Notes under the pieces: model-generated
Seen by the model: the letters and a program-made list of their open reading frames with translations, nothing else
Databases searched by the model: none
What the model was told of the DNA's origin: nothing
Assembly (NCBI RefSeq): GCF_026239695.1
Contig: NZ_JAPIVS010000007.1
Location: 1 to 64,000 of the forward strand
From: Pedobacter sp. MC2016-15
Lineage (GTDB): Bacteria > Bacteroidota > Bacteroidia > Sphingobacteriales > Sphingobacteriaceae
Length of the DNA stretch: 64,000 nucleotides
Reading direction: 5' to 3'
In this document: in pieces, positions 1 to 64,000 of the stretch
How positions within the stretch are numbered: the stretch's first letter is position 1
How the letters are laid out: every line of letters begins with the position of its first letter
Position numbers and translations under genes: made by a program

Positions 1-511
1 GCCCTAAGTTCTTTCGGAGCAAAAGCAAAAGCTGCGATTCCCGCTCGGTCAATATCTTGCGGTCTGAGGGACCGATAAGCAGCAGTTCTTTGGGATAAAA
101 ACGATAGAGCCCAATCTCGTAAGATTCCGGCTCCGGTGTTTTCAGCGAAGACCTTTTGAGGATATTTTTCACCCGCAGCACCAATTCGTCGGCATCAAAT
201 GGTTTGATAATATAGTCATCAGCCCCCAGTTTAAGGCCCTTCATCACATCTTCCTTCAGTTTACGTGCAGTAATAAAAAGAAAGGGCATTTGAGGATATC
301 CTTTAGCAACCCAGGCGGCAAAGGTAAAACCATCCTCTACCGGCATCATCACGTCGGTGAGGATAATATCAAACGCCATTTCCTGAAGAGCTATCCGGGC
401 TTCCTGTCCATTTACCCTTAGCTCCACGGAAAACCCATTAAGCTCTAGATACTGTTTCAGTAAGGGACCAAGATCCTGATCGTCTTCTACGATAAGTACA
501 GATGAACTCAT
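1..511 (-). CDS. OmpR/PhoB-family response regulator (3' part outside window)
   Basis: I translated the reverse strand from the ATG at 511 and read about 170 residues before the window ends. The receiver domain has acidic residues E9-D10-D11, the phospho-acceptor D53 in the context ILTDVMMP, T81 and K103 in IIKPF. After a linker near residues 120-130 comes the start of a winged-helix domain (LTERE followed by a leucine-rich helix), which places it in the DNA-binding OmpR/PhoB class. The start overlaps the stop of the upstream kinase as ATGA, so the two are co-translated and very probably form a cognate pair. The DNA-recognition helix lies outside the window, so specificity cannot be read; direct repeats at 1908-1936 are candidate targets. 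Confidence 0.9.
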   Translation of the reverse strand, partial: MSSSVLIVEDDQDLGPLLKQYLELNGFSVELRVNGQEARIALQEMAFDIILTDVMMPVEDGFTFAAWVAKGYPQMPFLFITARKLKEDVMKGLKLGADDYIIKPFDADELVLRVKNILKRSSLKTPEPESYEIGLYRFYPKELLLIGPSDRKILTERESQLLLLLRKNLG

Positions 512-1860
512 GCAAATGCTAAATAAATGCTAAATATACTTCCTTGAGGCGAAGAGTTCGTTAACCGGAGGTCGCCTCCGATACTTTTTACCGACTGCCT
601 GCTCAAATAAAGGCCCAATCCCAAACCCTGTACGGAGTGCACATAGTGTTGGGGTACACGGAAAAACTTCCCGAACAGATACTCCTGATAAACCCGGTCA
701 ATGCCGATGCCCTTATCAATCACATCGATACGGAACATATCACGTTCTTTCTCACCGCTGATCTGTATCAAAGAACCTGCTGCAGAATACTTCTGTGCAT
801 TGTCTACCAGGTTATCTATCGCAGCTTCAATCAATCCCGCAGAACCTATGACATCACAGGATCCTGACCCTGCAAAGACCTGTAATTCATGATTGTTTGA
901 TAGCGTTGATTTCTGGTAATTGTGCAGCAGCGCTATGATATCGACCCGTTCCGTATTTAATTTTTCCCTGATGACAGAGCTTTCCAGTACGCGTTCAACC
1001 GTAGTATTTAATTTTCTATGCTGACGCTCCAGATTTTGTATGAGTTCCTTCTGTTTAACAGAATCTTCTGCATACACGGGCAAATTGAGCGTCTTAAAGG
1101 CGATAGCCATCGAACTCAGCGGGGTTTTCAATTCATGTGTGATATTGTTGACCAGATCTTCTCTCAGCTCCGTTATCTTTCTTTGCCGTTGTGCCGAGCG
1201 AATTACCTTAAAAAATACGATCACCACGGCCCCAAGTAGTAAAAGGGAAAGAGATCCAACAAGCACCATTTGTTTTAGAATTGATATTGGCATAGCGGGT
1301 ACTTCCAGGTAGATCAGGTTATCGTAGGCGGTCGCAATTGTGTTGTCGCCTGTATGGTCTGTGGTACCATTATTTTGGCCTAAAAATATCATCTGGTAAC
1401 CTTCGCGTGCCAGTTTCCTCAGACGTGATCTTTGATCAGGTATGTTCAGATCAATGATCGTCCGGCCCTGTGATTTTATCTTAATGGCCGCGTAGCCGGT
1501 TTGATAGGAAACACCTTTGATCAGTTCATCCTCCCTTGCCCTGTCAGCCAGCAGGCTATTCAGATTTTGCGATACTTCTTTGTCTTTCGCACTCAAAAAC
1601 CGCTCGAAACCTATCCGGTCAAGTTTGCCCGCACGAACCATCTCTGCAACATCTGTGAGGTTGGTAAAGTAACGTTTTTGAATCTTCTGAAATGCGGAGT
1701 CATTGTACAATTTCAGTACCGAGGCCTGTACCTGGCTATGATAGTTGGTAAGGTTGAGCTGCAAAGTATTATTCAATAAATAACACTGAACGGACACTAA
1801 TCCTGAAAGGATGATTAAACATACAAAGATCAGCAGCTTAAAGCGCCCCTTATTTTCCAT
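508..1860 (-). CDS. Membrane sensor histidine kinase
   Basis: A 450-residue inner-membrane sensor kinase. A first membrane segment covers about residues 8-29, a roughly 165-residue extracytoplasmic sensor region follows, and a second membrane segment lies at about 198-219. The DHp H-box contains the phospho-acceptor H242 (THELKTPLSS). The ATPase domain has the N-box around N354 (LVDNAQKYS), the G1 box DKGIGID near 382-388 and the G2 box GLGLGLYLS near 412-420, so it looks catalytically complete. The sensor region matches no ligand-binding family I recognise. The gene is read leftward and its stop overlaps the start of the response regulator by ATGA. A good -7 element (TAATTTTG) ends only five bases before the start codon, suggesting a leaderless or very short-leader transcript. 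Confidence 0.93.
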   Translation of the reverse strand: MENKGRFKLLIFVCLIILSGLVSVQCYLLNNTLQLNLTNYHSQVQASVLKLYNDSAFQKIQKRYFTNLTDVAEMVRAGKLDRIGFERFLSAKDKEVSQNLNSLLADRAREDELIKGVSYQTGYAAIKIKSQGRTIIDLNIPDQRSRLRKLAREGYQMIFLGQNNGTTDHTGDNTIATAYDNLIYLEVPAMPISILKQMVLVGSLSLLLLGAVVIVFFKVIRSAQRQRKITELREDLVNNITHELKTPLSSMAIAFKTLNLPVYAEDSVKQKELIQNLERQHRKLNTTVERVLESSVIREKLNTERVDIIALLHNYQKSTLSNNHELQVFAGSGSCDVIGSAGLIEAAIDNLVDNAQKYSAAGSLIQISGEKERDMFRIDVIDKGIGIDRVYQEYLFGKFFRVPQHYVHSVQGLGLGLYLSRQSVKSIGGDLRLTNSSPQGSIFSIYLAFA

Positions 1861-1864
1861 GAAG

Positions 1865-1872
1865 CAAAATTA
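1865..1872 (-). promoter_or_regulatory. -7 promoter element of the kinase/regulator operon
   Basis: Reverse-strand TAATTTTG fits the Bacteroidota consensus TAnnTTTG exactly. It ends five bases before the kinase ATG at 1860, so the transcript would begin at or near the start codon. No TTG is seen at the usual -33 distance; that region is occupied by the repeats at 1875-1936, which would fit an activator-dependent promoter. Confidence 0.4.
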
Positions 1873-1874
1873 AT

Positions 1875-1936
1875 CATTAATGATCCTTGCGACGAGGATA
1901 TAAGGATCATTAACACTTCATTAACTATCCATTAAC
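1875..1936. promoter_or_regulatory. Candidate OmpR/PhoB-type operator: 11-bp phased CATTAAC repeats
   Basis: Three perfect copies of CATTAAC begin at 1908, 1919 and 1930, each separated by 4 bp. The 7+4 bp arrangement is that of pho-box-like sites for OmpR-family regulators. A related CATTAAT begins at 1875, exactly three 11-bp steps before the first copy. A 12-bp perfect inverted repeat (TTAATGATCCTT at 1877-1888, AAGGATCATTAA at 1902-1913) overlaps the array. The site lies between the kinase/regulator operon and the divergent protease-like genes. It could serve autoregulation, control of the protease-like genes, or both. Assignment to the neighbouring regulator is inference. Confidence 0.55.
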
Positions 1937-1970
1937 CATTTCCGGGTGGAAGCTAAGCGAGATTTGCATC

Positions 1971-2921
1971 ATGATATTGAAACGAAAACACATGATGCTG
2001 GTCACTATGCTGACGGTATCAATGGCACTTTATGGTTATGGACAACAAATGCCAAAAGCCGACCGCGGCATTCATTTAAGCGGCGATACGATCAGTTTGC
2101 ATTTCACTGTTTACAAGTATTTCCCATTCATTACAGCGGACATCAATGGTGTTAAAGGGAAACTGTTGTTTGATACGGGTGCGGGCATGGATCTTGAACT
2201 TGATGATAAAGTCCTTGATTTAAAAAATGGTAAACCAAAGGGGCGCGGATTTGTTGGCAGTGGCCAGGCATTCAGCGTAAGCCTTTACGATACGATCAGT
2301 CATATCAGCCTGGATAATGGACGTTTAACTTACACTGATGCCGGTCCTGTAGGTGGCCACGATTTCAGTTACATGAATAAGATCACCACGGATATATTAG
2401 GATTGATAGGCTATAACTTCTTCAAAGGTTATCTGTTTAAGCTGGATTATAAAGCAAGCCTGATCACTTTTTATAAAAACACACCGCAACGTTCAGCAAA
2501 CAAGGATTTCTTGACAAACGAAACGTTAGTGGCGGTACTCGATTTTGAAACCAGAAAACTGATCAACCACCCGGTCATCAGGAGAATATCCGGCAATGAT
2601 ACCCTGGCTATAGCATTTGACACAGGGCAGTTGGGATCCCTGGCCTTGTCGCCGGACATGAAAAAGGATTGGTCTGATAAAGGAAAATTGATCACAAAAG
2701 GAGAGGATAGAATAGCCGAAATACGATCATTCCAGCTCCCGGGCCTCGCAGATCCGCTGTCCTTTAAAACTATTTTGTATTCCCAGCAGGCTGCGTCAGG
2801 GGCTAACAAAGCTATCGGCATCACCGAACAGAATACCATCGATCTGGGCTATAGCTTCCTTACTCAGTACAAGACCGTGTGGGACTTCGACAACAAGAAG
2901 ATATATCTTCTCAAACCATAA
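1971..2921 (+). CDS. Secreted retropepsin-like aspartyl protease family protein (paralog 1)
   Basis: A 316-residue protein with a Sec-type signal peptide (KRK followed by a hydrophobic stretch, cleavage probably near residue 24-26), so it acts outside the inner membrane. An aspartyl-protease motif LLFDTGAG has the putative catalytic D68. The stretch LGLIGYNFFKGY near 143-154 is typical of retropepsin-like Bacteroidota proteins. A second DTG (IAFDTGQL, D217) occurs in the C-terminal half, so the chain may carry two active-site half-loops. It is followed 50 bp later by a paralog with the same layout, and both probably form one transcript. The first ATG (1971) gives the positively charged n-region; 1992 or 1995 are possible later starts. 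Proteolysis is inferred from motifs only; substrate unknown. Confidence 0.75.
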   Translation: MILKRKHMMLVTMLTVSMALYGYGQQMPKADRGIHLSGDTISLHFTVYKYFPFITADINGVKGKLLFDTGAGMDLELDDKVLDLKNGKPKGRGFVGSGQAFSVSLYDTISHISLDNGRLTYTDAGPVGGHDFSYMNKITTDILGLIGYNFFKGYLFKLDYKASLITFYKNTPQRSANKDFLTNETLVAVLDFETRKLINHPVIRRISGNDTLAIAFDTGQLGSLALSPDMKKDWSDKGKLITKGEDRIAEIRSFQLPGLADPLSFKTILYSQQAASGANKAIGITEQNTIDLGYSFLTQYKTVWDFDNKKIYLLKP

Positions 2922-2971
2922 TACAGGCCTCCAAAATTTAAATGAATACAATCCCCCATTAAACATACAAA

Positions 2972-3931
2972 ATGAAAAAGATCATAGTAAAATTGCTGTT
3001 GGCAGCCCTGGTTCTTACCTTAACTAATACCGTAATTGCTCAGGTTCCGTCAATGCCCGAAAATCATGAACTTCCGGAATTCCACTTAACAGAAGATACC
3101 TGCAGTATTAATTTTCTGGATCACGCCCGTTACATCTTTATTGAAGGGAGCATCGGAAAGACCAAAGGAAAATTTATGTTCGATACAGGTTCACAGACTA
3201 GCCTGGCAATAAACCGGCTTTTTGTGGAAACGAAAGGAGGCAAAAAGATAGGAACAGGATTTAACGGCTCCGGAGAAAATTATGATGTATTCAGGTTAGA
3301 TACGGTGCGTGATATTAATGTCGGTAATCGTTTATCTTTTGATATTTGCGGCCCTGTTGAAGCAAACGAGCAAAAAGGGATTCATGAACATTTGGAACCA
3401 CAATTTCTTGGTTTGATTGGTTACGATTTCTTCAAAGGTTATGTGATGAAAGTGGATTACCGCAATCACCGCTTAACTTTTTATAAGAATACAGAAACCC
3501 GGAATAAAAACCAGGATTTTTTGAAAGGCGAGAAACTGATTACCGTGATTAATCTGAAAGCCAGCCTGCTACCGAATCACCCGCTTACAGACCTTCAAAT
3601 TAACGGAGTAAGTGTTGATGCTGGATTTGACACTGGTACACCAGGAGTGCTCTATCCTACAGATAGCTTTAAAGAGGAACTTTCAAAAAAAGGAATATTA
3701 GGCGAAAAGGATAAAGAAAGCGAAACCACATTAAAAAACCTTGAATTTGCAAATGGCTATAAAGGTTACAGTGAACAGATCCACATCCTTACACCAGAGC
3801 AAGGCATGGGCATCAGAAAAGCCATTGGCTTTCAGACTGAGAACATGCTTGAGTTAGGCCACGGTTTCCTTGCCCAATATAAGACCGTTTGGGATATACA
3901 AAACAAGAAACTGTATCTTTTACAAAGGTAG
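2972..3931 (+). CDS. Secreted retropepsin-like aspartyl protease family protein (paralog 2)
   Basis: A 319-residue paralog of the preceding gene. The signal peptide is clear (MKKIIVKLLLAALVLTL, cleavage likely after TVIAQ). The first motif is FMFDTGSQ with D71, the stretch LGLIGYDFFKGY lies near 146-157, and the second motif is AGFDTGTP with D220. Both copies also end with a similar segment (QYKTVWD then KKLYLL or KKIYLL). Conservation of both DTG motifs across the diverged copies suggests both matter, as in two-lobed aspartic proteases. A 33-bp near-continuous palindrome just after the stop probably ends the transcript. The adjacent kinase/regulator pair and operator make two-component control likely. 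Confidence 0.75.
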   Translation: MKKIIVKLLLAALVLTLTNTVIAQVPSMPENHELPEFHLTEDTCSINFLDHARYIFIEGSIGKTKGKFMFDTGSQTSLAINRLFVETKGGKKIGTGFNGSGENYDVFRLDTVRDINVGNRLSFDICGPVEANEQKGIHEHLEPQFLGLIGYDFFKGYVMKVDYRNHRLTFYKNTETRNKNQDFLKGEKLITVINLKASLLPNHPLTDLQINGVSVDAGFDTGTPGVLYPTDSFKEELSKKGILGEKDKESETTLKNLEFANGYKGYSEQIHILTPEQGMGIRKAIGFQTENMLELGHGFLAQYKTVWDIQNKKLYLLQR

Positions 3932-3951
3932 TTCAATCAACTCATGAGTGT

Positions 3952-3984
3952 AAATTGGAGGTCACAATTTGTGACCTCCAATTT
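3952..3984. terminator. Bidirectional hairpin between convergent genes
   Basis: The arms 3952-3967 and 3969-3984 are perfectly complementary (16 bp) around a single central base, with a GGAGGTCAC core. It sits between the stops of the protease-like gene (+) and the acyltransferase (-). The U-tract is weak on both strands, so termination strength is uncertain. Confidence 0.6.
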
Positions 3985-4008
3985 AAAGTCCGTCGTGATA
4001 AAACGTAT

Positions 4009-5043
4009 TTAGTTACTAACCAAAAACCCCAATCGCAATTTCTTAAGCAACCCTATCAATAAAACACAAACAGCACAGATCCCTATTGTTGAAATCAATG
4101 GACATACAACTGATGCTAAAGGAAAATGAAAAACCACTCCGCTTTGCATGATTAAAGGCGACAGGCAAAGAATAACCAAAGGATTCAAACAAAATATCCC
4201 TAAAGTCTGATTAGCCATTGACTGAACCAATCTCCCGAATGCTGCGGGCAGTTCTGCATAGGTTGGTCCTGAGTTAACCGCACTCGTGAGTAGCAGGGTA
4301 CAGATAAATACGCTGGGCAGCATGTATACATTTTCTAGTCCCGGTTTCAGATATAGAATCTCAGCAAGGATCAGCAGAGGTGAAAGCCATATCAAAACTG
4401 GAGGTAAAGAGATATTGATGATATTTTTATGTGCATGGAGAATACCTACGATCATATAAGGCAGCCAGTAAACAAAAGGGCGGTAACTCAATTTTTCCAT
4501 CACTCCATGTTCAAACCAGCTGGTATAGGAAATCAGCGCATAAAAGCCGATTGACAAAAGAATAATGACAGAAGTGAATTTTGATAAGACCGGAGTTATT
4601 TTCCGTATGATATTAAACAAGATGATCAGCTGAAATAAAATGATAAAGTAATACTGTCCGGACCAGCCATAGCCCACCCAATGTTTGGTGATCAAACTTT
4701 TAACCGTTAGCGTACTAAAGTCTGCAGTTAGCAGTAGATACACAACAGACCAGACAAAAAATGGTATAAAAAGCTGGTAAAGCCGCTTGAACGCATTACC
4801 GTCACCTCTTTTGATAAAGCTCTTTTCTGAAAAATAAGCCCACAGATAAATAAAAACCGGTACACAAAATCTAAATAGATTTTGGATAAACTCCACCTGC
4901 GTTTTACTGAAATCTATTGCGGAAGCACTAAAGGGAAGGAGATGAGAGCCATGAATAAAAACAACAGCAAAAATTGATAAAGATTTGAGAATGTCTGCGT
5001 TGGCATTTCTCTGGTTTGGAGCGCTGTTTTTTTTGATATCCAT
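4009..5043 (-). CDS. Acyltransferase 3 family membrane protein
   Basis: An integral membrane protein of about 344 residues with roughly ten hydrophobic segments. The N-terminal signature ADILKSLSIFAVVFIHG carries the conserved aspartate and histidine of the acyltransferase 3 (OafA/WecH-like) family, which O-acetylates or otherwise acylates surface glycans using cytoplasmic acyl donors. I chose the ATG at 5043 (MDIKKN) because the twelve residues from the alternative ATG at 5079 are cysteine- and threonine-rich and unlike family N-termini. It faces a hairpin shared with the convergent protease-like gene. The nearby glycosyltransferase block suggests it decorates that glycan, but a 73-residue gene with its own promoter separates them. 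Confidence 0.8.
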   Translation of the reverse strand: MDIKKNSAPNQRNANADILKSLSIFAVVFIHGSHLLPFSASAIDFSKTQVEFIQNLFRFCVPVFIYLWAYFSEKSFIKRGDGNAFKRLYQLFIPFFVWSVVYLLLTADFSTLTVKSLITKHWVGYGWSGQYYFIILFQLIILFNIIRKITPVLSKFTSVIILLSIGFYALISYTSWFEHGVMEKLSYRPFVYWLPYMIVGILHAHKNIINISLPPVLIWLSPLLILAEILYLKPGLENVYMLPSVFICTLLLTSAVNSGPTYAELPAAFGRLVQSMANQTLGIFCLNPLVILCLSPLIMQSGVVFHFPLASVVCPLISTIGICAVCVLLIGLLKKLRLGFLVSN

Positions 5044-5172
5044 CTTACAACAAATTGTAGTACAATTACAGGTTGTCAAGTTACATAAATATCTTTGAAG
5101 GATTAGCTGATGTATTAAATGTAATTTATATTTAACATTTAAAAACAGCGAGCTGCCAGTGGTAACAGCTAT

Positions 5173-5394
5173 CTAGTCAGATTCTTTTTTTCTGGAATAC
5201 TTGATATAAACCTTTGAGTAACAATGATTACACCTGTATCTTTTGATATTCTTGAAAAACAGGACATATTTCACAAAGGGATCTCTGGGCACTCTGGTAT
5301 CCAGTAGCCCGATTTTGCATTTGGGACAGCGATGGTAATTCCTGGATCGATAAACCCAGTTCTGATCAGGTTTATCGGTGAGCGCTATTTTCAT
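5173..5394 (-). CDS. Small zinc-ribbon-like protein, function unknown
   Basis: A 73-residue basic protein with two CxxC pairs (C23-C26 in CPKC and C55-C58 in CNHC), the layout of a small zinc ribbon. The spacer between the pairs is rich in aromatic and basic residues. No signal peptide or membrane segment is evident. It has its own -7 promoter element (TATATTTG at 5421-5428) and so need not belong to the glycosyltransferase operon upstream. I do not recognise a named family. Nucleic-acid or protein binding is possible but not shown. Confidence 0.6.
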   Translation of the reverse strand: MKIALTDKPDQNWVYRSRNYHRCPKCKIGLLDTRVPRDPFVKYVLFFKNIKRYRCNHCYSKVYIKYSRKKESD

Positions 5395-5420
5395 TTATAA
5401 TGACAACATTAATATCGGGT

Positions 5421-5428
5421 CAAATATA
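5421..5428 (-). promoter_or_regulatory. -7 promoter element upstream of the zinc-ribbon gene
   Basis: Reverse-strand TATATTTG is a perfect match to the Bacteroidota TAnnTTTG element and lies 26 bp before the ATG at 5394. No clear -33 TTG is present at the expected spacing. Confidence 0.4.
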
Positions 5429-5520
5429 CGACGTGTTGCCAGTTATTTAATTAGTTGTAGGTATACTTGATATTTTTGTGCTTTTTGTCCTAAGTAACAA
5501 AAATGTGGGAATAATAACGG

Positions 5521-6642
5521 TTAAAGGCCGATTTGCCGGAATAGAGCTACAAGTTGTAACGAAGATTTTACCCAGGAAAATTCTTTGAGACGCTCATTAC
5601 CTTTACGAATCATCTCATTTCGCAGAATTTCATCATCCAGTAACATCTTCATCTTGCTACACATATTACTGATATTGAACGGGTCGAATGTTAAAACTGC
5701 ATCCCCACCTACTTCAGGTAAAGAGGTATTGTCAGCAACCAGAACCGGTAACTGATAGTCAAAAGCCTCCAGAATTGGAATCCCAAAACCCTCATTGGTA
5801 GAAGGGAAGACATACATCAATGCCCCGGAATAGATGGTTGCCAGTTCGTTGTCGCTAAGGTACCCGGTTAAGATGATCTCATTTTCCAGGCCTGTCTCAG
5901 AAATGGCATCCAGAATCGCCTGCTGATCGTTACTGTCTTTGCTGGCATTGGAAGGACCTGCAAGAACCAGTTTGACCGGACTATCCGTAGTCGATTTCAA
6001 TTCCTTAAACGCATGAATCAGCGCAGGGATATTTTTGCGCTTAAACATAGATCCCACATGCAGAACGTAATTTTTGCGCTCAATCCCAAAACGACCCAAA
6101 ATATCAGTCTCTTCATGTACCTTCATCGTTTTTGGTCCTTCGTACACAACTTTAAGCTGCGATAAGGGGATGCCGGTATAATGATGTATCTGCTGTTGCG
6201 CATACGTTGATGGCGTAACGATAAAAGCGGATCGCTTCGCTGCGGGAATAGCCGTCAGGTGATAAAGTTTGAGCCAGAGTTTGCCGTAATGTTCAGGATT
6301 TTCAAAGAAAAACGCATCATGAAATACGGGGACAGTCTCAAAACCAAGCCGCATCAGCGGCACAAAGTTATCTGTACAAAACAGAACATTACAACCGTTA
6401 AAATATGCTTTTAATGGCAGCGTAACCTGTTTCCAGAACTGGTAATTGAAATGTTCCACGTATTTGCCAAGTTTAGAACTACCCTTGTAAACCGGGAGCG
6501 ACGTATCCAGAAACTTAAAGCTCAGCTGATCGTTTGAGATCTCCCTGAAAGCTTTACAAAACTCCTCCAGATACGTTTTTGTACCCGTTTTGGCGAGTTT
6601 CAGGTCCCTGATGTCAACCCCGATAACTAATGGCTTACTCAT
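5521..6642 (-). CDS. Glycosyltransferase family 4 (GT-B fold)
   Basis: A 373-residue cytoplasmic glycosyltransferase. The C-terminal donor-binding lobe shows VLHVGSMFKRKN near residue 195 and the EGFGIPILEAF motif near 285, where the two glutamates of the EX7E signature contact the nucleotide-sugar. The N-terminal lobe starts IGVDIRDLKLAKTGTKTY. It probably adds one sugar to a lipid-linked repeat unit. Its start overlaps the stop of the acyltransferase gene upstream by ATGA, so it is the last member of the leftward glycan operon 9663-5521. Donor and acceptor cannot be read from sequence. Confidence 0.88.
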   Translation of the reverse strand: MSKPLVIGVDIRDLKLAKTGTKTYLEEFCKAFREISNDQLSFKFLDTSLPVYKGSSKLGKYVEHFNYQFWKQVTLPLKAYFNGCNVLFCTDNFVPLMRLGFETVPVFHDAFFFENPEHYGKLWLKLYHLTAIPAAKRSAFIVTPSTYAQQQIHHYTGIPLSQLKVVYEGPKTMKVHEETDILGRFGIERKNYVLHVGSMFKRKNIPALIHAFKELKSTTDSPVKLVLAGPSNASKDSNDQQAILDAISETGLENEIILTGYLSDNELATIYSGALMYVFPSTNEGFGIPILEAFDYQLPVLVADNTSLPEVGGDAVLTFDPFNISNMCSKMKMLLDDEILRNEMIRKGNERLKEFSWVKSSLQLVALFRQIGL

Positions 6643-7340
6643 AGATCTGCAATGCGGTTTTTGATCACTTTTGCCGGAATACCTGCAGCGACAGAATTAT
6701 CCGGGATCGACTTATTCACCACGCTCCCTGCAGCAATGACACAGCCTTTTCCGATGACTACACCGTCAAGAATGCTCACCCCGCCACCGATCCAGCAATT
6801 GTCCCCAATCTCTACACCAATACGTGTTACGCCCTGGCCCTTGATCGTCTGATCAGGAGCACTGAAGTTATGGTTTTCGGAGAAGATCTTCACCTCCGGA
6901 CCGAAGATCACCTCATTGCCAATCTTGATTCCGCCCTGTCCGGAGAAGTACGCACGCGCACTGATGCCGGTGCCATTTCCGATGGTAATTCCTGTGCCTT
7001 TCTGAGCAATAACACCCGTGCAGAAAAGGATAGAGTCGCGCGCAATAGATACATTATCCCCCAGGATGATCCCATTATCTGATAGTGCATTGATATATAC
7101 ATTATCTTCCAGGATCGTATTCCTGCCGGTGCTCAATTGATAAGCATGACTAATCTTTACATCTGTACCCAGAAAAAGCATCCCCTTGGAACTCTTTAAA
7201 AAAGGCTTTTTCAGCAGACCTCTGATCACTTGCGCAAACCTGCGGTTTGACACCACAGCAAGGTCTCTGACAGTATATTTACTCTCCCATTTATAGTTGG
7301 GATCATTCTTCAGTTTTCGGATTATCTTTTCAAGTAGCAT
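6639..7340 (-). CDS. Hexapeptide-repeat acyltransferase
   Basis: A 233-residue left-handed beta-helix (LbH) acyltransferase. Imperfect hexapeptides (for example ILGDNV, IGNGTG, IGNEVI, IGDNCW, IGKGCV) run through the middle and C-terminal parts. The segment SENHNF carries the histidine typical of the active site, and the C-terminus has the family ending VVNKSIPDNSVAAGIPAKVI. It probably transfers acetyl from acetyl-CoA to a sugar. It overlaps the polymerase-like gene upstream by 11 bp and the GT4 gene downstream by 4 bp, so it is translationally coupled in the leftward operon. Confidence 0.87.
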   Translation of the reverse strand: MLLEKIIRKLKNDPNYKWESKYTVRDLAVVSNRRFAQVIRGLLKKPFLKSSKGMLFLGTDVKISHAYQLSTGRNTILEDNVYINALSDNGIILGDNVSIARDSILFCTGVIAQKGTGITIGNGTGISARAYFSGQGGIKIGNEVIFGPEVKIFSENHNFSAPDQTIKGQGVTRIGVEIGDNCWIGGGVSILDGVVIGKGCVIAAGSVVNKSIPDNSVAAGIPAKVIKNRIADL

Positions 7341-8718
7341 AAATCACCTCCCGCTTGCTTTTATACTGCATCACGATATTTATCAATAAGCCTGAGAAGA
7401 ACCAGTTCATGTAAGAAATATACGAAGAGGACTCCACTTCTGAGGTGAGCAGAGGAATAAATAATCCAACTTTAAACAGCAGCACCATCATACAAACCAT
7501 TCTTTCCCTGCCCTTCAGCTTCGGCAGCCAGCGCAAACTTGTCCTGATCAGCGAGATGTAAGCGACCAGATAAAATAATAAGACCAGCACACCGCCCTGT
7601 ACACCGATGATAATATATTGATTTTCTCCACCGGTAGTTTCTCCCAGAGATCCGCCGACCCTTCCGGATGTTCCCAATCCCAGACCTAGAGGGTGGCTGA
7701 TCATCGATTCAATACCCTGCACCCATTCTACCACGTGACCGATACTGGAAGGATTACTGAAATTGAGTGTATTGATGACCACCTCTGTGATCCCGCTGGC
7801 TTTATCTTCAAAACTGCTGATGATATAAATGATATATAAAGCAACGGCTGCAAAACCCAGGTGGATTGTATTAGTGATATATTTCTTCTTCGTCAGCAGT
7901 GCGTAGACATAGATCATGATAAAGTAACTCACAAAAGGCGCCCTGGATAAGGCAAATGAGATACAGGCAAAACTCGCTGCCAGTGCAAGCAGGCCGGTAA
8001 TCCCGGGCTTGAACTTGTTATCATCCCTGGTATATAACGCTCCAATAACCGCCAGGGCCAGTAGGGTGGCTGCGGCATTTTCCAGCGGGTTGGCAAAGAA
8101 ACTTGCAAAGCGCTTAAAGCCCCCCTCAGACTCGAAAGTCCAGCTTAATCCATAGTTTCCTGAAGGCTCAAAGTTGAAGAAGTAATAACTGTACTCGGCA
8201 TAACCCGTCATCGTTTGCAGGTGCCGGTTAAGCAATACTTCCATACAAATCACGGCCCCTGCGGCAATGGTGAGCAGAACGATGAAGTTGAAGTACTTGG
8301 TGATATACATCTTTGTGATGTCTGAGAAGCGCCCCGCAAAATAAACAATCACAAAGAACGACATACTTTTTAGTGCGATCAGTCGGTTGACCAGACTCTG
8401 TTCACCAATAGGTAGTAGTGCCAGTATAAAAGTGTAACACAGAAAGGCAAAGATCAGATGATCAATAAGGTGAAATCTGGGCTTCTTTCGGAGACTAAAC
8501 AGGTTGATCACCAACACAGTGAGCATGATCCCTTCCTTGAAAAACTGGAAGGCTGGTATTACATTTCTGAGGCCGATCAAAAAGGCCACGGACATAGCCG
8601 TAGAGTACATGGAAAGCCCGAAAATGATAAACAACAGAAAGCTGTCGGTCTTACCCCTGATGATCTCTTTTAATGCAATTACAAAAGAAAATAAAAATAT
8701 AATTGGAAAGATAATCAT
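7330..8718 (-). CDS. O-antigen polymerase/ligase-like membrane protein
   Basis: A 462-residue polytopic membrane protein with about eleven hydrophobic segments. The large loop around residues 160-220 (aromatic, ending KRFASFFANPLENAAA) and the second loop holding SMISHPLGLGLGTSG near 340 match Wzy/WaaL-type polymerases and ligases. Their exported arginine and histidine residues handle undecaprenyl-linked glycan. It lies 6 bp after the GT2 gene and overlaps the acyltransferase downstream. Whether it polymerises or ligates cannot be decided. A second protein of the same type is encoded at 21226-22578. Confidence 0.85.
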   Translation of the reverse strand: MIIFPIIFLFSFVIALKEIIRGKTDSFLLFIIFGLSMYSTAMSVAFLIGLRNVIPAFQFFKEGIMLTVLVINLFSLRKKPRFHLIDHLIFAFLCYTFILALLPIGEQSLVNRLIALKSMSFFVIVYFAGRFSDITKMYITKYFNFIVLLTIAAGAVICMEVLLNRHLQTMTGYAEYSYYFFNFEPSGNYGLSWTFESEGGFKRFASFFANPLENAAATLLALAVIGALYTRDDNKFKPGITGLLALAASFACISFALSRAPFVSYFIMIYVYALLTKKKYITNTIHLGFAAVALYIIYIISSFEDKASGITEVVINTLNFSNPSSIGHVVEWVQGIESMISHPLGLGLGTSGRVGGSLGETTGGENQYIIIGVQGGVLVLLFYLVAYISLIRTSLRWLPKLKGRERMVCMMVLLFKVGLFIPLLTSEVESSSYISYMNWFFSGLLINIVMQYKSKREVIYAT

Positions 8719-8724
8719 AGCATC

Positions 8725-9663
8725 CTATTTGCCAGCCGGCGTTAAATCAGGCCAAATTACCTTTTCTGGTGTAAAAAATCCATCTTTCAGCCCATTAAAT
8801 AAAAGCGATGCTTTTTTTCTTCGTCCGCGGAGCAGAAAATAAGACATCAGTGCTGCGTAATAAGGCAGGTAGTATAAAAACATGAAGGGATAGAAAACAG
8901 GCTTGCCAAATCTTCTGAGAAACCAGATCCTGTTCCTGCTCACGTAGTAGTGAATCACCGGACTCAGGGTACCTTCTTTTTCTTTGGTTGCCAGCTGACC
9001 CGAGGCGCCTGCCTCGTGATACAATTTCTGTCCGGGCAGATAATGCAGCTCGTGACCGCCATCCCTGATCCTGAATGAAAGCTCTACATCCTCGTCGTAA
9101 AGAAAAAACTGTTTATTAAATATACCTGTTTGCTTCAACACTTCATTTCGCACCAGCATGCAACAGCCCGTAAGCCATTTCGCTTTAACAAATGAAGTCG
9201 TATCCGGATACTGCTTTTTGCTGGAGAACAATTTTCCGAATAAGGAATAATAGCCTCCTCTTCCATTCCAGATCTCAGATCTTTTGTGCATCCAGTAGAT
9301 GGCAGGTTGTACCGCTGCTGCGGCAGGTTGTTGCTCCAGGTGGTCCATTAATGCGCTCACCAGATCGCTGTCCACTTCAGTATCATTGTTGATGATCAGT
9401 GAATAGGTATATCCCTTTTCTATGCTATATATGATAGCCCTGTTGTTCCCTTCGGCAAAACCCAGGTTTTCCTGGTTGTCTAAATAGATCAGGTCCGGGA
9501 ATTGGGATTGGAAAAGTTCTAGCGAACCATCTGTAGATCCATTGTCGGCCACAATAATATCAAAATGAGCTGTATTGCAGTATTTCAGCAAAGAAGAAAT
9601 GCAGTTCAACGTATGTTGGGGAGTGTTCCAGTTTAATATTAAAAGTGCAACAGGTTTTTGCAT
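8725..9663 (-). CDS. Glycosyltransferase family 2 (rhamnosyltransferase-like)
   Basis: A 312-residue GT-A enzyme. The N-terminus reads VALLILNWNTPQHTLNCISSL, followed by VADNGSTDGS (nucleotide binding), NLGFAEGNN and the metal-binding NNDTEVD (DxD-like). The segment KWLTGCCMLVRNEVL and the following FLYDEDVELSFRI are typical of the rhamnosyltransferase-like branch. A hydrophobic C-terminal helix may tether it to the membrane. It is the first gene of the leftward operon 9663-5521. The 126-bp divergent region to the phosphatase gene contains its promoter; a 12-bp palindrome (CTTAGCGCTAAG, 9666-9677) sits three bases before its start codon. Confidence 0.88.
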   Translation of the reverse strand: MQKPVALLILNWNTPQHTLNCISSLLKYCNTAHFDIIVADNGSTDGSLELFQSQFPDLIYLDNQENLGFAEGNNRAIIYSIEKGYTYSLIINNDTEVDSDLVSALMDHLEQQPAAAAVQPAIYWMHKRSEIWNGRGGYYSLFGKLFSSKKQYPDTTSFVKAKWLTGCCMLVRNEVLKQTGIFNKQFFLYDEDVELSFRIRDGGHELHYLPGQKLYHEAGASGQLATKEKEGTLSPVIHYYVSRNRIWFLRRFGKPVFYPFMFLYYLPYYAALMSYFLLRGRRKKASLLFNGLKDGFFTPEKVIWPDLTPAGK

Positions 9664-9665
9664 AT

Positions 9666-9741
9666 CTTAGCGCTAAGGTCGGCAAATTCTCCCAATTGGG
9701 CAAGTTTGACAACCGTAAAGGCTCTTGCAAAAACCGGCCGG
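9666..9741. promoter_or_regulatory. Palindrome-rich divergent control region
   Basis: Three perfect palindromes lie in the gap between the divergent GT2 and phosphatase genes: CTTAGCGCTAAG at 9666-9677, CCCAATTGGG at 9691-9700 and CCGGCCGG at 9734-9741. Any could be a protein-binding site. I found no convincing TAnnTTTG element paired with a -33 TTG here. Confidence 0.3.
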
Positions 9742-9789
9742 CAGCTTATGGCAGATATTTTGTGTCTGCTTTTACTAAATTATACGTGA

Positions 9790-10518
9790 ATGTTTTCATT
9801 TTTTCAGAAGAAAAATAAAGTAAGTGATATAGAATGGCTGGGGATTGATATCCATTCCCATCTTTTGCCGGGAATAGATGATGGTGCAAAGACCATGGAA
9901 GATTCCCTGAAATACATCCATCGTCTGCAGGAGCTGGGATTCTCAAAATTGATCTGTACCCCGCATATTTACAGCGATATCTATCCCAATACACCGGAAA
10001 CGATCCTGCCGGTGCTTCAATCTGTGCAGCAGCAGGTTAAATCTGCAGGAATAACTGTAGAGCTGGGAGCCGCTGCGGAGTACATGGCCCAGAGTGATTT
10101 TGTTGCAGCCGAAGGATTACTGACCTTATCAGGAAATTATATTCTGATAGAAATGTCTTACCTCGTAGAAACTCCAAACATTGAACAGATCATATTTGAT
10201 CTGCAGGTGAAGGGGTATCAGGTTATACTGGCACATCCTGAACGGTACAACTTTTATCATAAACTTCCAGAACGGTACCAGCGGCTGAAAGATAGCGGGT
10301 GCCTCATGCAGATGAACCTGCTCTCGGTGCTGGGCTATTACGGCAAGAGTGTACAGATTATTGCAGAAAACCTGTTGCAAAAGAATTTCTATGATCTTGC
10401 CGGTACAGACCTGCACCATGACAGGCACCTGGCCTCCCTTTCTTCAGCAGTAACTGATGGTACGCTGTATAAGAAAATCGGAGATTACGGCTTCAGGAAC
10501 AAAGAGATTTTTGGCTGA
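9790..10518 (+). CDS. CpsB/YwqE-type tyrosine-protein phosphatase (PHP fold)
   Basis: A 242-residue polymerase-and-histidinol-phosphatase-fold protein. Metal ligands are visible as H22 and H24 in GIDIHSHLLPGIDDG, in CTPHI, in the glutamate of GAAAEY, in LAHPERY and in GTDLHHDRH. In this family (CpsB, CapC, YwqE) the enzyme dephosphorylates the tyrosine-rich tail of the Wzc-type kinase and so cycles capsule polymerisation. The likely partner is the Wzc-like protein at 13551-15878. Unlike many loci it is not next to the kinase but about 3 kb upstream, separated by a reverse-strand glycosyltransferase. It converges on that gene with a 10-bp gap. Confidence 0.88.
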   Translation: MFSFFQKKNKVSDIEWLGIDIHSHLLPGIDDGAKTMEDSLKYIHRLQELGFSKLICTPHIYSDIYPNTPETILPVLQSVQQQVKSAGITVELGAAAEYMAQSDFVAAEGLLTLSGNYILIEMSYLVETPNIEQIIFDLQVKGYQVILAHPERYNFYHKLPERYQRLKDSGCLMQMNLLSVLGYYGKSVQIIAENLLQKNFYDLAGTDLHHDRHLASLSSAVTDGTLYKKIGDYGFRNKEIFG

Positions 10519-10528
10519 TAGCTCTTCA

Positions 10529-11662
10529 TCAGGCATGCTTATGGAGTTGTTCAGCAAATTCTTTTGTAATTTGCGATAGCCCCCTGGGTTCAAACTGGAC
10601 AGTATCCAGGCCATCCAGAAAATGATGAAGTTCTCCCTTCTGGTATTTAAATGTTCCCTTTGGGTTTTGCGTATGATTGATACCGCGGCGCTCCCAGGAG
10701 TGCCCGATGCACAATACCGGCATCGCATGTTCCAGCATCGCTGCTACAGTCCCGCTTTTCTCCATCATCTCAAAGGTTGTGGTGCTGATGCCAAAAGAAC
10801 CTGTACTCAACGTTTCGGAAATAGTTTGCTCAGACTGCTCACCCAGGATTTCTACTGCCAGGCCGTAGGATGTCCACACCCGTACAAATTCCTCCTGATG
10901 CGATCCGCTTCTTCCGATCAGCACGAGCTGAAATTTGAGATCATGCGCACTGCCATAGGCTGCGACTTCCTCTGCGAAAGAAGCGATAAAAGAATCTGGA
11001 TGTATCGTCCCGAAGATCACAACCCTCACCACTGAATCTGAGTTAAGACGCTTACGCTGCTCTGCAGGCTGAGCATGATGGCTGATATTGCCAAACAGAG
11101 GCAAATGGAACGATTTGATGCCGTCCTGGTCGAGGATGGTCTGATATACGGTGTTCTGCGTACTGATTGCCTTAGGTTGTAGCTTTCGCACCATCTGGCG
11201 GATGATACCACGCTGAACAAATCCCCAGATCTTGTGGCGCAGACTGGCACCTTTGTACATGCCCACAGCAAGTTCATGAAACATGATATGCCATTTGAAC
11301 TGAGAGTTATGACTGGAAAGATGTCTTGCCAGACTGTACGGTAGCCCTTTGTCATGATAAGTGAAGACCACATATTGCAGGCTGACCCAGTCAGGATTAT
11401 AAGTTTTGATAAAGTTCATTGCCAGTTCCACTCTTTCTTTTTCAGGAAGAGCAGCGGGTATGCGGTAAACCTCATAGTTGTTACTGCTGCTTGCTGCGTG
11501 TTTTTCTGGTGCAGATATATGACGATCGTTGATGGCTATAGCCCCCACCTGATGCCCCTGTAAAGTAAGTTCTGATGCTAATTTCCTCACGTAGTCGCCC
11601 ACACCGTCTCTACCGGTTTCCAGACTGCCACAAATAAAAATCAATTTTATTTTATTTTCCAT
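10529..11662 (-). CDS. Glycosyltransferase family 4-like protein
   Basis: A 377-residue GT-B-like protein beginning IKLIFICGSLETGRDGVGDYV, with the glycine-rich acceptor-lobe loop. The donor lobe begins near residue 215 (VRVVIFGTIHPDSF), but the usual EX7E motif is poorly conserved, so the exact donor chemistry is uncertain. Its N-terminal half is clearly homologous to the shorter gene at 19335-19988 (GRDGVGDYV against GRDSVGEYV; NPDWVSLQY against NPDWISLQF; MFHELAVGM against MFHELWMGI). It is read leftward, alone between the phosphatase gene and the long exopolysaccharide leader. Confidence 0.78.
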   Translation of the reverse strand: MENKIKLIFICGSLETGRDGVGDYVRKLASELTLQGHQVGAIAINDRHISAPEKHAASSSNNYEVYRIPAALPEKERVELAMNFIKTYNPDWVSLQYVVFTYHDKGLPYSLARHLSSHNSQFKWHIMFHELAVGMYKGASLRHKIWGFVQRGIIRQMVRKLQPKAISTQNTVYQTILDQDGIKSFHLPLFGNISHHAQPAEQRKRLNSDSVVRVVIFGTIHPDSFIASFAEEVAAYGSAHDLKFQLVLIGRSGSHQEEFVRVWTSYGLAVEILGEQSEQTISETLSTGSFGISTTTFEMMEKSGTVAAMLEHAMPVLCIGHSWERRGINHTQNPKGTFKYQKGELHHFLDGLDTVQFEPRGLSQITKEFAEQLHKHA

Positions 11663-11778
11663 TTGATGAGCTTTGTATTTCTTTCGTAGAATGTCACATT
11701 TCGAATGTATACAAAGTATTGCTTATTTTTAACAAAAAGCTATTATTTCATATCTGCTTAATACATCAAAATTCATAC

Positions 11779-11815
11779 AAAGGCTGTTATCTGTCTTTTA
11801 AAACAGCTTTTTTTT
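11779..11815 (+). terminator. Terminator-like hairpin in the long leader
   Basis: The arms 11779-11788 (AAAGGCTGTT) and 11802-11811 (AACAGCTTTT) pair over 10 bp with one G-U, and a run of eight T follows. No rightward gene ends before it. It would stop a short RNA started in the 11663-11778 interval or read-through from upstream. Confidence 0.45.
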
Positions 11816-12186
11816 AGGGATTGATCAAAAAAAAGGACTGATTTTTAAACATTGTAGTCTTTATAGACACCAATTGTTGGGATCACTGCAATTGTGAGCT
11901 CTCCAATTCCTTCGATAAAAAATACATATTGTAAAAATAACACTAACATAAGATCAGCAGCCTGCTGTATAGCTGGTTACGAGCCTAAGTAATTTGCTAA
12001 ATCGAGTAAGCGACACCTTTTTGAAGTAAATTGGTATCATAATTGATACAACAGCTATTGTGAACTTTATCGGATTATTTAATAATCACTTATAATTATG
12101 ACAATTTAAGCTATGCCGGTACGAACGCGCCTGCTTTTGGTCTATTGTAAGGGTTGAACATAATCTGATGGATAATTGTGGGATCT

Positions 12187-12220
12187 TTTGATTTTTCTGA
12201 TCCTGTGAAGATTATTTTTG
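12187..12220 (+). promoter_or_regulatory. Candidate promoter of the exopolysaccharide operon
   Basis: TTTG at 12187-12190 and TATTTTTG at 12213-12220 are separated by 22 bp, fitting the Bacteroidota -33/-7 pattern (TTG, TAnnTTTG). Transcription would start near 12227 and leave about 480 nt of leader before the first gene. Other promoters in the region are possible. Confidence 0.35.
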
Positions 12221-12704
12221 AAAGAAACACGCTGATTTTTAAGAATAATCATATCAAAGTCGTCAAATTGTAACGAAATTGATATAATATATCATGGATT
12301 AACGCGTTTTGTAATCGTAAACATCAAATATTGGGTGTAGGAGTGTGATTAGAAAGGTATTTGTATGTATTGATCACAGCTCTTTTGATTTTAACAAAAA
12401 GATAATTGAATGGTAATGGCTCAGAAGTCATATCTATTCTTTGTTTTTTAGAAAAAATATTATCTTGCTTAAATATTCTTTTATACTTTATAATGACCTG
12501 ATGTGCTGTTTTTTGATTTACTTAACAAATTATTAATGTTCTCATTATTCAGAAAAAGAAATACTACTACCAAACTTCGCTGCTCAGTATCAGATTTGCA
12601 AAGATGTTCCGCATCTAAAATGTTGCTCTCGCAAACAGGCAATCTATTTATAGCTGATGTTACCCTACGGTCTATTTTCTCAATCAATCAACCGATATTC
12701 ACTT

Positions 12705-13523
12705 ATGAATAACTTGTACAAAAAAACTGGCTGGTTCTACCTTTTTGCGTTCAGTTTCATCATCATGATCTCATCATGCAGAACACCGCAGAATGTGATC
12801 TACTTCTCTGATCTCGATTCAACCAAAGTCAATAGCGTACCGCTCGCAAAATTCAAAGAACCACTGATCCAGACTGACGATATCCTGAGTATCAATATCC
12901 AGACGCTGGACCTGGAATCAACTCCTGGAATGGGTGCTTCTGCAACTTCGGGCGCTGCCAGTCCTGGAGGAGGTGCCACTGATAATTCATCACAAGGGAA
13001 AGAAGCTAACGCAACAAGTGGCTTCCTGGTTGACGAGGACGGCAATGTGGAAATCCCGATGATAGGTTCAATTAAGCTTGCCGGTTTAACTACAAACCAG
13101 GCCAGGGAACTGGTAAGAACCAAAGCTGCCAAATACTTTAAAGACCCTACGGTAGAAGTTCGTTTCGCCAATTATAAAATCACGATGCTGGGAGAGGTGA
13201 ACAGACCTTCAACCTATACCGTACCTTATAAAAAAGTAACAGTGCTGGATGCGATCTCTATGGCTGGCGATCTCACGATCTATGGCAAAAGAGAGAACGT
13301 TTTGCTGATGAGGGAGAACGGCGACAAAAAGGATGTGGTACGGTTGAACCTCAACTCTTCTACGCTGATGGCCTCTGAGTACTATTATCTGAAACAGAAT
13401 GATATTATTTATGTGCAGCCTTCCAAAGCAAAAAGCTCTGCTAATGACGCCGACCGTGTGAAACTGATTACTATTCTAATCAGTGTAGCAACGCTGTTGA
13501 CTACCATTTTAATCAGATTGTAA
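12705..13523 (+). CDS. Wza-like polysaccharide export lipoprotein
   Basis: A 272-residue outer-membrane polysaccharide export protein. The ATG at 12705 gives a lipoprotein signal with lipobox ISSC and lipidated C25; an upstream in-frame ATG at 12657 would place 16 extra residues before it and is less likely. After a serine/glycine-rich linker comes the polysaccharide export domain (FLVDEDGNVEIPMIGSIKLAGLTTNQARELV), then an SLBB-type domain (ITMLGEVNRPSTYTVP). The C-terminal hydrophobic segment (VKLITILISVATLLTTILI) is typical of Bacteroidota Wza homologs. It forms the export channel together with the Wzc-like protein encoded 27 bp downstream. It is the first gene of the rightward operon. Confidence 0.9.
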   Translation: MNNLYKKTGWFYLFAFSFIIMISSCRTPQNVIYFSDLDSTKVNSVPLAKFKEPLIQTDDILSINIQTLDLESTPGMGASATSGAASPGGGATDNSSQGKEANATSGFLVDEDGNVEIPMIGSIKLAGLTTNQARELVRTKAAKYFKDPTVEVRFANYKITMLGEVNRPSTYTVPYKKVTVLDAISMAGDLTIYGKRENVLLMRENGDKKDVVRLNLNSSTLMASEYYYLKQNDIIYVQPSKAKSSANDADRVKLITILISVATLLTTILIRL

Positions 13524-13550
13524 GTTGTCCACCCCTTAAAGTATATAAGT

Positions 13551-15878
13551 ATGCCCCCACAGGAAGATGTCTTTGTAGAAAAAAATAAAATCAACTTTAA
13601 ACAGCTGGCAACGAAGATGCTGCGCAACTGGTACTGGTTAGTTTTATCGCTGGTGCTTTGCCTCGCCTTATCTTTTATTTATTTGAGATATGCGACACCG
13701 CAGTATTTCACGACCTCCAGAATCTTGCTCAAAAATGATGAAAAAGCTTCTCTGGGAGACAATGAAATCGCCAAAGCGCTGGGCGGACAACTGGGTAGCA
13801 GCAGCAGCACCGAAGGGGAAGCTGAGATCCTGAAAACAACGCATCTGATGAGTAAGGTGGTGAAAGACCTGAAAGCTTATGTGACGTACTTCAATAAAGG
13901 ACAGATCAAATCGGTGAACCTGTACAAAGATTCGCCCTTTAAATTGACAATTCTGGGATCTATAGATAGCCTGAAGCCGCTTACACTGGAGGTGAGAATT
14001 AAGGGCAACAAAATCAACTTGTCTAACGAAACCTTTAATAAGGAGGTCAACTATTTCCAGCCATTTATTGTTCCTGGTCTCGGAAACGTTCAGATAGAAA
14101 AGGGGCCAACGGATGCGAAAAAGGATGAGGTTTATGAGGTGAACGTGCAAACGGTTAGACAGACTGTTGCGGGTTTAATCAAGAAACTGGAGATCGCTAT
14201 TCCGATCAAACAAACGGATATTATCTCGCTGAGCCTGACTGACCCTGTTCCGCAATATTCTGAAGATATATTGAATGGACTGATCAAAAGTTATATCGAG
14301 GGCAATATCCTCGACAAAAATAAAGTGGCTGACAGTACGATTGCTTTTATTGATAAGAGGCTGATCTATGTGAGCCAGGAACTGGGAAGTATTGAAGGGA
14401 ATGTGCAGTCGTTCAAACAACGGAACAAAATTGCCGATATCACCGCACAGTCGGGCCTTCTGGTAACTTCTACAGGTAGTAATATCGAGGAGGAAGCTAA
14501 GATCCAGACGCAGCTGAGTGTGTTGTCTTCTGTAGAAAACTATCTGAACAGTTCAGGGGCCAATGAAAGGATTATCCCAAGCGGTGCGCTGCTGGAAGAT
14601 CCGGGATTTGCCTCTCTGGTGGAGCGGTATAACCTGATTGTGCTGGAGAAAGAAAAAAGCAGCATCAGCAAAACTGAAGATAACCCTTACATCCAGAATC
14701 TGAATAACCAGATCGCCGGGGCGAAATCAGACATGCTCACGAGTCTGAAAGGTTTTAGAAAATCTCTGGAAATTACAAAAGATAAAATCCAGGCGCGCTC
14801 AGGTGAGTTAGCCGGGCAGGTGAGAAAAGTGCCGGCAGTGGAGAGGACTTATCTCGATCTCTCGAGACAACAGCAGATTAAGCAGGAATTGTATGTTTAC
14901 CTGCTGACCAAAAAAGAGGAAACGGCAATATCTAAAACTTCTAATATCTCGAATTGCTCGGTAATCGAACCGCCGCTTACGATGGGTGCGGTGAGTCCGG
15001 TGAAAACCAATATCATTGGCTATGGGGTGTTCCTGGGAATTCTGCTGCCAATCGGTATCATCTTTATCGGCGACAGGCTCAACAACAAAATCAACTCTAA
15101 GGAAGATGTGATTGCACATACCACTGTACCTGTGATTGGCGAAATCGGCAAAAGCCCGGTGGCGCTGGAAACTATCGTGGTGGAGCAGGGATCAAGAACG
15201 CCGATTTCGGAACAGTTCAGGGCCTTGCGTACCAACCTGGGTTTCTTTATGAAGGAAACCGACAAGACGGTATTGCTCACCTCCAGTATGTCTGGTGAAG
15301 GAAAATCTTTTATCTCGCTGAACCTGGCTACGGTACTGGCCATATCAGGTAAAAAGGTGGTGGTAATGGAAATGGACTTGAGAAAGCCAAACCTTTCCAA
15401 CAAACTGAACCTGAGGAATGATTTTGGTTTTACCAATTACATTGTATCCAGCGAACTGACTGCTGACAGTATTATCAAAAGTTCCGGAACACATGAGAAT
15501 CTTTTCATTATCAGTTCCGGCAATATACCACCGAACCCTACGGAAATTATATTGAATTCACGTATGGACGACCTGATGTCGGTGTTGACAGAGAAATTTG
15601 ACTATATCATCATTGATGCGCCACCAGTAGGACTGGTAACTGATGCGCAGCTGCTGAGTAAGTATGCCGACCTGACATTATATGTTGTCCGCCAGGGATT
15701 TACTATTAAGGAGCAATTGGGTATAGCTCAGGATCTTTACCTGACCCAGAAAATGAAAAACATCGCTATTCTCATGAATGATGTAAAGATTGAAGGCCGT
15801 TACGGTTATGGCTATGGTTACGGTTATGGACTTGAAGAGGAGAAACAGGGATTTTTCTCAAAAATCTTTAAAAAGTAA
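13551..15878 (+). CDS. Wzc-like polysaccharide co-polymerase / BY-type tyrosine kinase
   Basis: A 775-residue inner-membrane protein. The Wzz domain starts after the first membrane segment (about 28-48), a long coiled extracytoplasmic region follows, and a second membrane helix lies near 488-508. The cytoplasmic kinase has Walker A SGEGKS near 582-587, A' VMEMDLRKP near 605-613 and Walker B IIIDAPP near 685-691. The tail contains five tyrosines alternating mostly with glycine (GRYGYGYGYGYG), the expected autophosphorylation cluster. It sets chain length and couples polymerisation to export through Wza. The PHP phosphatase at 9790-10518 is the probable antagonist. Length and domain order are normal for Bacteroidota. 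Confidence 0.93.
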   Translation: MPPQEDVFVEKNKINFKQLATKMLRNWYWLVLSLVLCLALSFIYLRYATPQYFTTSRILLKNDEKASLGDNEIAKALGGQLGSSSSTEGEAEILKTTHLMSKVVKDLKAYVTYFNKGQIKSVNLYKDSPFKLTILGSIDSLKPLTLEVRIKGNKINLSNETFNKEVNYFQPFIVPGLGNVQIEKGPTDAKKDEVYEVNVQTVRQTVAGLIKKLEIAIPIKQTDIISLSLTDPVPQYSEDILNGLIKSYIEGNILDKNKVADSTIAFIDKRLIYVSQELGSIEGNVQSFKQRNKIADITAQSGLLVTSTGSNIEEEAKIQTQLSVLSSVENYLNSSGANERIIPSGALLEDPGFASLVERYNLIVLEKEKSSISKTEDNPYIQNLNNQIAGAKSDMLTSLKGFRKSLEITKDKIQARSGELAGQVRKVPAVERTYLDLSRQQQIKQELYVYLLTKKEETAISKTSNISNCSVIEPPLTMGAVSPVKTNIIGYGVFLGILLPIGIIFIGDRLNNKINSKEDVIAHTTVPVIGEIGKSPVALETIVVEQGSRTPISEQFRALRTNLGFFMKETDKTVLLTSSMSGEGKSFISLNLATVLAISGKKVVVMEMDLRKPNLSNKLNLRNDFGFTNYIVSSELTADSIIKSSGTHENLFIISSGNIPPNPTEIILNSRMDDLMSVLTEKFDYIIIDAPPVGLVTDAQLLSKYADLTLYVVRQGFTIKEQLGIAQDLYLTQKMKNIAILMNDVKIEGRYGYGYGYGYGLEEEKQGFFSKIFKK

Positions 15879-15880
15879 AT

Positions 15881-17164
15881 ATGAGAGCGTTGATACATAG
15901 GTTATCCACTCATCCTAAGTATTCAAGGGTATTTGAATGGGGTAAGGTGATTTCCATTGCGGGATCTGCTCAAATTCTTGTTCAGCTTACCGGGCTGCTT
16001 ACCGGTATTTTGATTATCAGGATGCTGCCCACAAAGGAGTATGCATTTTATACCCTGGCGAATACAATGCTGTCAACGATGACGGTGCTGGCAGATGGCG
16101 GGATTAGTGCGGGAGCGATGGCCCAGGGTGGTAAGGTATGGAAAGACAGGCAGCAGCTGGGGCTTGTACTGGCAACGGGACTGGACTTGCGGAAGAAGTT
16201 TGCCATCTTCAGTCTGCTTGTAGCAGTGCCGATCCTGGTATACCTGCTCTGGCACCAGGGTGCTTCGCTATGGGTAATTGTGCTGGTGGTGGCTACGCTG
16301 ATCCCATCCTTTTACGCGGCGCTGTCTGACTCTTTACTGGAGATTGTGCCTAAGCTGCATCAGGACATCAAACCTTTGCAGATGAACCAGGTAATGGTGA
16401 ATATCTTCAGACTGCTTTTGTCGGCCTCTGCGGTTCTGTTCCCCTTTACCTTCATCGTTCTACTGGCGAATGGTATTCCCCGCATGTATGGCAACTTCAA
16501 ACTCAGGAAGATCGTTGAAAAATTTGCCGAACCGGAGTTACAGCCGGATCCGGTGTACAGGGACAATATCATGCAGGTGGTGAAAAGGATGATGCCGGGA
16601 TCTATCTATTACTGTATATCGGGACAGATGACGATATGGCTGCTGTCTATCTTCGGCTCTACGGATTCCATCGCAAAGATTGGTGCCCTGGGCAGAATCA
16701 GCATGCTGCTGACCATCTTCACGGTGCTGTTTGGAACATTGATTACGCCTCGCTTTGCGCGGTTGGCAGAAGATAAAGCGGTTTTATTAAAACGCTTTGT
16801 AACGATACAGGTAGGCATGGTGATCCTCTGCACAGCGATTTGTACGCTGATTTACTTTGTGCCACAACCCGCACTCTGGTTGCTGGGTGATAAATTTAAG
16901 GGTCTGGAAATGGAATTGACGCTGAGCATTCTGGCCAGTTGTCTGGCTTTGATGAGTGGCTTGTTTTTCGGACTGTCTTCTTCAAGGGGATGGCCTACGC
17001 ATCCGGTGGTGCTGATCGTTGGAAATGTTGTCTTTGTGGTTACCGGTGCATTGCTCTTTGATGTGAGTAGCTTAATGGGGGCATTATGGTTTAATATTTT
17101 TATCAACCTCTATCCGGTAGTGATCCATAGTCTGAATTTTTATTATAAAGCATTTAAGAAATAG
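15881..17164 (+). CDS. Wzx-like polysaccharide flippase
   Basis: A 427-residue protein with about twelve hydrophobic helices and an N-terminus (ISIAGSAQILVQLTGLLTGILIIRMLPTK, shown here only as a recognisable signature) typical of MOP-superfamily repeat-unit flippases. It would move the undecaprenyl-linked repeat unit across the inner membrane for polymerisation. It starts two bases after the Wzc gene and ends one base before the next gene, so it is firmly within the operon. It is the only flippase candidate in the window, although two Wzy-like and two WcaJ-like proteins are encoded. Confidence 0.85.
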   Translation: MRALIHRLSTHPKYSRVFEWGKVISIAGSAQILVQLTGLLTGILIIRMLPTKEYAFYTLANTMLSTMTVLADGGISAGAMAQGGKVWKDRQQLGLVLATGLDLRKKFAIFSLLVAVPILVYLLWHQGASLWVIVLVVATLIPSFYAALSDSLLEIVPKLHQDIKPLQMNQVMVNIFRLLLSASAVLFPFTFIVLLANGIPRMYGNFKLRKIVEKFAEPELQPDPVYRDNIMQVVKRMMPGSIYYCISGQMTIWLLSIFGSTDSIAKIGALGRISMLLTIFTVLFGTLITPRFARLAEDKAVLLKRFVTIQVGMVILCTAICTLIYFVPQPALWLLGDKFKGLEMELTLSILASCLALMSGLFFGLSSSRGWPTHPVVLIVGNVVFVVTGALLFDVSSLMGALWFNIFINLYPVVIHSLNFYYKAFKK

Positions 17165-17165
17165 T

Positions 17166-17771
17166 ATGTCGGCAACAAATACACCAAATACCAACAGAAG
17201 TGCAGTTGTTCGTATAGCGTTCAGGATAAATACTATGCTCACTAACCTGTCGAAGAAAAACAGAGTATTCTGGCTAAAGCTGCAGGGGTTTCAGGTGGGC
17301 TCCAATCATAACATTGGCAAAATTACGGTACAGGTGCCTGAGCAGGTGAGTATCGGCAATAACTGTGTGCTGGAGGATTATGTAAGGCTGCGCCCGGGAG
17401 GTGGATGGAAAAAATCCAGCATCACCATCGGCAATAACAATTTCATTGGCCATGCCACGCAGATCAATGTGGGCAGTCATTTTAAAATGGGCGAAAACTG
17501 TATGGTAGCCCCGCTATGTGTTTTCAGCGATGCCCATCATGAATTTGATGATGTCAATATCCCCATTAACCAGCAGCCCTGCAGGTACAATCAGATCGAA
17601 CTGAAGAACGACGTTTGGATAGGATCGGGATGTGTGATTTTAGGTGGGGTAACGATAGGTAATGGAGTAGTGATCGCAGCTGGTGCTGTAGTAAATAAAA
17701 GTATCCCCGACTTTGAAGTATGGGGTGGTGTGCCGGCAAAAAGAATCAAATCGAGGTTGTCAACAAATTAA
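17166..17771 (+). CDS. Hexapeptide-repeat acyltransferase
   Basis: A 201-residue left-handed beta-helix acyltransferase. Hexapeptide-like turns include IGNNCV, IGNNNF, MGENCM and IGNGVV; the catalytic-histidine region reads FSDAHHEF, and the C-terminus ends VVNKSIPDFEVWGGVPAKRIKS. The family O- or N-acetylates sugars with acetyl-CoA. It is one of four hexapeptide acyltransferases in the glycan loci of this window, suggesting a heavily acylated polymer. Acceptor unknown. Confidence 0.87.
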   Translation: MSATNTPNTNRSAVVRIAFRINTMLTNLSKKNRVFWLKLQGFQVGSNHNIGKITVQVPEQVSIGNNCVLEDYVRLRPGGGWKKSSITIGNNNFIGHATQINVGSHFKMGENCMVAPLCVFSDAHHEFDDVNIPINQQPCRYNQIELKNDVWIGSGCVILGGVTIGNGVVIAAGAVVNKSIPDFEVWGGVPAKRIKSRLSTN

Positions 17772-17790
17772 TCCTTAATAACGAATTTAA

Positions 17791-18720
17791 ATGAAAGTCA
17801 TAACTACGCTAGCTGAAAAAGATTATTTCCTCGGTGTTGCCGCCTTAGTGAACTCGATTGTTAAACATGGTAAGTATGTTGACAAAATTGTGGTAGGCTA
17901 CAGAGGAAGTTTGCCTGGATGGTTACCCGCGCTGACAAAATCTGCCTTTGGTCAGTCGGTTGTTCTGCAATCGGGCCTTGAGCTAGATTTTGTGGAAGTA
18001 CAGGGTGGGCTGCATATGGTTCATGAGAAACCGAAATGGTTCCGTTACTTAACCGAAGTGCTGGAGCCGGGTGCTGACGAGTATTTCTTTTTTGACTCGG
18101 ATATTATTGTCATGAACCGCATGGCCTTTTTTGGTGAATGGGTAAAGGAAGGTGTTGCGCTCTGTGAGGATGTAAACTATGATATGAGTTTAACGCATCC
18201 CATCAGAAAGCAATGGGCCAAGCTGGCTGCAGAAAATGGTAAGGTGGTGAGGAACCAGCTGAGCAGATATTACAATAGTGGTTTTCTGGGCTGGACCAAA
18301 GAGACGGCATCCTTTGTAGTGGAATGGGATGAATGCTGCCAGATCTTAAGCCGCATCAGCGGGGATATGACCAAATTCAGGGTGAACGACCGTACAAAAA
18401 CGGTATTGAGTGCCAATCAGGATTCGCTGAATGTGGCGGCCATGGTTACAGACTGCCCGATCTCGGTGATTGGCCCCGAAGCCATGGGCTTTCATTATGG
18501 ACTGAGTCTGATGCAGCACCCCCTGGGGCCTAAACCATGGAAGAGGAAGTTTGGAAAGGATTTTTTCCTCGGAATTCCGGTGAGGGAAGCTGACGTAGCA
18601 TTCTGGAAAGCAGTGAATGATGGTGAACTGAAACCTTATCCCAGCAGCCGCATAAAAAACAGGCTGTTTGTGATGAAGTTTTTCAAGTTCATGGGCAGGA
18701 TGTATAGCAGAAGACAATAA
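17791..18720 (+). CDS. GT-A glycosyltransferase (GT8-like)
   Basis: A 309-residue protein whose start MKVITTLAEKDYFLGVAALV resembles GT8-type and related GT-A nucleotide-sugar transferases. The FFFDSDIIV segment near residue 103 is a DxD-type metal/donor site, YYNSGFLGW near 155 is a typical acceptor-side loop, and NQDSLNV follows near 210. The conserved C-terminal HYG (FHYGLSL) also fits. No signal or membrane segment is visible. It lies 19 bp after an acyltransferase in the operon. The family call is moderately firm; donor and linkage are unknown. Confidence 0.75.
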   Translation: MKVITTLAEKDYFLGVAALVNSIVKHGKYVDKIVVGYRGSLPGWLPALTKSAFGQSVVLQSGLELDFVEVQGGLHMVHEKPKWFRYLTEVLEPGADEYFFFDSDIIVMNRMAFFGEWVKEGVALCEDVNYDMSLTHPIRKQWAKLAAENGKVVRNQLSRYYNSGFLGWTKETASFVVEWDECCQILSRISGDMTKFRVNDRTKTVLSANQDSLNVAAMVTDCPISVIGPEAMGFHYGLSLMQHPLGPKPWKRKFGKDFFLGIPVREADVAFWKAVNDGELKPYPSSRIKNRLFVMKFFKFMGRMYSRRQ

Positions 18721-18744
18721 TCGTTGATCATCATTTTTTAACAT

Positions 18745-19320
18745 ATGAGCTACATCATTCAACAATCAGGATTTGTGATCCGCAAGCGTTACTGGCCACG
18801 TTTTACCGGTTTTTTCAGGAAAATCTGGTTACAGGTATTAGGGATGAAGGTTGGGGCAGGAACTACGCTCCCGCAATTATTTGTGACCTGGCCACATCAG
18901 GTTAGCCTGGGTAACAATTGTTTGCTGGAAGAACAGATCAGTTTCAAGTTTGACGGGATACGTAAACCGGGGCCATCCATATTTATTGGAGATAACGTCT
19001 TCATTGGATCAGGATGTGAATTTAATATCCGTTTGAGAATCGATGTAGGAAAAGATAGCCTGATTGCCTCAGGCTGCCGTTTTGTAGATCACGACCATGG
19101 CATTGAGCCAGGCGTGCTGATGCGACTGCAGCATGGGCCTGAAAAGGCGATAAAAATAGGTAATGATGTTTGGCTGGGCTGTAATGTGGTGGTACTGAAA
19201 GGTGTAGAAATAGGAGATGGTGCAGTGGTGGCCGCCGGCGCAGTGGTAACCAAATCTATAGCTCCCGGTGAGATCTGGGGAGGTATACCAGCCAAAAAAA
19301 TAAGTGATAGAAAAAAATAA
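18745..19320 (+). CDS. Hexapeptide-repeat acyltransferase
   Basis: A 191-residue left-handed beta-helix acyltransferase. Repeats include LGNNCL, IGDNVF, IGSGCE, VGKDSL, IGNDVW and IGDGAV; the histidine-bearing loop is FVDHDHGI, and the end reads GEIWGGIPAKKIS. Its N-terminal 45 residues carry no repeats. It is most similar in plan to the enzyme at 17166-17771, with the GT8-like gene between them. It probably acetylates a repeat-unit sugar. Confidence 0.86.
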   Translation: MSYIIQQSGFVIRKRYWPRFTGFFRKIWLQVLGMKVGAGTTLPQLFVTWPHQVSLGNNCLLEEQISFKFDGIRKPGPSIFIGDNVFIGSGCEFNIRLRIDVGKDSLIASGCRFVDHDHGIEPGVLMRLQHGPEKAIKIGNDVWLGCNVVVLKGVEIGDGAVVAAGAVVTKSIAPGEIWGGIPAKKISDRKK

Positions 19321-19334
19321 CAGGTAGGAGAGGT

Positions 19335-19988
19335 ATGAAGATTATTTTTCTTTGCGGGGAACTTGACCCGGGACGTGATAGTGTTGGAGAATATGTGAGA
19401 TGTTTAAGTGAGGAGCTTATTCATCAGGGGCATCATGTTGCGATCGCATCGATCAATGACACCTATATCGAATTGATGCAGAACTCAGGCCTGTTAGGTC
19501 CTGCAGAACTGTCTGTATTGCGCCTGCCTTCAAATCTTGCAGAAGAGGACAGGGTGGCGCTGGCAAGGGTGTTTATCGATTCCTTTAATCCGGACTGGAT
19601 CAGCCTGCAGTTTGTGCCATCTGCATTTCACCGCAGGGGGCTGGTCTTTGGTCTTGCAGGTAATTTACTGACTGCCGGAAATGGTAGGAAATGGGAAGTG
19701 ATGTTTCATGAACTCTGGATGGGCATCTCTGCTAAAGCGGGTAAAATGGAAAAACTCTTTGGAAGATTCCAGTTTGCGCTGATCAGGTCAATGATCAAAA
19801 AGCTGAATCCCAAAGTTGTCCATACTCATAATGATGTTTATCAAAAGGAACTGGAGAGAATTGGCACTGCTGCTAAACTGCTGCCTCAATTTTTCAGGAC
19901 GGATTTATCCGCTAAACCCAATTATACTGAAGTAGCAAAACAATTTGTTCTGGATCTGCCGGATGAGCAAAACTTAAACGCTGAATAA
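19335..19988 (+). CDS. Half-length GT4-like protein (N-terminal GT-B lobe only)
   Basis: A 217-residue protein starting MKIIFLCGELDPGRDSVGEYV. It aligns along its whole length with the N-terminal ~200 residues of the 377-residue GT4 at 10529-11662 (shared GRD-VGEYV, NPDWISLQF, MFHELWMGI and LNPKVVHTHNDVYQ-like segments). It stops where the donor-binding lobe should begin. The stop overlaps the next start as TAATG, so no remnant of the missing lobe lies downstream. A purine-rich GGTAGGAGAGGT precedes the start. It may be a degraded enzyme kept in frame, or an acceptor-binding partner of a neighbouring GT4. Its intact frame and coupled junction argue for expression. Confidence 0.75.
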   Translation: MKIIFLCGELDPGRDSVGEYVRCLSEELIHQGHHVAIASINDTYIELMQNSGLLGPAELSVLRLPSNLAEEDRVALARVFIDSFNPDWISLQFVPSAFHRRGLVFGLAGNLLTAGNGRKWEVMFHELWMGISAKAGKMEKLFGRFQFALIRSMIKKLNPKVVHTHNDVYQKELERIGTAAKLLPQFFRTDLSAKPNYTEVAKQFVLDLPDEQNLNAE

Positions 19989-21226
19989 TGAAAATTGTAG
20001 TCACACATCCCACTGGTAACCGTAATGTAAGAGCCGTAATGTCTGCTTTCGAAGAGGCGGGTGTGCTGGCATTTTTCAGTACGACGCTGTCGGTAGACCC
20101 GGATCATTTTCTCCTGAAGTTGCTGCCTGCAAAGGTTTCAAAGGAGCTGGCAAGACGGTCATACCCTTTAAGCTCGGGACTGATCCGCACGCGGCCGATG
20201 CTTGAGTTGTTACGCAATGTGCTGCCAAAATTTGGCTTTAAGAGTGCCGTGGCGCATGAGACGGGTTTTGCAAGTGTTGACAAGATTTACCAGGATCTGG
20301 ATAAAGCTACAGGAGCGATCCTGAAAGCAGAAAATAAAAAGCAAAAAATCGATGCGGTTTACTGTTACGAAGACGGTGCCTTGGAGACTTTTAAAGCTGC
20401 AAAAAAAGCAGGGATGGAATGTATTTACGACCTCCCGATAGGATACTGGCGCTCGGCAAGACTACTGCTGACTGCCGAAAAGGAACGCTGGCCGGAATGG
20501 GCATCTACGCTGGTGGGGTTCAGAGACTCGCAAAGTAAACTGGACCGCAAGGACGAAGAGCTGCGGCTGGCAGAAAGAATATTTGTGGCGAGCAGCTTTA
20601 CGGCAAAAACGCTGGGGGATTACCAGGGTAAACTGGCCCCGGTTGCCGTAATTCCTTATGGCTTTCCACCGGTGAAAGGTGTGAGGGAATATACTGTAGC
20701 GCACAACAGGCCCCTGAAACTGCTTTTTGTAGGCGGTCTGTCGCAGAGAAAAGGTATTGCAGACTTGTTTGCTGCGGTGAAGAATATTGGAAAAGGGCTT
20801 GAGCTGACGGTGGTGGGCAACAAAATGAATGTTGAATGCCCGGCACTGGATCTGGCATTAAAAGAACACCACTGGATACCAAGTCTGGCGCATCATGAAA
20901 TCCTGGAACTAATGAGAGGCCATGATGTGTTTGTCTTCCCTTCCTTATTTGAAGGGTTTGGACTGGTGATTACTGAGGCGATGTCTCAGGGTACGCCGGT
21001 AATCACGACCGACCGCACTGCGGGACCGGATCTGATTACACATGGTAAGGACGGGTGGATTATTGAAGCAGGCTCTACAGCGGCGCTGCAACAACAGATA
21101 GAAGAATTGATGGCAGACCCGGAAGCAATTGTGGCTGCGGGGAAAGCCGCCATGGAACGCGCAAAACTGCGGCCATGGGAAAAATACGGTGAAGAGTTGA
21201 CAAGGGCGATAATGAAAGGTAGATAA
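19988..21226 (+). CDS. Glycosyltransferase family 4
   Basis: A 412-residue GT-B enzyme. The donor lobe starts near residue 238 (LKLLFVGGLSQRKGI) and carries PSLFEGFGLVITEAMSQGTPVI near 310-335 with the EX7E pair. The N-terminus MKIVVTHPTGNRNVRAV is less typical. A central insertion around 160-200 is rich in charged residues. It overlaps both neighbours by the TAATG arrangement, which implies coupled translation with the half-length GT4-like gene upstream and the polymerase-like gene downstream. Likely role: adding a sugar to the lipid-linked repeat unit. Confidence 0.88.
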   Translation: MKIVVTHPTGNRNVRAVMSAFEEAGVLAFFSTTLSVDPDHFLLKLLPAKVSKELARRSYPLSSGLIRTRPMLELLRNVLPKFGFKSAVAHETGFASVDKIYQDLDKATGAILKAENKKQKIDAVYCYEDGALETFKAAKKAGMECIYDLPIGYWRSARLLLTAEKERWPEWASTLVGFRDSQSKLDRKDEELRLAERIFVASSFTAKTLGDYQGKLAPVAVIPYGFPPVKGVREYTVAHNRPLKLLFVGGLSQRKGIADLFAAVKNIGKGLELTVVGNKMNVECPALDLALKEHHWIPSLAHHEILELMRGHDVFVFPSLFEGFGLVITEAMSQGTPVITTDRTAGPDLITHGKDGWIIEAGSTAALQQQIEELMADPEAIVAAGKAAMERAKLRPWEKYGEELTRAIMKGR

Positions 21227-22578
21227 TGAAGGAACAAGCTGATGGCAAATCTCTGCTGAAAAAGGCAGTCTGGGCGTATTTTTTACTGCTGATTTTTGAA
21301 GGCGCATTGAGAAAATGGGTGCTTCCGGGATTGTCTACGCCTATTTTGCTGATCAGGGATCCTTTGGCGATCTGGATTCTTTTCAAGGTTTGGGAGCAGG
21401 GTAAAATGCCGTCCTCGATTTACCTGAAGGCCATGGCACTGATAGGTGTAGTTTCTATCGTGACGGCGATGCTTGCCGGGCATGGGAACTTTGGCGTGGC
21501 TATATATGGCGCCAGGATTATCCTGATCCATTTCCCGCTGATGTTTGCGATAGGAAAGGTGTTCGACAGGGAGGATGTGCTGCAGATGGCAAGGACGATC
21601 ATCTGGATATCTATCCCGATGGTGGTGCTCATCGCCATGCAGTTTTACAGTCCGCAAAGTGCCTTTGTAAACCGGGGTGTTGGTGGAAATATGGAAGGTG
21701 GTGGTTTCTCAGGGGCTATGGGCTTCTTCAGGCCGCCGGGAACATTTTCATTTACCAATGGAAACGTGTCTTTCTTTTCACTTACTGCCAGCCTGGTGAT
21801 CTATTTCTGGTTAACACCGGGTATCAACAAACTGGTGCTGATTGCAGCAACCATAGCTGTACTTGCGGCGATACCACTTTCCATCAGCAGGACTTTGTTC
21901 TTTAGTATTGGCGTAGCCCTGATCTTCGCCATTTCCGCAACTTTATTTAACGGTAAGAATACAGGTAAGATTATCACTACAGGATTTATCCTGGTGATAG
22001 CCCTGGCGATATTGAGTCAGCTTCCGTTTTTCAGTACCGCTACAGAAGCTTTTACAGCCAGGTTTACCAATGCCAATGAAACTGAAGGTGGTGTGAAAGG
22101 GGTTTTGGGTGACAGGTATTTCGGGGGATTAGGAAGTGCTTTATCCAATTCAACGGAGCAGCCCTTTTTTGGCTTTGGTGTAGGCATGGGTACCAATGTG
22201 GGTTCCAATCTGCTTACCGGTGCTTCTACCTTCCTGATTTCTGAAGAAGAATGGGGAAGGCTCATCGGGGAGATGGGGGCGATTATGGGTATCGGGTTTA
22301 TTGTGGTGAGACTTGGTGTCTCTTTCCGCATGCTGAGCTTTGGCTATAAGCAAATGCTGCGTGGCGACTTGCTGCCATGGATGCTGCTGAGCTTCGCCTT
22401 ATTGAATATCCCGCAGGGACAATGGGCACAGCCGACAAATTTAGGTTTCAGTGCAATGATTGGAGGGCTGCTCTTTGCTTCCTTCAATACGCGCAAAAAA
22501 ATAATCAACGAAAATCAGCCTGAAGCTGCTATACCGGCTCTGCCTGTGGATTTAACTCAAATTAAATATATACGATGA
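21226..22578 (+). CDS. O-antigen polymerase/ligase-like membrane protein (Wzy candidate)
   Basis: A 450-residue polytopic membrane protein with roughly eleven hydrophobic segments. The N-terminal GALRKWVLPGLSTPILLIRDP and the loop FFRPPGTFSFTNGN are typical of Bacteroidota O-antigen polymerase-like proteins, and a glycine-rich loop (FFGFGVGMGTNVGSN) lies near residue 310. Being inside the Wza/Wzc/Wzx operon, it is the best Wzy candidate for this polymer. It overlaps the genes on both sides (TAATG and ATGA). The other protein of this type, at 7330-8718, belongs to the leftward operon. Confidence 0.85.
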   Translation: MKEQADGKSLLKKAVWAYFLLLIFEGALRKWVLPGLSTPILLIRDPLAIWILFKVWEQGKMPSSIYLKAMALIGVVSIVTAMLAGHGNFGVAIYGARIILIHFPLMFAIGKVFDREDVLQMARTIIWISIPMVVLIAMQFYSPQSAFVNRGVGGNMEGGGFSGAMGFFRPPGTFSFTNGNVSFFSLTASLVIYFWLTPGINKLVLIAATIAVLAAIPLSISRTLFFSIGVALIFAISATLFNGKNTGKIITTGFILVIALAILSQLPFFSTATEAFTARFTNANETEGGVKGVLGDRYFGGLGSALSNSTEQPFFGFGVGMGTNVGSNLLTGASTFLISEEEWGRLIGEMGAIMGIGFIVVRLGVSFRMLSFGYKQMLRGDLLPWMLLSFALLNIPQGQWAQPTNLGFSAMIGGLLFASFNTRKKIINENQPEAAIPALPVDLTQIKYIR

Positions 22579-23735
22579 AGATTGTCTTTTTTGCCCATCC
22601 GTCATTTTTAGGCTCGCAGAGTATGCCGCGCTTTGTCAATATGCTGGCAGAGGGCATGGAAGCACGCGGCCATAAAATAGAGGTATGGAGCCCTGAAGCA
22701 TTTTTTACGAATATACCGCTGAAGAAGCTAAAAAAGTGGCTGGGATATATGGACCAGTACCTGGTTTTTCCGCGGCAGGTGAGGCAGAAATTAAAGCAGC
22801 AGCAGGAGAAGGTGTTGTATGTGGTGGCCGATAATGCGCTGGGGCCCTACGTGCCTTTGATTGCCGACCGCCCGCATGTGATCCACTGCCATGATTTTCT
22901 GGCACAAAGATCGGCGCTGGGACAAATCCCGGAGAATATGACATCGGCCAGTGGCCAGAAATACCAGGCCTATATCCGCAATGGATATACCAGAGGAAAG
23001 AACTTTATTTCCGTTTCGGAGAAAACCCGCACAGACCTGGCGGACTTTCTTCCGGTATCTCCACGCAGGTCGGAAATGGTATACAATGGCTTAAACCCTG
23101 CCTATCAGCAGGCATCTCCGCTGGAGTCGAGGTTAGCGCTGACAGGAAAGTTAGGTATTGAGTTGAAAGATGGGTTTTTGCTGCACGTGGGTGGAAACCA
23201 GTGGTACAAAAACAGGCTAGGGGTGATCGCTATCTACAACCAGTGGCGTGAACGTTATACGCTTGCATTACCGCTGTTGCTGATCGGAGCAGCTCCGTCA
23301 GCGGCACTAAAAGAAGCTTATGAGCAATCTGCATACAAGCAGGATATCCATTTTTTAACGGGCATCGACGATGCGACGGTGCGCCAGGCCTACTCAGGTG
23401 CAACGGTATTTCTTTTCCCTTCTATTGCTGAAGGTTTTGGATGGCCGATAGCTGAAGCCATGGCTTCGGGCACGCTGGTGCTGACGACTGCTGAAAACCC
23501 GATGCTGGAAGTGGCTGGTGATGCAGCATTCCTGATCCCGAAGAAGCCCTTTGAGAAAGCTCTGCTGCAGACATGGGCTGCTGATGCTGCCGAAGTATTA
23601 AACAGGGTAGTAGAGCTGGATGAAACAGCACGGAACGAGGCGGTGATGAAAGGGATCGCACACGTTGAAAAATTTAAGGCTGCGGATGCCCTGGATACAA
23701 TTGAACGCATTTATACTGAAATATTTAACGATTAA
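22575..23735 (+). CDS. Glycosyltransferase family 4
   Basis: A 386-residue GT-B enzyme. The N-terminus MKIVFFAHPSFLGSQSMPRF is followed by an acceptor lobe with HCHDFLAQRSALG near residue 110. The donor lobe has LLHVGGNQWYKN near 208 and PSIAEGFGWPIAEAMASGT near 282-300, holding the EX7E glutamates. The start overlaps the stop of the Wzy-like gene (ATGA). It probably acts on the repeat unit assembled by this operon. Confidence 0.9.
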   Translation: MKIVFFAHPSFLGSQSMPRFVNMLAEGMEARGHKIEVWSPEAFFTNIPLKKLKKWLGYMDQYLVFPRQVRQKLKQQQEKVLYVVADNALGPYVPLIADRPHVIHCHDFLAQRSALGQIPENMTSASGQKYQAYIRNGYTRGKNFISVSEKTRTDLADFLPVSPRRSEMVYNGLNPAYQQASPLESRLALTGKLGIELKDGFLLHVGGNQWYKNRLGVIAIYNQWRERYTLALPLLLIGAAPSAALKEAYEQSAYKQDIHFLTGIDDATVRQAYSGATVFLFPSIAEGFGWPIAEAMASGTLVLTTAENPMLEVAGDAAFLIPKKPFEKALLQTWAADAAEVLNRVVELDETARNEAVMKGIAHVEKFKAADALDTIERIYTEIFND

Positions 23736-23748
23736 ACCGAATTAGAAC

Positions 23749-24885
23749 ATGAAGATACTCCACATTGTACCCTCCTATAAGCCGGCATATATCTATGGCG
23801 GACCCATCGAATCTGTCTCCAAATTATGCGAAGGATTGGTGAAGGCTGGTCATGAGGTGGATGTTTTTACCACCACGGCAAACGGTGAAACGGAACTGCC
23901 GGTTGAAGAAGGTAAAACGATTGATGTGGATGGGGTGAATGTGACTTATTTCCGCAGGATTACCAAAGATCATACGCATGTGTCACCCGACTTATGGAAA
24001 CATCTGTACAAAAATGTGCAGTCCTACGATATCGTAAATATCCAGTCCTGGTGGAGCTTTTTGGTGATCGTTGCCGCCTGTATCTGCCATGCCAAAGGGG
24101 TTAGAGTGGTGGTATCTCCGAGGGGGATGCTGAGTCCTTATATTTTCAATTCGGGCAATTCAAAGAAAAAGAAGCTGATCCACGCTGTGATTGGCCGCTG
24201 GGCGCTGTCGAAAACCTGGTTTCATGCCACTGCTGAAGCTGAAGTTGCGGAGTGCAGGGAGGTGATACCGGGCTGGAAGGGATTTATGATTGCGAACAAT
24301 GTGACGCTGCCTGATATTCCGATAGTGAAACAGGAGAAGGAGGTGTTTACCCTCATATTTATGTCGCGCGTGCATCAGAAAAAAGGGATTGAGATCCTGC
24401 TGAATGCAGTGCAGGGTATTTCATTTCCGGTGAAGCTGCAGATTGCGGGCTCAGGAGAAGCAGACTACACACAAAAACTGAAAGACCTGGTAAAGGAACT
24501 GGGGATAGAGGATAAAGTGGAGTGGCTGGGATGGATGGACAGGGACAGGAAGTTTAAAGTATTGATGGAAGCGGATCTTTTTGTGCTGGCTTCTCTGAAT
24601 GAAAACTTTGCGAATGTGGTGTTGGAATCATTGCATATGGGTACTCCGGTGATGGTTTCGAAGGAAGTAGCGCTTTCAAAATTTGTGGCCGACTATAAGG
24701 TAGGCTGGGTTTCTTCGCTGGCGACGAATGATGTGACTAAAAAAATCACTGAAGCGAGAAATGAGAAGGAAAAACGCCACTGGATTGAGGAAAATGGCAG
24801 GGAGATCATTGCAAAAAGCTTCTCTGAAAAGGTGCTGATTGCACAATATGTTGAACAGTATAAAAATGTCATAAACTACAAGTAA
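23749..24885 (+). CDS. Glycosyltransferase family 4
   Basis: A 378-residue GT-B enzyme. The acceptor lobe begins MKILHIVPSYKPAYIYGGPI with the glycine loop, and VVVSPRGMLSP near residue 120 is typical of one GT4 branch. The donor lobe has FMSRVHQKKGIEIL near 203 and SLNENFANVVLESLHMGTPV near 284-303; here the first EX7E region reads ENFANVVLE. It lies 13 bp after the preceding GT4 and 6 bp before a GT2 gene, within the operon. Confidence 0.9.
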   Translation: MKILHIVPSYKPAYIYGGPIESVSKLCEGLVKAGHEVDVFTTTANGETELPVEEGKTIDVDGVNVTYFRRITKDHTHVSPDLWKHLYKNVQSYDIVNIQSWWSFLVIVAACICHAKGVRVVVSPRGMLSPYIFNSGNSKKKKLIHAVIGRWALSKTWFHATAEAEVAECREVIPGWKGFMIANNVTLPDIPIVKQEKEVFTLIFMSRVHQKKGIEILLNAVQGISFPVKLQIAGSGEADYTQKLKDLVKELGIEDKVEWLGWMDRDRKFKVLMEADLFVLASLNENFANVVLESLHMGTPVMVSKEVALSKFVADYKVGWVSSLATNDVTKKITEARNEKEKRHWIEENGREIIAKSFSEKVLIAQYVEQYKNVINYK

Positions 24886-24891
24886 GAAGCT

Positions 24892-25680
24892 ATGGATCAA
24901 GTTAAATCAACCTTATTGCAGGCCCTGATTCTCACGAAGAATGAAGAACCCAATTTGAAACGGGTGCTGGATAAACTGACATGGCTGGAAAGGGTGGTGA
25001 TTGTGGATAGTTTCAGTACCGATGCTACGCTGGATATTGCCGCTTCTTTTGAGAATACGGTAGTGGTACAGCGCCCCTTTGATTCTTTTGCCAGTCAGTG
25101 TAATTACGGGCTGACGCTGCTGGACAGTACATGGGTGCTGAGTATGGACTCTGATTACGTGCTGACAGATGATTTTATCAATGAGACGAGGGCTTTTATT
25201 ACCACGGGTGATAAAAGTGCTTATGCCACAGAATTTAAGTTTGTGGTTTTTGGTAAGCCGCTGTTGAAAGACAATACTACGCCGAGGCCGGTATTGTTTA
25301 AAAAGGAGGCGGGTTCTTATTTTGATGATGGCCATGCCCACCGCCTGGCGATTACAGGGGAAACAGGAGCTTATCGTGCGCGCATCCTCCATGATGACCG
25401 TAAATCGCTGACGATCTGGTTAAATAACCAGAATGGCTATTCGGTTAAAGAAAGCCATAAGATCCTGAATACGCCGCAGACTGAACTACCGATGAGTGCG
25501 AAGATCAGGAAAACAAAGATCCTGGCGCCCTTCATGGTGTTTTTCTATTCGCTCTTTATCAAGGGGCTGATCTTTAATGGCTGGAGGGGATGGCATTATG
25601 TATTGCAGCGTACAATGGTGGAGATTGTTATCGCGCTGCGCCTGATTGAAGAAGAAAAATTAAAAAAAGAGATCGAGTAG
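24892..25680 (+). CDS. Glycosyltransferase family 2 (WaaE/KdtX-like)
   Basis: A 262-residue GT-A enzyme. It starts QALILTKNEEPNLKRVLDKL, then VIVDSFSTDATLDIA, and the donor/metal motif appears as SMDSDYVL near residue 83. The FDSFASQCNYGL segment matches the WaaE/KdtX-like branch, which transfers a hexose to lipid-linked or core sugars. A hydrophobic stretch near 205-225 (FMVFFYSLFIKGLI) suggests membrane association. It sits between a GT4 gene and the WcaF-like gene with 4-6 bp gaps. Confidence 0.87.
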   Translation: MDQVKSTLLQALILTKNEEPNLKRVLDKLTWLERVVIVDSFSTDATLDIAASFENTVVVQRPFDSFASQCNYGLTLLDSTWVLSMDSDYVLTDDFINETRAFITTGDKSAYATEFKFVVFGKPLLKDNTTPRPVLFKKEAGSYFDDGHAHRLAITGETGAYRARILHDDRKSLTIWLNNQNGYSVKESHKILNTPQTELPMSAKIRKTKILAPFMVFFYSLFIKGLIFNGWRGWHYVLQRTMVEIVIALRLIEEEKLKKEIE

Positions 25681-25684
25681 TATA

Positions 25685-26248
25685 ATGGAAGAACTGAACC
25701 GCTCAAAAGTAAAGCTGGCAAATTTTGATTCAACCGTAGGTTTGGACAGAGGTGCAGGTAAATTGAAAGAGATCTGCTGGTATTTTACCAAGATGATTTT
25801 CTTTTTATCGGCAATGCCATGGCCCAGCAGCATCAAATGTTCTTTGCTGCGCTTGTTTGGCGCCAGAGTGGGTTCAGGGGTAAATATCAAACCCAGGGTA
25901 AATATCCATTTTCCCTGGAAACTGACAGTGGGTAATGATGTATGGATAGGTGAAGAGGCTTTCCTGCTCAATTTTGAACTGCTGACGATCGGCAACGATG
26001 TATGTATCTCTCAGCGGGCATTCCTGTGTGGGGGCAACCATGATTTCAGGATTCCTGAAATGCCCTACAGGAACGGGCCGATTACGCTGATGGATGGAGC
26101 CTGGATCGGGGCTTCGGTATTTGTTTCTCCGGGAGTGACAGTAGGTACTGACAGTGTGATCACGGCAGGATCTGTAGTAACCGGGGACATTGCAGCCAAC
26201 GGAATTTACAAAGGGAATCCTTTAGTTTTTATCAAACAAAGATGGTAA
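25685..26248 (+). CDS. WcaF-like colanic-acid-type acetyltransferase
   Basis: A 187-residue hexapeptide acyltransferase of the WcaF type. The sequence PWPSSIKCSLLRLFGARVGSG leads into hexapeptides (VGNDVW, IGNDVC); the histidine loop is CGGNHDF, and MDGAWIGASVFVSPGVTVG and ENGIYKGNP-like endings are as in WcaF (here ANGIYKGNP). WcaF acetylates a fucose residue in colanic acid; the substrate here is unknown. It pairs with a WcaI-like glycosyltransferase directly downstream, as in colanic-acid clusters, and the two overlap by TAATG. Confidence 0.88.
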   Translation: MEELNRSKVKLANFDSTVGLDRGAGKLKEICWYFTKMIFFLSAMPWPSSIKCSLLRLFGARVGSGVNIKPRVNIHFPWKLTVGNDVWIGEEAFLLNFELLTIGNDVCISQRAFLCGGNHDFRIPEMPYRNGPITLMDGAWIGASVFVSPGVTVGTDSVITAGSVVTGDIAANGIYKGNPLVFIKQRW

Positions 26249-27489
26249 TGAAGAAAAAGATATTGGTATTGGGTATAAACTGCTTGCCGGAACTCACGGG
26301 GATAGGTAAGTATACAGGTGAGATGATCACATGGATGGCCGAACAGGGCCACGATGTGACTATGGTCACTGGTTTTCCCTATTATCCGAACTGGAAGGTA
26401 CAGGAGCCATACACAGGTGGCTGGTACAAGTCAGAAACAATGTTTGAAGGCAGCCTGAAAATTCACAGGTGCCCGCTTTATATCCCCTCTAAACCTTCAG
26501 GACTGAAAAGGCTGATCCATGAATCTATATTTTTTGTATCAGCAGGCTTTGTAGTGCTCAAAATGCTCTTCAAGCCTAAGCAGGACCTGATTTTTGCGAT
26601 TGCGCCACCTTTCCACCTGGCGATTCTGGCGCTGTTCTACCGTTTTTTCAGGGGTGGACGTATTATCTACCATGTGCAGGACCTGCAGATTGAGGCGGCA
26701 AAGGAGCTGAAGATGCTGCGCTATAAATGGATGTTCGATACGCTTTTTGCCATCGAGTACTTTATCCTGAGGAAGATGGATTTTATCAGTACGATCTCTG
26801 AAGGGATGATGAAAAAGGTAGGACGCAAGATTCCTAAGGGGGTGATGTTCTTTCCGAACTGGGTAGATACTGAAACATTCTGCCCGCTGCCGGAGCGTCA
26901 TCTGCTGAAAACAAAATGGGGTTACCAGCCGGATGACCATGTGGTATTATACTCCGGAAGTATCGGCGAGAAACAGGGACTGGACAGTTTGATCAGGATC
27001 GCGGCTCAGTTACAGCCCCGCACAAATATCAAATTTGTGATTTGCGGAACAGGGCCATACAAAGCTGAACTGATCAGGATGTCTGAAGAAGCGGGTCTTA
27101 CCAACCTGGCATTTCTGCCGCTGCAGGAATTTGATGTCTTTAATGAGTTTTTGAATATGGCGGATATCCACCTGGTGTTGCAGAAAGCAAATGCGAGCGA
27201 TCTGGTGATGCCATCCAAGCTGACGGCGATTTTAGCAGTGGGCGGACTGGCATTGGTGACGGCAAATGAAGGCACTACGCTGCATGATGTGATTATTGAA
27301 CATGCTATGGGTGTGATTATTGAGGCCGAAAAGGAAAACCTGCTGGCGGAAGCTATAGTGGAGATTACTGAAAACGATTACGAACCTTGCAGGAAGAACG
27401 CAAGGAAATATGCTGAGAAATATTTGGATAAACGTAACATCCTTCCTGAAATGCTGGAGTATGTATCCGATGTAAGAAACCATAATTGA
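26248..27489 (+). CDS. WcaI-like glycosyltransferase (GT4)
   Basis: A 413-residue GT-B enzyme of the WcaI type: ILVLGINCLPELTGIGKYTGE, TGFPYYPNW and YHVQDLQIEAAKELKML are characteristic. The donor lobe has VLYSGSIGEKQGLDSL near residue 233. I chose the ATG at 26248, which forms the same TAATG overlap with the preceding gene seen elsewhere in this operon; an in-frame ATG six bases earlier is the alternative. In colanic-acid synthesis WcaI adds a sugar to the growing repeat unit. Confidence 0.9.
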   Translation: MKKKILVLGINCLPELTGIGKYTGEMITWMAEQGHDVTMVTGFPYYPNWKVQEPYTGGWYKSETMFEGSLKIHRCPLYIPSKPSGLKRLIHESIFFVSAGFVVLKMLFKPKQDLIFAIAPPFHLAILALFYRFFRGGRIIYHVQDLQIEAAKELKMLRYKWMFDTLFAIEYFILRKMDFISTISEGMMKKVGRKIPKGVMFFPNWVDTETFCPLPERHLLKTKWGYQPDDHVVLYSGSIGEKQGLDSLIRIAAQLQPRTNIKFVICGTGPYKAELIRMSEEAGLTNLAFLPLQEFDVFNEFLNMADIHLVLQKANASDLVMPSKLTAILAVGGLALVTANEGTTLHDVIIEHAMGVIIEAEKENLLAEAIVEITENDYEPCRKNARKYAEKYLDKRNILPEMLEYVSDVRNHN

Positions 27490-27504
27490 TAGCTAAACCT
27501 AAAG

Positions 27505-28953
27505 ATGATGAAGAAGTTCCTGATTATTATCCTGTTTATATTTTCGCAGCTCAACTTAAAAGCCCAATTTTTAGATTCGCTGCAGGTGCAGGCGGGAACG
27601 GCGGTAAATGTTGCAAGTAAAGATTTTTTACCGCTCTGGTTACAGGCCAACAGGTTTGGTGTAGTATCTGACCAGCAGTTTGATTTTACGACGCACCTGA
27701 GGGCTACCAATGCACATCGCTTTGGTGCGCCAACAACAATTTATGACGGCAATGACAGGGGTATCTATGTCAGCTATGGAATTGATGCCTATAACAATGA
27801 CCACCTGAGCAAAACTTTGCTGCAGGAGGCTTTCCTGAAGGTGAGGTACAAGAATATCACCTTTAGCGGAGGTAGGTTTAAGCAGATCATCGGCGAGGTG
27901 GATCCGGATCTTTCTTCGGGATCGCTGGGACTTAGTGGCAATGCATTGCCTGTTCCGAAGCTGAATCTGGCAATGGAATATACGGACATCCCTTTTACAA
28001 ACGGATGGTTCCAGTTTAAGGGGATGATCAGTCATGGCTGGATGGGACCAAACCAGTTCCTGAAAAGTGCTTACCTCCATGAGAAGAATTTCTACGTACG
28101 CTTTGGTAAACATAAACTGAAGCTCTATGGAGGAATCCAGCATTATGCGGTATGGGGTGGCGAAAGGGCTGGTTTCTTTGACCTGGACCGCTCTTTTGAC
28201 GGCTTTCTCAGTGTCCTGATCGGTAAGGAAGCCAATGATGGCAGTGTGATGGGAGACATCAGGCCAAACAGACCGGGTGACCACCGAGGGGTGATTGAAG
28301 CGGGTGCCGAATGGGAAAACGATGATCTCAAAATCAGCCTGAACCACCAGACGCCCTTTGATATGGGCCAGGGTATTGATACGAGAAATATTGACCGCCT
28401 GCTGAGTTTAAACATCGTCAATAAAAAGGAAGATGCGATCCTGAAAAAGATCACTTTTGAATTTATCCATACCAAACAGATGAACGACTTTTACAGGCTG
28501 GGAGTTAGGGAAAGTTATTACAATAACGGTATCTACAGAACGGGTTGGGAGTACAACGACCATATTCTTGGTACACCGCTGTTCATTAACAGGGTACGGG
28601 GATCCAATTACTTCCCGGATGTACAGCCTTATGACTGGGACGGACCAACGGCTACCATACAGCCGCTCACCAATATTATCAGTAACAGGGTAGTGGGTGG
28701 ACATGTAGGTGCTATCCTTGCGCTGACCGAAGATATCTCTTCCAAAACCTTACTTACTTTTACCAATAACTACGGGAACTATAATGACCGGAACTTCAGG
28801 GAAAGATATTACGGACAGTGGTATACGCTGCAGGAATTCAGATGGGCAGTTCCGAAATCACAGTTGTCTGTAAAAGGGGCGCTGGCCTTTGACTTTGGAG
28901 ATATGTACAGCAATTTCGGCTCTATGGTTGGCGTAGAATGGCAGCTGAGATAA
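27505..28953 (+). CDS. Wzi-like capsule assembly outer-membrane protein
   Basis: A 482-residue outer-membrane beta-barrel protein with a signal peptide (hydrophobic stretch ending near LNLKAQ). The opening SLQVQAGTAVNVASKDFLPLWLQAN and many alternating amphipathic strands match the capsule assembly Wzi family, and the C-terminus ends in a strand (GVEWQLR). In Escherichia coli, Wzi anchors capsular polymer to the cell surface; here its presence suggests that part of the polymer stays cell-associated. It is the penultimate gene of the main operon. Confidence 0.88.
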   Translation: MMKKFLIIILFIFSQLNLKAQFLDSLQVQAGTAVNVASKDFLPLWLQANRFGVVSDQQFDFTTHLRATNAHRFGAPTTIYDGNDRGIYVSYGIDAYNNDHLSKTLLQEAFLKVRYKNITFSGGRFKQIIGEVDPDLSSGSLGLSGNALPVPKLNLAMEYTDIPFTNGWFQFKGMISHGWMGPNQFLKSAYLHEKNFYVRFGKHKLKLYGGIQHYAVWGGERAGFFDLDRSFDGFLSVLIGKEANDGSVMGDIRPNRPGDHRGVIEAGAEWENDDLKISLNHQTPFDMGQGIDTRNIDRLLSLNIVNKKEDAILKKITFEFIHTKQMNDFYRLGVRESYYNNGIYRTGWEYNDHILGTPLFINRVRGSNYFPDVQPYDWDGPTATIQPLTNIISNRVVGGHVGAILALTEDISSKTLLTFTNNYGNYNDRNFRERYYGQWYTLQEFRWAVPKSQLSVKGALAFDFGDMYSNFGSMVGVEWQLR

Positions 28954-28984
28954 TGAACGGGCTTCTGAAATAAGAGAATTGTTG

Positions 28985-28992
28985 TAAGTTTG
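28985..28992 (+). promoter_or_regulatory. Candidate internal -7 element before the first WcaJ-like gene
   Basis: TAAGTTTG fits TAnnTTTG exactly and ends 17 bp before the ATG at 29010. No good -33 TTG is seen, so an internal promoter is possible but unproven; read-through from the operon is equally plausible. Confidence 0.3.
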
Positions 28993-29009
28993 CCTGACAA
29001 TCTAACCAG

Positions 29010-30383
29010 ATGGCAGACCACTACGGCTCTTATTTTAAAACTTTAGGGATCATTATTGATATGCTCCTGCTGAACCTTGCAGGTCTCGCAGGTTATCTCC
29101 TGATGTTGAATTTGCCGCTGGAGGACCTGCACCTGGGCTGGCTTCATGTACTGCTGATCAATTTTCTGTGGTTCAATGTGACCCAGGCAACACGGCTATA
29201 CCGGGATATTTTTGCCAGGGATGCGATACCTACATTGAAGGCAGCTCTGGGCTCGCTCTTCCTTTTTGCCTTCCTCATCTTTTCTTTAATTGCGCTGATC
29301 GCAGATTTTCATTGGTACAGCATTCCTGTGCTGGTCTCGCTGCTGCTGTTTTCTTTTCTGCTGTTGTCTGGCAAGATTATCTTTCTCCTCTGGAGGAGGA
29401 GCTCAAGGGCCAGCCGGATCGACTATAAACCTGTGCTGATCCTGGGAACAGGGCCACTGGCGACGGAATTGAAAACTTATCTGGATACTCACCCTATTTT
29501 GGGTTACAAAGTAATTGGCTTTTTTGATAACAGGCCGGGGGCAGCTGTGCTGGGACCATTGGAGGGATGGCTGAGTTATGCCAGGGAGAATGGTATTAAA
29601 GAGGTTTTTTGTGTATTACCCGATGAAGAACTGGAAGAGATCTATCAGCTGAGAAGGCAGGCAGATCAGGCAATGGTTCGCTTTAAGATGGTTCCGGATG
29701 TGAAGGATTATTTTCGCAGGAATGTAAAGGTGCAGTGGTTTGGCCACATGCCGGTATTAAGTACCAGGACTGAGCCGCTGGAGATACGGATGAACCAGAT
29801 CCTGAAACGGGGATTTGACATTGTAATTTCATTATTTGTTATAATTTTTCTTTTGAGTTGGCTCTTTCCCCTGCTGGCTGTATGGATCAAACTGAGTTCT
29901 AAAGGACCGGTGCTGTTCAGGCAGCTGCGTTCAGGAAAAAACAATGAGTCGTTCCGCTGCCTGAAGTTCAGGAGTATGGTGGTTAATGATCAGGCAGATT
30001 CTTTACAGGCGGTGAAGAATGATCACCGGTTAACCAAAATCGGTGCTTTTATGAGGAGAAACAGCATTGACGAGCTTCCACAGTTCATCAATGTGTTGCT
30101 GGGAGACATGTCAGTGGTTGGCCCAAGGCCACACATGCTGCAGCATACGGCTGCTTATGCCGCGCTGATCGAGAAATTTATGGTTCGTCATCTGGTGCTT
30201 CCGGGGATTACAGGATGGGCACAAACCAAAGGTTTGAGAGGGGAGACTTTTGATCAGCAATCAATGCAGGAGAGGGTGGAGGCTGATATCTGGTATCTCG
30301 AAAACTGGTCTTTGTTTCTGGATATGAAAATTGTCTTTATGACCGCAGTACATGTGGTGCTGGGTAGTGATAAAGCGCATTAA
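29010..30383 (+). CDS. WcaJ-like polyprenyl glycosylphosphotransferase (copy 1)
   Basis: A 457-residue membrane protein of the WcaJ type. Four N-terminal hydrophobic helices are followed by a nucleotide-binding-fold-like domain (VLILGTGPLATELKTYL near 143). Another membrane segment lies near 270-293, then the catalytic bacterial sugar transferase domain with FRQLRSGKNNESFRCLKFRSM, DELPQFINVLLGDMSVVGPRPH and PGITGWAQ. It starts glycan assembly by moving a sugar-1-phosphate onto undecaprenyl phosphate. It ends the main operon. A second enzyme of the same type follows after a 392-bp gap. Confidence 0.92.
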   Translation: MADHYGSYFKTLGIIIDMLLLNLAGLAGYLLMLNLPLEDLHLGWLHVLLINFLWFNVTQATRLYRDIFARDAIPTLKAALGSLFLFAFLIFSLIALIADFHWYSIPVLVSLLLFSFLLLSGKIIFLLWRRSSRASRIDYKPVLILGTGPLATELKTYLDTHPILGYKVIGFFDNRPGAAVLGPLEGWLSYARENGIKEVFCVLPDEELEEIYQLRRQADQAMVRFKMVPDVKDYFRRNVKVQWFGHMPVLSTRTEPLEIRMNQILKRGFDIVISLFVIIFLLSWLFPLLAVWIKLSSKGPVLFRQLRSGKNNESFRCLKFRSMVVNDQADSLQAVKNDHRLTKIGAFMRRNSIDELPQFINVLLGDMSVVGPRPHMLQHTAAYAALIEKFMVRHLVLPGITGWAQTKGLRGETFDQQSMQERVEADIWYLENWSLFLDMKIVFMTAVHVVLGSDKAH

Positions 30384-30701
30384 TGTTGACAACTGAAAGT
30401 GTTGGCTGTTCAATAAACTGGTCATTTAATTCAGAAAAATAGACAATTTAACCAAAAAAGGTTGTTCCTGGCTTACTTTTCAGCATTGGCCTGAATATTT
30501 TGCTGTTAATTCTGTGTTATGTACAGAATATTAGAAATTCGGGCATGATAAAGACTTAAACACTGGTTTTTCATTTTTGTAATTCATTTAATCGATCTTA
30601 TTGTTAATCTAAAGTTTACTAAATAAAAAATTGGCTCTTTTTTTTGTTGAAATCTTCTGATTATACTATATTAGTGATAATTATTTAAACAATAATTCTT
30701 G
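30384..30701. other. AT-rich intergenic stretch without a gene
   Basis: No credible frame, RNA gene or strong hairpin is visible here. It separates the two WcaJ-like genes and leads into the promoter candidate at 30702-30731. Confidence 0.5.
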
Positions 30702-30731
30702 TTTGAACCTTGGCAGATCCCTTGGTATAAT
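30702..30731 (+). promoter_or_regulatory. Candidate promoter of the second WcaJ-like gene
   Basis: TTTGAAC (30702-30708) and TATAAT (30726-30731) are 17 bp apart. The pattern resembles a classical sigma-70 promoter and also offers TTTG for the Bacteroidota -33. Transcription near 30738 would leave a leader of about 38 nt before the ATG at 30776. Confidence 0.4.
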
Positions 30732-30775
30732 TCTTGTTACACAAGCCGTATTCATTGCATAACTTAAAGTATAAT

Positions 30776-32173
30776 ATGTCCATTCAAACCCGCTACCTTT
30801 ATTTACTTAGATACATCCTGCCGGTTACAGACATCCTAATGCTAAATCTCATTTATGTGCTCTCTTATTACTTTACCGGATATATGGGTAAGGGAGTAAG
30901 TGAGGAGTTGCAAAAACATTATCTTGTCGTTTGTAATTTGTTATGGTTTCTGAACACAGCTGTTTTTAACCTGTATTCGGAGTATAACGCCAGGAAGATC
31001 GAACGGATCTATAGGGGCACGATTAAGAGTGTCATCCTGCATTTTGTTATTTTTTCGCTCTATTTACTCTTCGCAAAGGATCTGGACTTTTCCAGAAATT
31101 TCCTCATTACTTTTTATGTCTTTCTGTTTATCGGATTTGTGCTCAACAGGTTTGCCGGAACGTATATCCAGCATGTGCTGATCAACAGGTTCCACTCTAC
31201 GAGAAAGGTTGCGGTAATGGGCGATAATGATACGGGGATGCGTGTAGCGGCTTACCTGCAGAAACAACGGAATATCGATTTTTACGGATTTGTAGGTGAT
31301 GATGCCAGTATCTATGGCGACCGCAACGGAAAGATCTCTCCTGAAGCAAGTGTGAGGTTACAGGAAGCGGCGCTCTCCGGGGTGAAAGATCTGTATGTGT
31401 CTGTGGCGCCGTCCAGGATGCGCGAAATAGGTCCGCTGGTCATGGAAGCCGACAAGCAGCTGCTGCGTCTTAAATTTATTCCTGATCTGGCCGGTGCCCT
31501 TGCTGCACCCTATAGAATAAGTTATATGGGTGGGGAGTTTCCGATTATCACGCTGAGACACGAACCATTGGAGAGTATGGGTAACCGCTTTAAAAAGCGT
31601 GCCTTTGATATGGCTTTCGCTGCTTTCGTCATCATCTTTATCCTGAGCTGGCTATATCCCATTATCGCGATTCTGATTAAACTGCAAAGCAAAGGCCCTG
31701 TGATGTTTAAACAACAGCGGAGCGGAATTAATGATGAGCCCTTCTGGTGCTACAAGTTCAGAAGCATGCGCATGAATAATGACAGTGATAAAAAACAGGC
31801 TACCAAAGGTGACGACAGAATTACGCCAATCGGCAGGATCCTACGTAAAACCAGTTTGGATGAAATGCCGCAGTTTTTCAATGTCTTTATGGGAAATATG
31901 AGTATCGTTGGACCACGACCGCATATGCTGCGCCACACGGAAGAATACAAGAAAATTATCGGCCAGTATATGGTGCGGCAGTTTGTGAAGCCGGGAATTA
32001 CGGGATGGGCACAAGTGAACGGTTACCGGGGCGAAACCAAGGATGACTCTGCCATGGAGAAAAGGGTAGAACATGATATCTGGTATCTGGAGCACTGGAG
32101 TTTGATGCTGGATGTACGCATCATATTTTTAACCGTCATTAACATTTTCCGTGGTGAGGAGAACGCATACTAA
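30776..32173 (+). CDS. WcaJ-like polyprenyl glycosylphosphotransferase (copy 2)
   Basis: A 465-residue paralog of the preceding transferase: four N-terminal helices, a nucleotide-fold domain (KVAVMGDNDTGMRVAAYLQ) and the catalytic domain with FKQQRSGINDEPFWCYKFRSM, DEMPQFFNVFMGNMSIVGPRPH and PGITGWAQVNGYRGE. I prefer the ATG at 30776, just after a promoter-like sequence; the ATG at 30734 would lie at or before the expected transcription start. Two initiating enzymes in tandem suggest two primed sugars or differently regulated copies. A nucleotidyltransferase gene follows after 148 bp. Confidence 0.9.
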   Translation: MSIQTRYLYLLRYILPVTDILMLNLIYVLSYYFTGYMGKGVSEELQKHYLVVCNLLWFLNTAVFNLYSEYNARKIERIYRGTIKSVILHFVIFSLYLLFAKDLDFSRNFLITFYVFLFIGFVLNRFAGTYIQHVLINRFHSTRKVAVMGDNDTGMRVAAYLQKQRNIDFYGFVGDDASIYGDRNGKISPEASVRLQEAALSGVKDLYVSVAPSRMREIGPLVMEADKQLLRLKFIPDLAGALAAPYRISYMGGEFPIITLRHEPLESMGNRFKKRAFDMAFAAFVIIFILSWLYPIIAILIKLQSKGPVMFKQQRSGINDEPFWCYKFRSMRMNNDSDKKQATKGDDRITPIGRILRKTSLDEMPQFFNVFMGNMSIVGPRPHMLRHTEEYKKIIGQYMVRQFVKPGITGWAQVNGYRGETKDDSAMEKRVEHDIWYLEHWSLMLDVRIIFLTVINIFRGEENAY

Positions 32174-32321
32174 AATTGAAAACAATTATATGATAATAGC
32201 CGTTACAACATGAGTGTGTTTCAATGCGATTATCTGAAGGAAATGTATTAAATGCAGTTTCTGTTTAGTAGTTTTAGAAAAATAACGCATTCATAAATTT
32301 AAAATATACACTGAAAAACAT

Positions 32322-33230
32322 ATGTCTGAAATCAAACCTTCTTTGGTAATCCTGGCAGCTGGAATGGCTAGCCGTTATGGTGGTAACAAACAAACTGAAT
32401 CTTTTGGCCCTTCTGGTGAAACTATCATGGAATATTCTATCTATGATGCGATTAAAGCTGGTTTTGGTAAAGTAATTTTTATTATCCGTGAAGAGTTCTC
32501 GGAATCTTTTAAAGCGGTAATTGAGCCTAAATTGGCCGGTAAAATCGAAACTGATTATGTATATCAGTCGTTAGAGAGTTTCAGTGGTGGACGTGCTACT
32601 CCTGAAGGCAGAACGAAACCTTTTGGTACCATGCATGCGCTGCTTTGCTGCAAGGATGTTCTGGATGCTCCTTTTGCTGTAATCAATGCAGACGACTTCT
32701 ATGGCTTTGATGCTTTTAAACAAGCTTATGATTACCTGGTAGCAGGTATTGAAAAAGGTAAATACGCTTGTATCGGTTATGAACTGAAAAATACACTGAG
32801 TGATAACGGTTCTGTAACACGTGGCGAGATCAATGTTGATAATGAGAAAAACATTGTGAGCATCACTGAGCGTAAAGAGATCTATAAAAAAGATGGTAAA
32901 GCATTTACTCCGGATGGCGGAACAGATGTTGAATTACCTTTAGATACTAAAGTAAGTATGAACTTCTTCTGTTTCACTCCTGATTTTGTGAACTGGTCTG
33001 AAGAGGAATACTACAAATTCCGCGATGCGAATGCTACGGAACTGAAAGCAGAATTTTTAATTCCTGAAGTTGCTGATATCCTGATTAAATCTGGTGAAGG
33101 TGTAGTGAAGATGATTCCTACTGAAGCAGTTTGGTTTGGTGTGACGTTCAAGGAAGATGCGCCTGTTGTAAAAGCACAGTTGCAAAAACTGATTGACGAA
33201 GGTACGTACCCTGCGAACCTCTGGGCATAA
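32322..33230 (+). CDS. Sugar nucleotidyltransferase family protein
   Basis: A 302-residue protein whose N-terminus LVILAAGMASRYGGNKQTE carries the nucleotide-binding signature of NTP-transferases (GxxxRxxxxKQ-like) with VINADDFYG near residue 125 as the metal-binding aspartate region. The family activates a sugar phosphate to an NDP-sugar. Position after the glycan operon suggests donor synthesis for it, but sugar specificity cannot be read, and cells often keep this gene for general use. It ends at a strong bidirectional terminator. Confidence 0.85.
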   Translation: MSEIKPSLVILAAGMASRYGGNKQTESFGPSGETIMEYSIYDAIKAGFGKVIFIIREEFSESFKAVIEPKLAGKIETDYVYQSLESFSGGRATPEGRTKPFGTMHALLCCKDVLDAPFAVINADDFYGFDAFKQAYDYLVAGIEKGKYACIGYELKNTLSDNGSVTRGEINVDNEKNIVSITERKEIYKKDGKAFTPDGGTDVELPLDTKVSMNFFCFTPDFVNWSEEEYYKFRDANATELKAEFLIPEVADILIKSGEGVVKMIPTEAVWFGVTFKEDAPVVKAQLQKLIDEGTYPANLWA

Positions 33231-33233
33231 TTT

Positions 33234-33270
33234 AAAAAAGCCGGCTTGCTAATTGAAAGCCGGCTTTTTT
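33234..33270. terminator. Strong bidirectional intrinsic terminator
   Basis: The arms 33234-33247 and 33257-33270 are perfectly complementary over 14 bp (AAGCCGGCTT core, A-run on the left, T-run on the right) with a 9-nt loop. It serves the nucleotidyltransferase gene (+) and the convergent hypothetical gene (-). Confidence 0.9.
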
Positions 33271-33285
33271 TATCTTTTACTCTGA

Positions 33286-33609
33286 TTATCTCGTAAAGCG
33301 GGCAACGACAAATGCGAAGATGCCGGTCATGAATTCTGTGAAGAATTTAAAATCATAAATTCTTTTGAAACTCTTGTCCGTCAGCGGGAAATGATACGCA
33401 GCCCATTCACCTGCCTGGGCAACTAATTCCCGATCTGTAATCTCATGGGAATACCATTCTACACCATCCTGTTTCCTCACCGGCTGGATATGTCCCAAAA
33501 ACTCGTGCTTGTGGTAAACTGAAAATAAGGAGTTATCCTCGTAAACTGGCTCTATCAGCAGTATACCCATGTAATGCTGGCACATTACTTCAATTTCTTT
33601 TGTTCTCAT
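33286..33609 (-). CDS. Conserved-type hypothetical protein
   Basis: A 107-residue protein from the ATG at 33609; a longer frame could begin only at a TTG at 33648. It has no signal peptide. The central part is polar with many aromatic and acidic residues, and the C-terminus (FFTEFMTGIFAFVVARF) is amphipathic or weakly hydrophobic. I do not recognise a family. It lies between the terminator at 33234-33270 and the membrane PAS gene, reads in the same direction as the latter, and is separated from it by 118 bp. Confidence 0.55.
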   Translation of the reverse strand: MRTKEIEVMCQHYMGILLIEPVYEDNSLFSVYHKHEFLGHIQPVRKQDGVEWYSHEITDRELVAQAGEWAAYHFPLTDKSFKRIYDFKFFTEFMTGIFAFVVARFTR

Positions 33610-33727
33610 TCGTAGCCAATTTATATCCGGCGCATAAAAATACGGCAAAAATGTAGCCGTGGATTTTTAAATTGGCAATAAAGTAAAACAATTTACGTTG
33701 ATAAGTGTTTACCACAAAAATGGCATT

Positions 33728-35008
33728 TTACTCCTGTTCCGCCTGCTTGATAATTCCCGTGATAATTTCGTTCAGCTCATCTGCTGAAACGATAAGGTAG
33801 TTCAGGATTTCCTCTTTCTCCTCTGCATTACTCTGCACCTTCATTAAGCCCGACAAACTCATTACCCTGGCCAGTGGCGCTCTGACCTTATGACTCTGGA
33901 TCCAGGCGATATGTTTTAGCCTGTTGTTCTGCTCCTCGATGCTATTGATATATTTAACACGGTCTGTAATGTCTGTGGCTAATACCAAAAGTCCCGTCCT
34001 GCCATTGACCTCGATCGGGTTACTGCGGACCTCTACATGAAAGGACCTTTTGTTCTTTTTCATGTGTACCATGTTTCCTTTGAAGGATTTCTGGTTCTTG
34101 CGGTAGCCGGACAGCGTTTTGAGCGTTTGCTTCGTCTCTGAGCCCTGTCTGAGGTCTTCCAGGGTAAGACTCAAAAATTCTTCCCTGCTGTATCCGTACA
34201 GGCTAAGTGCGGCATCGTTTACCTGCAGAAAGTGCAACGTAGCGGTATCAAAGACCCACATCGGACTGGGATTATTGGCAAACAGGTAGCGGTAATAATC
34301 TTCGGATTCCTTCAGCTTGTTGTTCAGCTCTGCGATTTCCAGTCCTTCATCTTCCAGCTGCCCCTGTAGTTCACTCTCCCTGACGATGATCTTCTCCAGA
34401 CGCCATAATACCCGCTGAATCAGAATCAGGGTGACGAGATTGATAAAAAGTAAGGTGGAGGTATGACTTAACCAGGAAATGTGTGTAAAATGCCTGAGCA
34501 GTGGCGTATCAAACAGCTGGTGGTAAATGATAAAATCAAGGGCAATAAAGATCAGGAAGTTGGCCAGCAGGAAAAAATAGATCCTGTTTCCCTTGAACAG
34601 GAATACCGTGAATGTACAGGTGCAGGTAAAGTAGAGCAGTCCCGGTCCTTCGGCTCCCTGCACCAGCAGCGTGACCAGTGCGAAGATGTAGAACATCACC
34701 ATCACAAACACCTTTTTCACTGCGATCCTGATCCGGCGCTGCAGCAGGACTGTAGCCAGCACCAGGTAGAATGCCCCGTCAAAGATGGTGATGAAAATAT
34801 GCCTCTCCATCATTCCCAGTAAGATTCTTACAGACATCGCCAGTAGGCTTACCGGCAGCAGGTAGATGATGATCTTGATAAACGAAAGTTCACGCCAGTA
34901 GCTTACATCTCCTTCATCCTGAAGCTTCTGCAAGCCCATGATATCATAGATCCAGGCCGAATAGCGAAGCCACCACGAATGGATTATCTTTTGTAAATCG
35001 TCTCTCAT
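33728..35008 (-). CDS. Membrane PAS protein with DHp-like segment but no ATPase domain (paralog A)
   Basis: A 426-residue protein: about six membrane helices (45-215), a short coiled coil (225-245), a PAS domain (about 247-345, YRYLFANNPSPMWVFDTATL to VLATDITDR), and a DHp-like helical hairpin with H373 in IQSHKVRAPLARVM. Only 53 residues follow that histidine, just enough for the second helix; N, G1 and G2 boxes are absent and the next gene is unrelated. It therefore cannot autophosphorylate like a normal kinase. It could receive phosphate, dimerise with a complete kinase, or act as a sensor decoy. A paralog with the same ending is encoded at 35829-37055, so the shape is not a chance truncation. 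Confidence 0.82.
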   Translation of the reverse strand: MRDDLQKIIHSWWLRYSAWIYDIMGLQKLQDEGDVSYWRELSFIKIIIYLLPVSLLAMSVRILLGMMERHIFITIFDGAFYLVLATVLLQRRIRIAVKKVFVMVMFYIFALVTLLVQGAEGPGLLYFTCTCTFTVFLFKGNRIYFFLLANFLIFIALDFIIYHQLFDTPLLRHFTHISWLSHTSTLLFINLVTLILIQRVLWRLEKIIVRESELQGQLEDEGLEIAELNNKLKESEDYYRYLFANNPSPMWVFDTATLHFLQVNDAALSLYGYSREEFLSLTLEDLRQGSETKQTLKTLSGYRKNQKSFKGNMVHMKKNKRSFHVEVRSNPIEVNGRTGLLVLATDITDRVKYINSIEEQNNRLKHIAWIQSHKVRAPLARVMSLSGLMKVQSNAEEKEEILNYLIVSADELNEIITGIIKQAEQE

Positions 35009-35090
35009 GCAATCGTTGTATCTGCTTAGGAAATAGGAGTCATAACACTCTAAGGTAACAACTTGTATTTGATTTCCTATAATGATTTAG

Positions 35091-35687
35091 CTATTGTTTG
35101 ACCCAAAATCCGAGGGTTCCCCCTGCAAGCTGTCTGAGGCGTTTGTATCCGGCCGGCACATAATCGTCGGGGCAGTGATAGGTAGCGAGGCGGGTTCCTG
35201 CGGGCTTGTCATCCAGCAGCTCATAAAACCGGGAAAGATACTCCTCGTAGATCTCCGGAGAGGTCTGCAGCAGGTTGTCTATAGGTTTTTCATGAACAAT
35301 GTTTTCGCTGAATGAATTGTAGAAATAAAAGTGGTCGAACCTGTTCATGTCCAGCGCAGTAAAGTTGCCGTGGATGAACTCCACATTTGTGGTTTTTGTT
35401 GCATTTTGGGCAATAACCGCCTCGTCAACTAAGGCTTTCCGCTGTTCCACACCATAAAAAAAATGGTCCGGAAAATAATGTGCAGCAGTAATACAAAATT
35501 TTCCGACGCCGCTGCCAATATCTAAAATATGCCTGCCAGGGCCGCCTGCAAGGTGTTCTGCGGCCTTCATGGCGATATCCAGCGGGGTCCAGTGCATGGA
35601 CGAAAGTTGTTGTGCGCGCATTGAATACAGCTTGTCAAATGCTGCATCGCTGGAAAAAATATAAGAAGGTCCGGAAGGTAAGTCCAT
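35091..35687 (-). CDS. SAM-dependent class I methyltransferase
   Basis: A 198-residue protein with the SAM-binding motif I as HILDIGSGVGKF near residue 53-64, the acidic residue of motif II in YGVEQRKAL near 80, and FIHGNFTALDM near 103. The family is clear; the substrate is not. It is read leftward, between the two membrane PAS paralogs, 82 bp upstream of the start of paralog A, and might be co-transcribed with it. No targeting signal is visible. Confidence 0.75.
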   Translation of the reverse strand: MDLPSGPSYIFSSDAAFDKLYSMRAQQLSSMHWTPLDIAMKAAEHLAGGPGRHILDIGSGVGKFCITAAHYFPDHFFYGVEQRKALVDEAVIAQNATKTTNVEFIHGNFTALDMNRFDHFYFYNSFSENIVHEKPIDNLLQTSPEIYEEYLSRFYELLDDKPAGTRLATYHCPDDYVPAGYKRLRQLAGGTLGFWVKQ

Positions 35688-35828
35688 ATGCCAAAATTGG
35701 AGTAACTTTTGCTAAATTATAACTAAATCAATATAAAACCTATGATAATGAACAAGCATGTAAAAATGGGAATTCGGGAATCGGTACTTGTGGGTGTGAA
35801 ACATTTTAACGGCTTGTTTTAATATTTT

Positions 35829-37055
35829 ATGTTTTCTTTTAAAGAGTTTTGGTTGAAAATAACCAGCCTGATTGAGACGGCTGTGCTGCGGAAGGCTGAC
35901 CCCTCTGAGGAGGAGCATGTTTTCTGGCGAAAAAAACTCTTCACCAATATGATTAGCTATGCTTTCGCCGTTAGTATCATAGCATTTGTATCATCAACGA
36001 GTTTTGGTATTTTTGCAGGCAGCACTGTGGTGCAATGGTTTAACATTATTTTCGGCTTTGCGCTCCTTTATGTTATCTTCAATAAAAAAATCATGATCCA
36101 GACCAGGAAAATAATTGCTTTATTTCTTCTATATGTATTGGCGATCATCTATATCGCTGTACTGGGATCTGAAGGGCCGGGCGTGTTGTACCTGATTATC
36201 ATTACTATCTTTTGTGCAATGATCTTTCCCCGTCCGGTGGCGTATTACCTGGTGGGATTGAACGTAGTGATATGCGCAGCTTTTGGCGTGGTAATTTATT
36301 ACAAATTGTTTGACAGCCCGCTGCTGGACAGCTATGACCTGCCTTTATGGGCGTCGTATTCTGGTAACCTGATTTTTGTGAGCCTGATCAGCGTCATGCT
36401 GGTGAGCAAGGTCCTCAACGGACTGGAACAGACGATACAGAAGGAAGCGAAACTGGTATCTAAACTGGATGCCTCTGAAAAATATTATCGTACAACTTTT
36501 GAAGCCAACCCGGTACCTATGTACGTTTTCGATATGGAGAACGGCCGTTTTCTGCATGTGAACGAGGCAGCTATTGCGAAGTACGGGTACAGCAAGGAAG
36601 AATTCCTGAAGATGAATATCAACGATATTCGTCCGCAGACAGAAACGAGTAAACTGCTGGATTTAAACAGCATGATCCGTAGCCGCGATTATTCGGGCGT
36701 GCTGATCCATATCAATAAGGATAATGATGCCTTCCCGGTAGAGATTGAAACCAATGTGATCAGGTTTGAAGAACGCGAAGCCCGCCTGGTGCTCGCTACA
36801 GACGTGTCAGAGCGGATTAATTATATCAAAGAGATTGAACGTCAGAATAAAGATCTGAAAGAAATTGCCTGGATCCAAAGCCATATGGTACGGGCACCCC
36901 TCGCAAATATCATGAGTCTCACAGAGTTTCTGATTAAGTATCCCGGTGAGGATACGCAGGAAACGCTGACCTTCCTGAAAGATTCCTCGCAGAAACTAAA
37001 TGTTGCTATAAAAGCGATTGTAGGACAGGCCGATGGCTCCGGTCTGGCAAGCTAA
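35829..37055 (+). CDS. Membrane PAS protein with DHp-like segment but no ATPase domain (paralog B)
   Basis: A 408-residue paralog of the protein at 33728-35008, on the opposite strand: about six membrane helices, a PAS domain with YYRTTFEANPVPMYVFDMEN and FLHVNEAAIAKYGYS, then a DHp-like hairpin with H352 in IQSHMVRAPLANIM. It ends 56 residues after the histidine, again without ATPase boxes. Both share the membrane motif LGSEGPGVLYL / QGAEGPGLLYF. Downstream, after 120 bp, a complete GAF-PAS kinase and a receiver protein are encoded on the same strand, making them natural partners. Function is inference. Confidence 0.82.
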   Translation: MFSFKEFWLKITSLIETAVLRKADPSEEEHVFWRKKLFTNMISYAFAVSIIAFVSSTSFGIFAGSTVVQWFNIIFGFALLYVIFNKKIMIQTRKIIALFLLYVLAIIYIAVLGSEGPGVLYLIIITIFCAMIFPRPVAYYLVGLNVVICAAFGVVIYYKLFDSPLLDSYDLPLWASYSGNLIFVSLISVMLVSKVLNGLEQTIQKEAKLVSKLDASEKYYRTTFEANPVPMYVFDMENGRFLHVNEAAIAKYGYSKEEFLKMNINDIRPQTETSKLLDLNSMIRSRDYSGVLIHINKDNDAFPVEIETNVIRFEEREARLVLATDVSERINYIKEIERQNKDLKEIAWIQSHMVRAPLANIMSLTEFLIKYPGEDTQETLTFLKDSSQKLNVAIKAIVGQADGSGLAS

Positions 37056-37142
37056 AAGGTTTTGAATATTTAGGAAAAATCATACCTTGGACTTTTAATT
37101 AGAAGTTGGTTTTCTTTTTACTAAAATTACCAATCTTATAAT

Positions 37143-37150
37143 TAGATTTG
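37143..37150 (+). promoter_or_regulatory. -7 promoter element of the GAF-PAS kinase operon
   Basis: TAGATTTG matches TAnnTTTG. A start of transcription near 37157 would give a 22-nt leader to the ATG at 37179 and makes the GTG at 37164 a less likely start. No clear -33 TTG. Confidence 0.4.
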
Positions 37151-37178
37151 TAATCTCAGAAATGTGATCGCCAAGCTT

Positions 37179-38687
37179 ATGATTAATCTCCCATCACTGA
37201 ACAATGAAGCTGAAAGACTGGACGCGCTTCATGTGCTCGAAGTATTAGATACGGGAGAAGAAGAGGAATTTGATAACATTGTCAAGCTCGCATCTATCAT
37301 TTCTTACGCACCAATTGCTGCCCTCACTTTTGTTGATGCGGACAGAATCTGGTATAAAGCTAAGCTGGGCATAGTAATTACGGAGAGCCCAAGAAACAAT
37401 GATGCGGCAGATCTGTATCCCTTTTTTGTAGCGATTCCAATTGTAGTGAACAAAAATCTGGTGATCGGTCACCTCAGTGTGGCAGGCTTTGACAAGGCTA
37501 CGCTGACTCAAGAACAACATAAGGGACTCGCTCTGCTGGCACAACAGGTAGTAACGCTGCTCCAGATGCGTATGCCGGTGATTAACAACAGCATCAAAGA
37601 ATTTTACGAAAGTATTCTCAATAATATCCCTACCGACATCGTCGTTTTTGATGCCGACCATAAATATCTTTTTGCCAATCCAGGTGCAATCAGGAATGAC
37701 GAATTACGAAAATTTATCATCGGAAAGGATGATTTTGAATATGCGGCCTACAGAAACCGGGACCCGAAGATTGCTGAAGCACGGCGGGCGCAGTTTATGG
37801 AGGTGAAAAACTCGGGCAAGCCATTGGGCTGGGAGGAGAGTCAGACGGATCCGGACGGAAACGTGATTACTTTTCTGCGCAAGATGTTTCCGATGCACGA
37901 TGAACATGGGAATTTTATCATGGTGATAGGATTTGCCATAGATATATCTGACCGGAAAAACCTGGAGGAAAAGCAGACCACGATCATGGAACAGCTGGCG
38001 ATGCAGAATACGCAGCTGATAGATTTCTGTAATGTGGTATCTCACAATTTAAGAGGACCGCTGATCAATATGGCCATGCTGGCTGAATTTATCAGGGATT
38101 CTGAAGATGTGGAGGAGCAAAAGCTGCTGGTGACGAAGCTGGAGCCGGTAATAGAGAGCCTCAAAGGTACCTTTAATGAACTGGTAGAATCCATACAGAT
38201 CAGACAGGATAAAGATGTGAAGTCTGATCACCTGAACTTTGCGACCTGCCTGCAGGAAACGCTGGATGGCCTGGTAGGGGAGATCCAAAAGGCGGAAGCC
38301 AAAATTTCTGTAGACTTTGCAGATGCCCCGGCGGTAAACTATCCGCATAAATATCTCGCTAGTATATTCTATAATCTGATCAGCAACGCCATCAGATACC
38401 AAAGCCCGGAAAGGAAGCTCTCGCTGAACCTGTCCTCCAAAATCAGGGAGAACAATATTATTCTGACAGTAACGGACAATGGCCTGGGGATTGACCTGGC
38501 CAAACATAAAGACCATATTTTTAAAATCGGAAAGGTTTTCCACCGCCATCCGGATGCGAAAGGCCTGGGTCTGTTTATGACCAAAACACAGGTTGAAGCG
38601 ATGGGAGGCAGAATCTGGGTAGAAAGTCTGCCGGATGAAGGCTCTACTTTTTCAGTAGAATTTGTGAAACAAAACAGGATTGGGTGA
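37179..38687 (+). CDS. Soluble GAF-PAS sensor histidine kinase
   Basis: A 502-residue cytoplasmic kinase. A GAF-like domain covers about residues 10-130 (AERLDALHVLEVLDTGEEEEF start), and a PAS domain about 143-260 (SILNNIPTDIVVFDADHKYLF). The DHp has H289 in VVSHNLRGPL. The ATPase domain shows NLISNAIRYQ, DNGLGIDLAKHKDHIF and GLGLFMTKTQ, so it is complete. I chose the ATG at 37179; the frame also allows GTG at 37164. It shares its stop with the start of a receiver protein (TGATG), so that protein is its probable phosphorylation partner. It could also serve the two ATPase-lacking paralogs nearby. Confidence 0.88.
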   Translation: MINLPSLNNEAERLDALHVLEVLDTGEEEEFDNIVKLASIISYAPIAALTFVDADRIWYKAKLGIVITESPRNNDAADLYPFFVAIPIVVNKNLVIGHLSVAGFDKATLTQEQHKGLALLAQQVVTLLQMRMPVINNSIKEFYESILNNIPTDIVVFDADHKYLFANPGAIRNDELRKFIIGKDDFEYAAYRNRDPKIAEARRAQFMEVKNSGKPLGWEESQTDPDGNVITFLRKMFPMHDEHGNFIMVIGFAIDISDRKNLEEKQTTIMEQLAMQNTQLIDFCNVVSHNLRGPLINMAMLAEFIRDSEDVEEQKLLVTKLEPVIESLKGTFNELVESIQIRQDKDVKSDHLNFATCLQETLDGLVGEIQKAEAKISVDFADAPAVNYPHKYLASIFYNLISNAIRYQSPERKLSLNLSSKIRENNIILTVTDNGLGIDLAKHKDHIFKIGKVFHRHPDAKGLGLFMTKTQVEAMGGRIWVESLPDEGSTFSVEFVKQNRIG

Positions 38688-39076
38688 TGAAGAAGATTTA
38701 TTTGATTGACGATGATGACATTTATGTATTCCTTACAACAAAGACGATTTTAAGGGTAAGGGAGGATGTAGACGTGGAGGTTTTCTCTGATGGTCTGCAG
38801 GCCATTACTCACCTGAGGGAGGCGCAGGATCATCCGGAGCTCTTGCCGGATGTGATCTTTCTGGACCTGAATATGCCGGTGATGGATGGATGGGCATTTC
38901 TGAAGGAATACCAGGAACTATTCCCCGCGCTGGCCAAAAAAAATGAATTGTATATTGTCTCTTCTTCCATTTCACCCCACGAAATGGAGCGTTCAAAAAC
39001 TATCCCCGCCGTCTCTGAATTTATCATCAAACCTCTGGTAAGAGAGAAATTTATCGAGATCCTCGAAAAGCTGTAA
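38687..39076 (+). CDS. Single-domain response regulator (receiver only)
   Basis: A 129-residue receiver domain: D8-D11 acidic cluster, phospho-acceptor D60 in FLDLNMPVMDGW, S92 region in IVSSS and K115 in FIIKPL. There is no output domain, as in CheY- or Spo0F-like proteins, so it may pass phosphate on or act by protein contact. The ATG at 38687 overlaps the kinase stop (TGATG); an in-frame GTG three bases earlier is unnecessary. A phosphotransfer histidine could be provided by the DHp-only proteins upstream. Confidence 0.9.
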   Translation: MKKIYLIDDDDIYVFLTTKTILRVREDVDVEVFSDGLQAITHLREAQDHPELLPDVIFLDLNMPVMDGWAFLKEYQELFPALAKKNELYIVSSSISPHEMERSKTIPAVSEFIIKPLVREKFIEILEKL

Positions 39077-39099
39077 AAAATCCTTTTTAACCATGATGA

Positions 39100-39123
39100 T
39101 GTGTCTGTTCATGTGTCTGTTCA
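39100..39123. repeat. Tandem 12-bp direct repeat upstream of the LuxR-type regulator
   Basis: TGTGTCTGTTCA occurs twice head-to-tail (39100-39111, 39112-39123), in the gap between the receiver gene and the LuxR-type gene, about 50 bp before its -7 element. It is a candidate regulator-binding site. Confidence 0.5.
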
Positions 39124-39175
39124 CGCTGCAGAATGAATGAACGGAATGAATAATACATATAGATTTACTATGCCT

Positions 39176-39183
39176 TAACTTTG
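39176..39183 (+). promoter_or_regulatory. -7 promoter element of the LuxR-type regulator gene
   Basis: TAACTTTG fits TAnnTTTG. The transcript would start near 39190 and include an unusually good Shine-Dalgarno (AAGGAGG, about 8 bp before the ATG at 39237). Confidence 0.45.
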
Positions 39184-39236
39184 TTCTTATAATCGTCGCA
39201 ACTGTATGGACGATAAGCAACTAAGGAGGCAACGTT

Positions 39237-39842
39237 ATGATCAAAGTGGGTATAATCGATGGTAACCAGCAAAGCCGTGGCATGATGCGGGTAATGCTCG
39301 ACCATCAGCAGCAATATAATTTTAAAGTTACCCTTGAAGCAGGATCCATGGGCGAATGCAAAAAGGTACAGCCTTCACAGGAGCCCAATGTGCTGCTGCT
39401 CGATATAGAAGAAAATGGCGTGGATTCCATCATGGAGATCTACCGTAAATTTCCCAATACCAATGTTGTCATTTATAGTAATATCCAGGACCATAACAGT
39501 GTGCTGGCTTGTGTAAAAGCAGGTGCTATGGGTTATCTGACAAAAGATACCTGTGTGAACGAAGTGATCTCTACGATCGTGACTACACATAAAGGTGGTT
39601 CTGTCTTTAGTCCATCCATTTCCAGAAACGTGATTCAGCATGTGCAGCAGACGATCGACTATCAGAGTAACCTGAGTTTCAGGGAGCGCCAGATTGTAGA
39701 AGGTCTGAAAAACGGGCTGAGCTATAAGCTGATCGGCTATAAATACGGGATTTCCCTGGATACTGTACGCCAGTATATCAAAAGGACCTACAAAAAACTG
39801 AATATTAACAGTAAAGGTGAGCTTTTGGCTCAGTTCAAATAA
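39237..39842 (+). CDS. NarL/LuxR-family response regulator
   Basis: A 201-residue regulator. The receiver has D8, phospho-acceptor D56 in NVLLLDIEENG, S81 in VIYSN and K103 in YLTKD; the usual second acidic residue after D8 is replaced (IDGNQQ), so metal binding may be weakened. The C-terminal LuxR helix-turn-helix reads LSFRERQIVEGLKNGLSYKL then YGISLDTVRQYIKRTYKKL. A strong Shine-Dalgarno precedes it, rare in this window. It lies 50 bp before the usher-like gene on the same strand and may control or be co-transcribed with it. No cognate kinase is directly adjacent. Confidence 0.88.
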   Translation: MIKVGIIDGNQQSRGMMRVMLDHQQQYNFKVTLEAGSMGECKKVQPSQEPNVLLLDIEENGVDSIMEIYRKFPNTNVVIYSNIQDHNSVLACVKAGAMGYLTKDTCVNEVISTIVTTHKGGSVFSPSISRNVIQHVQQTIDYQSNLSFRERQIVEGLKNGLSYKLIGYKYGISLDTVRQYIKRTYKKLNINSKGELLAQFK

Positions 39843-39892
39843 TCAGTATTGAGACAAATTTCCTGGCCATTTGAAGAAAATCTACTTATTTG

Positions 39893-42754
39893 ATGTACCC
39901 TTACCGCTATTGGAAGCTTCTTTGTTTGCTTCTTTGCTTCCAGCTGGCTGCGTATAAAGCTTCCGCACAGGTCAAATATGCTTTTACGCAGGACACGCTG
40001 CTGATCAAAGGAGGGACAACTTTCGCGAATTTGTTGCGGCTGAGTAATCCCTATGCAGAAACGGTAACGCTGGTACAGAATCCTTCAGAGAAAAAGCTTA
40101 CAAAAGGCCTGATCTCGCTGCCGGATACGCTGGTATTACAAGGCGGACAGACGAGGGCCTTTCCGCTGAAGTATGTGGCCGACAGGCAAACGATCAACAT
40201 CAATTCCCAGGAGTTTAAAGTATCGCTGGTAGCGCTCAAGGCAGGGCTGCAGGTACAGAAGTCTGCCCTCTTCATTACGCAGCTCACAGAGGTAAAAGGT
40301 TTAACTATCGGTACAGAAACGGACGAGGTTTATCTGAGTCAGCTGAGCAACCAGGCGCAGGTGATGGTGCGGGTGGCCAACAACAGCTTTGTGCCGCTGA
40401 GGTTCAGGCTGGCGCTTTCAGGGGTTCCCGACGGACTGGAGTTTATCGGGCAAACGATGAACCTGACGCTGGCCCCGGGAGCTCAGCAGCTGCTGCCTTT
40501 CCTCGCCCGCAACAAAACGGTAACACGTGTAGCACCCGATTTTACGGTAACTATCGATGCACTGGACGACCGCAATACGATCATCGCGACGAAGATGATC
40601 CGTATCCTCAATGTAACCAGCTCGACGCGTTCAGGCCAGGGGAATGACCAGTTTCTGGGGCCGCTGCCAAATGCTGTGGCACTGCGTTATGCCAGCCTCA
40701 GTAATGATTATTCGTTCTACCAGCTGCAGGCAAATGGAAATATGAACCTGGGGGAGAACACGAACCTGCAATACCGGGCGAATGTGGACAGGATTACGCA
40801 GGGTAATAAAAATGGACTTAACATTTACAATTCTTACCTGAACCTGGATACAAAATACTTTGGGGTAAGACTGGGCAATATCTATGAAAATATGGATTTC
40901 CAGCTGAGTGGCAGGGGAGCGAAGGTAAAGGCGAACCTGAAGAAAGCCGGGGTTTTATCATTATATGGCATCGAAAACCAATATATGCTGTATGATCAGA
41001 TCAATACTACTTTCCCTTCTGCACGGATCTATGCGCTGGACTACAACCTGGAGTCGGTTAATCAGGCTCAAAGGCTCACGGCAATGCATAAACATGACCC
41101 TTATACGGGTCTGGATGCGAAACAGGCTTCATGGAAGGGCCGCTTTAAGCTGAGCAAAACCCAGAGTTTAGGTCTGGAGGGTGGCTATTCTACAGAAAAG
41201 TTGTACGACCTGGATACGGAGGTGAAAAAGGGATATTCGGCAGGCTTAAATTACTTTCTCAATACTGAAGATTTCGCTGTCAATGCCAACGGATATTACA
41301 GTAGTCCTTATTTTACAGGGATCCGCCGCGGGCAGCTGAACTCGGAACTGCGTTTGCAGCGAAAGTTCAGCCAGTTTAGCTCTCTCTCGGTACGTGGAAG
41401 TGTACAGATGAACAAGCCGAGGTTCCAGGATCTGGTGAACAACGACCTGAACAATACGCTGAACCTGGGGATCAACAAGAATGCGGTCTATATTTATGAG
41501 GTCGCCTATGCCGCTGCACTGGATAAGTTTCACGTCAGTGGTGGCCCATATTACATGGGTCAGCAGTTGTCGTCTTCAGGCTATTCTGCCTCGGTTCCCG
41601 AGTATACGGACTGGAAAGCTTCTTCAGTTCGTTTTTCTGCGAATTTAGGGTATGGGGGGAGGCTACAGGGATTTGACATCACTGCCGATTATGGGTATAC
41701 GTATCTGAATACGTCGCAGAAGCCTCCGGCTCCTTTTCATTCCTTAAAAGTTACGGGCAGTTATACACTGCCCATTGTTGGTTTTAGCGGGTACGCTCAG
41801 CTGAACCCATTTTACTTGTCGGACGTGATTTCCTATACCCCGGGAACTAACTACAGGATTTATTCTTTCGGACCAAACATTCACTTTACAGCGCTGAAAG
41901 AGAAGCTGAATTTTCGGGGCAGCGGCATGTACAATTATTACGGCTTTAGCAAAAGTTCGAACTATTCTGCTACTGGGAGTATGCGTTACATGATGAAGGG
42001 AAACTGGGCCTTCACGGCTGATGTGCAGTATACGCTGACCAAGCAGGTGCTGCCTTCAGATATTCTGAACAATATCAATGCGGTGCAGAACGGGGCACAG
42101 CCGCTGCCGGGCGACCTGAGGTATAACAACAGGCAGGTACGCGTGGGTGTGGAGAAACAGTTCGGCAGATCGGGACAGCATGGTTCTGAAAAGCTGGAGC
42201 TGACGTATTACGAAGATCATAACAATAACGGCCGCAGGGACACTGGTGAGCCGGCTGTTCCGGGGGTGCTGGTGAAGATCAACGGGGATGCAGCGCTGAC
42301 TAACGCCAACGGGCAGGTGGTGTTTAAGGACATGAGAAAGGAAGCCTATGCGGTGAACATCACGAATACGAAGGGATGGAGTCTGCAGGAGCCTACTTCG
42401 GTATTTCTCAATAAAAGTAAGAAACTGGATATCCCGCTGGTAAAAACTCAGGCGCTGAATGGTTGCCTGAAGGTGAAGGAGGAGAAATATGCCGAGGGTA
42501 AGCCCTTGTTATCGGGTCTGAAGGTGAATGCTGTGGATGCCAACGGGCAGGTGCATGAAACGCTGACGGATGAAAATGGTAAATTCTGTTTTTATCTGCC
42601 AAGGAGTAAGTATTCGGTTTACATCGAGACTGCAGGTTTGCCTTTCTCCATTGAAAATGCAAAGCAGGAGGTGTTGCTGCAGGGAACTCCTGTGGAGATG
42701 CTGACGTTTATCTATAAAGATCAGCACAGAAAGATTGGTGTGAAACGCTTTTAA
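39893..42754 (+). CDS. Usher-like outer-membrane barrel protein with Ig-like ends
   Basis: A 953-residue secreted protein (signal peptide ending near YKASAQ; ATG at 39893, a TTG three bases earlier is ignored). Two N-terminal Ig-like domains (about 25-240) resemble chaperone-type folds. About 500 residues of alternating amphipathic strands follow (about 250-755; motifs such as LNIYNSYLNLDTKYFGVRLGN), as expected of a large barrel. Then comes an SdrD-B-like calcium-loop domain (EDHNNNGRRDTGEPAVPGV, near 770) and a carboxypeptidase-regulatory-like domain near 865-935. The order N-domain, barrel, two C-terminal beta domains parallels fimbrial ushers, though I see no canonical usher motif. The facing genes encode a PapD-like chaperone and pilin-like subunits, supporting a pilus-export role. 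That role is inference. Confidence 0.7.
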   Translation: MYPYRYWKLLCLLLCFQLAAYKASAQVKYAFTQDTLLIKGGTTFANLLRLSNPYAETVTLVQNPSEKKLTKGLISLPDTLVLQGGQTRAFPLKYVADRQTININSQEFKVSLVALKAGLQVQKSALFITQLTEVKGLTIGTETDEVYLSQLSNQAQVMVRVANNSFVPLRFRLALSGVPDGLEFIGQTMNLTLAPGAQQLLPFLARNKTVTRVAPDFTVTIDALDDRNTIIATKMIRILNVTSSTRSGQGNDQFLGPLPNAVALRYASLSNDYSFYQLQANGNMNLGENTNLQYRANVDRITQGNKNGLNIYNSYLNLDTKYFGVRLGNIYENMDFQLSGRGAKVKANLKKAGVLSLYGIENQYMLYDQINTTFPSARIYALDYNLESVNQAQRLTAMHKHDPYTGLDAKQASWKGRFKLSKTQSLGLEGGYSTEKLYDLDTEVKKGYSAGLNYFLNTEDFAVNANGYYSSPYFTGIRRGQLNSELRLQRKFSQFSSLSVRGSVQMNKPRFQDLVNNDLNNTLNLGINKNAVYIYEVAYAAALDKFHVSGGPYYMGQQLSSSGYSASVPEYTDWKASSVRFSANLGYGGRLQGFDITADYGYTYLNTSQKPPAPFHSLKVTGSYTLPIVGFSGYAQLNPFYLSDVISYTPGTNYRIYSFGPNIHFTALKEKLNFRGSGMYNYYGFSKSSNYSATGSMRYMMKGNWAFTADVQYTLTKQVLPSDILNNINAVQNGAQPLPGDLRYNNRQVRVGVEKQFGRSGQHGSEKLELTYYEDHNNNGRRDTGEPAVPGVLVKINGDAALTNANGQVVFKDMRKEAYAVNITNTKGWSLQEPTSVFLNKSKKLDIPLVKTQALNGCLKVKEEKYAEGKPLLSGLKVNAVDANGQVHETLTDENGKFCFYLPRSKYSVYIETAGLPFSIENAKQEVLLQGTPVEMLTFIYKDQHRKIGVKRF

Positions 42755-42819
42755 TATTTCAGGCTCACCTCTCTCTTTACATCATTTTGTGTTAAAGTGT
42801 TCTATTTTAAATTAAACTG

Positions 42820-42883
42820 TTGTTATTTATAAATTAAATATGGTACTTTGTGTCAATGTTTAACTATTAATTGATTTAGGAGG
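42820..42883 (+). promoter_or_regulatory. Promoter and Shine-Dalgarno site of the 70-codon gene
   Basis: TTG (42820-42822) and TACTTTG (42844-42850) are 21 bp apart, close to the Bacteroidota -33/-7 pattern with one base missing. TAGGAGG at 42877-42883 lies 8 bp before the ATG at 42892, an unusually complete Shine-Dalgarno. Confidence 0.5.
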
Positions 42884-42891
42884 ATCATCTT

Positions 42892-43104
42892 ATGGATTTG
42901 TTTGAAAATGACATATTATCAGCTCAAGTTGCTTCTGGAAGAAATAATGAAACCGGAGTTAATTTGACGAAAAACCAAAATAACATTCAATTGATTGCAA
43001 ATGACTTATTATCACATACCAAGCCTTTAGATGCGTTTGAACAAGAGGTCTTGAATAAAACATATGCCAGGTCGTTAAAGTCTGTTCCTTCAAGGTCTTA
43101 CTAG
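42892..43104 (+). CDS. Small protein of unknown function
   Basis: A 70-residue hydrophilic protein, rich in asparagine and with no signal peptide, cysteine or membrane segment. The N-terminal half is acidic and the C-terminal tail basic (YARSLKSVPSRSY). It would be easy to dismiss by length, but it has a promoter-like sequence and a near-perfect Shine-Dalgarno at correct spacing. It lies between the usher-like gene and the end of the pilin/chaperone operon, so it could be a regulator or assembly factor of that system. I recognise no family. Its base composition is more A/T-rich than the neighbours. Confidence 0.5.
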   Translation: MDLFENDILSAQVASGRNNETGVNLTKNQNNIQLIANDLLSHTKPLDAFEQEVLNKTYARSLKSVPSRSY

Positions 43105-43126
43105 TAATTGCATTATTGAAATCGTT

Positions 43127-44509
43127 TTAAGGAGCGGTGATGGTGAACAGGACGTCTGCGGCGTATTGCCCTGCGGCTTTGTTCAGGAGGTTGGAGGTTT
43201 GTGTGCTGGGGATCCGGTACTGGAGGTTCACTGCGCGGTCAAGCACCGGGGCACTGGAACTGATCAGGGTTTGTGCGGTGGTGGAAAGGGTAATGGAAGA
43301 AACGCCGGTTTGTCCGGAAGCTCCTTCGATGATCATAACGCCGGCAGGTATGGTGGTTGCGTTGAGGGTAAAGTTTGAGCTTGCACGCACTGTAACGTTA
43401 TAGGGAATGGTGCTGCTGATGGTGATTGGTGCCGGTGCGGCAACAGTGACGCCTGAGGTATAGTTGGCAGGTGTACTGAAATTAAGGTTTACACCTGTTG
43501 CGGGTATGTTGGCTTCAAACAATCGTGGTACGTTGACAGTAGCCGTGGAAGCCATGGTTAGTGATGCAAGACTCGCGGGTTGCGCTGCTGCAGTTTTGGC
43601 AATCGTATAAGTAAGAGGATAAGTGTATGTTCCGGCCTGAATAAAATTAGCCTGCAAACTTGCGGGTGTCACTCTTAGGGTATTCGTCAAGGTACCACTT
43701 GTATTATTCACTGGTACCGGAATGCCGCTGGATGTACTGAGTGCCTGATTAGAGGTGCTCAGGTTGATCTGAGGACCTGCAGCAGATGTGCCGGACAGCG
43801 TAGCAGTCACTGCCGAAGCTACGAGAGTAGGATCCGTGATCTTTGGAAAGGTTGTGCTGAAGCTGATAGTAGGGCCTGCACGGAGACTGATGTCTACAGG
43901 AACAGAGGTATTGTACGAAAAGGTTTGTGTAGCAGTAACTCCGTTTGTACGGAAGTCGGCCAGGGAAGTGACGTTTAATGCAGTCGTGGATGCGACTGTA
44001 CTCGTTTGTGTCAGGTATGCCGGTACTATAACGGAATAAAATCTTGATGTTGCATCTGATGCACTGAATGTTAGCCCTACGTTGTAACTCCCTGCCTGCC
44101 ATGCTGTACCTGCAATGACCAGGCGGTAATTGATAAACATATTTCCACCAAGGGTGACGCCACCGCTGGCAATAGATTGGTCGACAGTACTCAGTGTGAT
44201 TTCTGGATTGATGGTCCCCAGGTTGATACCCGAGATGCTGCCTAGTTTTATCCTTGCAATATTAAGAGGTAAAGCGCTGCCGGCAGTGCCACTGGTTACA
44301 GGTATCGTTGAGCTGTTTGCCTTTACCCAGATATCTCCTCCAAGTACAAATCCATTGAATCTACCGCTGGCTACTCCGTTTTGGACCTGATCAGCCTGAC
44401 TCGTAATATTCGCTTCTGTCAAATTAAAAGTTACCTGCGCGCGCAACCCTGCGCTGCAAAAACAACACAAAAAAAAACTAAGGGCGGTATATAACTTCTT
44501 TTTCAGCAA
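43127..44509 (-). CDS. Three-module pilin/adhesin-like surface protein
   Basis: A 460-residue secreted protein with a signal peptide (LYTALSFFLCCFCSAGLRAQ). Three homologous beta modules follow, each with a segment like I(T/N)LST..Q.(I/L) and an ending like (Q)AG.Y...L.(F/Y)..: ITLSTVDQSI to QAGSYNVGLTF, INLSTSNQAL to QAGTYTYPLTY, and ITLSTTAQTL to AAGQYAADVLF. The last module closely parallels the pilin-like protein at 45315-45857 (YNVTVRASSNFT against YSVKVTANALFT). It may be a tip adhesin or polymerising subunit. The only upstream start is TTG at 44509, 32 bp inside the chaperone gene; no ATG occurs before residue ~100. A T9 run lies in the signal-peptide codons. Confidence 0.75.
   Translation of the reverse strand: MLKKKLYTALSFFLCCFCSAGLRAQVTFNLTEANITSQADQVQNGVASGRFNGFVLGGDIWVKANSSTIPVTSGTAGSALPLNIARIKLGSISGINLGTINPEITLSTVDQSIASGGVTLGGNMFINYRLVIAGTAWQAGSYNVGLTFSASDATSRFYSVIVPAYLTQTSTVASTTALNVTSLADFRTNGVTATQTFSYNTSVPVDISLRAGPTISFSTTFPKITDPTLVASAVTATLSGTSAAGPQINLSTSNQALSTSSGIPVPVNNTSGTLTNTLRVTPASLQANFIQAGTYTYPLTYTIAKTAAAQPASLASLTMASTATVNVPRLFEANIPATGVNLNFSTPANYTSGVTVAAPAPITISSTIPYNVTVRASSNFTLNATTIPAGVMIIEGASGQTGVSSITLSTTAQTLISSSAPVLDRAVNLQYRIPSTQTSNLLNKAAGQYAADVLFTITAP
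44469..44477 (-). repeat. Nine-base T homopolymer in the adhesin-like signal peptide
   Basis: The coding strand has nine consecutive T in the codons for Ser-Phe-Phe-Leu of the signal peptide (nine A on the + strand). Such tracts can slip during replication, so length variation could switch the gene on and off. Confidence 0.5.
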
Positions 44510-45305
44510 TTTTTAAATCATAGGCAGCGCCGGCATCCAGTAAAGCAACGGCCAGGAATTTACCGGTCAATTCTATTGGCAGGTTAAATGTAACCCATTG
44601 CGTAGCCTGAGGCATCATGGCGATGCTTGCAGGATCAATCTTATGTTCTTCACCGGTTTCTTTATTGGTGAGCTCCAGGCGTACAAAAGCATCCTTGTTG
44701 ATATCTCCCGTATTATGGATCTTCAGCATCAGTCTCCTCAATTTGAGTTTGCCATCGCTAACCGTTCCGCGGTCTTCAAAAGCCAGGAACTCCAGCTCAC
44801 CGGCATTTAATCCGTTTGGTGTGTAATAAACCTGAACACCCATTTCCATCAGGATACTCACCCCAATAGATTTACCTGCAATCGCCGCCGAAGACTGATC
44901 CTTTACCTGCGTAAAAAATATCATGCTCTGAGCATTGGTTTTTGCTACAGCTGGAATAGCCATGGAGATATTCAGCTTTTTGGTTTCCCCGGGAAGAAGC
45001 CTCACCGAAGTGGAAGACATCGTCAGCCATTTCGCGTTGGAGGAAGGCCTGGTCCCCGGGTCATAATACATCTTGTTCCCCAGAGAGTCCCTGTCGAAAT
45101 CCAGGATGCGCGTGCTGAAATTCAGTATCGCCTGCGAGGTATTGCTCAGTGAAATCGTTTGTGCCACAGTTTCACCCGGATTGCCTGTAAAGGATAACCT
45201 GGAGGGGGAAATGGAAAAACCCTGCCCCATTGTTTTGTGTGTAAACAACGGGACAAGGCTTAAAGTATAGATAATAGTTAATAGTATTCTTTTTGAGAAC
45301 CTCAT
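44478..45305 (-). CDS. PapD-like periplasmic fimbrial chaperone
   Basis: A 275-residue secreted protein with a signal peptide (KRILLTIIYTLSLVPLF, ending near TMGQ). The first Ig-like domain reads GFSISPSRLSFTGNPGETVAQTISLSNTSQ and later SVRLLPGETKKLNISMAIP, the pattern of PapD-like and related Ig-type chaperones; a second Ig-like domain (about 150-260) has LMLKIHNTGDINKDAFVRLEL. In chaperone-usher systems this protein folds and delivers pilin subunits. It is encoded between a pilin-like subunit (9-bp gap) and the three-module protein (32-bp overlap), the expected client genes. Classical catalytic residues of PapD (Arg8/Lys112) cannot be assigned with confidence. Confidence 0.75.
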   Translation of the reverse strand: MRFSKRILLTIIYTLSLVPLFTHKTMGQGFSISPSRLSFTGNPGETVAQTISLSNTSQAILNFSTRILDFDRDSLGNKMYYDPGTRPSSNAKWLTMSSTSVRLLPGETKKLNISMAIPAVAKTNAQSMIFFTQVKDQSSAAIAGKSIGVSILMEMGVQVYYTPNGLNAGELEFLAFEDRGTVSDGKLKLRRLMLKIHNTGDINKDAFVRLELTNKETGEEHKIDPASIAMMPQATQWVTFNLPIELTGKFLAVALLDAGAAYDLKIAEKEVIYRP

Positions 45306-45314
45306 TCAGGCAGA

Positions 45315-45857
45315 TTATGGCTGTGTAACCGAATAGATCAGATTGGTAGTATATGTACCCGGAGCTTTACCAATTAATGGTGTAACATCAGGAATACTGT
45401 AAGCCAGACTATAATCGGTTTTCAACGTAGGAACACCTGCCGAGGCAATTGTAACCGGAGTGTTGATCGCATCTGAAAGTGGCACTGCTCCCGCAAGGGT
45501 GGCAGCATTTGCCGGGTTGGTTGCTGTTGCAGCAACATTAACTACACTTAGTGGAACCGGTGTAGCATTACCTGCAATAACAGTAAACAAAGCATTGGCC
45601 GTCACTTTAACACTGTAAGCTTTTGTGCTGATTACAGACAGCTGATTGGCAACGGAAACTGTTTTCGGTGTCTGATAATCCGCAACTGCTGCATAATTGA
45701 ACAACACCTCTGCGTTTGAATTAAGAGTGATGGCAAGCACATCGGTGAGGATGATTTTAACTGGAACCGGACCGGTAGCAACTTGCGCTTTGGCTTTTAC
45801 GTTGACCAGGGTTAGTGCGGCTAAAACTGCAACGACGATGAGTAAATTTCTTTTCAT
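45315..45857 (-). CDS. Pilin-like secreted subunit
   Basis: A 180-residue secreted protein with a signal peptide (LLIVVAVLAALTLVNVKAKAQ). The mature part is a single beta-rich, cysteine-free domain, rich in alanine, valine and threonine, ending GKAPGTYTTNLIYSVTQP. That ending and the YSVKVTANALFT and LAYSIP segments match the last module of the 460-residue protein. Size and composition resemble pilins and spore-coat-U-type subunits of archaic chaperone-usher pili, but I see no firm family motif. It is the first gene of the operon and follows a perfect -7 element, as expected for the most abundant subunit. Confidence 0.7.
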   Translation of the reverse strand: MKRNLLIVVAVLAALTLVNVKAKAQVATGPVPVKIILTDVLAITLNSNAEVLFNYAAVADYQTPKTVSVANQLSVISTKAYSVKVTANALFTVIAGNATPVPLSVVNVAATATNPANAATLAGAVPLSDAINTPVTIASAGVPTLKTDYSLAYSIPDVTPLIGKAPGTYTTNLIYSVTQP

Positions 45858-45879
45858 GGCTTTTGAATAAATGATACAT

Positions 45880-45887
45880 CAAAAGTA
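45880..45887 (-). promoter_or_regulatory. -7 promoter element of the pilin/chaperone operon
   Basis: Reverse-strand TACTTTTG is an exact TAnnTTTG match, 22 bp before the ATG at 45857. Transcription would start near 45873. No TTG at the -33 distance is evident, which would fit an activator-dependent promoter. Confidence 0.45.
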
Positions 45888-45933
45888 TGAAGAACCTCAA
45901 AGTAAACCGCTTTAGTATTGACACATGTTGATG

Positions 45934-46746
45934 TTACACAACATGCTCATTTTTAATGGTTATAGTAAAGGTTGAGCCCTTATCTACTTCACTTTCAACA
46001 TCAATTGTTCCCCCCAGTGAAGTGATCTGCGTCTTGGTGATGAAAAGCCCTACGCCGCTGCCGTTAACATGGCTGTGAAAACGCTCGTTTAAACCGAAAA
46101 TCCGATCCTTGTGTTTCAGGAGGTCTATACCCATCCCATTATCTTTGAATGTAAGAATAATATTACCTTTCTCATCGAGTTTTGTAGCAATTTCAATTCG
46201 CAATGCGCGGTTTTCAGCACAGTATTTTACTGAATTGGACATTAAATTCATCAGTACACTTTCCAGATAACTCTTGTTAAAAGGAATCATTTCACATTCG
46301 AAACTACTGTGTATGTAAATCCCCATTGTGTGGATCTGCTTGGTAAACGAATTACATACCTTTTTGAAGATTTTAGAGATGCTAACTTTTTCAATTTTTA
46401 TTTCTTTGCTCTGCTTCAGACTAAGCATCTGCGTAAGGTCGTAAATTGTTTCGTTTAACTTATCCGCTGAATCTCTGAACATATCGACAATTTTTTTATT
46501 GTACTCATCCAGCAGATCATAGTTAAGTATATCGATTAAGCCGATCAGATTCGACAGTGGTGCTCTTAAATTGTGAGAGGTAATATAGGCAAACTGACTA
46601 AGATCCTGGTTGCGGGAAGTGAGGTCTTCGATGAGCTGATCCCTCTCTTCTTCAGTTTTGTTGCGGGCAATATATTCCCGAAAATTAGCCGCCAGCGCGC
46701 TGATGTCCGAGTTCTTTATCATATTATTATTCAGTTGATTCGACAT
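45934..46746 (-). CDS. Soluble histidine kinase without recognised sensor domain
   Basis: A 270-residue cytoplasmic kinase from the ATG at 46746; the frame extends to 46824 but the extra residues are unlike a kinase N-terminus. A short coiled coil (about 30-50) leads to H58 in YITSHNLRAPLSNL. The ATPase domain has NLMSNSVKYC, DNGMGIDLLKHKDRIF and GSGVGLFITKTQ. It has no PAS, GAF or membrane part, so input probably comes through partner proteins. It lies 76 bp upstream of the pilin operon on the same strand and no response regulator is adjacent. Confidence 0.83.
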   Translation of the reverse strand: MSNQLNNNMIKNSDISALAANFREYIARNKTEEERDQLIEDLTSRNQDLSQFAYITSHNLRAPLSNLIGLIDILNYDLLDEYNKKIVDMFRDSADKLNETIYDLTQMLSLKQSKEIKIEKVSISKIFKKVCNSFTKQIHTMGIYIHSSFECEMIPFNKSYLESVLMNLMSNSVKYCAENRALRIEIATKLDEKGNIILTFKDNGMGIDLLKHKDRIFGLNERFHSHVNGSGVGLFITKTQITSLGGTIDVESEVDKGSTFTITIKNEHVV

Positions 46747-46848
46747 AAAGTTTATCCTTGGTAGTATGTAACCCATAGTAGACAAACACCTTGCCATATC
46801 CGCTGAGCCCGGAGATTTTAACACTCATTTACATTCCTTTACGGAATA

Positions 46849-47547
46849 CTATTCTCCCTCTTTGAGTACACGGTGTACAAGCTCTGCCTGTTCTGCAGAT
46901 CCTGCCGCTACGCTGAGAATATATTCATCCCTGGATCCGTCGCCGATGAACTCGGTATTTGTATTACCGGCAAGATCCGTCACACTGTTCAGCGGGTTAT
47001 AGGGCGTAACTTTAATATCTTTTTCTGAAAATCCGTTGTGGATAAGGAGTACAAATGCAGCTTCTGCATCGGCCTCTTCCTGATAAATTTTAGTGATTAC
47101 CTGGAAGGGAATATGATCCTCATAACTTCCGGAAGCTCTTTTGGCGTAGAAACTGGATTCATCGAAATCCTGATGCCCGTAAAGCTCTGAGTCTGCTGAG
47201 ATCACCGCATGTCCTTTGACATAATCCGGAAGCACGATCAGCTGCTGCGCTGTAATGTTGGGCAGCACCACCCGGTCATATGCAGCATCCAGTTCGGCAA
47301 CACCGATAGGAATCAATATCTCTCTGTGCGCCATGTTCCAGACATTACCTTCGAGGTTAAGCACCAGATAGCGAACTTTCTGTTCCTGTTCATCAAAAAG
47401 CAGATCGGCAACAGTCCCGAGATCCTGACTGGCGGAGTTAACAACTTTCCAATGTATGATATCGGGCTGTCCGTCTTTGATTTCAAAATCGCTGGAGCTC
47501 AGTTCTTTCAACGTCCTGATCTCATGTTCGTTTTCCTTCCGTTCCAT
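46849..47547 (-). CDS. PRC-barrel domain protein
   Basis: A 232-residue cytoplasmic protein. The PRC-barrel domain covers about 15-105 (IIHWKVVNSASQDLGTVADLL, VRYLVLNLEG and ILIPIGVAEL). The C-terminal part contains EADAEAAFVLLIHNGFSEKDI, like small stress-protein repeats that follow such domains. PRC barrels bind RNA-processing or surface partners, or act in stress responses in many bacteria. The ATG at 47547 is preferred over one at 47613 because the latter would overlap a 38-codon gene. It is probably expressed with that gene and the catalase/ankyrin group upstream. Confidence 0.8.
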   Translation of the reverse strand: MERKENEHEIRTLKELSSSDFEIKDGQPDIIHWKVVNSASQDLGTVADLLFDEQEQKVRYLVLNLEGNVWNMAHREILIPIGVAELDAAYDRVVLPNITAQQLIVLPDYVKGHAVISADSELYGHQDFDESSFYAKRASGSYEDHIPFQVITKIYQEEADAEAAFVLLIHNGFSEKDIKVTPYNPLNSVTDLAGNTNTEFIGDGSRDEYILSVAAGSAEQAELVHRVLKEGE

Positions 47548-47551
47548 ACTA

Positions 47552-47668
47552 TTAATAGATGATCTTGTCACTAAGGAAATAAAACAATGCAAGTCCGAAT
47601 GCAATAATTGCAATCAGCCAGCTAAACCAGCCTCTGTATTTCTTGGGTTGAACTTCTAGTTGTGCCAT
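47552..47668 (-). CDS. 38-residue single-span membrane protein (too short for usual gene calling)
   Basis: I read this frame directly on the reverse strand: ATG at 47668, TAA at 47552-47554. The product begins MAQLEVQPKKYRGW and continues with a hydrophobic helix of about 17 residues (WLIAIIAFGLALFYF), ending SDKIIY. A basic patch before the helix and short tail suggest an inner-membrane protein with a cytoplasmic N-terminus. It lies four bases before the start of the PRC-barrel gene and reads the same way, which supports co-translation. No family is recognised. Confidence 0.6.
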   Translation of the reverse strand: MAQLEVQPKKYRGWFSWLIAIIAFGLALFYFLSDKIIY

Positions 47669-47712
47669 AATTTTTAAGGTTTGATGTATCTGTGTAACAC
47701 ACAGACATGAAT

Positions 47713-48189
47713 TTATGTTTGGCTATCAAGCAATTCTGCAGCTTCTTTGTTGCCCTGCTGGATGGCCAGGTCTAAAGCTGTAAGTCCTCTGAACTCCTTA
47801 ATGTAGGGGTCAGCACCGGCTGCAAGCATCAGCTTTACCAGTTCGTTTCTGCCAAACATCGTAGCGAACATCAGCGCTGTTCCACCGTTCCCATGCTGAA
47901 GATTAAGGTCGGCACCCTTTTCTATCAGCAGTTTTGCGATATCTGGATAACCTTTAAAGCAGACGCCCATCAGGGCAGTGTTGCCTCCGATATCCGCAGC
48001 GTTTACATCGGCGCCTGCCTCAATCAGCAATTTTGCTGCATCGAGTTGGTTATTGTAGCAGGCAATGATCAGTGGTGTGTAGCCTTTTTCATCGTTAATG
48101 TTTGTATTTACGCCATCGTCCAGAACGGCTTTAATAAAAGCAATGTCGCCCGTGCGTGCGGCATTGATAAGAGCAGGTTGGTATTCCAT
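47713..48189 (-). CDS. Ankyrin-repeat protein next to catalase
   Basis: A 158-residue protein made of about four ankyrin repeats (for example KGYTPLIIACYNNQLDAAKLL, GNTALMGVCFKGYPDIAKLL and GTALMFATMFGRNELVKLML). I chose the ATG at 48189, directly before the first repeat (MEYQPALINAARTGDIAF). In Pseudomonas aeruginosa an ankyrin gene (ankB) next to the catalase katB is needed for full catalase activity, and the same neighbour relation is seen here with katE upstream. A terminator-like hairpin between the two genes (48221-48252) may lower its expression relative to the catalase. Confidence 0.85.
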   Translation of the reverse strand: MEYQPALINAARTGDIAFIKAVLDDGVNTNINDEKGYTPLIIACYNNQLDAAKLLIEAGADVNAADIGGNTALMGVCFKGYPDIAKLLIEKGADLNLQHGNGGTALMFATMFGRNELVKLMLAAGADPYIKEFRGLTALDLAIQQGNKEAAELLDSQT

Positions 48190-48220
48190 GTATTTAATGT
48201 CGTTTATTGAATGTGTTAAT

Positions 48221-48252
48221 AAAAACCTCCTGCGGGATTGCTGCAGGAGGTT
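48221..48252 (-). terminator. Hairpin terminator after the catalase gene
   Basis: The arms 48224-48233 and 48243-48252 form a perfect 10-bp stem (AACCTCCTGC / GCAGGAGGTT), followed on the reverse strand by a T-rich run (TTTTTATT). It lies between the catalase and ankyrin genes and may act as a partial terminator. Confidence 0.75.
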
Positions 48253-48262
48253 CAGTAATGAA

Positions 48263-50428
48263 TTATGCAGGTACGTCTGGTTTTTTCTCTCTTTCCCAGA
48301 AACGGTGTTGAGCAACGGCAGCAATGAAGTCTGCAGCTTTACCATTAACTACTACGCCCGGAGGGGTAGCTCCTTTCGGCCCTGCCGGGATCAACGCAGC
48401 TTTGAGGATATCTTCACCTTCGCTGCTGGCACCTATTGCTTTACAGTGTTTAAAAGCTTCAGTCACGAAATGCAGGGCATCCGCTTCGGCAGCAATGGCT
48501 TGTACGCTGGCTGCACCACCTGGAACATATACTGCATCAAAAAGTACAGATGCTGTAGTCAGGAAAGTAAAGTCAGCTTTCACTGCTGTCCCCTTATCAT
48601 CCTTAATAAATCCGCCATGCGTAGCTACGATTTTCGGCATCGCCCCTTCAGCCAGTAAAGCTTTTTTCAAGTCATCCAGTTCCTTGCCGTTTACCCCATC
48701 GGTTGCGAGAATAGCGATCATCCTGGTTTTGATTGAATCTTTCGGCGTGTTGGCCATGCTTAAAGCTGCAGAAGCTTCCAGTGAAGGCTTTACAATTCTG
48801 GATTCATATTTCGCAGGATCTGCATCAGCGGGAACACCATGGTTGATTGGTCTTTCCGGCTCAGCAGGTACTTCGAGACCTAATCCTGCAGCCACTTTTT
48901 CTGCAAGACTGCTATCAATCAGTGTCAGGATACCAAGCATCCTTTTACGGATTTCTTCACGCTCTACTTTTCCCAGTTCGAAACGCAGGGCATCCACAAT
49001 GTGGTTTTTCTCCGGTTCTGACTGGCTGTTAAAAAACATAGTGGCCTGACTGAAGTGATCGAAGAAACTCTCACTGCGGTCGCGGATCTTCCTGGCATCA
49101 ATCCTTTCCTGGTAAGAGTTAAATCCACCTTCGGCAATCGTTGCCTGTTTGGGATCATTACCGGAAATGCTGTTGGGCTCGTAACTGGTACGGCTGGTAT
49201 TGATGGTCTGACGCATATGCCCGTCGCGCTGGTTGTTGTGCAGAGGCGATATCGGTCTGTTGATAGGAATCTCGTGGAAGTTTGGTCCGCCCAGACGCAG
49301 CAACTGCGTATCGGTATAAGAGAACAGACGTCCCTGCAGTAGCGGATCATTGGTGAAATCAATCCCCGGAACCACATGGCCGATGTGAAAGGCCACTTGT
49401 TCAGTTTCTGCAAAGAAATTATCAGGGTTTCTGTTGAGGGTCATCTTGCCGATGATCTGTACAGGTACCAGTTCTTCAGGGATCAGTTTGGTAGGATCCA
49501 AAATATCGAAATCGAACTTCTGCTCGTCTTCTTCAGACACGATCTGTACGCCAAACTCCCATTCCGGGAAGGCACCTGCTTCAATAGCGTCCCAAAGGTC
49601 TCTTCTGTGGAAGTCAGGATCATTACCGGATATCTTCTTTGCCTCATCCCATGCTACTGAATGTACACCCAGCAGCGGTTTCCAGTGGAATTTTACAAAG
49701 CTGGATTTCCCTTCGGCATTGATGAAGCGGAAGGTATGTACCCCAAATCCTTCCATCATGCGGTAACTGCGGGGGATACCCCTGTCTGACATGGCCCACA
49801 TGATCATGTGCGCAGATTCTGGCATCAGGGAGATGAAATCCCAGAAGGTATCATGCGCCGATGCTGCCTGTGGTATTTCGTTATGTGGTTCTGGTTTTAC
49901 AGCATGTACAAGGTCTGGGAATTTGATAGCGTCCTGTATAAAAAATACAGGCATGTTATTGCCCACCAAATCGAAGTTTCCTTCCTGGGTATAAAACTTC
50001 ACGGCAAATCCGCGTACATCGCGTGCCAGATCGGTTGAACCTCTGGAACCTGCAACAGTGGAGAAGCGTACGAAAACAGGGGTTTTCACAGCGGTATCAT
50101 TCAGGAATCCCGCTTTGGTCAATTCCGGAATGGCTTTGTAGAGCTCGAAAACTCCATGTGCACCTGAACCGCGTGCATGAACAATTCTTTCAGGGATACG
50201 TTCATGGTCGAAATGGGTGATCTTCTCGCGAAGAATAAAATCTTCTAACAATGTAGCGCCTCTCTCACCTGCTTTAAGCGAGTTTTGGTTATCGTTGATT
50301 TTGACCCCCTGATTGGTGGTCAGGAATTCTCCGCTGCCATTTTCTTTATGGGCAGAAAGCTGTTCCTGCTTGTTATTATCAGGCGTGCTAATGCTTTCTG
50401 ATGGTTTGGTTGTTTTGTTGTCTTTCAT
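48263..50428 (-). CDS. katE: Large-subunit (clade II) catalase
   Basis: A 721-residue heme catalase of the HPII type, which converts hydrogen peroxide to water and oxygen in the cytoplasm. After a polar N-terminal extension the core shows RIVHARGSGAHGVFE with the distal histidine, VRFSTVAGSRGSTD, the asparagine region NNMPVFFIQDA, and RLFSYTDTQLLRLG with the heme-ligand tyrosine. The last ~150 residues form the flavodoxin/PfpI-like domain found only in large catalases (KIVATHGGFI, VYVPGGAASV). I used the ATG at 50428 (MKDNKTTK); a start at 50458 is possible. It leads the leftward stress group with the ankyrin, small membrane and PRC-barrel genes. Confidence 0.96.
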   Translation of the reverse strand: MKDNKTTKPSESISTPDNNKQEQLSAHKENGSGEFLTTNQGVKINDNQNSLKAGERGATLLEDFILREKITHFDHERIPERIVHARGSGAHGVFELYKAIPELTKAGFLNDTAVKTPVFVRFSTVAGSRGSTDLARDVRGFAVKFYTQEGNFDLVGNNMPVFFIQDAIKFPDLVHAVKPEPHNEIPQAASAHDTFWDFISLMPESAHMIMWAMSDRGIPRSYRMMEGFGVHTFRFINAEGKSSFVKFHWKPLLGVHSVAWDEAKKISGNDPDFHRRDLWDAIEAGAFPEWEFGVQIVSEEDEQKFDFDILDPTKLIPEELVPVQIIGKMTLNRNPDNFFAETEQVAFHIGHVVPGIDFTNDPLLQGRLFSYTDTQLLRLGGPNFHEIPINRPISPLHNNQRDGHMRQTINTSRTSYEPNSISGNDPKQATIAEGGFNSYQERIDARKIRDRSESFFDHFSQATMFFNSQSEPEKNHIVDALRFELGKVEREEIRKRMLGILTLIDSSLAEKVAAGLGLEVPAEPERPINHGVPADADPAKYESRIVKPSLEASAALSMANTPKDSIKTRMIAILATDGVNGKELDDLKKALLAEGAMPKIVATHGGFIKDDKGTAVKADFTFLTTASVLFDAVYVPGGAASVQAIAAEADALHFVTEAFKHCKAIGASSEGEDILKAALIPAGPKGATPPGVVVNGKAADFIAAVAQHRFWEREKKPDVPA

Positions 50429-50607
50429 AGGATGAATGTATGTGCGCAATTGTAACACGTAGATAGGCCCAGTGTTTTGACTGATTACATAAATTCTGCG
50501 AGTAGAATCCCGGAGATTGAATTTTTGATTAGCATTCCCGCAGGTGGTGGTGCTAAACTTATTTGAAAATGTGTTGTTGGCAGGTTATCTACAAAAAACA
50601 AATACTT

Positions 50608-51738
50608 ATGAAAACGATTTTAAATACTTCGTCTTTAGGGCTCCTTGCGGGAGCGCTGCTGTTTGCCTCATGTGGCGGCGAGACAAAAACCACGACTACC
50701 ACAGACTCTACGACAACTACTACAACAACGATGAGCGACTCTACAGCTTTGAAACCAGCGGGTCCGGCACCGGAATGGGCGCCTACTATCCATCCGGAAA
50801 TGCAGGCGGTAATTGAGAAGCTGGCAAGTTATGGGGATAAACCTATAGAAACTTTGAGTGCAACAGCGGCAAGGAAAAACCATACCCCTACAGATGCGGT
50901 GATGGACCTGATCAAAGAAAACAACATTACGCTGCCAGCTCCGGGAGTGGATACCGTAGGAAAAGAAATTCCGGTAGCCGGTGGAAATGTACACCTGAGG
51001 ATTTACACGCCTAAAGCAGGTAAAGGTCCCTTTCCTGTAATTGTATACTACCATGGCGGTGGCTTTGTAATCGCCAATATCGACGTGTACAATGCTTCGG
51101 CACAGGGTCTGGCAGAGCAGGTAGGTGCCGTAGTGGTATCTGTTGCTTACCGTTTAGCACCTGAAAATAAATTCCCTACAGCGCATAATGATGCTTTTGC
51201 TGCCTATGAATGGACGCTGAAAAACGCGGCTTCTATCAATGCAGACCCTAAGAAGATTGCTGTGCTTGGTGAAAGTGCCGGCGGAAACCTGGCTGCAAAT
51301 GTGAGTATCATGGCGAGGGACAAAAAGATCATGGCTCCACTGCATGAAGTATTGGTATACCCGATCGCACAGACAGACATGAGCACAAAATCTTATACAC
51401 TTTATGCTGCGGCGAAACCGCTGAATAAACCGATGATGAGCTGGTTTACAAAAAACTACCTGACAACAATGGCCGAGGCTAAAGATCCAAGGATTTCTCT
51501 GGTGGATGCCAACCTGAAAGGATTGCCTTCAACTACGATCATAACCGCGGAAATTGACCCGCTGAATAATGATGGCCTGATGCTGTCGGATAAATTGAAA
51601 GCGGCCGGAGTGACGGTTGACCTTAAAAACTATGATGGCGTAACGCATGAGTTTTTTGGAATGGCAGCAGTAGTGCCGGAAGCTAAAGACGCTCAGGCTT
51701 ATGCAGCTGATCAGCTGAAAAAAGTTTTTGGAAAATAA
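50608..51738 (+). CDS. Lipoprotein alpha/beta hydrolase (HSL-type esterase)
   Basis: A 376-residue esterase/lipase-like lipoprotein. The ATG at 50608 gives a lipoprotein signal with lipobox FASC and then a long threonine-rich linker. The hydrolase has the oxyanion motif YYHGGGFV, the nucleophile elbow GESAGGN with the catalytic serine, a likely acid in AEIDPLNND and a likely histidine in GVTHEFFG, all as in the hormone-sensitive-lipase family. It probably cleaves short acyl esters at the outside of the inner membrane or in the outer membrane. It is divergent from the catalase gene and ends at a hairpin. Confidence 0.87.
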   Translation: MKTILNTSSLGLLAGALLFASCGGETKTTTTTDSTTTTTTTMSDSTALKPAGPAPEWAPTIHPEMQAVIEKLASYGDKPIETLSATAARKNHTPTDAVMDLIKENNITLPAPGVDTVGKEIPVAGGNVHLRIYTPKAGKGPFPVIVYYHGGGFVIANIDVYNASAQGLAEQVGAVVVSVAYRLAPENKFPTAHNDAFAAYEWTLKNAASINADPKKIAVLGESAGGNLAANVSIMARDKKIMAPLHEVLVYPIAQTDMSTKSYTLYAAAKPLNKPMMSWFTKNYLTTMAEAKDPRISLVDANLKGLPSTTIITAEIDPLNNDGLMLSDKLKAAGVTVDLKNYDGVTHEFFGMAAVVPEAKDAQAYAADQLKKVFGK

Positions 51739-51802
51739 TTAAAACCTTTTCATAGTTGTGATGTTCTTTAAACACATCTACCAAAACTACCTATGAAAAA
51801 CA

Positions 51803-51836
51803 AAAAGGCTGGATCATTCATTTGATTCAGCCTTTT
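51803..51836 (+). terminator. Hairpin terminator after the esterase gene
   Basis: The arms 51803-51811 (AAAAGGCTG) and 51828-51836 (CAGCCTTTT) pair perfectly, with a 16-nt loop; the T-tract is part of the right arm. Confidence 0.65.
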
Positions 51837-51925
51837 GTGTTTATATACATTTTGTGTCTCCTGTCCCTTCGTAAAATGAACAAGAATTTTAAAACATTTT
51901 ATGTTTATTTTGATTGATAATAGTA

Positions 51926-54100
51926 ATGGAGAAGATTACTGTATACCCCGGCCGTCCCTATCCGTTAGGAGCCACATGGGATAGTGAAGGCGTTAATTTT
52001 GCTATTTATGCCGACAATGCCACGGCGGTTGATCTTTGTTTCTTTAACAATGAAGACGACGAGCAAGAATCCCTGAAACTTAAGCTGACCGAACGCACTC
52101 ATCATATCTGGCATGGCTATCTGCCTGGCATTGCGCCGGGACAACTGTATGGCTACCGTGTTCACGGACCTTTTGATCCTGAAAACGGTCACCGCTTTAA
52201 TGCGAACAAACTGCTGATTGATCCTTATGCCAAAGCTATTGCAGGCGTGATTGGCTGGCATGATGCGCTCTTTGGGTATATCATGGGTTCCGAAATTGAA
52301 GACCTGAGTTTCTCTGAGCTGGACAGTGCGCCTTTTATTCCGAAAGCTGTGGTGATCGACCAGACTTATGACTGGAAAGGGGATGTACCTCTCGATATTC
52401 CCTATCATGAATCGATTATTTATGAAGCACACGTAAAAGGTTTTACCATGCAGCATCCGGACATTCCGGAGGAAATAAGGGGCAGCTATGCAGGTCTGGC
52501 ACATCCGATTACGCTGAATTATCTGAAGGAGCTGGGAATTACGGCAATAGAGCTGATGCCGGTACACCAGTTTGTGAACGACAGGCACCTGGTAGAAAAG
52601 GGTCTGAACAATTACTGGGGCTACAATACGATTGGCTTTTTTGCACCTGATGTACGTTACGCCTCTAGTACTGAACGCGGCGGGCAGGTAAAGGAATTTA
52701 AGGATATGGTGAAGGCGATGCACGTTGCAGGCATTGAGGTGATCCTGGATGTGGTATATAACCATACTGCTGAAGGTAACCACATGGGGCCAACGCTTTC
52801 TTTTAAAGGAATAGACAATGCTTCTTACTACCGTTTGGTGGACGACAAGCGCTATTATATGGATTATACGGGTACGGGAAATACGCTGAATGCGAATCTG
52901 CCAAATGTGCTGCGCCTGTTTATGGACAGCCTGCGCTACTGGATTACGGATATGCATGTGGATGGTTTCCGCTTTGACCTTGCCCCGGCACTGGCACGTG
53001 AGCTGCACAGTGTAAATAAGCTGAGTGCCTTTTTTGATATTATCCATCAGGACCCGATCATCTCACAGGTGAAGCTGATTGCTGAACCCTGGGACATTGG
53101 TGAGGGGGGCTATCAGGTGGGTAACTTCCCTGCGGAATGGGCAGAATGGAATGGTAAGTACCGGGATTGTATCCGCGATTACTGGCGCGGCGCCTACAGT
53201 ATGCTGGGGGAGTTTGCCCAGCGCTTTACCGGCAGCCCGGATTTGTACCAGGATGACCTGCGGAGTCCGACGGCAAGTGTGAACTTTATCACTGCGCATG
53301 ACGGTTTTACGCTGCATGACCTGGTGACGTATAATGAGAAACACAATGAGGCCAACGGGGAGGGCAACCGCGATGGGGAGCAGCACAATGGCTCCTACAA
53401 CTATGGTGTGGAAGGGGAAACAGATATTGAGGAGATCAACATCACCCGCTCAAGGCAAAAACGTAACCTGCTGACGACGCTGTTTTTATCACAGGGAGTG
53501 CCGATGATGGTGGCCGGCGATGAGTTTAGTCGCACCCAACGCGGAAATAACAATGCCTACTGCCAGGATAACGAAATCTCATGGCTCGACTGGATCAATG
53601 CGGACCAGGAGATGTTCAACTTTACGCAGCAGCTGATACACCTGCGGAAAAGGCATCCGGTATTTTGCCGGAGACGCTGGTTTCAGGGGCTGCCGATCAA
53701 AGGGGTAGGACTGAAGGATGTGGCCTGGTTCCTGCCGGAAGGTATGGAAATGCAGGAGCACAACTGGAATGAGGACTATGCGAAGTCACTGGCGATCTAC
53801 CTGAACGGGGAAGATCTCAGAAGCACTGACGCTAAAGGGAACAAAATTACCGACGACAGCTTTTACCTGATGTTTAATGCCCATGACCAGCCACTGGAGT
53901 ATACGCTGCCCAACGCGCGTTATGGAAAAGAATGGCTGAAGGTGCTGGACACGGCCATACAGGATATCAATGAGTCTCCAACCCGGCACTTTACAAGTGA
54001 TACAATTGTGGTGGAGGGAAGATCTATAATTTTACTAAAACATATAAAAAGCACTAGCGATGTCCAACGAGCTAAAAAGAAAAACAGGCATCAACATTAA
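51926..54100 (+). CDS. glgX: Glycogen debranching enzyme GlgX/TreX
   Basis: A 724-residue GH13 enzyme. The N-terminal carbohydrate-binding domain begins VYPGRPYPLGATWDSEGVNF. The catalytic barrel has ELMPVHQF, DVVYNHTAEG, the nucleophile region DGFRFDLAPAL, the acid/base region LIAEPWD and ITAHDGFTLHDLV. It cleaves alpha-1,6 branches of glycogen-like glucan. I start at the ATG 51926; the frame opens earlier with a TTG at 51914. It overlaps the treZ gene by 41 bp. Debranching feeds linear maltooligosaccharides to the trehalose-forming enzymes that follow, as in treX-treY-treZ clusters. Confidence 0.93.
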   Translation: MEKITVYPGRPYPLGATWDSEGVNFAIYADNATAVDLCFFNNEDDEQESLKLKLTERTHHIWHGYLPGIAPGQLYGYRVHGPFDPENGHRFNANKLLIDPYAKAIAGVIGWHDALFGYIMGSEIEDLSFSELDSAPFIPKAVVIDQTYDWKGDVPLDIPYHESIIYEAHVKGFTMQHPDIPEEIRGSYAGLAHPITLNYLKELGITAIELMPVHQFVNDRHLVEKGLNNYWGYNTIGFFAPDVRYASSTERGGQVKEFKDMVKAMHVAGIEVILDVVYNHTAEGNHMGPTLSFKGIDNASYYRLVDDKRYYMDYTGTGNTLNANLPNVLRLFMDSLRYWITDMHVDGFRFDLAPALARELHSVNKLSAFFDIIHQDPIISQVKLIAEPWDIGEGGYQVGNFPAEWAEWNGKYRDCIRDYWRGAYSMLGEFAQRFTGSPDLYQDDLRSPTASVNFITAHDGFTLHDLVTYNEKHNEANGEGNRDGEQHNGSYNYGVEGETDIEEINITRSRQKRNLLTTLFLSQGVPMMVAGDEFSRTQRGNNNAYCQDNEISWLDWINADQEMFNFTQQLIHLRKRHPVFCRRRWFQGLPIKGVGLKDVAWFLPEGMEMQEHNWNEDYAKSLAIYLNGEDLRSTDAKGNKITDDSFYLMFNAHDQPLEYTLPNARYGKEWLKVLDTAIQDINESPTRHFTSDTIVVEGRSIILLKHIKSTSDVQRAKKKNRHQH

Positions 54101-55895
54101 CGCTGCGGGCCAGGCCGAAATCCGGTTCTGGGCACCTGAAGCTGAAAGTGTAGAGCTGAAGACAGCAAAGGCTTTGATCCCGCTGGAAAAAAAAGATTTC
54201 GGATACTGGGAAGCGGAAAGCGATGAACTTAAATCGGGGGGTACCTACCATATCCTGATTAATGGTGAAACGCAGATTCCCGATCCTGCCAGCCTCTCCC
54301 AACCTGAAGGGGTACATGGGCCATCGGCCGCAGTAGCGCTCTCAGAATTTAACTGGACAGACCAGTCCTGGAAAAACCCGGCACTCGGGGATTACATCCT
54401 CTATGAGTTACATACAGGCACTTTTAGTGCTGAGGGAACTTTTGAAGGGATAATTGGCAAACTGGATTACCTGGTAGAACTGGGCATCAATGCGATTGAG
54501 ATTATGCCGGTAGCGCAGTTTCCGGGCGGGCGCAACTGGGGTTATGATGGTGTATTTCCATTTGCGGTGCAGGACTCCTATGGGGGTGCCGCAGGTTTGC
54601 AGCAGCTGGTAGATGCCTGCCATGAGAAAGGTCTGGCGGTGGTGCTGGATGTGGTTTATAACCATATGGGTCCCGAAGGGAATTACTTTGCGCAGGCAGG
54701 GCCTTATTTTACGGATAAATACGGTACCCCATGGGGCAGTGCGATTAACTTCGATGATGCCTGGTCGGACGGTGTACGGGAGTATTTTATTGAAAACGTG
54801 CTGATGTGGTTCAGGGATTTTCATATCGACGGTCTGCGGCTGGATGCGGTGCATGCGATCAAAGACTTTGGGGTGAAACACTTGCTCCAGCAGATCAGTG
54901 AAGAGGTGGATAACTTGATGGAAGCGACAAACCGCAGGCATTACCTGATTGCGGAGTGCGACCTGAATGATAACAAATATATCAATCCCCTGGAACGCCA
55001 GGGCTACGGAATGGATGCACAATGGATCGATGAGTTTCATCATGCGCTTCGTGTGACGGCCGGAGAACCAACAACGGGTTATTACAGTGATTTCTCTGGG
55101 ATCAAAGATCTGGAGAAATCGTATCGTGATGCCTATATCTATGATGGTGTATATTCGCCCCACCGCCTGAAGACTTTTGGTGGCAAGGCCGATGGTAATC
55201 CGGGATCGCAGTTTGTCGTCTTCTCACAGAACCATGACCAGGTGGGTAACCGGATGCTGGGGGAGCGGACGAGCACGCTGCAGAGTTATGAGATGCAGAA
55301 GCTGATGGCTGCTGCCGTCTTGTGCAGTCCCTTTTTGCCGATGTTATTTATGGGCGAAGAGTATGGGGAAACAAATCCTTTCCTGTTTTTTACGAGTCAT
55401 GGCGACAAAGAGCTGATCGAAGCTGTGCGCAAGGGACGCAAGGCAGAGTTCGCGGCTTTCCATGCTGAAGGGGAGGCGCCGGACCCGCAGTCGGAAGACA
55501 CATTTAACCAGTCGAAACTCCAATGGGGGCTCTTGCAGCAGGATGGGCACAAAGAGCTGCTCTCATTTTACAAGACGATCATCGCTCTGCGTAAAAAGTA
55601 TGCGCCCCTGCACAATGCGAACCGCAAACAACTGACGGTATCATCTGATCCGCAAACAAACTGCCTGGTGCTGCGCCGCTGGGAGGAGGAAGTGCAGGTT
55701 TTATGCCTGATGAATTTCTCTTCGAAAACTCATGGCCTGACGATTCCTGATGATAAACCCAGCTGGAAGAAAATTCTTGACTCTGCCGATCCGCAATGGA
55801 AGGGGCCTAAAGCTGCACCGGTATCGGTTGATGCCCTGCAAAAAATGGAGATACAACCACAATCTATCTTAATCTATACCAATAAATATGCATAA
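54060..55895 (+). CDS. treZ: Malto-oligosyltrehalose trehalohydrolase
   Basis: A 611-residue GH13 enzyme that releases free trehalose from maltooligosyl trehalose. The N-terminal domain has IRFWAPEAESVEL. The barrel shows EIMPVAQFPGGRNWGYDGV, DVVYNHMGPEGNYF, HIDGLRLDAVHAIKDFG with the nucleophile aspartate, LIAECDLND and FSQNHDQVGNR; these signatures separate TreZ from branching enzymes. The start lies 41 bp inside glgX in another frame. The stop overlaps the treY-malQ start by 8 bp. Confidence 0.93.
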   Translation: MSNELKRKTGININAAGQAEIRFWAPEAESVELKTAKALIPLEKKDFGYWEAESDELKSGGTYHILINGETQIPDPASLSQPEGVHGPSAAVALSEFNWTDQSWKNPALGDYILYELHTGTFSAEGTFEGIIGKLDYLVELGINAIEIMPVAQFPGGRNWGYDGVFPFAVQDSYGGAAGLQQLVDACHEKGLAVVLDVVYNHMGPEGNYFAQAGPYFTDKYGTPWGSAINFDDAWSDGVREYFIENVLMWFRDFHIDGLRLDAVHAIKDFGVKHLLQQISEEVDNLMEATNRRHYLIAECDLNDNKYINPLERQGYGMDAQWIDEFHHALRVTAGEPTTGYYSDFSGIKDLEKSYRDAYIYDGVYSPHRLKTFGGKADGNPGSQFVVFSQNHDQVGNRMLGERTSTLQSYEMQKLMAAAVLCSPFLPMLFMGEEYGETNPFLFFTSHGDKELIEAVRKGRKAEFAAFHAEGEAPDPQSEDTFNQSKLQWGLLQQDGHKELLSFYKTIIALRKKYAPLHNANRKQLTVSSDPQTNCLVLRRWEEEVQVLCLMNFSSKTHGLTIPDDKPSWKKILDSADPQWKGPKAAPVSVDALQKMEIQPQSILIYTNKYA

Positions 55896-58800
55896 GCCAA
55901 TTTCAACCTACCGCATACAGTTTCATAAAGATTTTACTTTTAAGGATTTTGATAAGATCATCCCTTACCTGAAGGAATTGGGTATCACTACGATCTATGC
56001 TTCGCCGGTGCTGGAGGCAGCCCCGGGCAGTATGCATGGCTATGATACGGTAAATCCGGAACAGATCAACCCGGAGATAGGTACACTGGAAGAACTAAGG
56101 GCGCTGTCGAAAAAGCTGAAGTCGCTGGATATGGCCTGGATTCAGGATATCGTGCCGAACCACATGTCCTTCCATCCCAAAAACAAATGGCTGATGGATG
56201 TGCTGGAGAAAGGTTCTTCATCGGCCTATGCCGGATTTTTTGATATCAACTGGTCGGGCGACAAATCATTGCCGCTGATGGTGCCTTTTCTGGGAAGTAC
56301 GCTTGAAGAAGCCATAGCCTCGCAGGAACTGAAGCTGGTACAGGGCGAAGATGGGATTAAACTGCAGTATTTTGAATCGGAATGGCCGGTGAATTCACGC
56401 GTGAAGGATATCTCTATCCCTGTACAGGAGGCTGTGGATCTGCAGTATTACCGTCCCTGTTCGTACAAGGAAACGGATTACCAGATCAATTACCGCAGGT
56501 TCTTTACGGTAAACAGCCTGATTTGTCTGAATATGCAGGATGAAAAGGTGTTTGAAGCTTACCACAGCCTGATCAGGACCTTGCTGGACGAAGGTGTATT
56601 CCAGGGACTGCGGGTAGACCATATTGACGGTTTATATGATCCTGAAACTTATTTTGACCGTCTGCGTACGCTGGCAGGTGAAAGCACTTATATCGTTGTA
56701 GAGAAGATCCTGGAGGAAGGTGAAGAATTGCCGGAAGACTGGCCGGTGGAGGGTACTACGGGTTACGATTTCCTGGCGCAGGTGAATAACTTGTTTACTG
56801 CAAAAAAGGCGAAAAAGGAGTTCTTAAAATTTTATGAGTCGCTCAGTGGTGAGTTTAAAAGTATAGACAGGCTGATCAGGCAAAAGAAAGCGGGTATCCT
56901 GGGCGAACATATGGCGGGGGAGCTGGAGAACCTGTACCAGCTGTTCCTTGAACTGGAGCTGGCCGATGAAGGACAGCTGCAGGCGCTGAAGCCGGGAGCA
57001 TTAAAGGATGCGATTGGCCAGCTGCTGATCTGCTTCCCTGTATACCGCTTTTATGGTAACCGGATGCCGCTGGAGAAGACTTTTTACCAGAGTAGGATCC
57101 TGAATATTTTAAAGGATATTGAGGAGGTGAAGGTGCTGGAAGATGCTGTGGAGCTGCTGCGGACGGTGCTGATCAGCAAGCCGCTGGATGAAGATGAGGA
57201 TTATAACCGCCGGGTGACGGAGTTTTATCTGCGTTGCATGCAGTTTAGCGGTCCGTTGATGGCCAAAGGTGTGGAGGATACGCTGATGTATACGTACAAC
57301 AGGTTTATCGGACACAATGAGGTGGGCGATGCGCCTTCAGCCTTTGGCGTAAGCAAGGAGGAGTTTCACTACCTGATGATTGCGCGCTCCTACGAGCTGC
57401 CATTATCGATGAACGGTACTTCTACGCATGATACGAAACGGGGTGAGGATGTGCGGGCACGTTTGAATGTGCTGAGCGAACAGCCGGAATTATGGATAAA
57501 AAAGGTGAAGGAATGGCGCAAGCTGAATAAACAGCTTGCGGGTGGACTGGACCCTAACGACGAATATTTTATTTACCAGACGATAGCGGGGAGCTACCCG
57601 ATGCCGGGAATGGATGAGGACAATTATCCTGAACGGCTGGAGGCCTACATGGAAAAGGCGCTGCGTGAAGGAAAGGTAAATTCTCACTGGAGTGACCCGA
57701 ATGTGGATTATGAGGAGCTGGTGAAGGAGTTTCTGAGGGGTATCATGGAGCCATCGGGCTCTTTCTGGCAGAGCTTTGTGCCCTGGCACCGTCAGCTCTC
57801 TGACTTCGGGATCATGAACTCGCTCTCACAGCTGGTGCTGAAGTTTACTTGCCCGGGTGTGCCTGATACGTATCAGGGAACGGAGCTCTGGGACCTGAGC
57901 CTGGTGGATCCTGACAACAGGAGGCCTGTGGACTATGAATTGCGCAAGCAATGGCTGCAGGAGTTTGGCGAAGGTGGTACTTCTTTGTCAGACCTATGGA
58001 CGGAGCGTTATAACGGGAAGATTAAACTTTATCTGACGCATCTGCTGCTGGATAAACTAAAGCCTTATGCAGATCTGCTGGCATGGGGCGAATATATACC
58101 CTTGGAGGTTAAAGGGAAGTTCTCTTCTGATGTGCTTGCCTTTGCGCGTCAGGATGGGGAGCAGATGCTGGTGGTGCTGGTGCCGCTGCATCAGGGAAAG
58201 GCTGGCGGGGAAATCTCCGGGGAACTGCAGCGGGACTGGGGAAATACGCGTATTGAACTTCCGCTGAAGCAGTTCCGCTGGACAAATCTTTTGGATGGCT
58301 TTACGGCGAAGGAGAATGTGCCTGAGTTGTTTGTAGATAAATTATTTGGGGATTTTCCTATTGCTGTGCTTTCAACTGAGGTGGTACACAATCCGCGCGG
58401 TGCGGGTATCTTATTGCCGGTAACGTCTTTACCTTCTGACTATGGGATAGGTGATTTGGGTCTTGAAGCTTATGACTTTATAGATTTCCTGCAGCGTGCC
58501 GACCAGAAATACTGGCAGCTGCTGCCGCTGAATCCTATCGGTGCAGATCAGGCTTTTTCTCCCTATAGCTCGGTTTCTGCCATGGCAGGCAATACCTTGC
58601 TGATCAGTCTGTATGGCCTGGTGACGCAGGGTTTCCTGGAGCAGAAACAGCTGGAGAAGGTAAGGATATCTGCTAAGGATGAGGTGGATTTTAAAAAGGC
58701 GCTGGCGATAAAAGATAAGTTGCTGAAAAAGGCTTATGAGCGCTGGAAGAAATCTGAAGATCCGGGATTTGTTGATTTTGTGGAAAGGGAAAAGGACTGG

Positions 58801-59880
58801 CTGGATGATTTTGCGCTGTACTCGGTCCTGAAGGTCTATTTTAATGGTGCCTCCTGGGTAAAATGGTCTCCGGAATACCGTGACCGTGATGCGGGGAGCC
58901 TGAGTAGTTTTGCGGCTGATCGTGAAGATGAGCTGTCGTTCGAGAAATGGAAACAGTATGTATTTTTTGAACAATGGTCGGAAATCAGGGACTATGCCTG
59001 TGACAGCCGGATCGACTTGTATGGTGATCTGCCTTTTTATGTGGGGCATGATTCTGCAGATGTATGGTCGAACAGGGAATTGTTTAGCCTGGATGATACG
59101 GGTGCGATGATTGGTGTTGCGGGGGTACCTCCTGATTACTTTAACGCGGATGGGCAGCTCTGGGGAATGCCGGTGTACAACTGGGACAGGATGAAGGCTG
59201 ATGGTTACCAATGGTGGCTGCGCAGGATCCGTAAGAATATGGAACTGTATCATTTGTTGCGTCTGGATCATTTCAGGGCATTTTACGACTACTGGGAGGT
59301 TCCTGCGGCTGAACGTACGGCGGTGAATGGCGCCTGGAAAGCTGGTCCGGGGGATGATTTCTTCCATGTGCTGCAGCAGGAGTTTCCTGCAATGCCTTTC
59401 GTGGCTGAAGACCTTGGGGAGATCAGTGATGGTGTGTACGGGCTCCGGGACAGGTTTAACCTGCCGGGCATGAAGGTGCTGCAGTTTGCCTTTGGTGAGG
59501 ACATCAGTTTTTCTGACCATATCCCTCACAATTATCATTCAGATAACTTTATTGTATACACGGGAACGCATGATAACAATACGACGCGTGGATGGTATGA
59601 AACGGATGCAGATAAGGTCTCGCGCAAAAACCTGAATAGATACACGGGGATGAAGGTGAAGGCTCATGATGTGCATATGGTGTTGTCTAAAATGGCTTAC
59701 GCCTCGGTGGCGAAGATCGTGATTCTGCCAATGCAGGATCTGCTGGGTCTTGATGGGAAATCGAGGATGAATAAACCGGCCTCGGTAAAGGAAAACTGGA
59801 AATGGCGCCTGAAGGATTTGCCGGGATGGGACATTGAGAAGAGGTTGCGCTCATGGGTTAAATTATATGGAAGATATTAA
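55888..59880 (+). CDS. treY: Fused malto-oligosyltrehalose synthase / 4-alpha-glucanotransferase
   Basis: A 1330-residue fusion. Residues 1 to about 825 form TreY: STYRIQFHKDFTF, IYASPVLEAAPGSMHGYDTV, WIQDIVPNHMSF, GLRVDHIDGLYDPE, STYIVVEKILEEGE and FTCPGVPDTYQGTELWDLSLVDPDNRRPVDY. TreY turns the reducing end of maltooligosaccharides into a trehalose unit. From about 833 a MalQ domain starts with GAGILLPVTSLPSDYGIGDLG and continues through YWQLLPLNP, LYGDLPFYVGHDSADVWSN, RLDHFRAFYDYWEVPA, FVAEDLGEI and GTHDNNTTRGW. MalQ disproportionates short glucans, which would lengthen chains too short for TreY. The reading frame is continuous. The start overlaps treZ by 8 bp. Confidence 0.93.
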   Translation: MHKPISTYRIQFHKDFTFKDFDKIIPYLKELGITTIYASPVLEAAPGSMHGYDTVNPEQINPEIGTLEELRALSKKLKSLDMAWIQDIVPNHMSFHPKNKWLMDVLEKGSSSAYAGFFDINWSGDKSLPLMVPFLGSTLEEAIASQELKLVQGEDGIKLQYFESEWPVNSRVKDISIPVQEAVDLQYYRPCSYKETDYQINYRRFFTVNSLICLNMQDEKVFEAYHSLIRTLLDEGVFQGLRVDHIDGLYDPETYFDRLRTLAGESTYIVVEKILEEGEELPEDWPVEGTTGYDFLAQVNNLFTAKKAKKEFLKFYESLSGEFKSIDRLIRQKKAGILGEHMAGELENLYQLFLELELADEGQLQALKPGALKDAIGQLLICFPVYRFYGNRMPLEKTFYQSRILNILKDIEEVKVLEDAVELLRTVLISKPLDEDEDYNRRVTEFYLRCMQFSGPLMAKGVEDTLMYTYNRFIGHNEVGDAPSAFGVSKEEFHYLMIARSYELPLSMNGTSTHDTKRGEDVRARLNVLSEQPELWIKKVKEWRKLNKQLAGGLDPNDEYFIYQTIAGSYPMPGMDEDNYPERLEAYMEKALREGKVNSHWSDPNVDYEELVKEFLRGIMEPSGSFWQSFVPWHRQLSDFGIMNSLSQLVLKFTCPGVPDTYQGTELWDLSLVDPDNRRPVDYELRKQWLQEFGEGGTSLSDLWTERYNGKIKLYLTHLLLDKLKPYADLLAWGEYIPLEVKGKFSSDVLAFARQDGEQMLVVLVPLHQGKAGGEISGELQRDWGNTRIELPLKQFRWTNLLDGFTAKENVPELFVDKLFGDFPIAVLSTEVVHNPRGAGILLPVTSLPSDYGIGDLGLEAYDFIDFLQRADQKYWQLLPLNPIGADQAFSPYSSVSAMAGNTLLISLYGLVTQGFLEQKQLEKVRISAKDEVDFKKALAIKDKLLKKAYERWKKSEDPGFVDFVEREKDWLDDFALYSVLKVYFNGASWVKWSPEYRDRDAGSLSSFAADREDELSFEKWKQYVFFEQWSEIRDYACDSRIDLYGDLPFYVGHDSADVWSNRELFSLDDTGAMIGVAGVPPDYFNADGQLWGMPVYNWDRMKADGYQWWLRRIRKNMELYHLLRLDHFRAFYDYWEVPAAERTAVNGAWKAGPGDDFFHVLQQEFPAMPFVAEDLGEISDGVYGLRDRFNLPGMKVLQFAFGEDISFSDHIPHNYHSDNFIVYTGTHDNNTTRGWYETDADKVSRKNLNRYTGMKVKAHDVHMVLSKMAYASVAKIVILPMQDLLGLDGKSRMNKPASVKENWKWRLKDLPGWDIEKRLRSWVKLYGRY

Positions 59881-59889
59881 TTGATCATT

Positions 59890-60369
59890 ATGGATAACAG
59901 AAAAATTATCGTTGATGAGCTGACGGCTCTGATTGAAAAAGGGAATGCTCATGCTTCTTTTGAAGATGCTGTAGCAGGGGTTTCTTTGGACTTGATTGCC
60001 AAAGTACCGGAAGGTTTACCGTATGGCGTTTGGCATATGGCGGAGCACCTGAGGATTGCGCAGTGGGATATCCTGGAGTTTTGCCTGGGGCCTAACCATG
60101 AGTCGCCGAAATGGCCTGATGAGTACTGGCCGGAGGTTGGTGAAGAGGTGACGAAGGAGCAATGGGAGGCTACGGTTTCTGCATTCAAAAGGGACAGGGC
60201 GAGCTTCCTGGAACTGCTGAAGGATGAAAAAAGGGATCTGTTTGCGCCATTTGAATATGGCGACGGGCAGAGTCTTTTCCGTGAAGCGCTGTTGCTGGCA
60301 GATCATAATTCTTACCATCTGGGGGAGATTATCGTGATCAGAAGGTTACTCGGGGACTGGAAAAGTTAA
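59890..60369 (+). CDS. DinB-like four-helix protein
   Basis: A 159-residue protein of the DinB/YfiT-like superfamily, predicted as a four-helix bundle. Histidines that could bind a metal appear in WHMAEHLRIAQWD and DHNSYHLGEIIVIRR, as in the family. The ATG at 59890 is preferred over a TTG at 59881. Family members include metal-dependent thiol transferases and damage-induced proteins of unknown activity; the role here is unknown. It starts 10 bp after treY-malQ and may be co-transcribed. Confidence 0.82.
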   Translation: MDNRKIIVDELTALIEKGNAHASFEDAVAGVSLDLIAKVPEGLPYGVWHMAEHLRIAQWDILEFCLGPNHESPKWPDEYWPEVGEEVTKEQWEATVSAFKRDRASFLELLKDEKRDLFAPFEYGDGQSLFREALLLADHNSYHLGEIIVIRRLLGDWKS

Positions 60370-60405
60370 ATTTTTTGAAATATTTTTATTGCTGACCTGC
60401 TTTTT

Positions 60406-60460
60406 AAGCCTGCTAAATCCTTTATTTACGCTAAAACGTTTTAAAGTGTTTAGCAGGCTT
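60406..60460. repeat. Nested inverted repeat upstream of glmS
   Basis: The arms AAGCCTGCTAAA (60406-60417) and TTTAGCAGGCTT (60449-60460) are perfect 12-bp complements. The loop contains a separate perfect palindrome TAAAACGTTTTA (60432-60443). There is no strong T-run after it, so it may be an operator or RNA structure rather than a simple terminator. Confidence 0.5.
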
Positions 60461-60471
60461 GCTTTTGAATG

Positions 60472-60510
60472 GCCTGATTTCTATTTAAATGAAATTATCA
60501 GGCTTTATTT
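60472..60510 (+). terminator. Hairpin terminator before glmS
   Basis: GCCTGAT (60472-60478) and ATCAGGC (60497-60503) pair perfectly and are followed by TTTATTT. It would end the trehalose/DinB transcript. Confidence 0.6.
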
Positions 60511-60627
60511 CTGATAAATCTTAGGTTTTTGAGCAAAAAATGGGGTCCTTTAAGTTAAAAAGGGAGTTTTGACTCCATGGATTGTGCCTGCTATTCTTTA
60601 GCTTTACGTTTTAAATTCAAATATAAA

Positions 60628-62466
60628 ATGTGTGGAATAGTAGGTTATATAGGGCACAGGGAAGCCTGGCCAATCGTCCTTAAGGGCTTAAAAAGACTGG
60701 AGTACCGCGGTTATGACAGTGCGGGTATCTCTCTTATCAATAATGAAGGACTGAACATCTATAAAAAGCTGGGTAAGGTTCAGGAGCTGGAAAACTTTAG
60801 TACCGGCAAAAATTTGTCGGGCAGCATTGGCATGGGGCATACGCGCTGGGCTACGCACGGTGTTCCTTCCGACAGGAATTCACATCCACATACCTCTAAC
60901 GATGGCCGCCTGACGATCATCCATAACGGGATCATCGAAAATTATGCGGTGCTGAAGGAGGAGCTGGCTTCAAGGGGTCACGTCTTTAACAGTGATACGG
61001 ATACGGAGGTGCTGATACACCTGATCGAGGAGATCTTTCGCAAGGAAAATGTGGACTTGCTGGAGGCTGTTCGACTGGCATTACACCAGGTGAGTGGTGC
61101 CTATGCAATTGTGATCATGGATGAAGAACAGCCTGATCAGCTGATTGCCGCACGTAAGGGCTCTCCGCTGGTGATCGGGGTAGGTGCAGGTGAATATTTC
61201 ATCGCTTCTGATGCAACGCCAATCATAGAATATACGAAAAATGTAATCTATCTTAACGATAACGAGATCGCTCTTGTGAAACGGGAGGAGCTGGTGATCA
61301 AGAGGCTGGACAATGTGGTTCAGACGCCTTACATCCAGGAGCTGGAACTGAAGCTGGAGATGCTGGAGAAGGGTGGCTATGAGCACTTCATGCTGAAGGA
61401 GATCTATGAGCAGACGCGCTCCATCCGGGATTGCCTCCGTGGACGTATTTATGCGAATGAGGGTCGCGTACAGCTGGGTGGTATCAAGGAATATGGGGAT
61501 AAACTCAAGAATATCGACCGGATTATCATCGTGGCCTGTGGTACTTCATGGCATGCGGGTCTGGTGGGTGAATACCTGATTGAGGAATATGCGCGTATAC
61601 CTGTGGAGGTGGAGTATGCCTCGGAGTTTCGCTACAGGAACCCGATTATTACGGAAAAAGATATTGTAATTGCGATCTCTCAGTCGGGAGAAACGGCGGA
61701 TACGATGGCGGCGATTCAAATGGCGAAGGAACGTGGCGCTACGATCTTTGGGGTGTGTAATGTGGTGGGTGCATCTATTCCGCGGTTAACGCATGCGGGA
61801 GTGTATACACATGCTGGTCCGGAAATCGGAGTGGCATCAACAAAGGCATTCACAGCTCAGGTGACGGTGCTGACGCTAATGGCGTTCTACATGGCGCAGC
61901 AGAAGGGTACGCTGACGCAGGCGAAACTGGTGGAGCTGCTGACGGAGCTGGATAATATCCCTGAGAAGATCGAAAAAGCTTTGGAATCGAATGAACTTAT
62001 TCTGGAGATCGCTCATAAATTTAAAGACTCACGCAACTGTTTGTTCCTGGGTAGGGGGAGTGGTTTTCCTGTAGCGCTGGAAGGGGCTTTGAAGCTGAAG
62101 GAGATCTCGTACATTCATGCAGAGGGTTACCCTGCTGCGGAGATGAAACACGGGCCTATCGCGCTGATTGATGAGGAGATGCCTGTAGTGGTAATTGCCA
62201 CGAGGAATTCTTCGTATGAGAAGGTGATCAGTAATATCCAGGAGGTGAAGGCGCGTAAAGGTATTGTGCTGGCGATCGTTACTGAAGGGGATACTGAGGT
62301 ACGTGATATGGTGGATTACTGTATCGAGATTCCTGATGCAAGTGAGGCGTTTTTGCCGCTGCTGGCGACGATTCCGCTGCAGTTACTGGCGTATCATATC
62401 GCGCTGCTGCGGGGTTGTAATGTGGATCAGCCAAGGAATCTGGCGAAGAGCGTTACTGTTGAATAA
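60628..62466 (+). CDS. glmS: Glutamine-fructose-6-phosphate aminotransferase (isomerizing)
   Basis: A 612-residue enzyme that makes glucosamine-6-phosphate, the entry to peptidoglycan and lipid A precursors. The ATG at 60628 gives MCGIVGYIGHR, placing the catalytic Cys2 at the processed N-terminus; an in-frame ATG at 60577 would bury it and is rejected. The glutaminase domain has RWATHGVPSDRNSHPH and the two SIS domains have SQSGETADT and LGRGSGFPVALEGALKLKE; the end is NLAKSVTVE. It is cytoplasmic. It converges on dxs through a shared long hairpin. I see no sign of the glmS ribozyme. Confidence 0.97.
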   Translation: MCGIVGYIGHREAWPIVLKGLKRLEYRGYDSAGISLINNEGLNIYKKLGKVQELENFSTGKNLSGSIGMGHTRWATHGVPSDRNSHPHTSNDGRLTIIHNGIIENYAVLKEELASRGHVFNSDTDTEVLIHLIEEIFRKENVDLLEAVRLALHQVSGAYAIVIMDEEQPDQLIAARKGSPLVIGVGAGEYFIASDATPIIEYTKNVIYLNDNEIALVKREELVIKRLDNVVQTPYIQELELKLEMLEKGGYEHFMLKEIYEQTRSIRDCLRGRIYANEGRVQLGGIKEYGDKLKNIDRIIIVACGTSWHAGLVGEYLIEEYARIPVEVEYASEFRYRNPIITEKDIVIAISQSGETADTMAAIQMAKERGATIFGVCNVVGASIPRLTHAGVYTHAGPEIGVASTKAFTAQVTVLTLMAFYMAQQKGTLTQAKLVELLTELDNIPEKIEKALESNELILEIAHKFKDSRNCLFLGRGSGFPVALEGALKLKEISYIHAEGYPAAEMKHGPIALIDEEMPVVVIATRNSSYEKVISNIQEVKARKGIVLAIVTEGDTEVRDMVDYCIEIPDASEAFLPLLATIPLQLLAYHIALLRGCNVDQPRNLAKSVTVE

Positions 62467-62542
62467 AAAAAGGTGCTGTGTTTTTGATGCTGTACGCTGC
62501 TGAAACGCAGCCTAAGGCATCAAAAATACAGCACCTTTTTTT
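62465..62542. terminator. Long bidirectional terminator between glmS and dxs
   Basis: The 26-bp arms 62465-62490 and 62517-62542 are complementary except one position (GTGTT against ATACA side), with A-run and T-run ends. A short inner hairpin (GCTGC/GCAGC) sits in the loop. It overlaps the stop codons of both convergent genes. Confidence 0.88.
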
Positions 62543-64000
62543 AAGAAGCAATCGTTGCAGTAGTTCTGCTAACGGCGATCTTCTTTACGGTTTGGATGAT
62601 GCCATTCTTATCGTATCCACAGATCGCCCATAACTCAGGCTGCTCGCCGTGCTCCACAACTTCATCAGGTAGTCCCAGACGGATAACATTTGCCTGATAG
62701 TTATGATCAGCCATGAACTCAAGAACGGCAGAACCCATGCCGCCCTGAAGGCAGCCGTCTTCTACTGTGACAATCTTTTTATAGCGTTTAAACACATCGT
62801 GAAGCAGTACCTCATCAAGTGGTTTCACAAAACGGATATCGTAATGGGCAGGATGGATACCTTCGGCATTGAGCTCCTTACAGGCCTCTACAGCAAAGTT
62901 TCCGACATGACCGATCGTCAGGATGGCAACATCTTCACCATCACAGATTTTACGGCCCTTACCTACTTCAATAGCTTTGAAGGGACGTTTCCAGTCGAGC
63001 ATAACACCTGATCCCCTTGGGTAACGGATAGAGAATGGTCCCGCATCTTTCAGCTGGGCAGTATACATCAGGTTACGCAGTTCTTCCTCATTCATAGGTG
63101 CAGCAACCGTCATATTCGGGATGCAGCGCATATAAGCCAGGTCGTACGCACCATGGTGTGTAGCACCATCAGCACCAGCCACGCCGGCACGGTCAAGGCA
63201 GAACACAACATTCAGGTTCTGGATCGCTACATCGTGGATCACCTGATCATAGGCACGCTGCATGAAGCTGGAGTAGATATTACAAAAAGGTACAAGCCCC
63301 TGTGTAGCCAGTCCGGCAGAGAACGTTACGGCATGCTGCTCAGCTATACCGACGTCAAAGGCACGGTCGGGCATGGCCTTCATCATGATATTCATGGAAG
63401 ATCCCGAAGGCATCGCAGGCGTGATCCCTACAATTTCTTTATTGTTTTCCGCCAGCTCCACAAGGGTATGTCCGAAGACATCCTGATACTTTGGTGGCTG
63501 CGGTTTATCATTCAGAGATTTTTTAATCTCCCCCGTCATTTTATCAAAGAGACCGGGTGAGTGCCACTTGGTCTGATCTTTCTCTGCCAGGGCAAAGCCT
63601 TTACCCTTTACGGTTACGCAATGCAGCAGTTTAGGTCCGGGAATATCTTTCAGGTCGCGCAGAATAGCAGCAAGCTTTTTCACATCGTGGCCATCCACAG
63701 GTCCGAAGTACCTGAAGTTTAAGGCTTCAAACAGATTGCTTTGTTTGAGCAGGGTACCTTTGATGCTTTTTTCGATCTTTTTTACAAAGGTATGGGCGTT
63801 AGGGCCCAGTTCCGAAAGCTTGATCAGTACGCTTGATATATCATCGCGGAAGCGATTGTAAGATTTGGAAATTGTAATGCTGGTAAGGTATTCCTTCAGA
63901 GCACCTACGTTGGGATCGATCGACATACAGTTGTCGTTCAGGATCACCAGCAGGTTAGAGTTTTCTATTCCGGCGTGGTTGAGGCCTTCAAAAGCCATCC
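62541..64000 (-). CDS. dxs: 1-deoxy-D-xylulose-5-phosphate synthase (5' part outside window)
   Basis: The C-terminal ~486 residues of a thiamine-diphosphate enzyme that condenses pyruvate with glyceraldehyde-3-phosphate, the first step of the MEP isoprenoid pathway. Visible signatures are LNDNCMSIDPNVGAL in the diphosphate/metal-binding region, FGPVDGHDV, FDVGIAEQHAVTFSAGLA with the catalytic glutamate, and DRAGVAGADGATHHG. The end is normal and the stop lies in the arm of the shared terminator. The start codon and first ~150 residues are beyond position 64000. The product could also supply lipid carriers for the glycan loci, but it is a housekeeping gene. Confidence 0.96.
   Translation of the reverse strand, partial: MAFEGLNHAGIENSNLLVILNDNCMSIDPNVGALKEYLTSITISKSYNRFRDDISSVLIKLSELGPNAHTFVKKIEKSIKGTLLKQSNLFEALNFRYFGPVDGHDVKKLAAILRDLKDIPGPKLLHCVTVKGKGFALAEKDQTKWHSPGLFDKMTGEIKKSLNDKPQPPKYQDVFGHTLVELAENNKEIVGITPAMPSGSSMNIMMKAMPDRAFDVGIAEQHAVTFSAGLATQGLVPFCNIYSSFMQRAYDQVIHDVAIQNLNVVFCLDRAGVAGADGATHHGAYDLAYMRCIPNMTVAAPMNEEELRNLMYTAQLKDAGPFSIRYPRGSGVMLDWKRPFKAIEVGKGRKICDGEDVAILTIGHVGNFAVEACKELNAEGIHPAHYDIRFVKPLDEVLLHDVFKRYKKIVTVEDGCLQGGMGSAVLEFMADHNYQANVIRLGLPDEVVEHGEQPELWAICGYDKNGIIQTVKKIAVSRTTATIAS

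Follow-up and report, generated by a model that had tools for sequence, protein, structure and literature searches.

A putative chaperone-usher pilus locus with a predicted plugless usher in Pedobacter sp. MC2016-15

The locus and its gene block

The window analysed here, that is, a 64,000-nt stretch of contig NZ_JAPIVS010000007.1 from Pedobacter sp. MC2016-15, carries genes for a usher-like protein, a three-module subunit, a PapD-like chaperone and a pilin-like protein (Table 1). All four ORFs, each with a signal peptide, proved to be intact with unchanged coordinates. The four-gene set given in the preliminary description, which had been made from sequence alone, was thus retained, and a gene for a LuxR-type response regulator was added to it. 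A homologue of the latter lies directly upstream of the usher gene, on the same strand and at a distance of ≤112 bp, in 29 of the 32 loci from the genome scan described below, and on the basis of this synteny we count it as part of the block and as its likely regulator. Searches of Pfam, NCBIfam and PDB sequences with the single window proteins returned no pilus family, and family profiles were therefore required. No match was found among plasmid records. The T9SS C-terminal sorting domain (Por_Secre_tail) was not matched in any of the four proteins at E ≤10, and a reading of them as T9SS cargo was set aside.

Table 1. Positions of genes and protein features in the window
Feature	Position	Strand	Evidence
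LuxR-type response regulator, 201 aa, likely regulator of the block	39237..39842	+	Synteny across species-genome scan loci
Usher-like outer-membrane assembly platform (putative), 953 aa	39893..42754	+	AlphaFold2 model, Foldseek, synteny
Two N-terminal Ig-like domains, residues 27-240, presumed periplasmic recruiting region	39971..40612	+	Model strand pattern; FixG_C-type matches
Barrel, residues 260-756, ~26 strands, no plug insert (predicted)	40670..42160	+	Model strands; VIA-align; no plug-profile match
C-terminal domain 1, SdrD_B type, residues 766-838 in model	42188..42406	+	PF17210 over cut-off
Calcium-type loop DxNxNGxxDxGE in C-terminal domain 1	42215-42250	+	
C-terminal domain 2, carboxypeptidase-regulatory/prealbumin type, residues 843-943 in model	42419..42721	+	PF13620 just under cut-off
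Three-module subunit, 460 aa, presumed tip	43127..44509	-	AlphaFold2 model, CfaB-fusion matches, hhalign to pilin
Presumed donor strand, module 3 to module 2, residues 317-327	43529..43561	-	Directly after last strand of module 2; aligns with pilin N-terminal extension
Presumed donor strand, module 2 to module 1, residues 156-162	44024..44044	-	Model strand directly after last strand of module 1
Module 1, residues 26-152, without N-terminal extension strand	44054..44434	-	Profile alignment and model
PapD-like periplasmic chaperone (likely), 275 aa	44478..45305	-	hhalign family profile; relatives over PapD_N cut-off
Pilin-like rod subunit (putative), 180 aa	45315..45857	-	PDB filament subunit profile matches; homology to module 3; chaperone adjacency

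Conservation of the block

The four-gene block is conserved far above chance. In a scan of 84,980 species genomes, with a usher profile built from the closer set of sequences (A4) and not from the diverse 20-usher alignment, the full set of usher-like, tip, chaperone and pilin genes was present at all 32 loci found, in Pedobacter, Sphingobacterium, Olivibacter, Niabella and Parapedobacter, and the pilin gene always adjoined the chaperone gene. Close copies occur in 10 further genomes of the same genus. Among 60 same-genus genomes, chaperone and usher were found together in 17, the chaperone alone in none and the usher alone in one (Fisher p = 4.6e-14), and the distance matrices of the four proteins are correlated (r = 0.83-0.92). 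The preliminary description would have been refuted by a lack of co-occurrence in related genomes; the genes do co-occur and adjoin. The Pfam Usher family (PF00577) was not matched in any of 48 chaperone-bearing genomes, nor over its cut-off in any of 296 genomes sampled across the phylum, three of which gave matches below the cut-off.

Predicted fold of the usher-like protein

In the AlphaFold2 model of the usher-like protein (pLDDT 81, with a whole-protein pTM of only 0.52), two Ig-like domains precede a barrel with about 26 strands, and a pair of prealbumin-like domains follows at the C-terminus. A large transmembrane barrel of the outer-membrane type, on which the earlier claim depended, is thus predicted; its size in the model fits the passage of folded subunits. 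The top eight Foldseek matches in the PDB are all FimD or PapC (E from 1.2e-12 to 8e-11). With VIA-align, the barrel is matched best by the Mtr-complex chain MtrB, 6r2q_B (Z 19.4; 435 residues aligned at rmsd 4.9), and less well by FimD (Z 15.1), and by sequence the comparison of the barrel with E. coli ushers gave only 5%. The model contains no plug insert, barrel strands 5 and 6 being only 3 residues apart, and a plug profile does not match window-type ushers. Neither PF00577 nor, at E ≤10, the Pfam usher N-terminal domain was matched in the window usher. The model and the profile searches together predict a plugless pore that the Pfam Usher family does not recognise.

The protein had been proposed to carry Ig-like domains at both ends and to terminate in an SdrD-B-like calcium-loop domain, which held only in part. 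The N-terminal pair is indeed Ig-like, with FixG_C-type Ig matches in 12 of 20 usher family members (best E 1.5e-9), though no fold family is claimed for it, the VIA-align list hardly covering this end. The C-terminal domains are instead of the SdrD and prealbumin types. The SdrD_B domain was confirmed (PF17210, E 6.2e-12, over cut-off, residues 773-831), and residues D775, N777 and N779 of its calcium-type loop are invariant across 36 aligned ushers; however, it is the first of two C-terminal domains, and the usher therefore does not end in it. The second matches PF13620 just under the cut-off (E 3.7e-7).

Plug-bearing ushers elsewhere in the phylum

In other classes of Bacteroidota, ushers that do carry a plug adjoin members of the same chaperone family. 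The plug profile detects a plug in nine relatives from the phylum, two of which had seeded the profile. The plug-bearing ushers of neighbouring classes align with E. coli ushers at 90.6% and match PF00577 with E 3e-4, and they have a homologous pair of C-terminal domains in common with the window type (hhalign 97.9%, E 4.7e-13). One usher relative from the phylum weakly matches CooC_C (PF15976; E 1.3e-5). A search of all large ORFs with the E. coli usher profile (hmmsearch) gave no convincing barrel match, and comparison of a Chlorobia-like usher set (A12) with E. coli ushers gave no signal.

A distant PapD relative

The chaperone family profile aligns with five E. coli chaperones across most of its length (hhalign 95.3%, E 2.4e-8; control comparison, 3%). 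The window chaperone alone has no match to PapD_N (PF00345) in Pfam, and family members from other classes exceed the cut-off of this family in two genomes. When the PDB was searched with the chaperone profile (A2), WxL-interacting proteins preceded any pilus chaperone (EfmWxLIP1, E 5.5e-4), and WxLIP_PGBD was weakly matched by 11 of 27 family members. We consider the protein likely to be a distant PapD relative of the two-domain Ig type, its donor-strand function being inferred from homology. The preliminary description had inferred a separate export and assembly system; since the chaperone is a distant relative of PapD and the C-terminal domain pair is common to the plug-bearing ushers of the phylum, the system is not wholly separate from the chaperone-usher pathway, and that claim held only partly.

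The three-module subunit and the pilin

The AlphaFold2 model of the three-module protein (pLDDT 88.9) consists of three consecutive pilin folds, the third of which aligns with the pilin at 99.8% by hhalign. Its best PDB matches (E 8.6e-15, Z 10.6) are the CfaB fusions 3f85, 3f84 and 3f83, which are artificially linked trimers of the CfaB pilin, and the CsuE tip subunit is among its further structural matches (Z 8.6). In the alignment with the pilin profile, modules 2 and 3 begin at pilin residues 27-28 and module 1 begins only at residue 82; the first strand of module 1 in the model is equivalent to strand B. Module 1 thus lacks an N-terminal donor strand, and therefore the three-module protein is probably the tip subunit of the pilus, although this rests on the model and the order of the subunits is inferred. 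For the donor-strand complexes proposed earlier the support remains indirect, resting on the likeness of the modelled three-module protein to CfaB trimers linked by donor strands and on the order of the strands.

The signal peptide of the three-module protein ends in RAQ and that of the pilin in AKAQ, each followed by V, and neither has a lipobox cysteine. The pilin family profile (A3) matches the PDB filament subunits 9ikk (E 0.0066) and 9ikj (E 0.011), which are those of TLP-1 and TLP-2 (9IKJ/9IKK), filaments solved by cryo-EM with no named maker. For the window pilin family this match is confined to the profile level and to the N-terminal strands. Three tested pilins encoded beside related chaperones match TLP-1/TLP-2 over their full length (E 4e-52, 2e-31 and 7e-34). 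Two of these loci have an usher of the A1 family, and the third (L064) has a large adjacent ORF with the same plugless motif. The TLP-type pilins are larger than the window pilin (about 260-290 aa) and have a different small partner gene. They were found in 17 genomes among the relatives of one genome (G096) and in none of the 296-genome phylum sample, probably because the sample lacks the families that have a close TLP-type copy. To our knowledge, no sequenced maker of TLP-1/TLP-2 itself exists. It is likely that these filaments consist of proteins related to the rod subunit, the direct link of the window pilin resting on the profile match (E 0.0066) only.

Comparison with known pilus systems

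Like the chaperone-usher pathway (FimC-FimD, PapD-PapC), the locus encodes a pilin, a two-Ig chaperone, a barrel with two C-terminal beta domains and a presumed tip subunit; chaperone homology is seen by profile, and FimD/PapC lead the Foldseek list. Unlike FimD/PapC-type ushers, the window usher has no Pfam Usher match and no plug, is predicted to have about 26 strands rather than 24, starts with two Ig-like domains and carries C-terminal domains of the prealbumin type with a calcium-type loop. Type 1 and P pili differ further in that the window pilin lacks cysteine and the usher gene is convergent to the subunit operon. The three-module protein is structurally nearest to CfaB/CfaE of the alternative (alpha, CS1/CFA/I) pili, but the window proteins have no sequence family match there, and the fusion is natural here whereas the CfaB trimers were engineered. 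Archaic (sigma) systems have been described from widely different phyla (PMC9452303); CsuE of the Csu pilus resembles the window tip, and no archaic pilin or usher Pfam was matched in the window proteins. As for TLP-1/TLP-2, the pilins that match them come from loci that also encode a related chaperone and either a plugless usher or a usher-like ORF.

Type V pili (FimA/Mfa1 of Porphyromonas) are likewise surface fibres of this phylum. Their subunits are lipoproteins processed at the cell surface, whereas a lipobox cysteine is absent from the window pilin, which is encoded alongside a chaperone and a barrel. No type V (FimA/Mfa) Pfam or NCBIfam family was matched in the window subunits, and for lack of both cysteine and family match this reading was set aside.

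Proposed assembly and alternative explanations

Fold and synteny support the earlier claim of a chaperone-usher-like pilus system whose usher has diverged beyond the known family. The four genes very likely encode a chaperone-usher pilus of a design specific to Bacteroidota, and we regard the system as a phylum-wide, plugless variant of the pathway, with its function inferred without experiment. In this view, the pilin and the three-module subunit, which have signal peptides, would reach the periplasm via Sec, where the PapD-like chaperone may complete each subunit with a donor strand, as inferred from homology. The usher would bind the chaperone-subunit complexes, its N-terminal Ig-like pair being the probable docking site, for which there are no binding data. 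Folded subunits would then pass the barrel of about 26 strands, the N-terminal strand of the incoming subunit displacing that of the chaperone. The three-module subunit would exit first as the tip, module 1 having no donor strand to give. In its predicted fold, modules 1 and 2 and modules 2 and 3 appear to be linked by donor strands in cis, so that only module 3 could accept the next pilin, and the pilin would build the rod. Without a plug of the FimD/PapC kind in the barrel, the pore would have to be gated by the N- or C-terminal domains of the usher or else by the substrate.

A first alternative is that the system is an ordinary chaperone-usher system with a plug too diverged to be recognised. 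FimD/PapC come first in Foldseek, and in other classes ushers with a plug are encoded next to members of this chaperone family. Nevertheless, this is unlikely: the model has no plug-sized insert between barrel strands, the plug profile that matches nine phylum relatives (two of them its seeds) does not match the window type, and the barrel has about 26 strands in place of 24. Less likely still, an unrelated outer-membrane exporter or conduit may have been recruited to PapD-like and pilin-like genes, with a surface complex and not a pilus as the product. The Mtr-complex match as the best VIA-align result (6r2q_B, Z 19.4) and the low sequence similarity to ushers (5%) favour this possibility; the homology of the C-terminal domain pair to that of plug-bearing ushers, the strict gene co-occurrence and the solved filament structures of TLP-type relatives speak against it. 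Finally, that the chaperone-like protein is a surface partner akin to WxL-interacting proteins, with subunits displayed without donor-strand assembly, has in its favour the EfmWxLIP1 match (E 5.5e-4) and the weak WxLIP_PGBD matches in 11 of 27 members, but is made very unlikely by the profile match to FimC-type chaperones across most of the length, relatives over the PapD_N cut-off, a tip that models like donor-strand fusions, and a diderm host group whose genes encode a barrel.

Significance

The pili described for Bacteroidota, a dominant phylum of guts, soils and fresh water, are of type V. In the literature searched, we found no paper on the chaperone-usher pathway in Bacteroidota, nor one on Pedobacter with this pathway or on DUF4402. 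On a bolder reading of the plugless chaperone-usher system, towards which the evidence leans slightly, the TLP-1/TLP-2 fibres of environmental water are among its products, and the tip is a natural donor-strand-linked chain of three pilins. If these inferences are true, a major pilus pathway reaches Bacteroidota in a form missed by Pfam and NCBIfam, and orphan cryo-EM filaments would obtain an assembly locus. Moreover, one chaperone family serving both plug-bearing and plugless ushers would be a natural experiment, and the role of the usher plug would therefore be directly testable.

Conservation of the gene set

The four reading frames proposed in the preliminary description were all found to be intact (see the table). 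No pilus family was recognised by Pfam or NCBIfam for any of the four proteins; the only parts recognised were the C-terminal domains of the usher-like protein, which matched SdrD_B (residues 773-831, E = 6.2e-12, above cut-off) and, narrowly below cut-off, CarboxypepD_reg (residues 873-915, E = 3.7e-7). Among 99 related genomes the chaperone occurs in 26 and the usher-like protein in 23, the loci coinciding with few exceptions, and the neighbourhoods read showed a block of pilin, chaperone, multi-module subunit and usher in every close relative. More distant relatives (loci L053-L057) have a collinear operon with a gene order reminiscent of the fim genes. With the close usher set as query against 84,980 species genomes, 32 loci were obtained, in Pedobacter, Sphingobacterium, Olivibacter, Niabella and Parapedobacter; among named genomes, Pedobacter is nearest to the Bacteroidota genome of the window. 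The complete four-gene set was present at 32 of 32, so that the co-occurrence condition set in the preliminary description held. The arrangement is convergent as in the window at 31 loci, the sole exception (L122) having the subunit genes on the same strand, downstream of the usher gene, and a LuxR-type response regulator lies immediately upstream of the usher gene at 29. Inter-locus distances were correlated at 0.83-0.92 in every pairwise comparison among the four proteins, and no Mantel permutation gave a value as high.

A histidine kinase gene directly upstream of the pilin gene has homologues there in close Pedobacter loci, which are absent at the Sphingobacterium loci read. The spacer between the convergent genes contains an apparent small reading frame of ~70 codons (start ATGGATTTGTTTG), the coding status of which is unknown. 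At another locus, L051, a single chaperone-usher set is surrounded, across 6 kb, by several near-identical pilin copies (181 aa, identical signal peptide), which is suggestive of rod-subunit switching.

Coordinates of the features in the window and at other loci
Feature	Location	Strand	Length
LuxR-type regulator gene	39237-39842	+	
Usher-like protein	39893-42754	+	953 aa
Conserved usher end	42731-42754	+	
Spacer	42755-43126		
Three-module protein	43127-44509	-	460 aa
Chaperone	44478-45305	-	
Pilin	45315-45857	-	
Histidine kinase gene	45934-46824	-	
Multiple pilin copies	L051:8687-14950		
Second locus kind	L067:6759-11460		
SPOR-ending usher-like protein	L150:4391-7906		
SPOR-ending usher-like protein	L152:1139-5506		
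SPOR-ending usher-like protein	L168:5267-8989		
Usher gene with in-frame TAA	L100 (G002:C9:155319-158108)		

Chaperone and subunits

The window chaperone is very likely a distant homologue of PapD, because most of its family profile could be aligned with five E. coli chaperones (95.3%, E = 2.4e-8), whereas an Ig-containing usher profile used as control reached 3% against the same five, and because PapD_N was matched individually by 5 of 27 family members (best E = 5e-4) and, above the curated cut-off, by relatives in two genomes of another class (G243 and G361), in the same reading frames as found by the family profile. The chaperone family also resembles WxL-interacting proteins; this competing similarity is consistent with the common two-Ig architecture and comes without any genomic feature of WxL systems.

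That the three-module protein is built from the subunit fold was upheld at the level of model and profile. Its AlphaFold2 model was good (pLDDT 88.9), the top structural matches being engineered CfaB fusions of two or three pilins (3f84, 3f85) and CfaE-CfaB (3f83), at Foldseek E = 8.6e-15 and VIA Z 10.6. When the alignment was split into modules and each was compared with the pilin family, module 3 matched from pilin residue 28 through the end (99.8%) and module 2 from residue 27 (91.5%), whereas module 1 (94.3%) aligned only from residue 82. Module 1 therefore seems to lack the N-terminal extension used as donor strand, as is the case for tip subunits. From model and module alignment we infer that the protein would be a natural, cis-linked chain of three pilins at the tip.

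Usher-like protein

The predicted model (pLDDT 81.4, pTM 0.52) comprises two Ig-like domains (residues 27-240), a barrel (260-756) in which 26 strands were counted, and a pair of beta domains at the C-terminal end. FimD and PapC made up the eight highest-ranked Foldseek matches in the PDB (E = 1.2e-12 to 8e-11). VIA-align ranked first 6r2q_B of the Mtr complex (the 26-stranded MtrB; Z 19.4, rmsd 4.9 over 435 residues); FimD gave Z 15.1, C-terminal domains included. The plug of FimD sits between barrel strands 5 and 6, whereas the corresponding loop here has three residues. No sequence match of the barrel to E. coli ushers was obtained (5%). The strand-rich barrel described earlier is supported by the model only. 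The claim that the usher lies beyond the known family held: the barrel protein is not in the usher family as now drawn, since the defining features, PF00577 and the plug, are not met.

The usher terminates in RKxxVKRF, a tail that is strongly conserved among close relatives, with the final F almost invariant, even though it comes after the C-terminal domains and not after the barrel. One usher gene (L100) has an in-frame TAA near its start, and its shorter frame could reflect a later start or decay.

Plug-bearing and plugless ushers across the phylum

In a phylum sample of 296 genomes the chaperone family was present in 60, and the Usher cut-off was exceeded in none. Three sub-threshold Usher matches (G375, G269, G328) fell in a large reading frame directly adjoining the chaperone gene. 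Such frames are of two kinds. By a plug profile seeded with L151 and L152, nine loci are plug-bearing (these two, L150, L159, L164, L168, L067, L167 and L169); the profile of this kind aligned with E. coli ushers through the plug (90.6%), and L151 matched PF00577 with E = 3e-4. The plugless kind of the window recurs in other classes (99.9%, 851 columns), and the C-terminal domain pair is common to both kinds (97.9%, E = 4.7e-13). On the most economical reading, both kinds belong to a single pathway served by a single chaperone family, and the C-terminal domains persisted when the barrel was replaced or shed its plug.

A second kind of locus (L067, Pedobacter-genus genome G040) encodes a DUF4402 protein (PF14352, E = 1.4e-23), pilin-like in appearance, with a PapD-like protein of 284 residues and a plug-bearing usher-like protein; DUF4402 might be a pilin family of Bacteroidota. 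In other classes, three plug-bearing usher-like proteins end in SPOR domains. SPOR domains bind denuded peptidoglycan, and a cell-wall-anchored usher would be unusual.

Filaments

Searched against the PDB, the pilin profile gave only two good candidates, the cryo-EM filaments TLP-2 (9ikk, E = 0.0066) and TLP-1 (9ikj, E = 0.011), of 16 chains each. Pilins adjoining related chaperones matched the TLP proteins over their full length at L060 (E = 4.4e-52), L058 (2.4e-31) and L064 (7.4e-34). The neighbour at L060 is a full-length usher of the window family (E = 2.2e-208) and that at L058 matches its profile partially (E = 5.6e-42); at L064 the plugless motif is likewise present in the neighbouring large ORF, although the usher profile had no match in that genome. 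Among 99 genomes around G096, 17 carry TLP-type pilins, with several weak matches among them. We take TLP-1 and TLP-2 to be members of the pond-water filament series solved by Wang and colleagues, for which no conclusive identification was possible (review, PMC12967142).

Proposed mechanism

The gene set, its conservation, the folds as predicted by the models, the homology of chaperone and C-terminal domains, and the filament homologues are established. By inference, without bench data, subunits would be recruited through the Ig-like domains of the usher, exported tip first through a barrel gated without a plug, and joined by donor-strand complementation and exchange. The block is, in our judgement, a real, conserved and unannotated variant of the chaperone-usher pathway, which, as far as can be inferred without bench data, would work like one.
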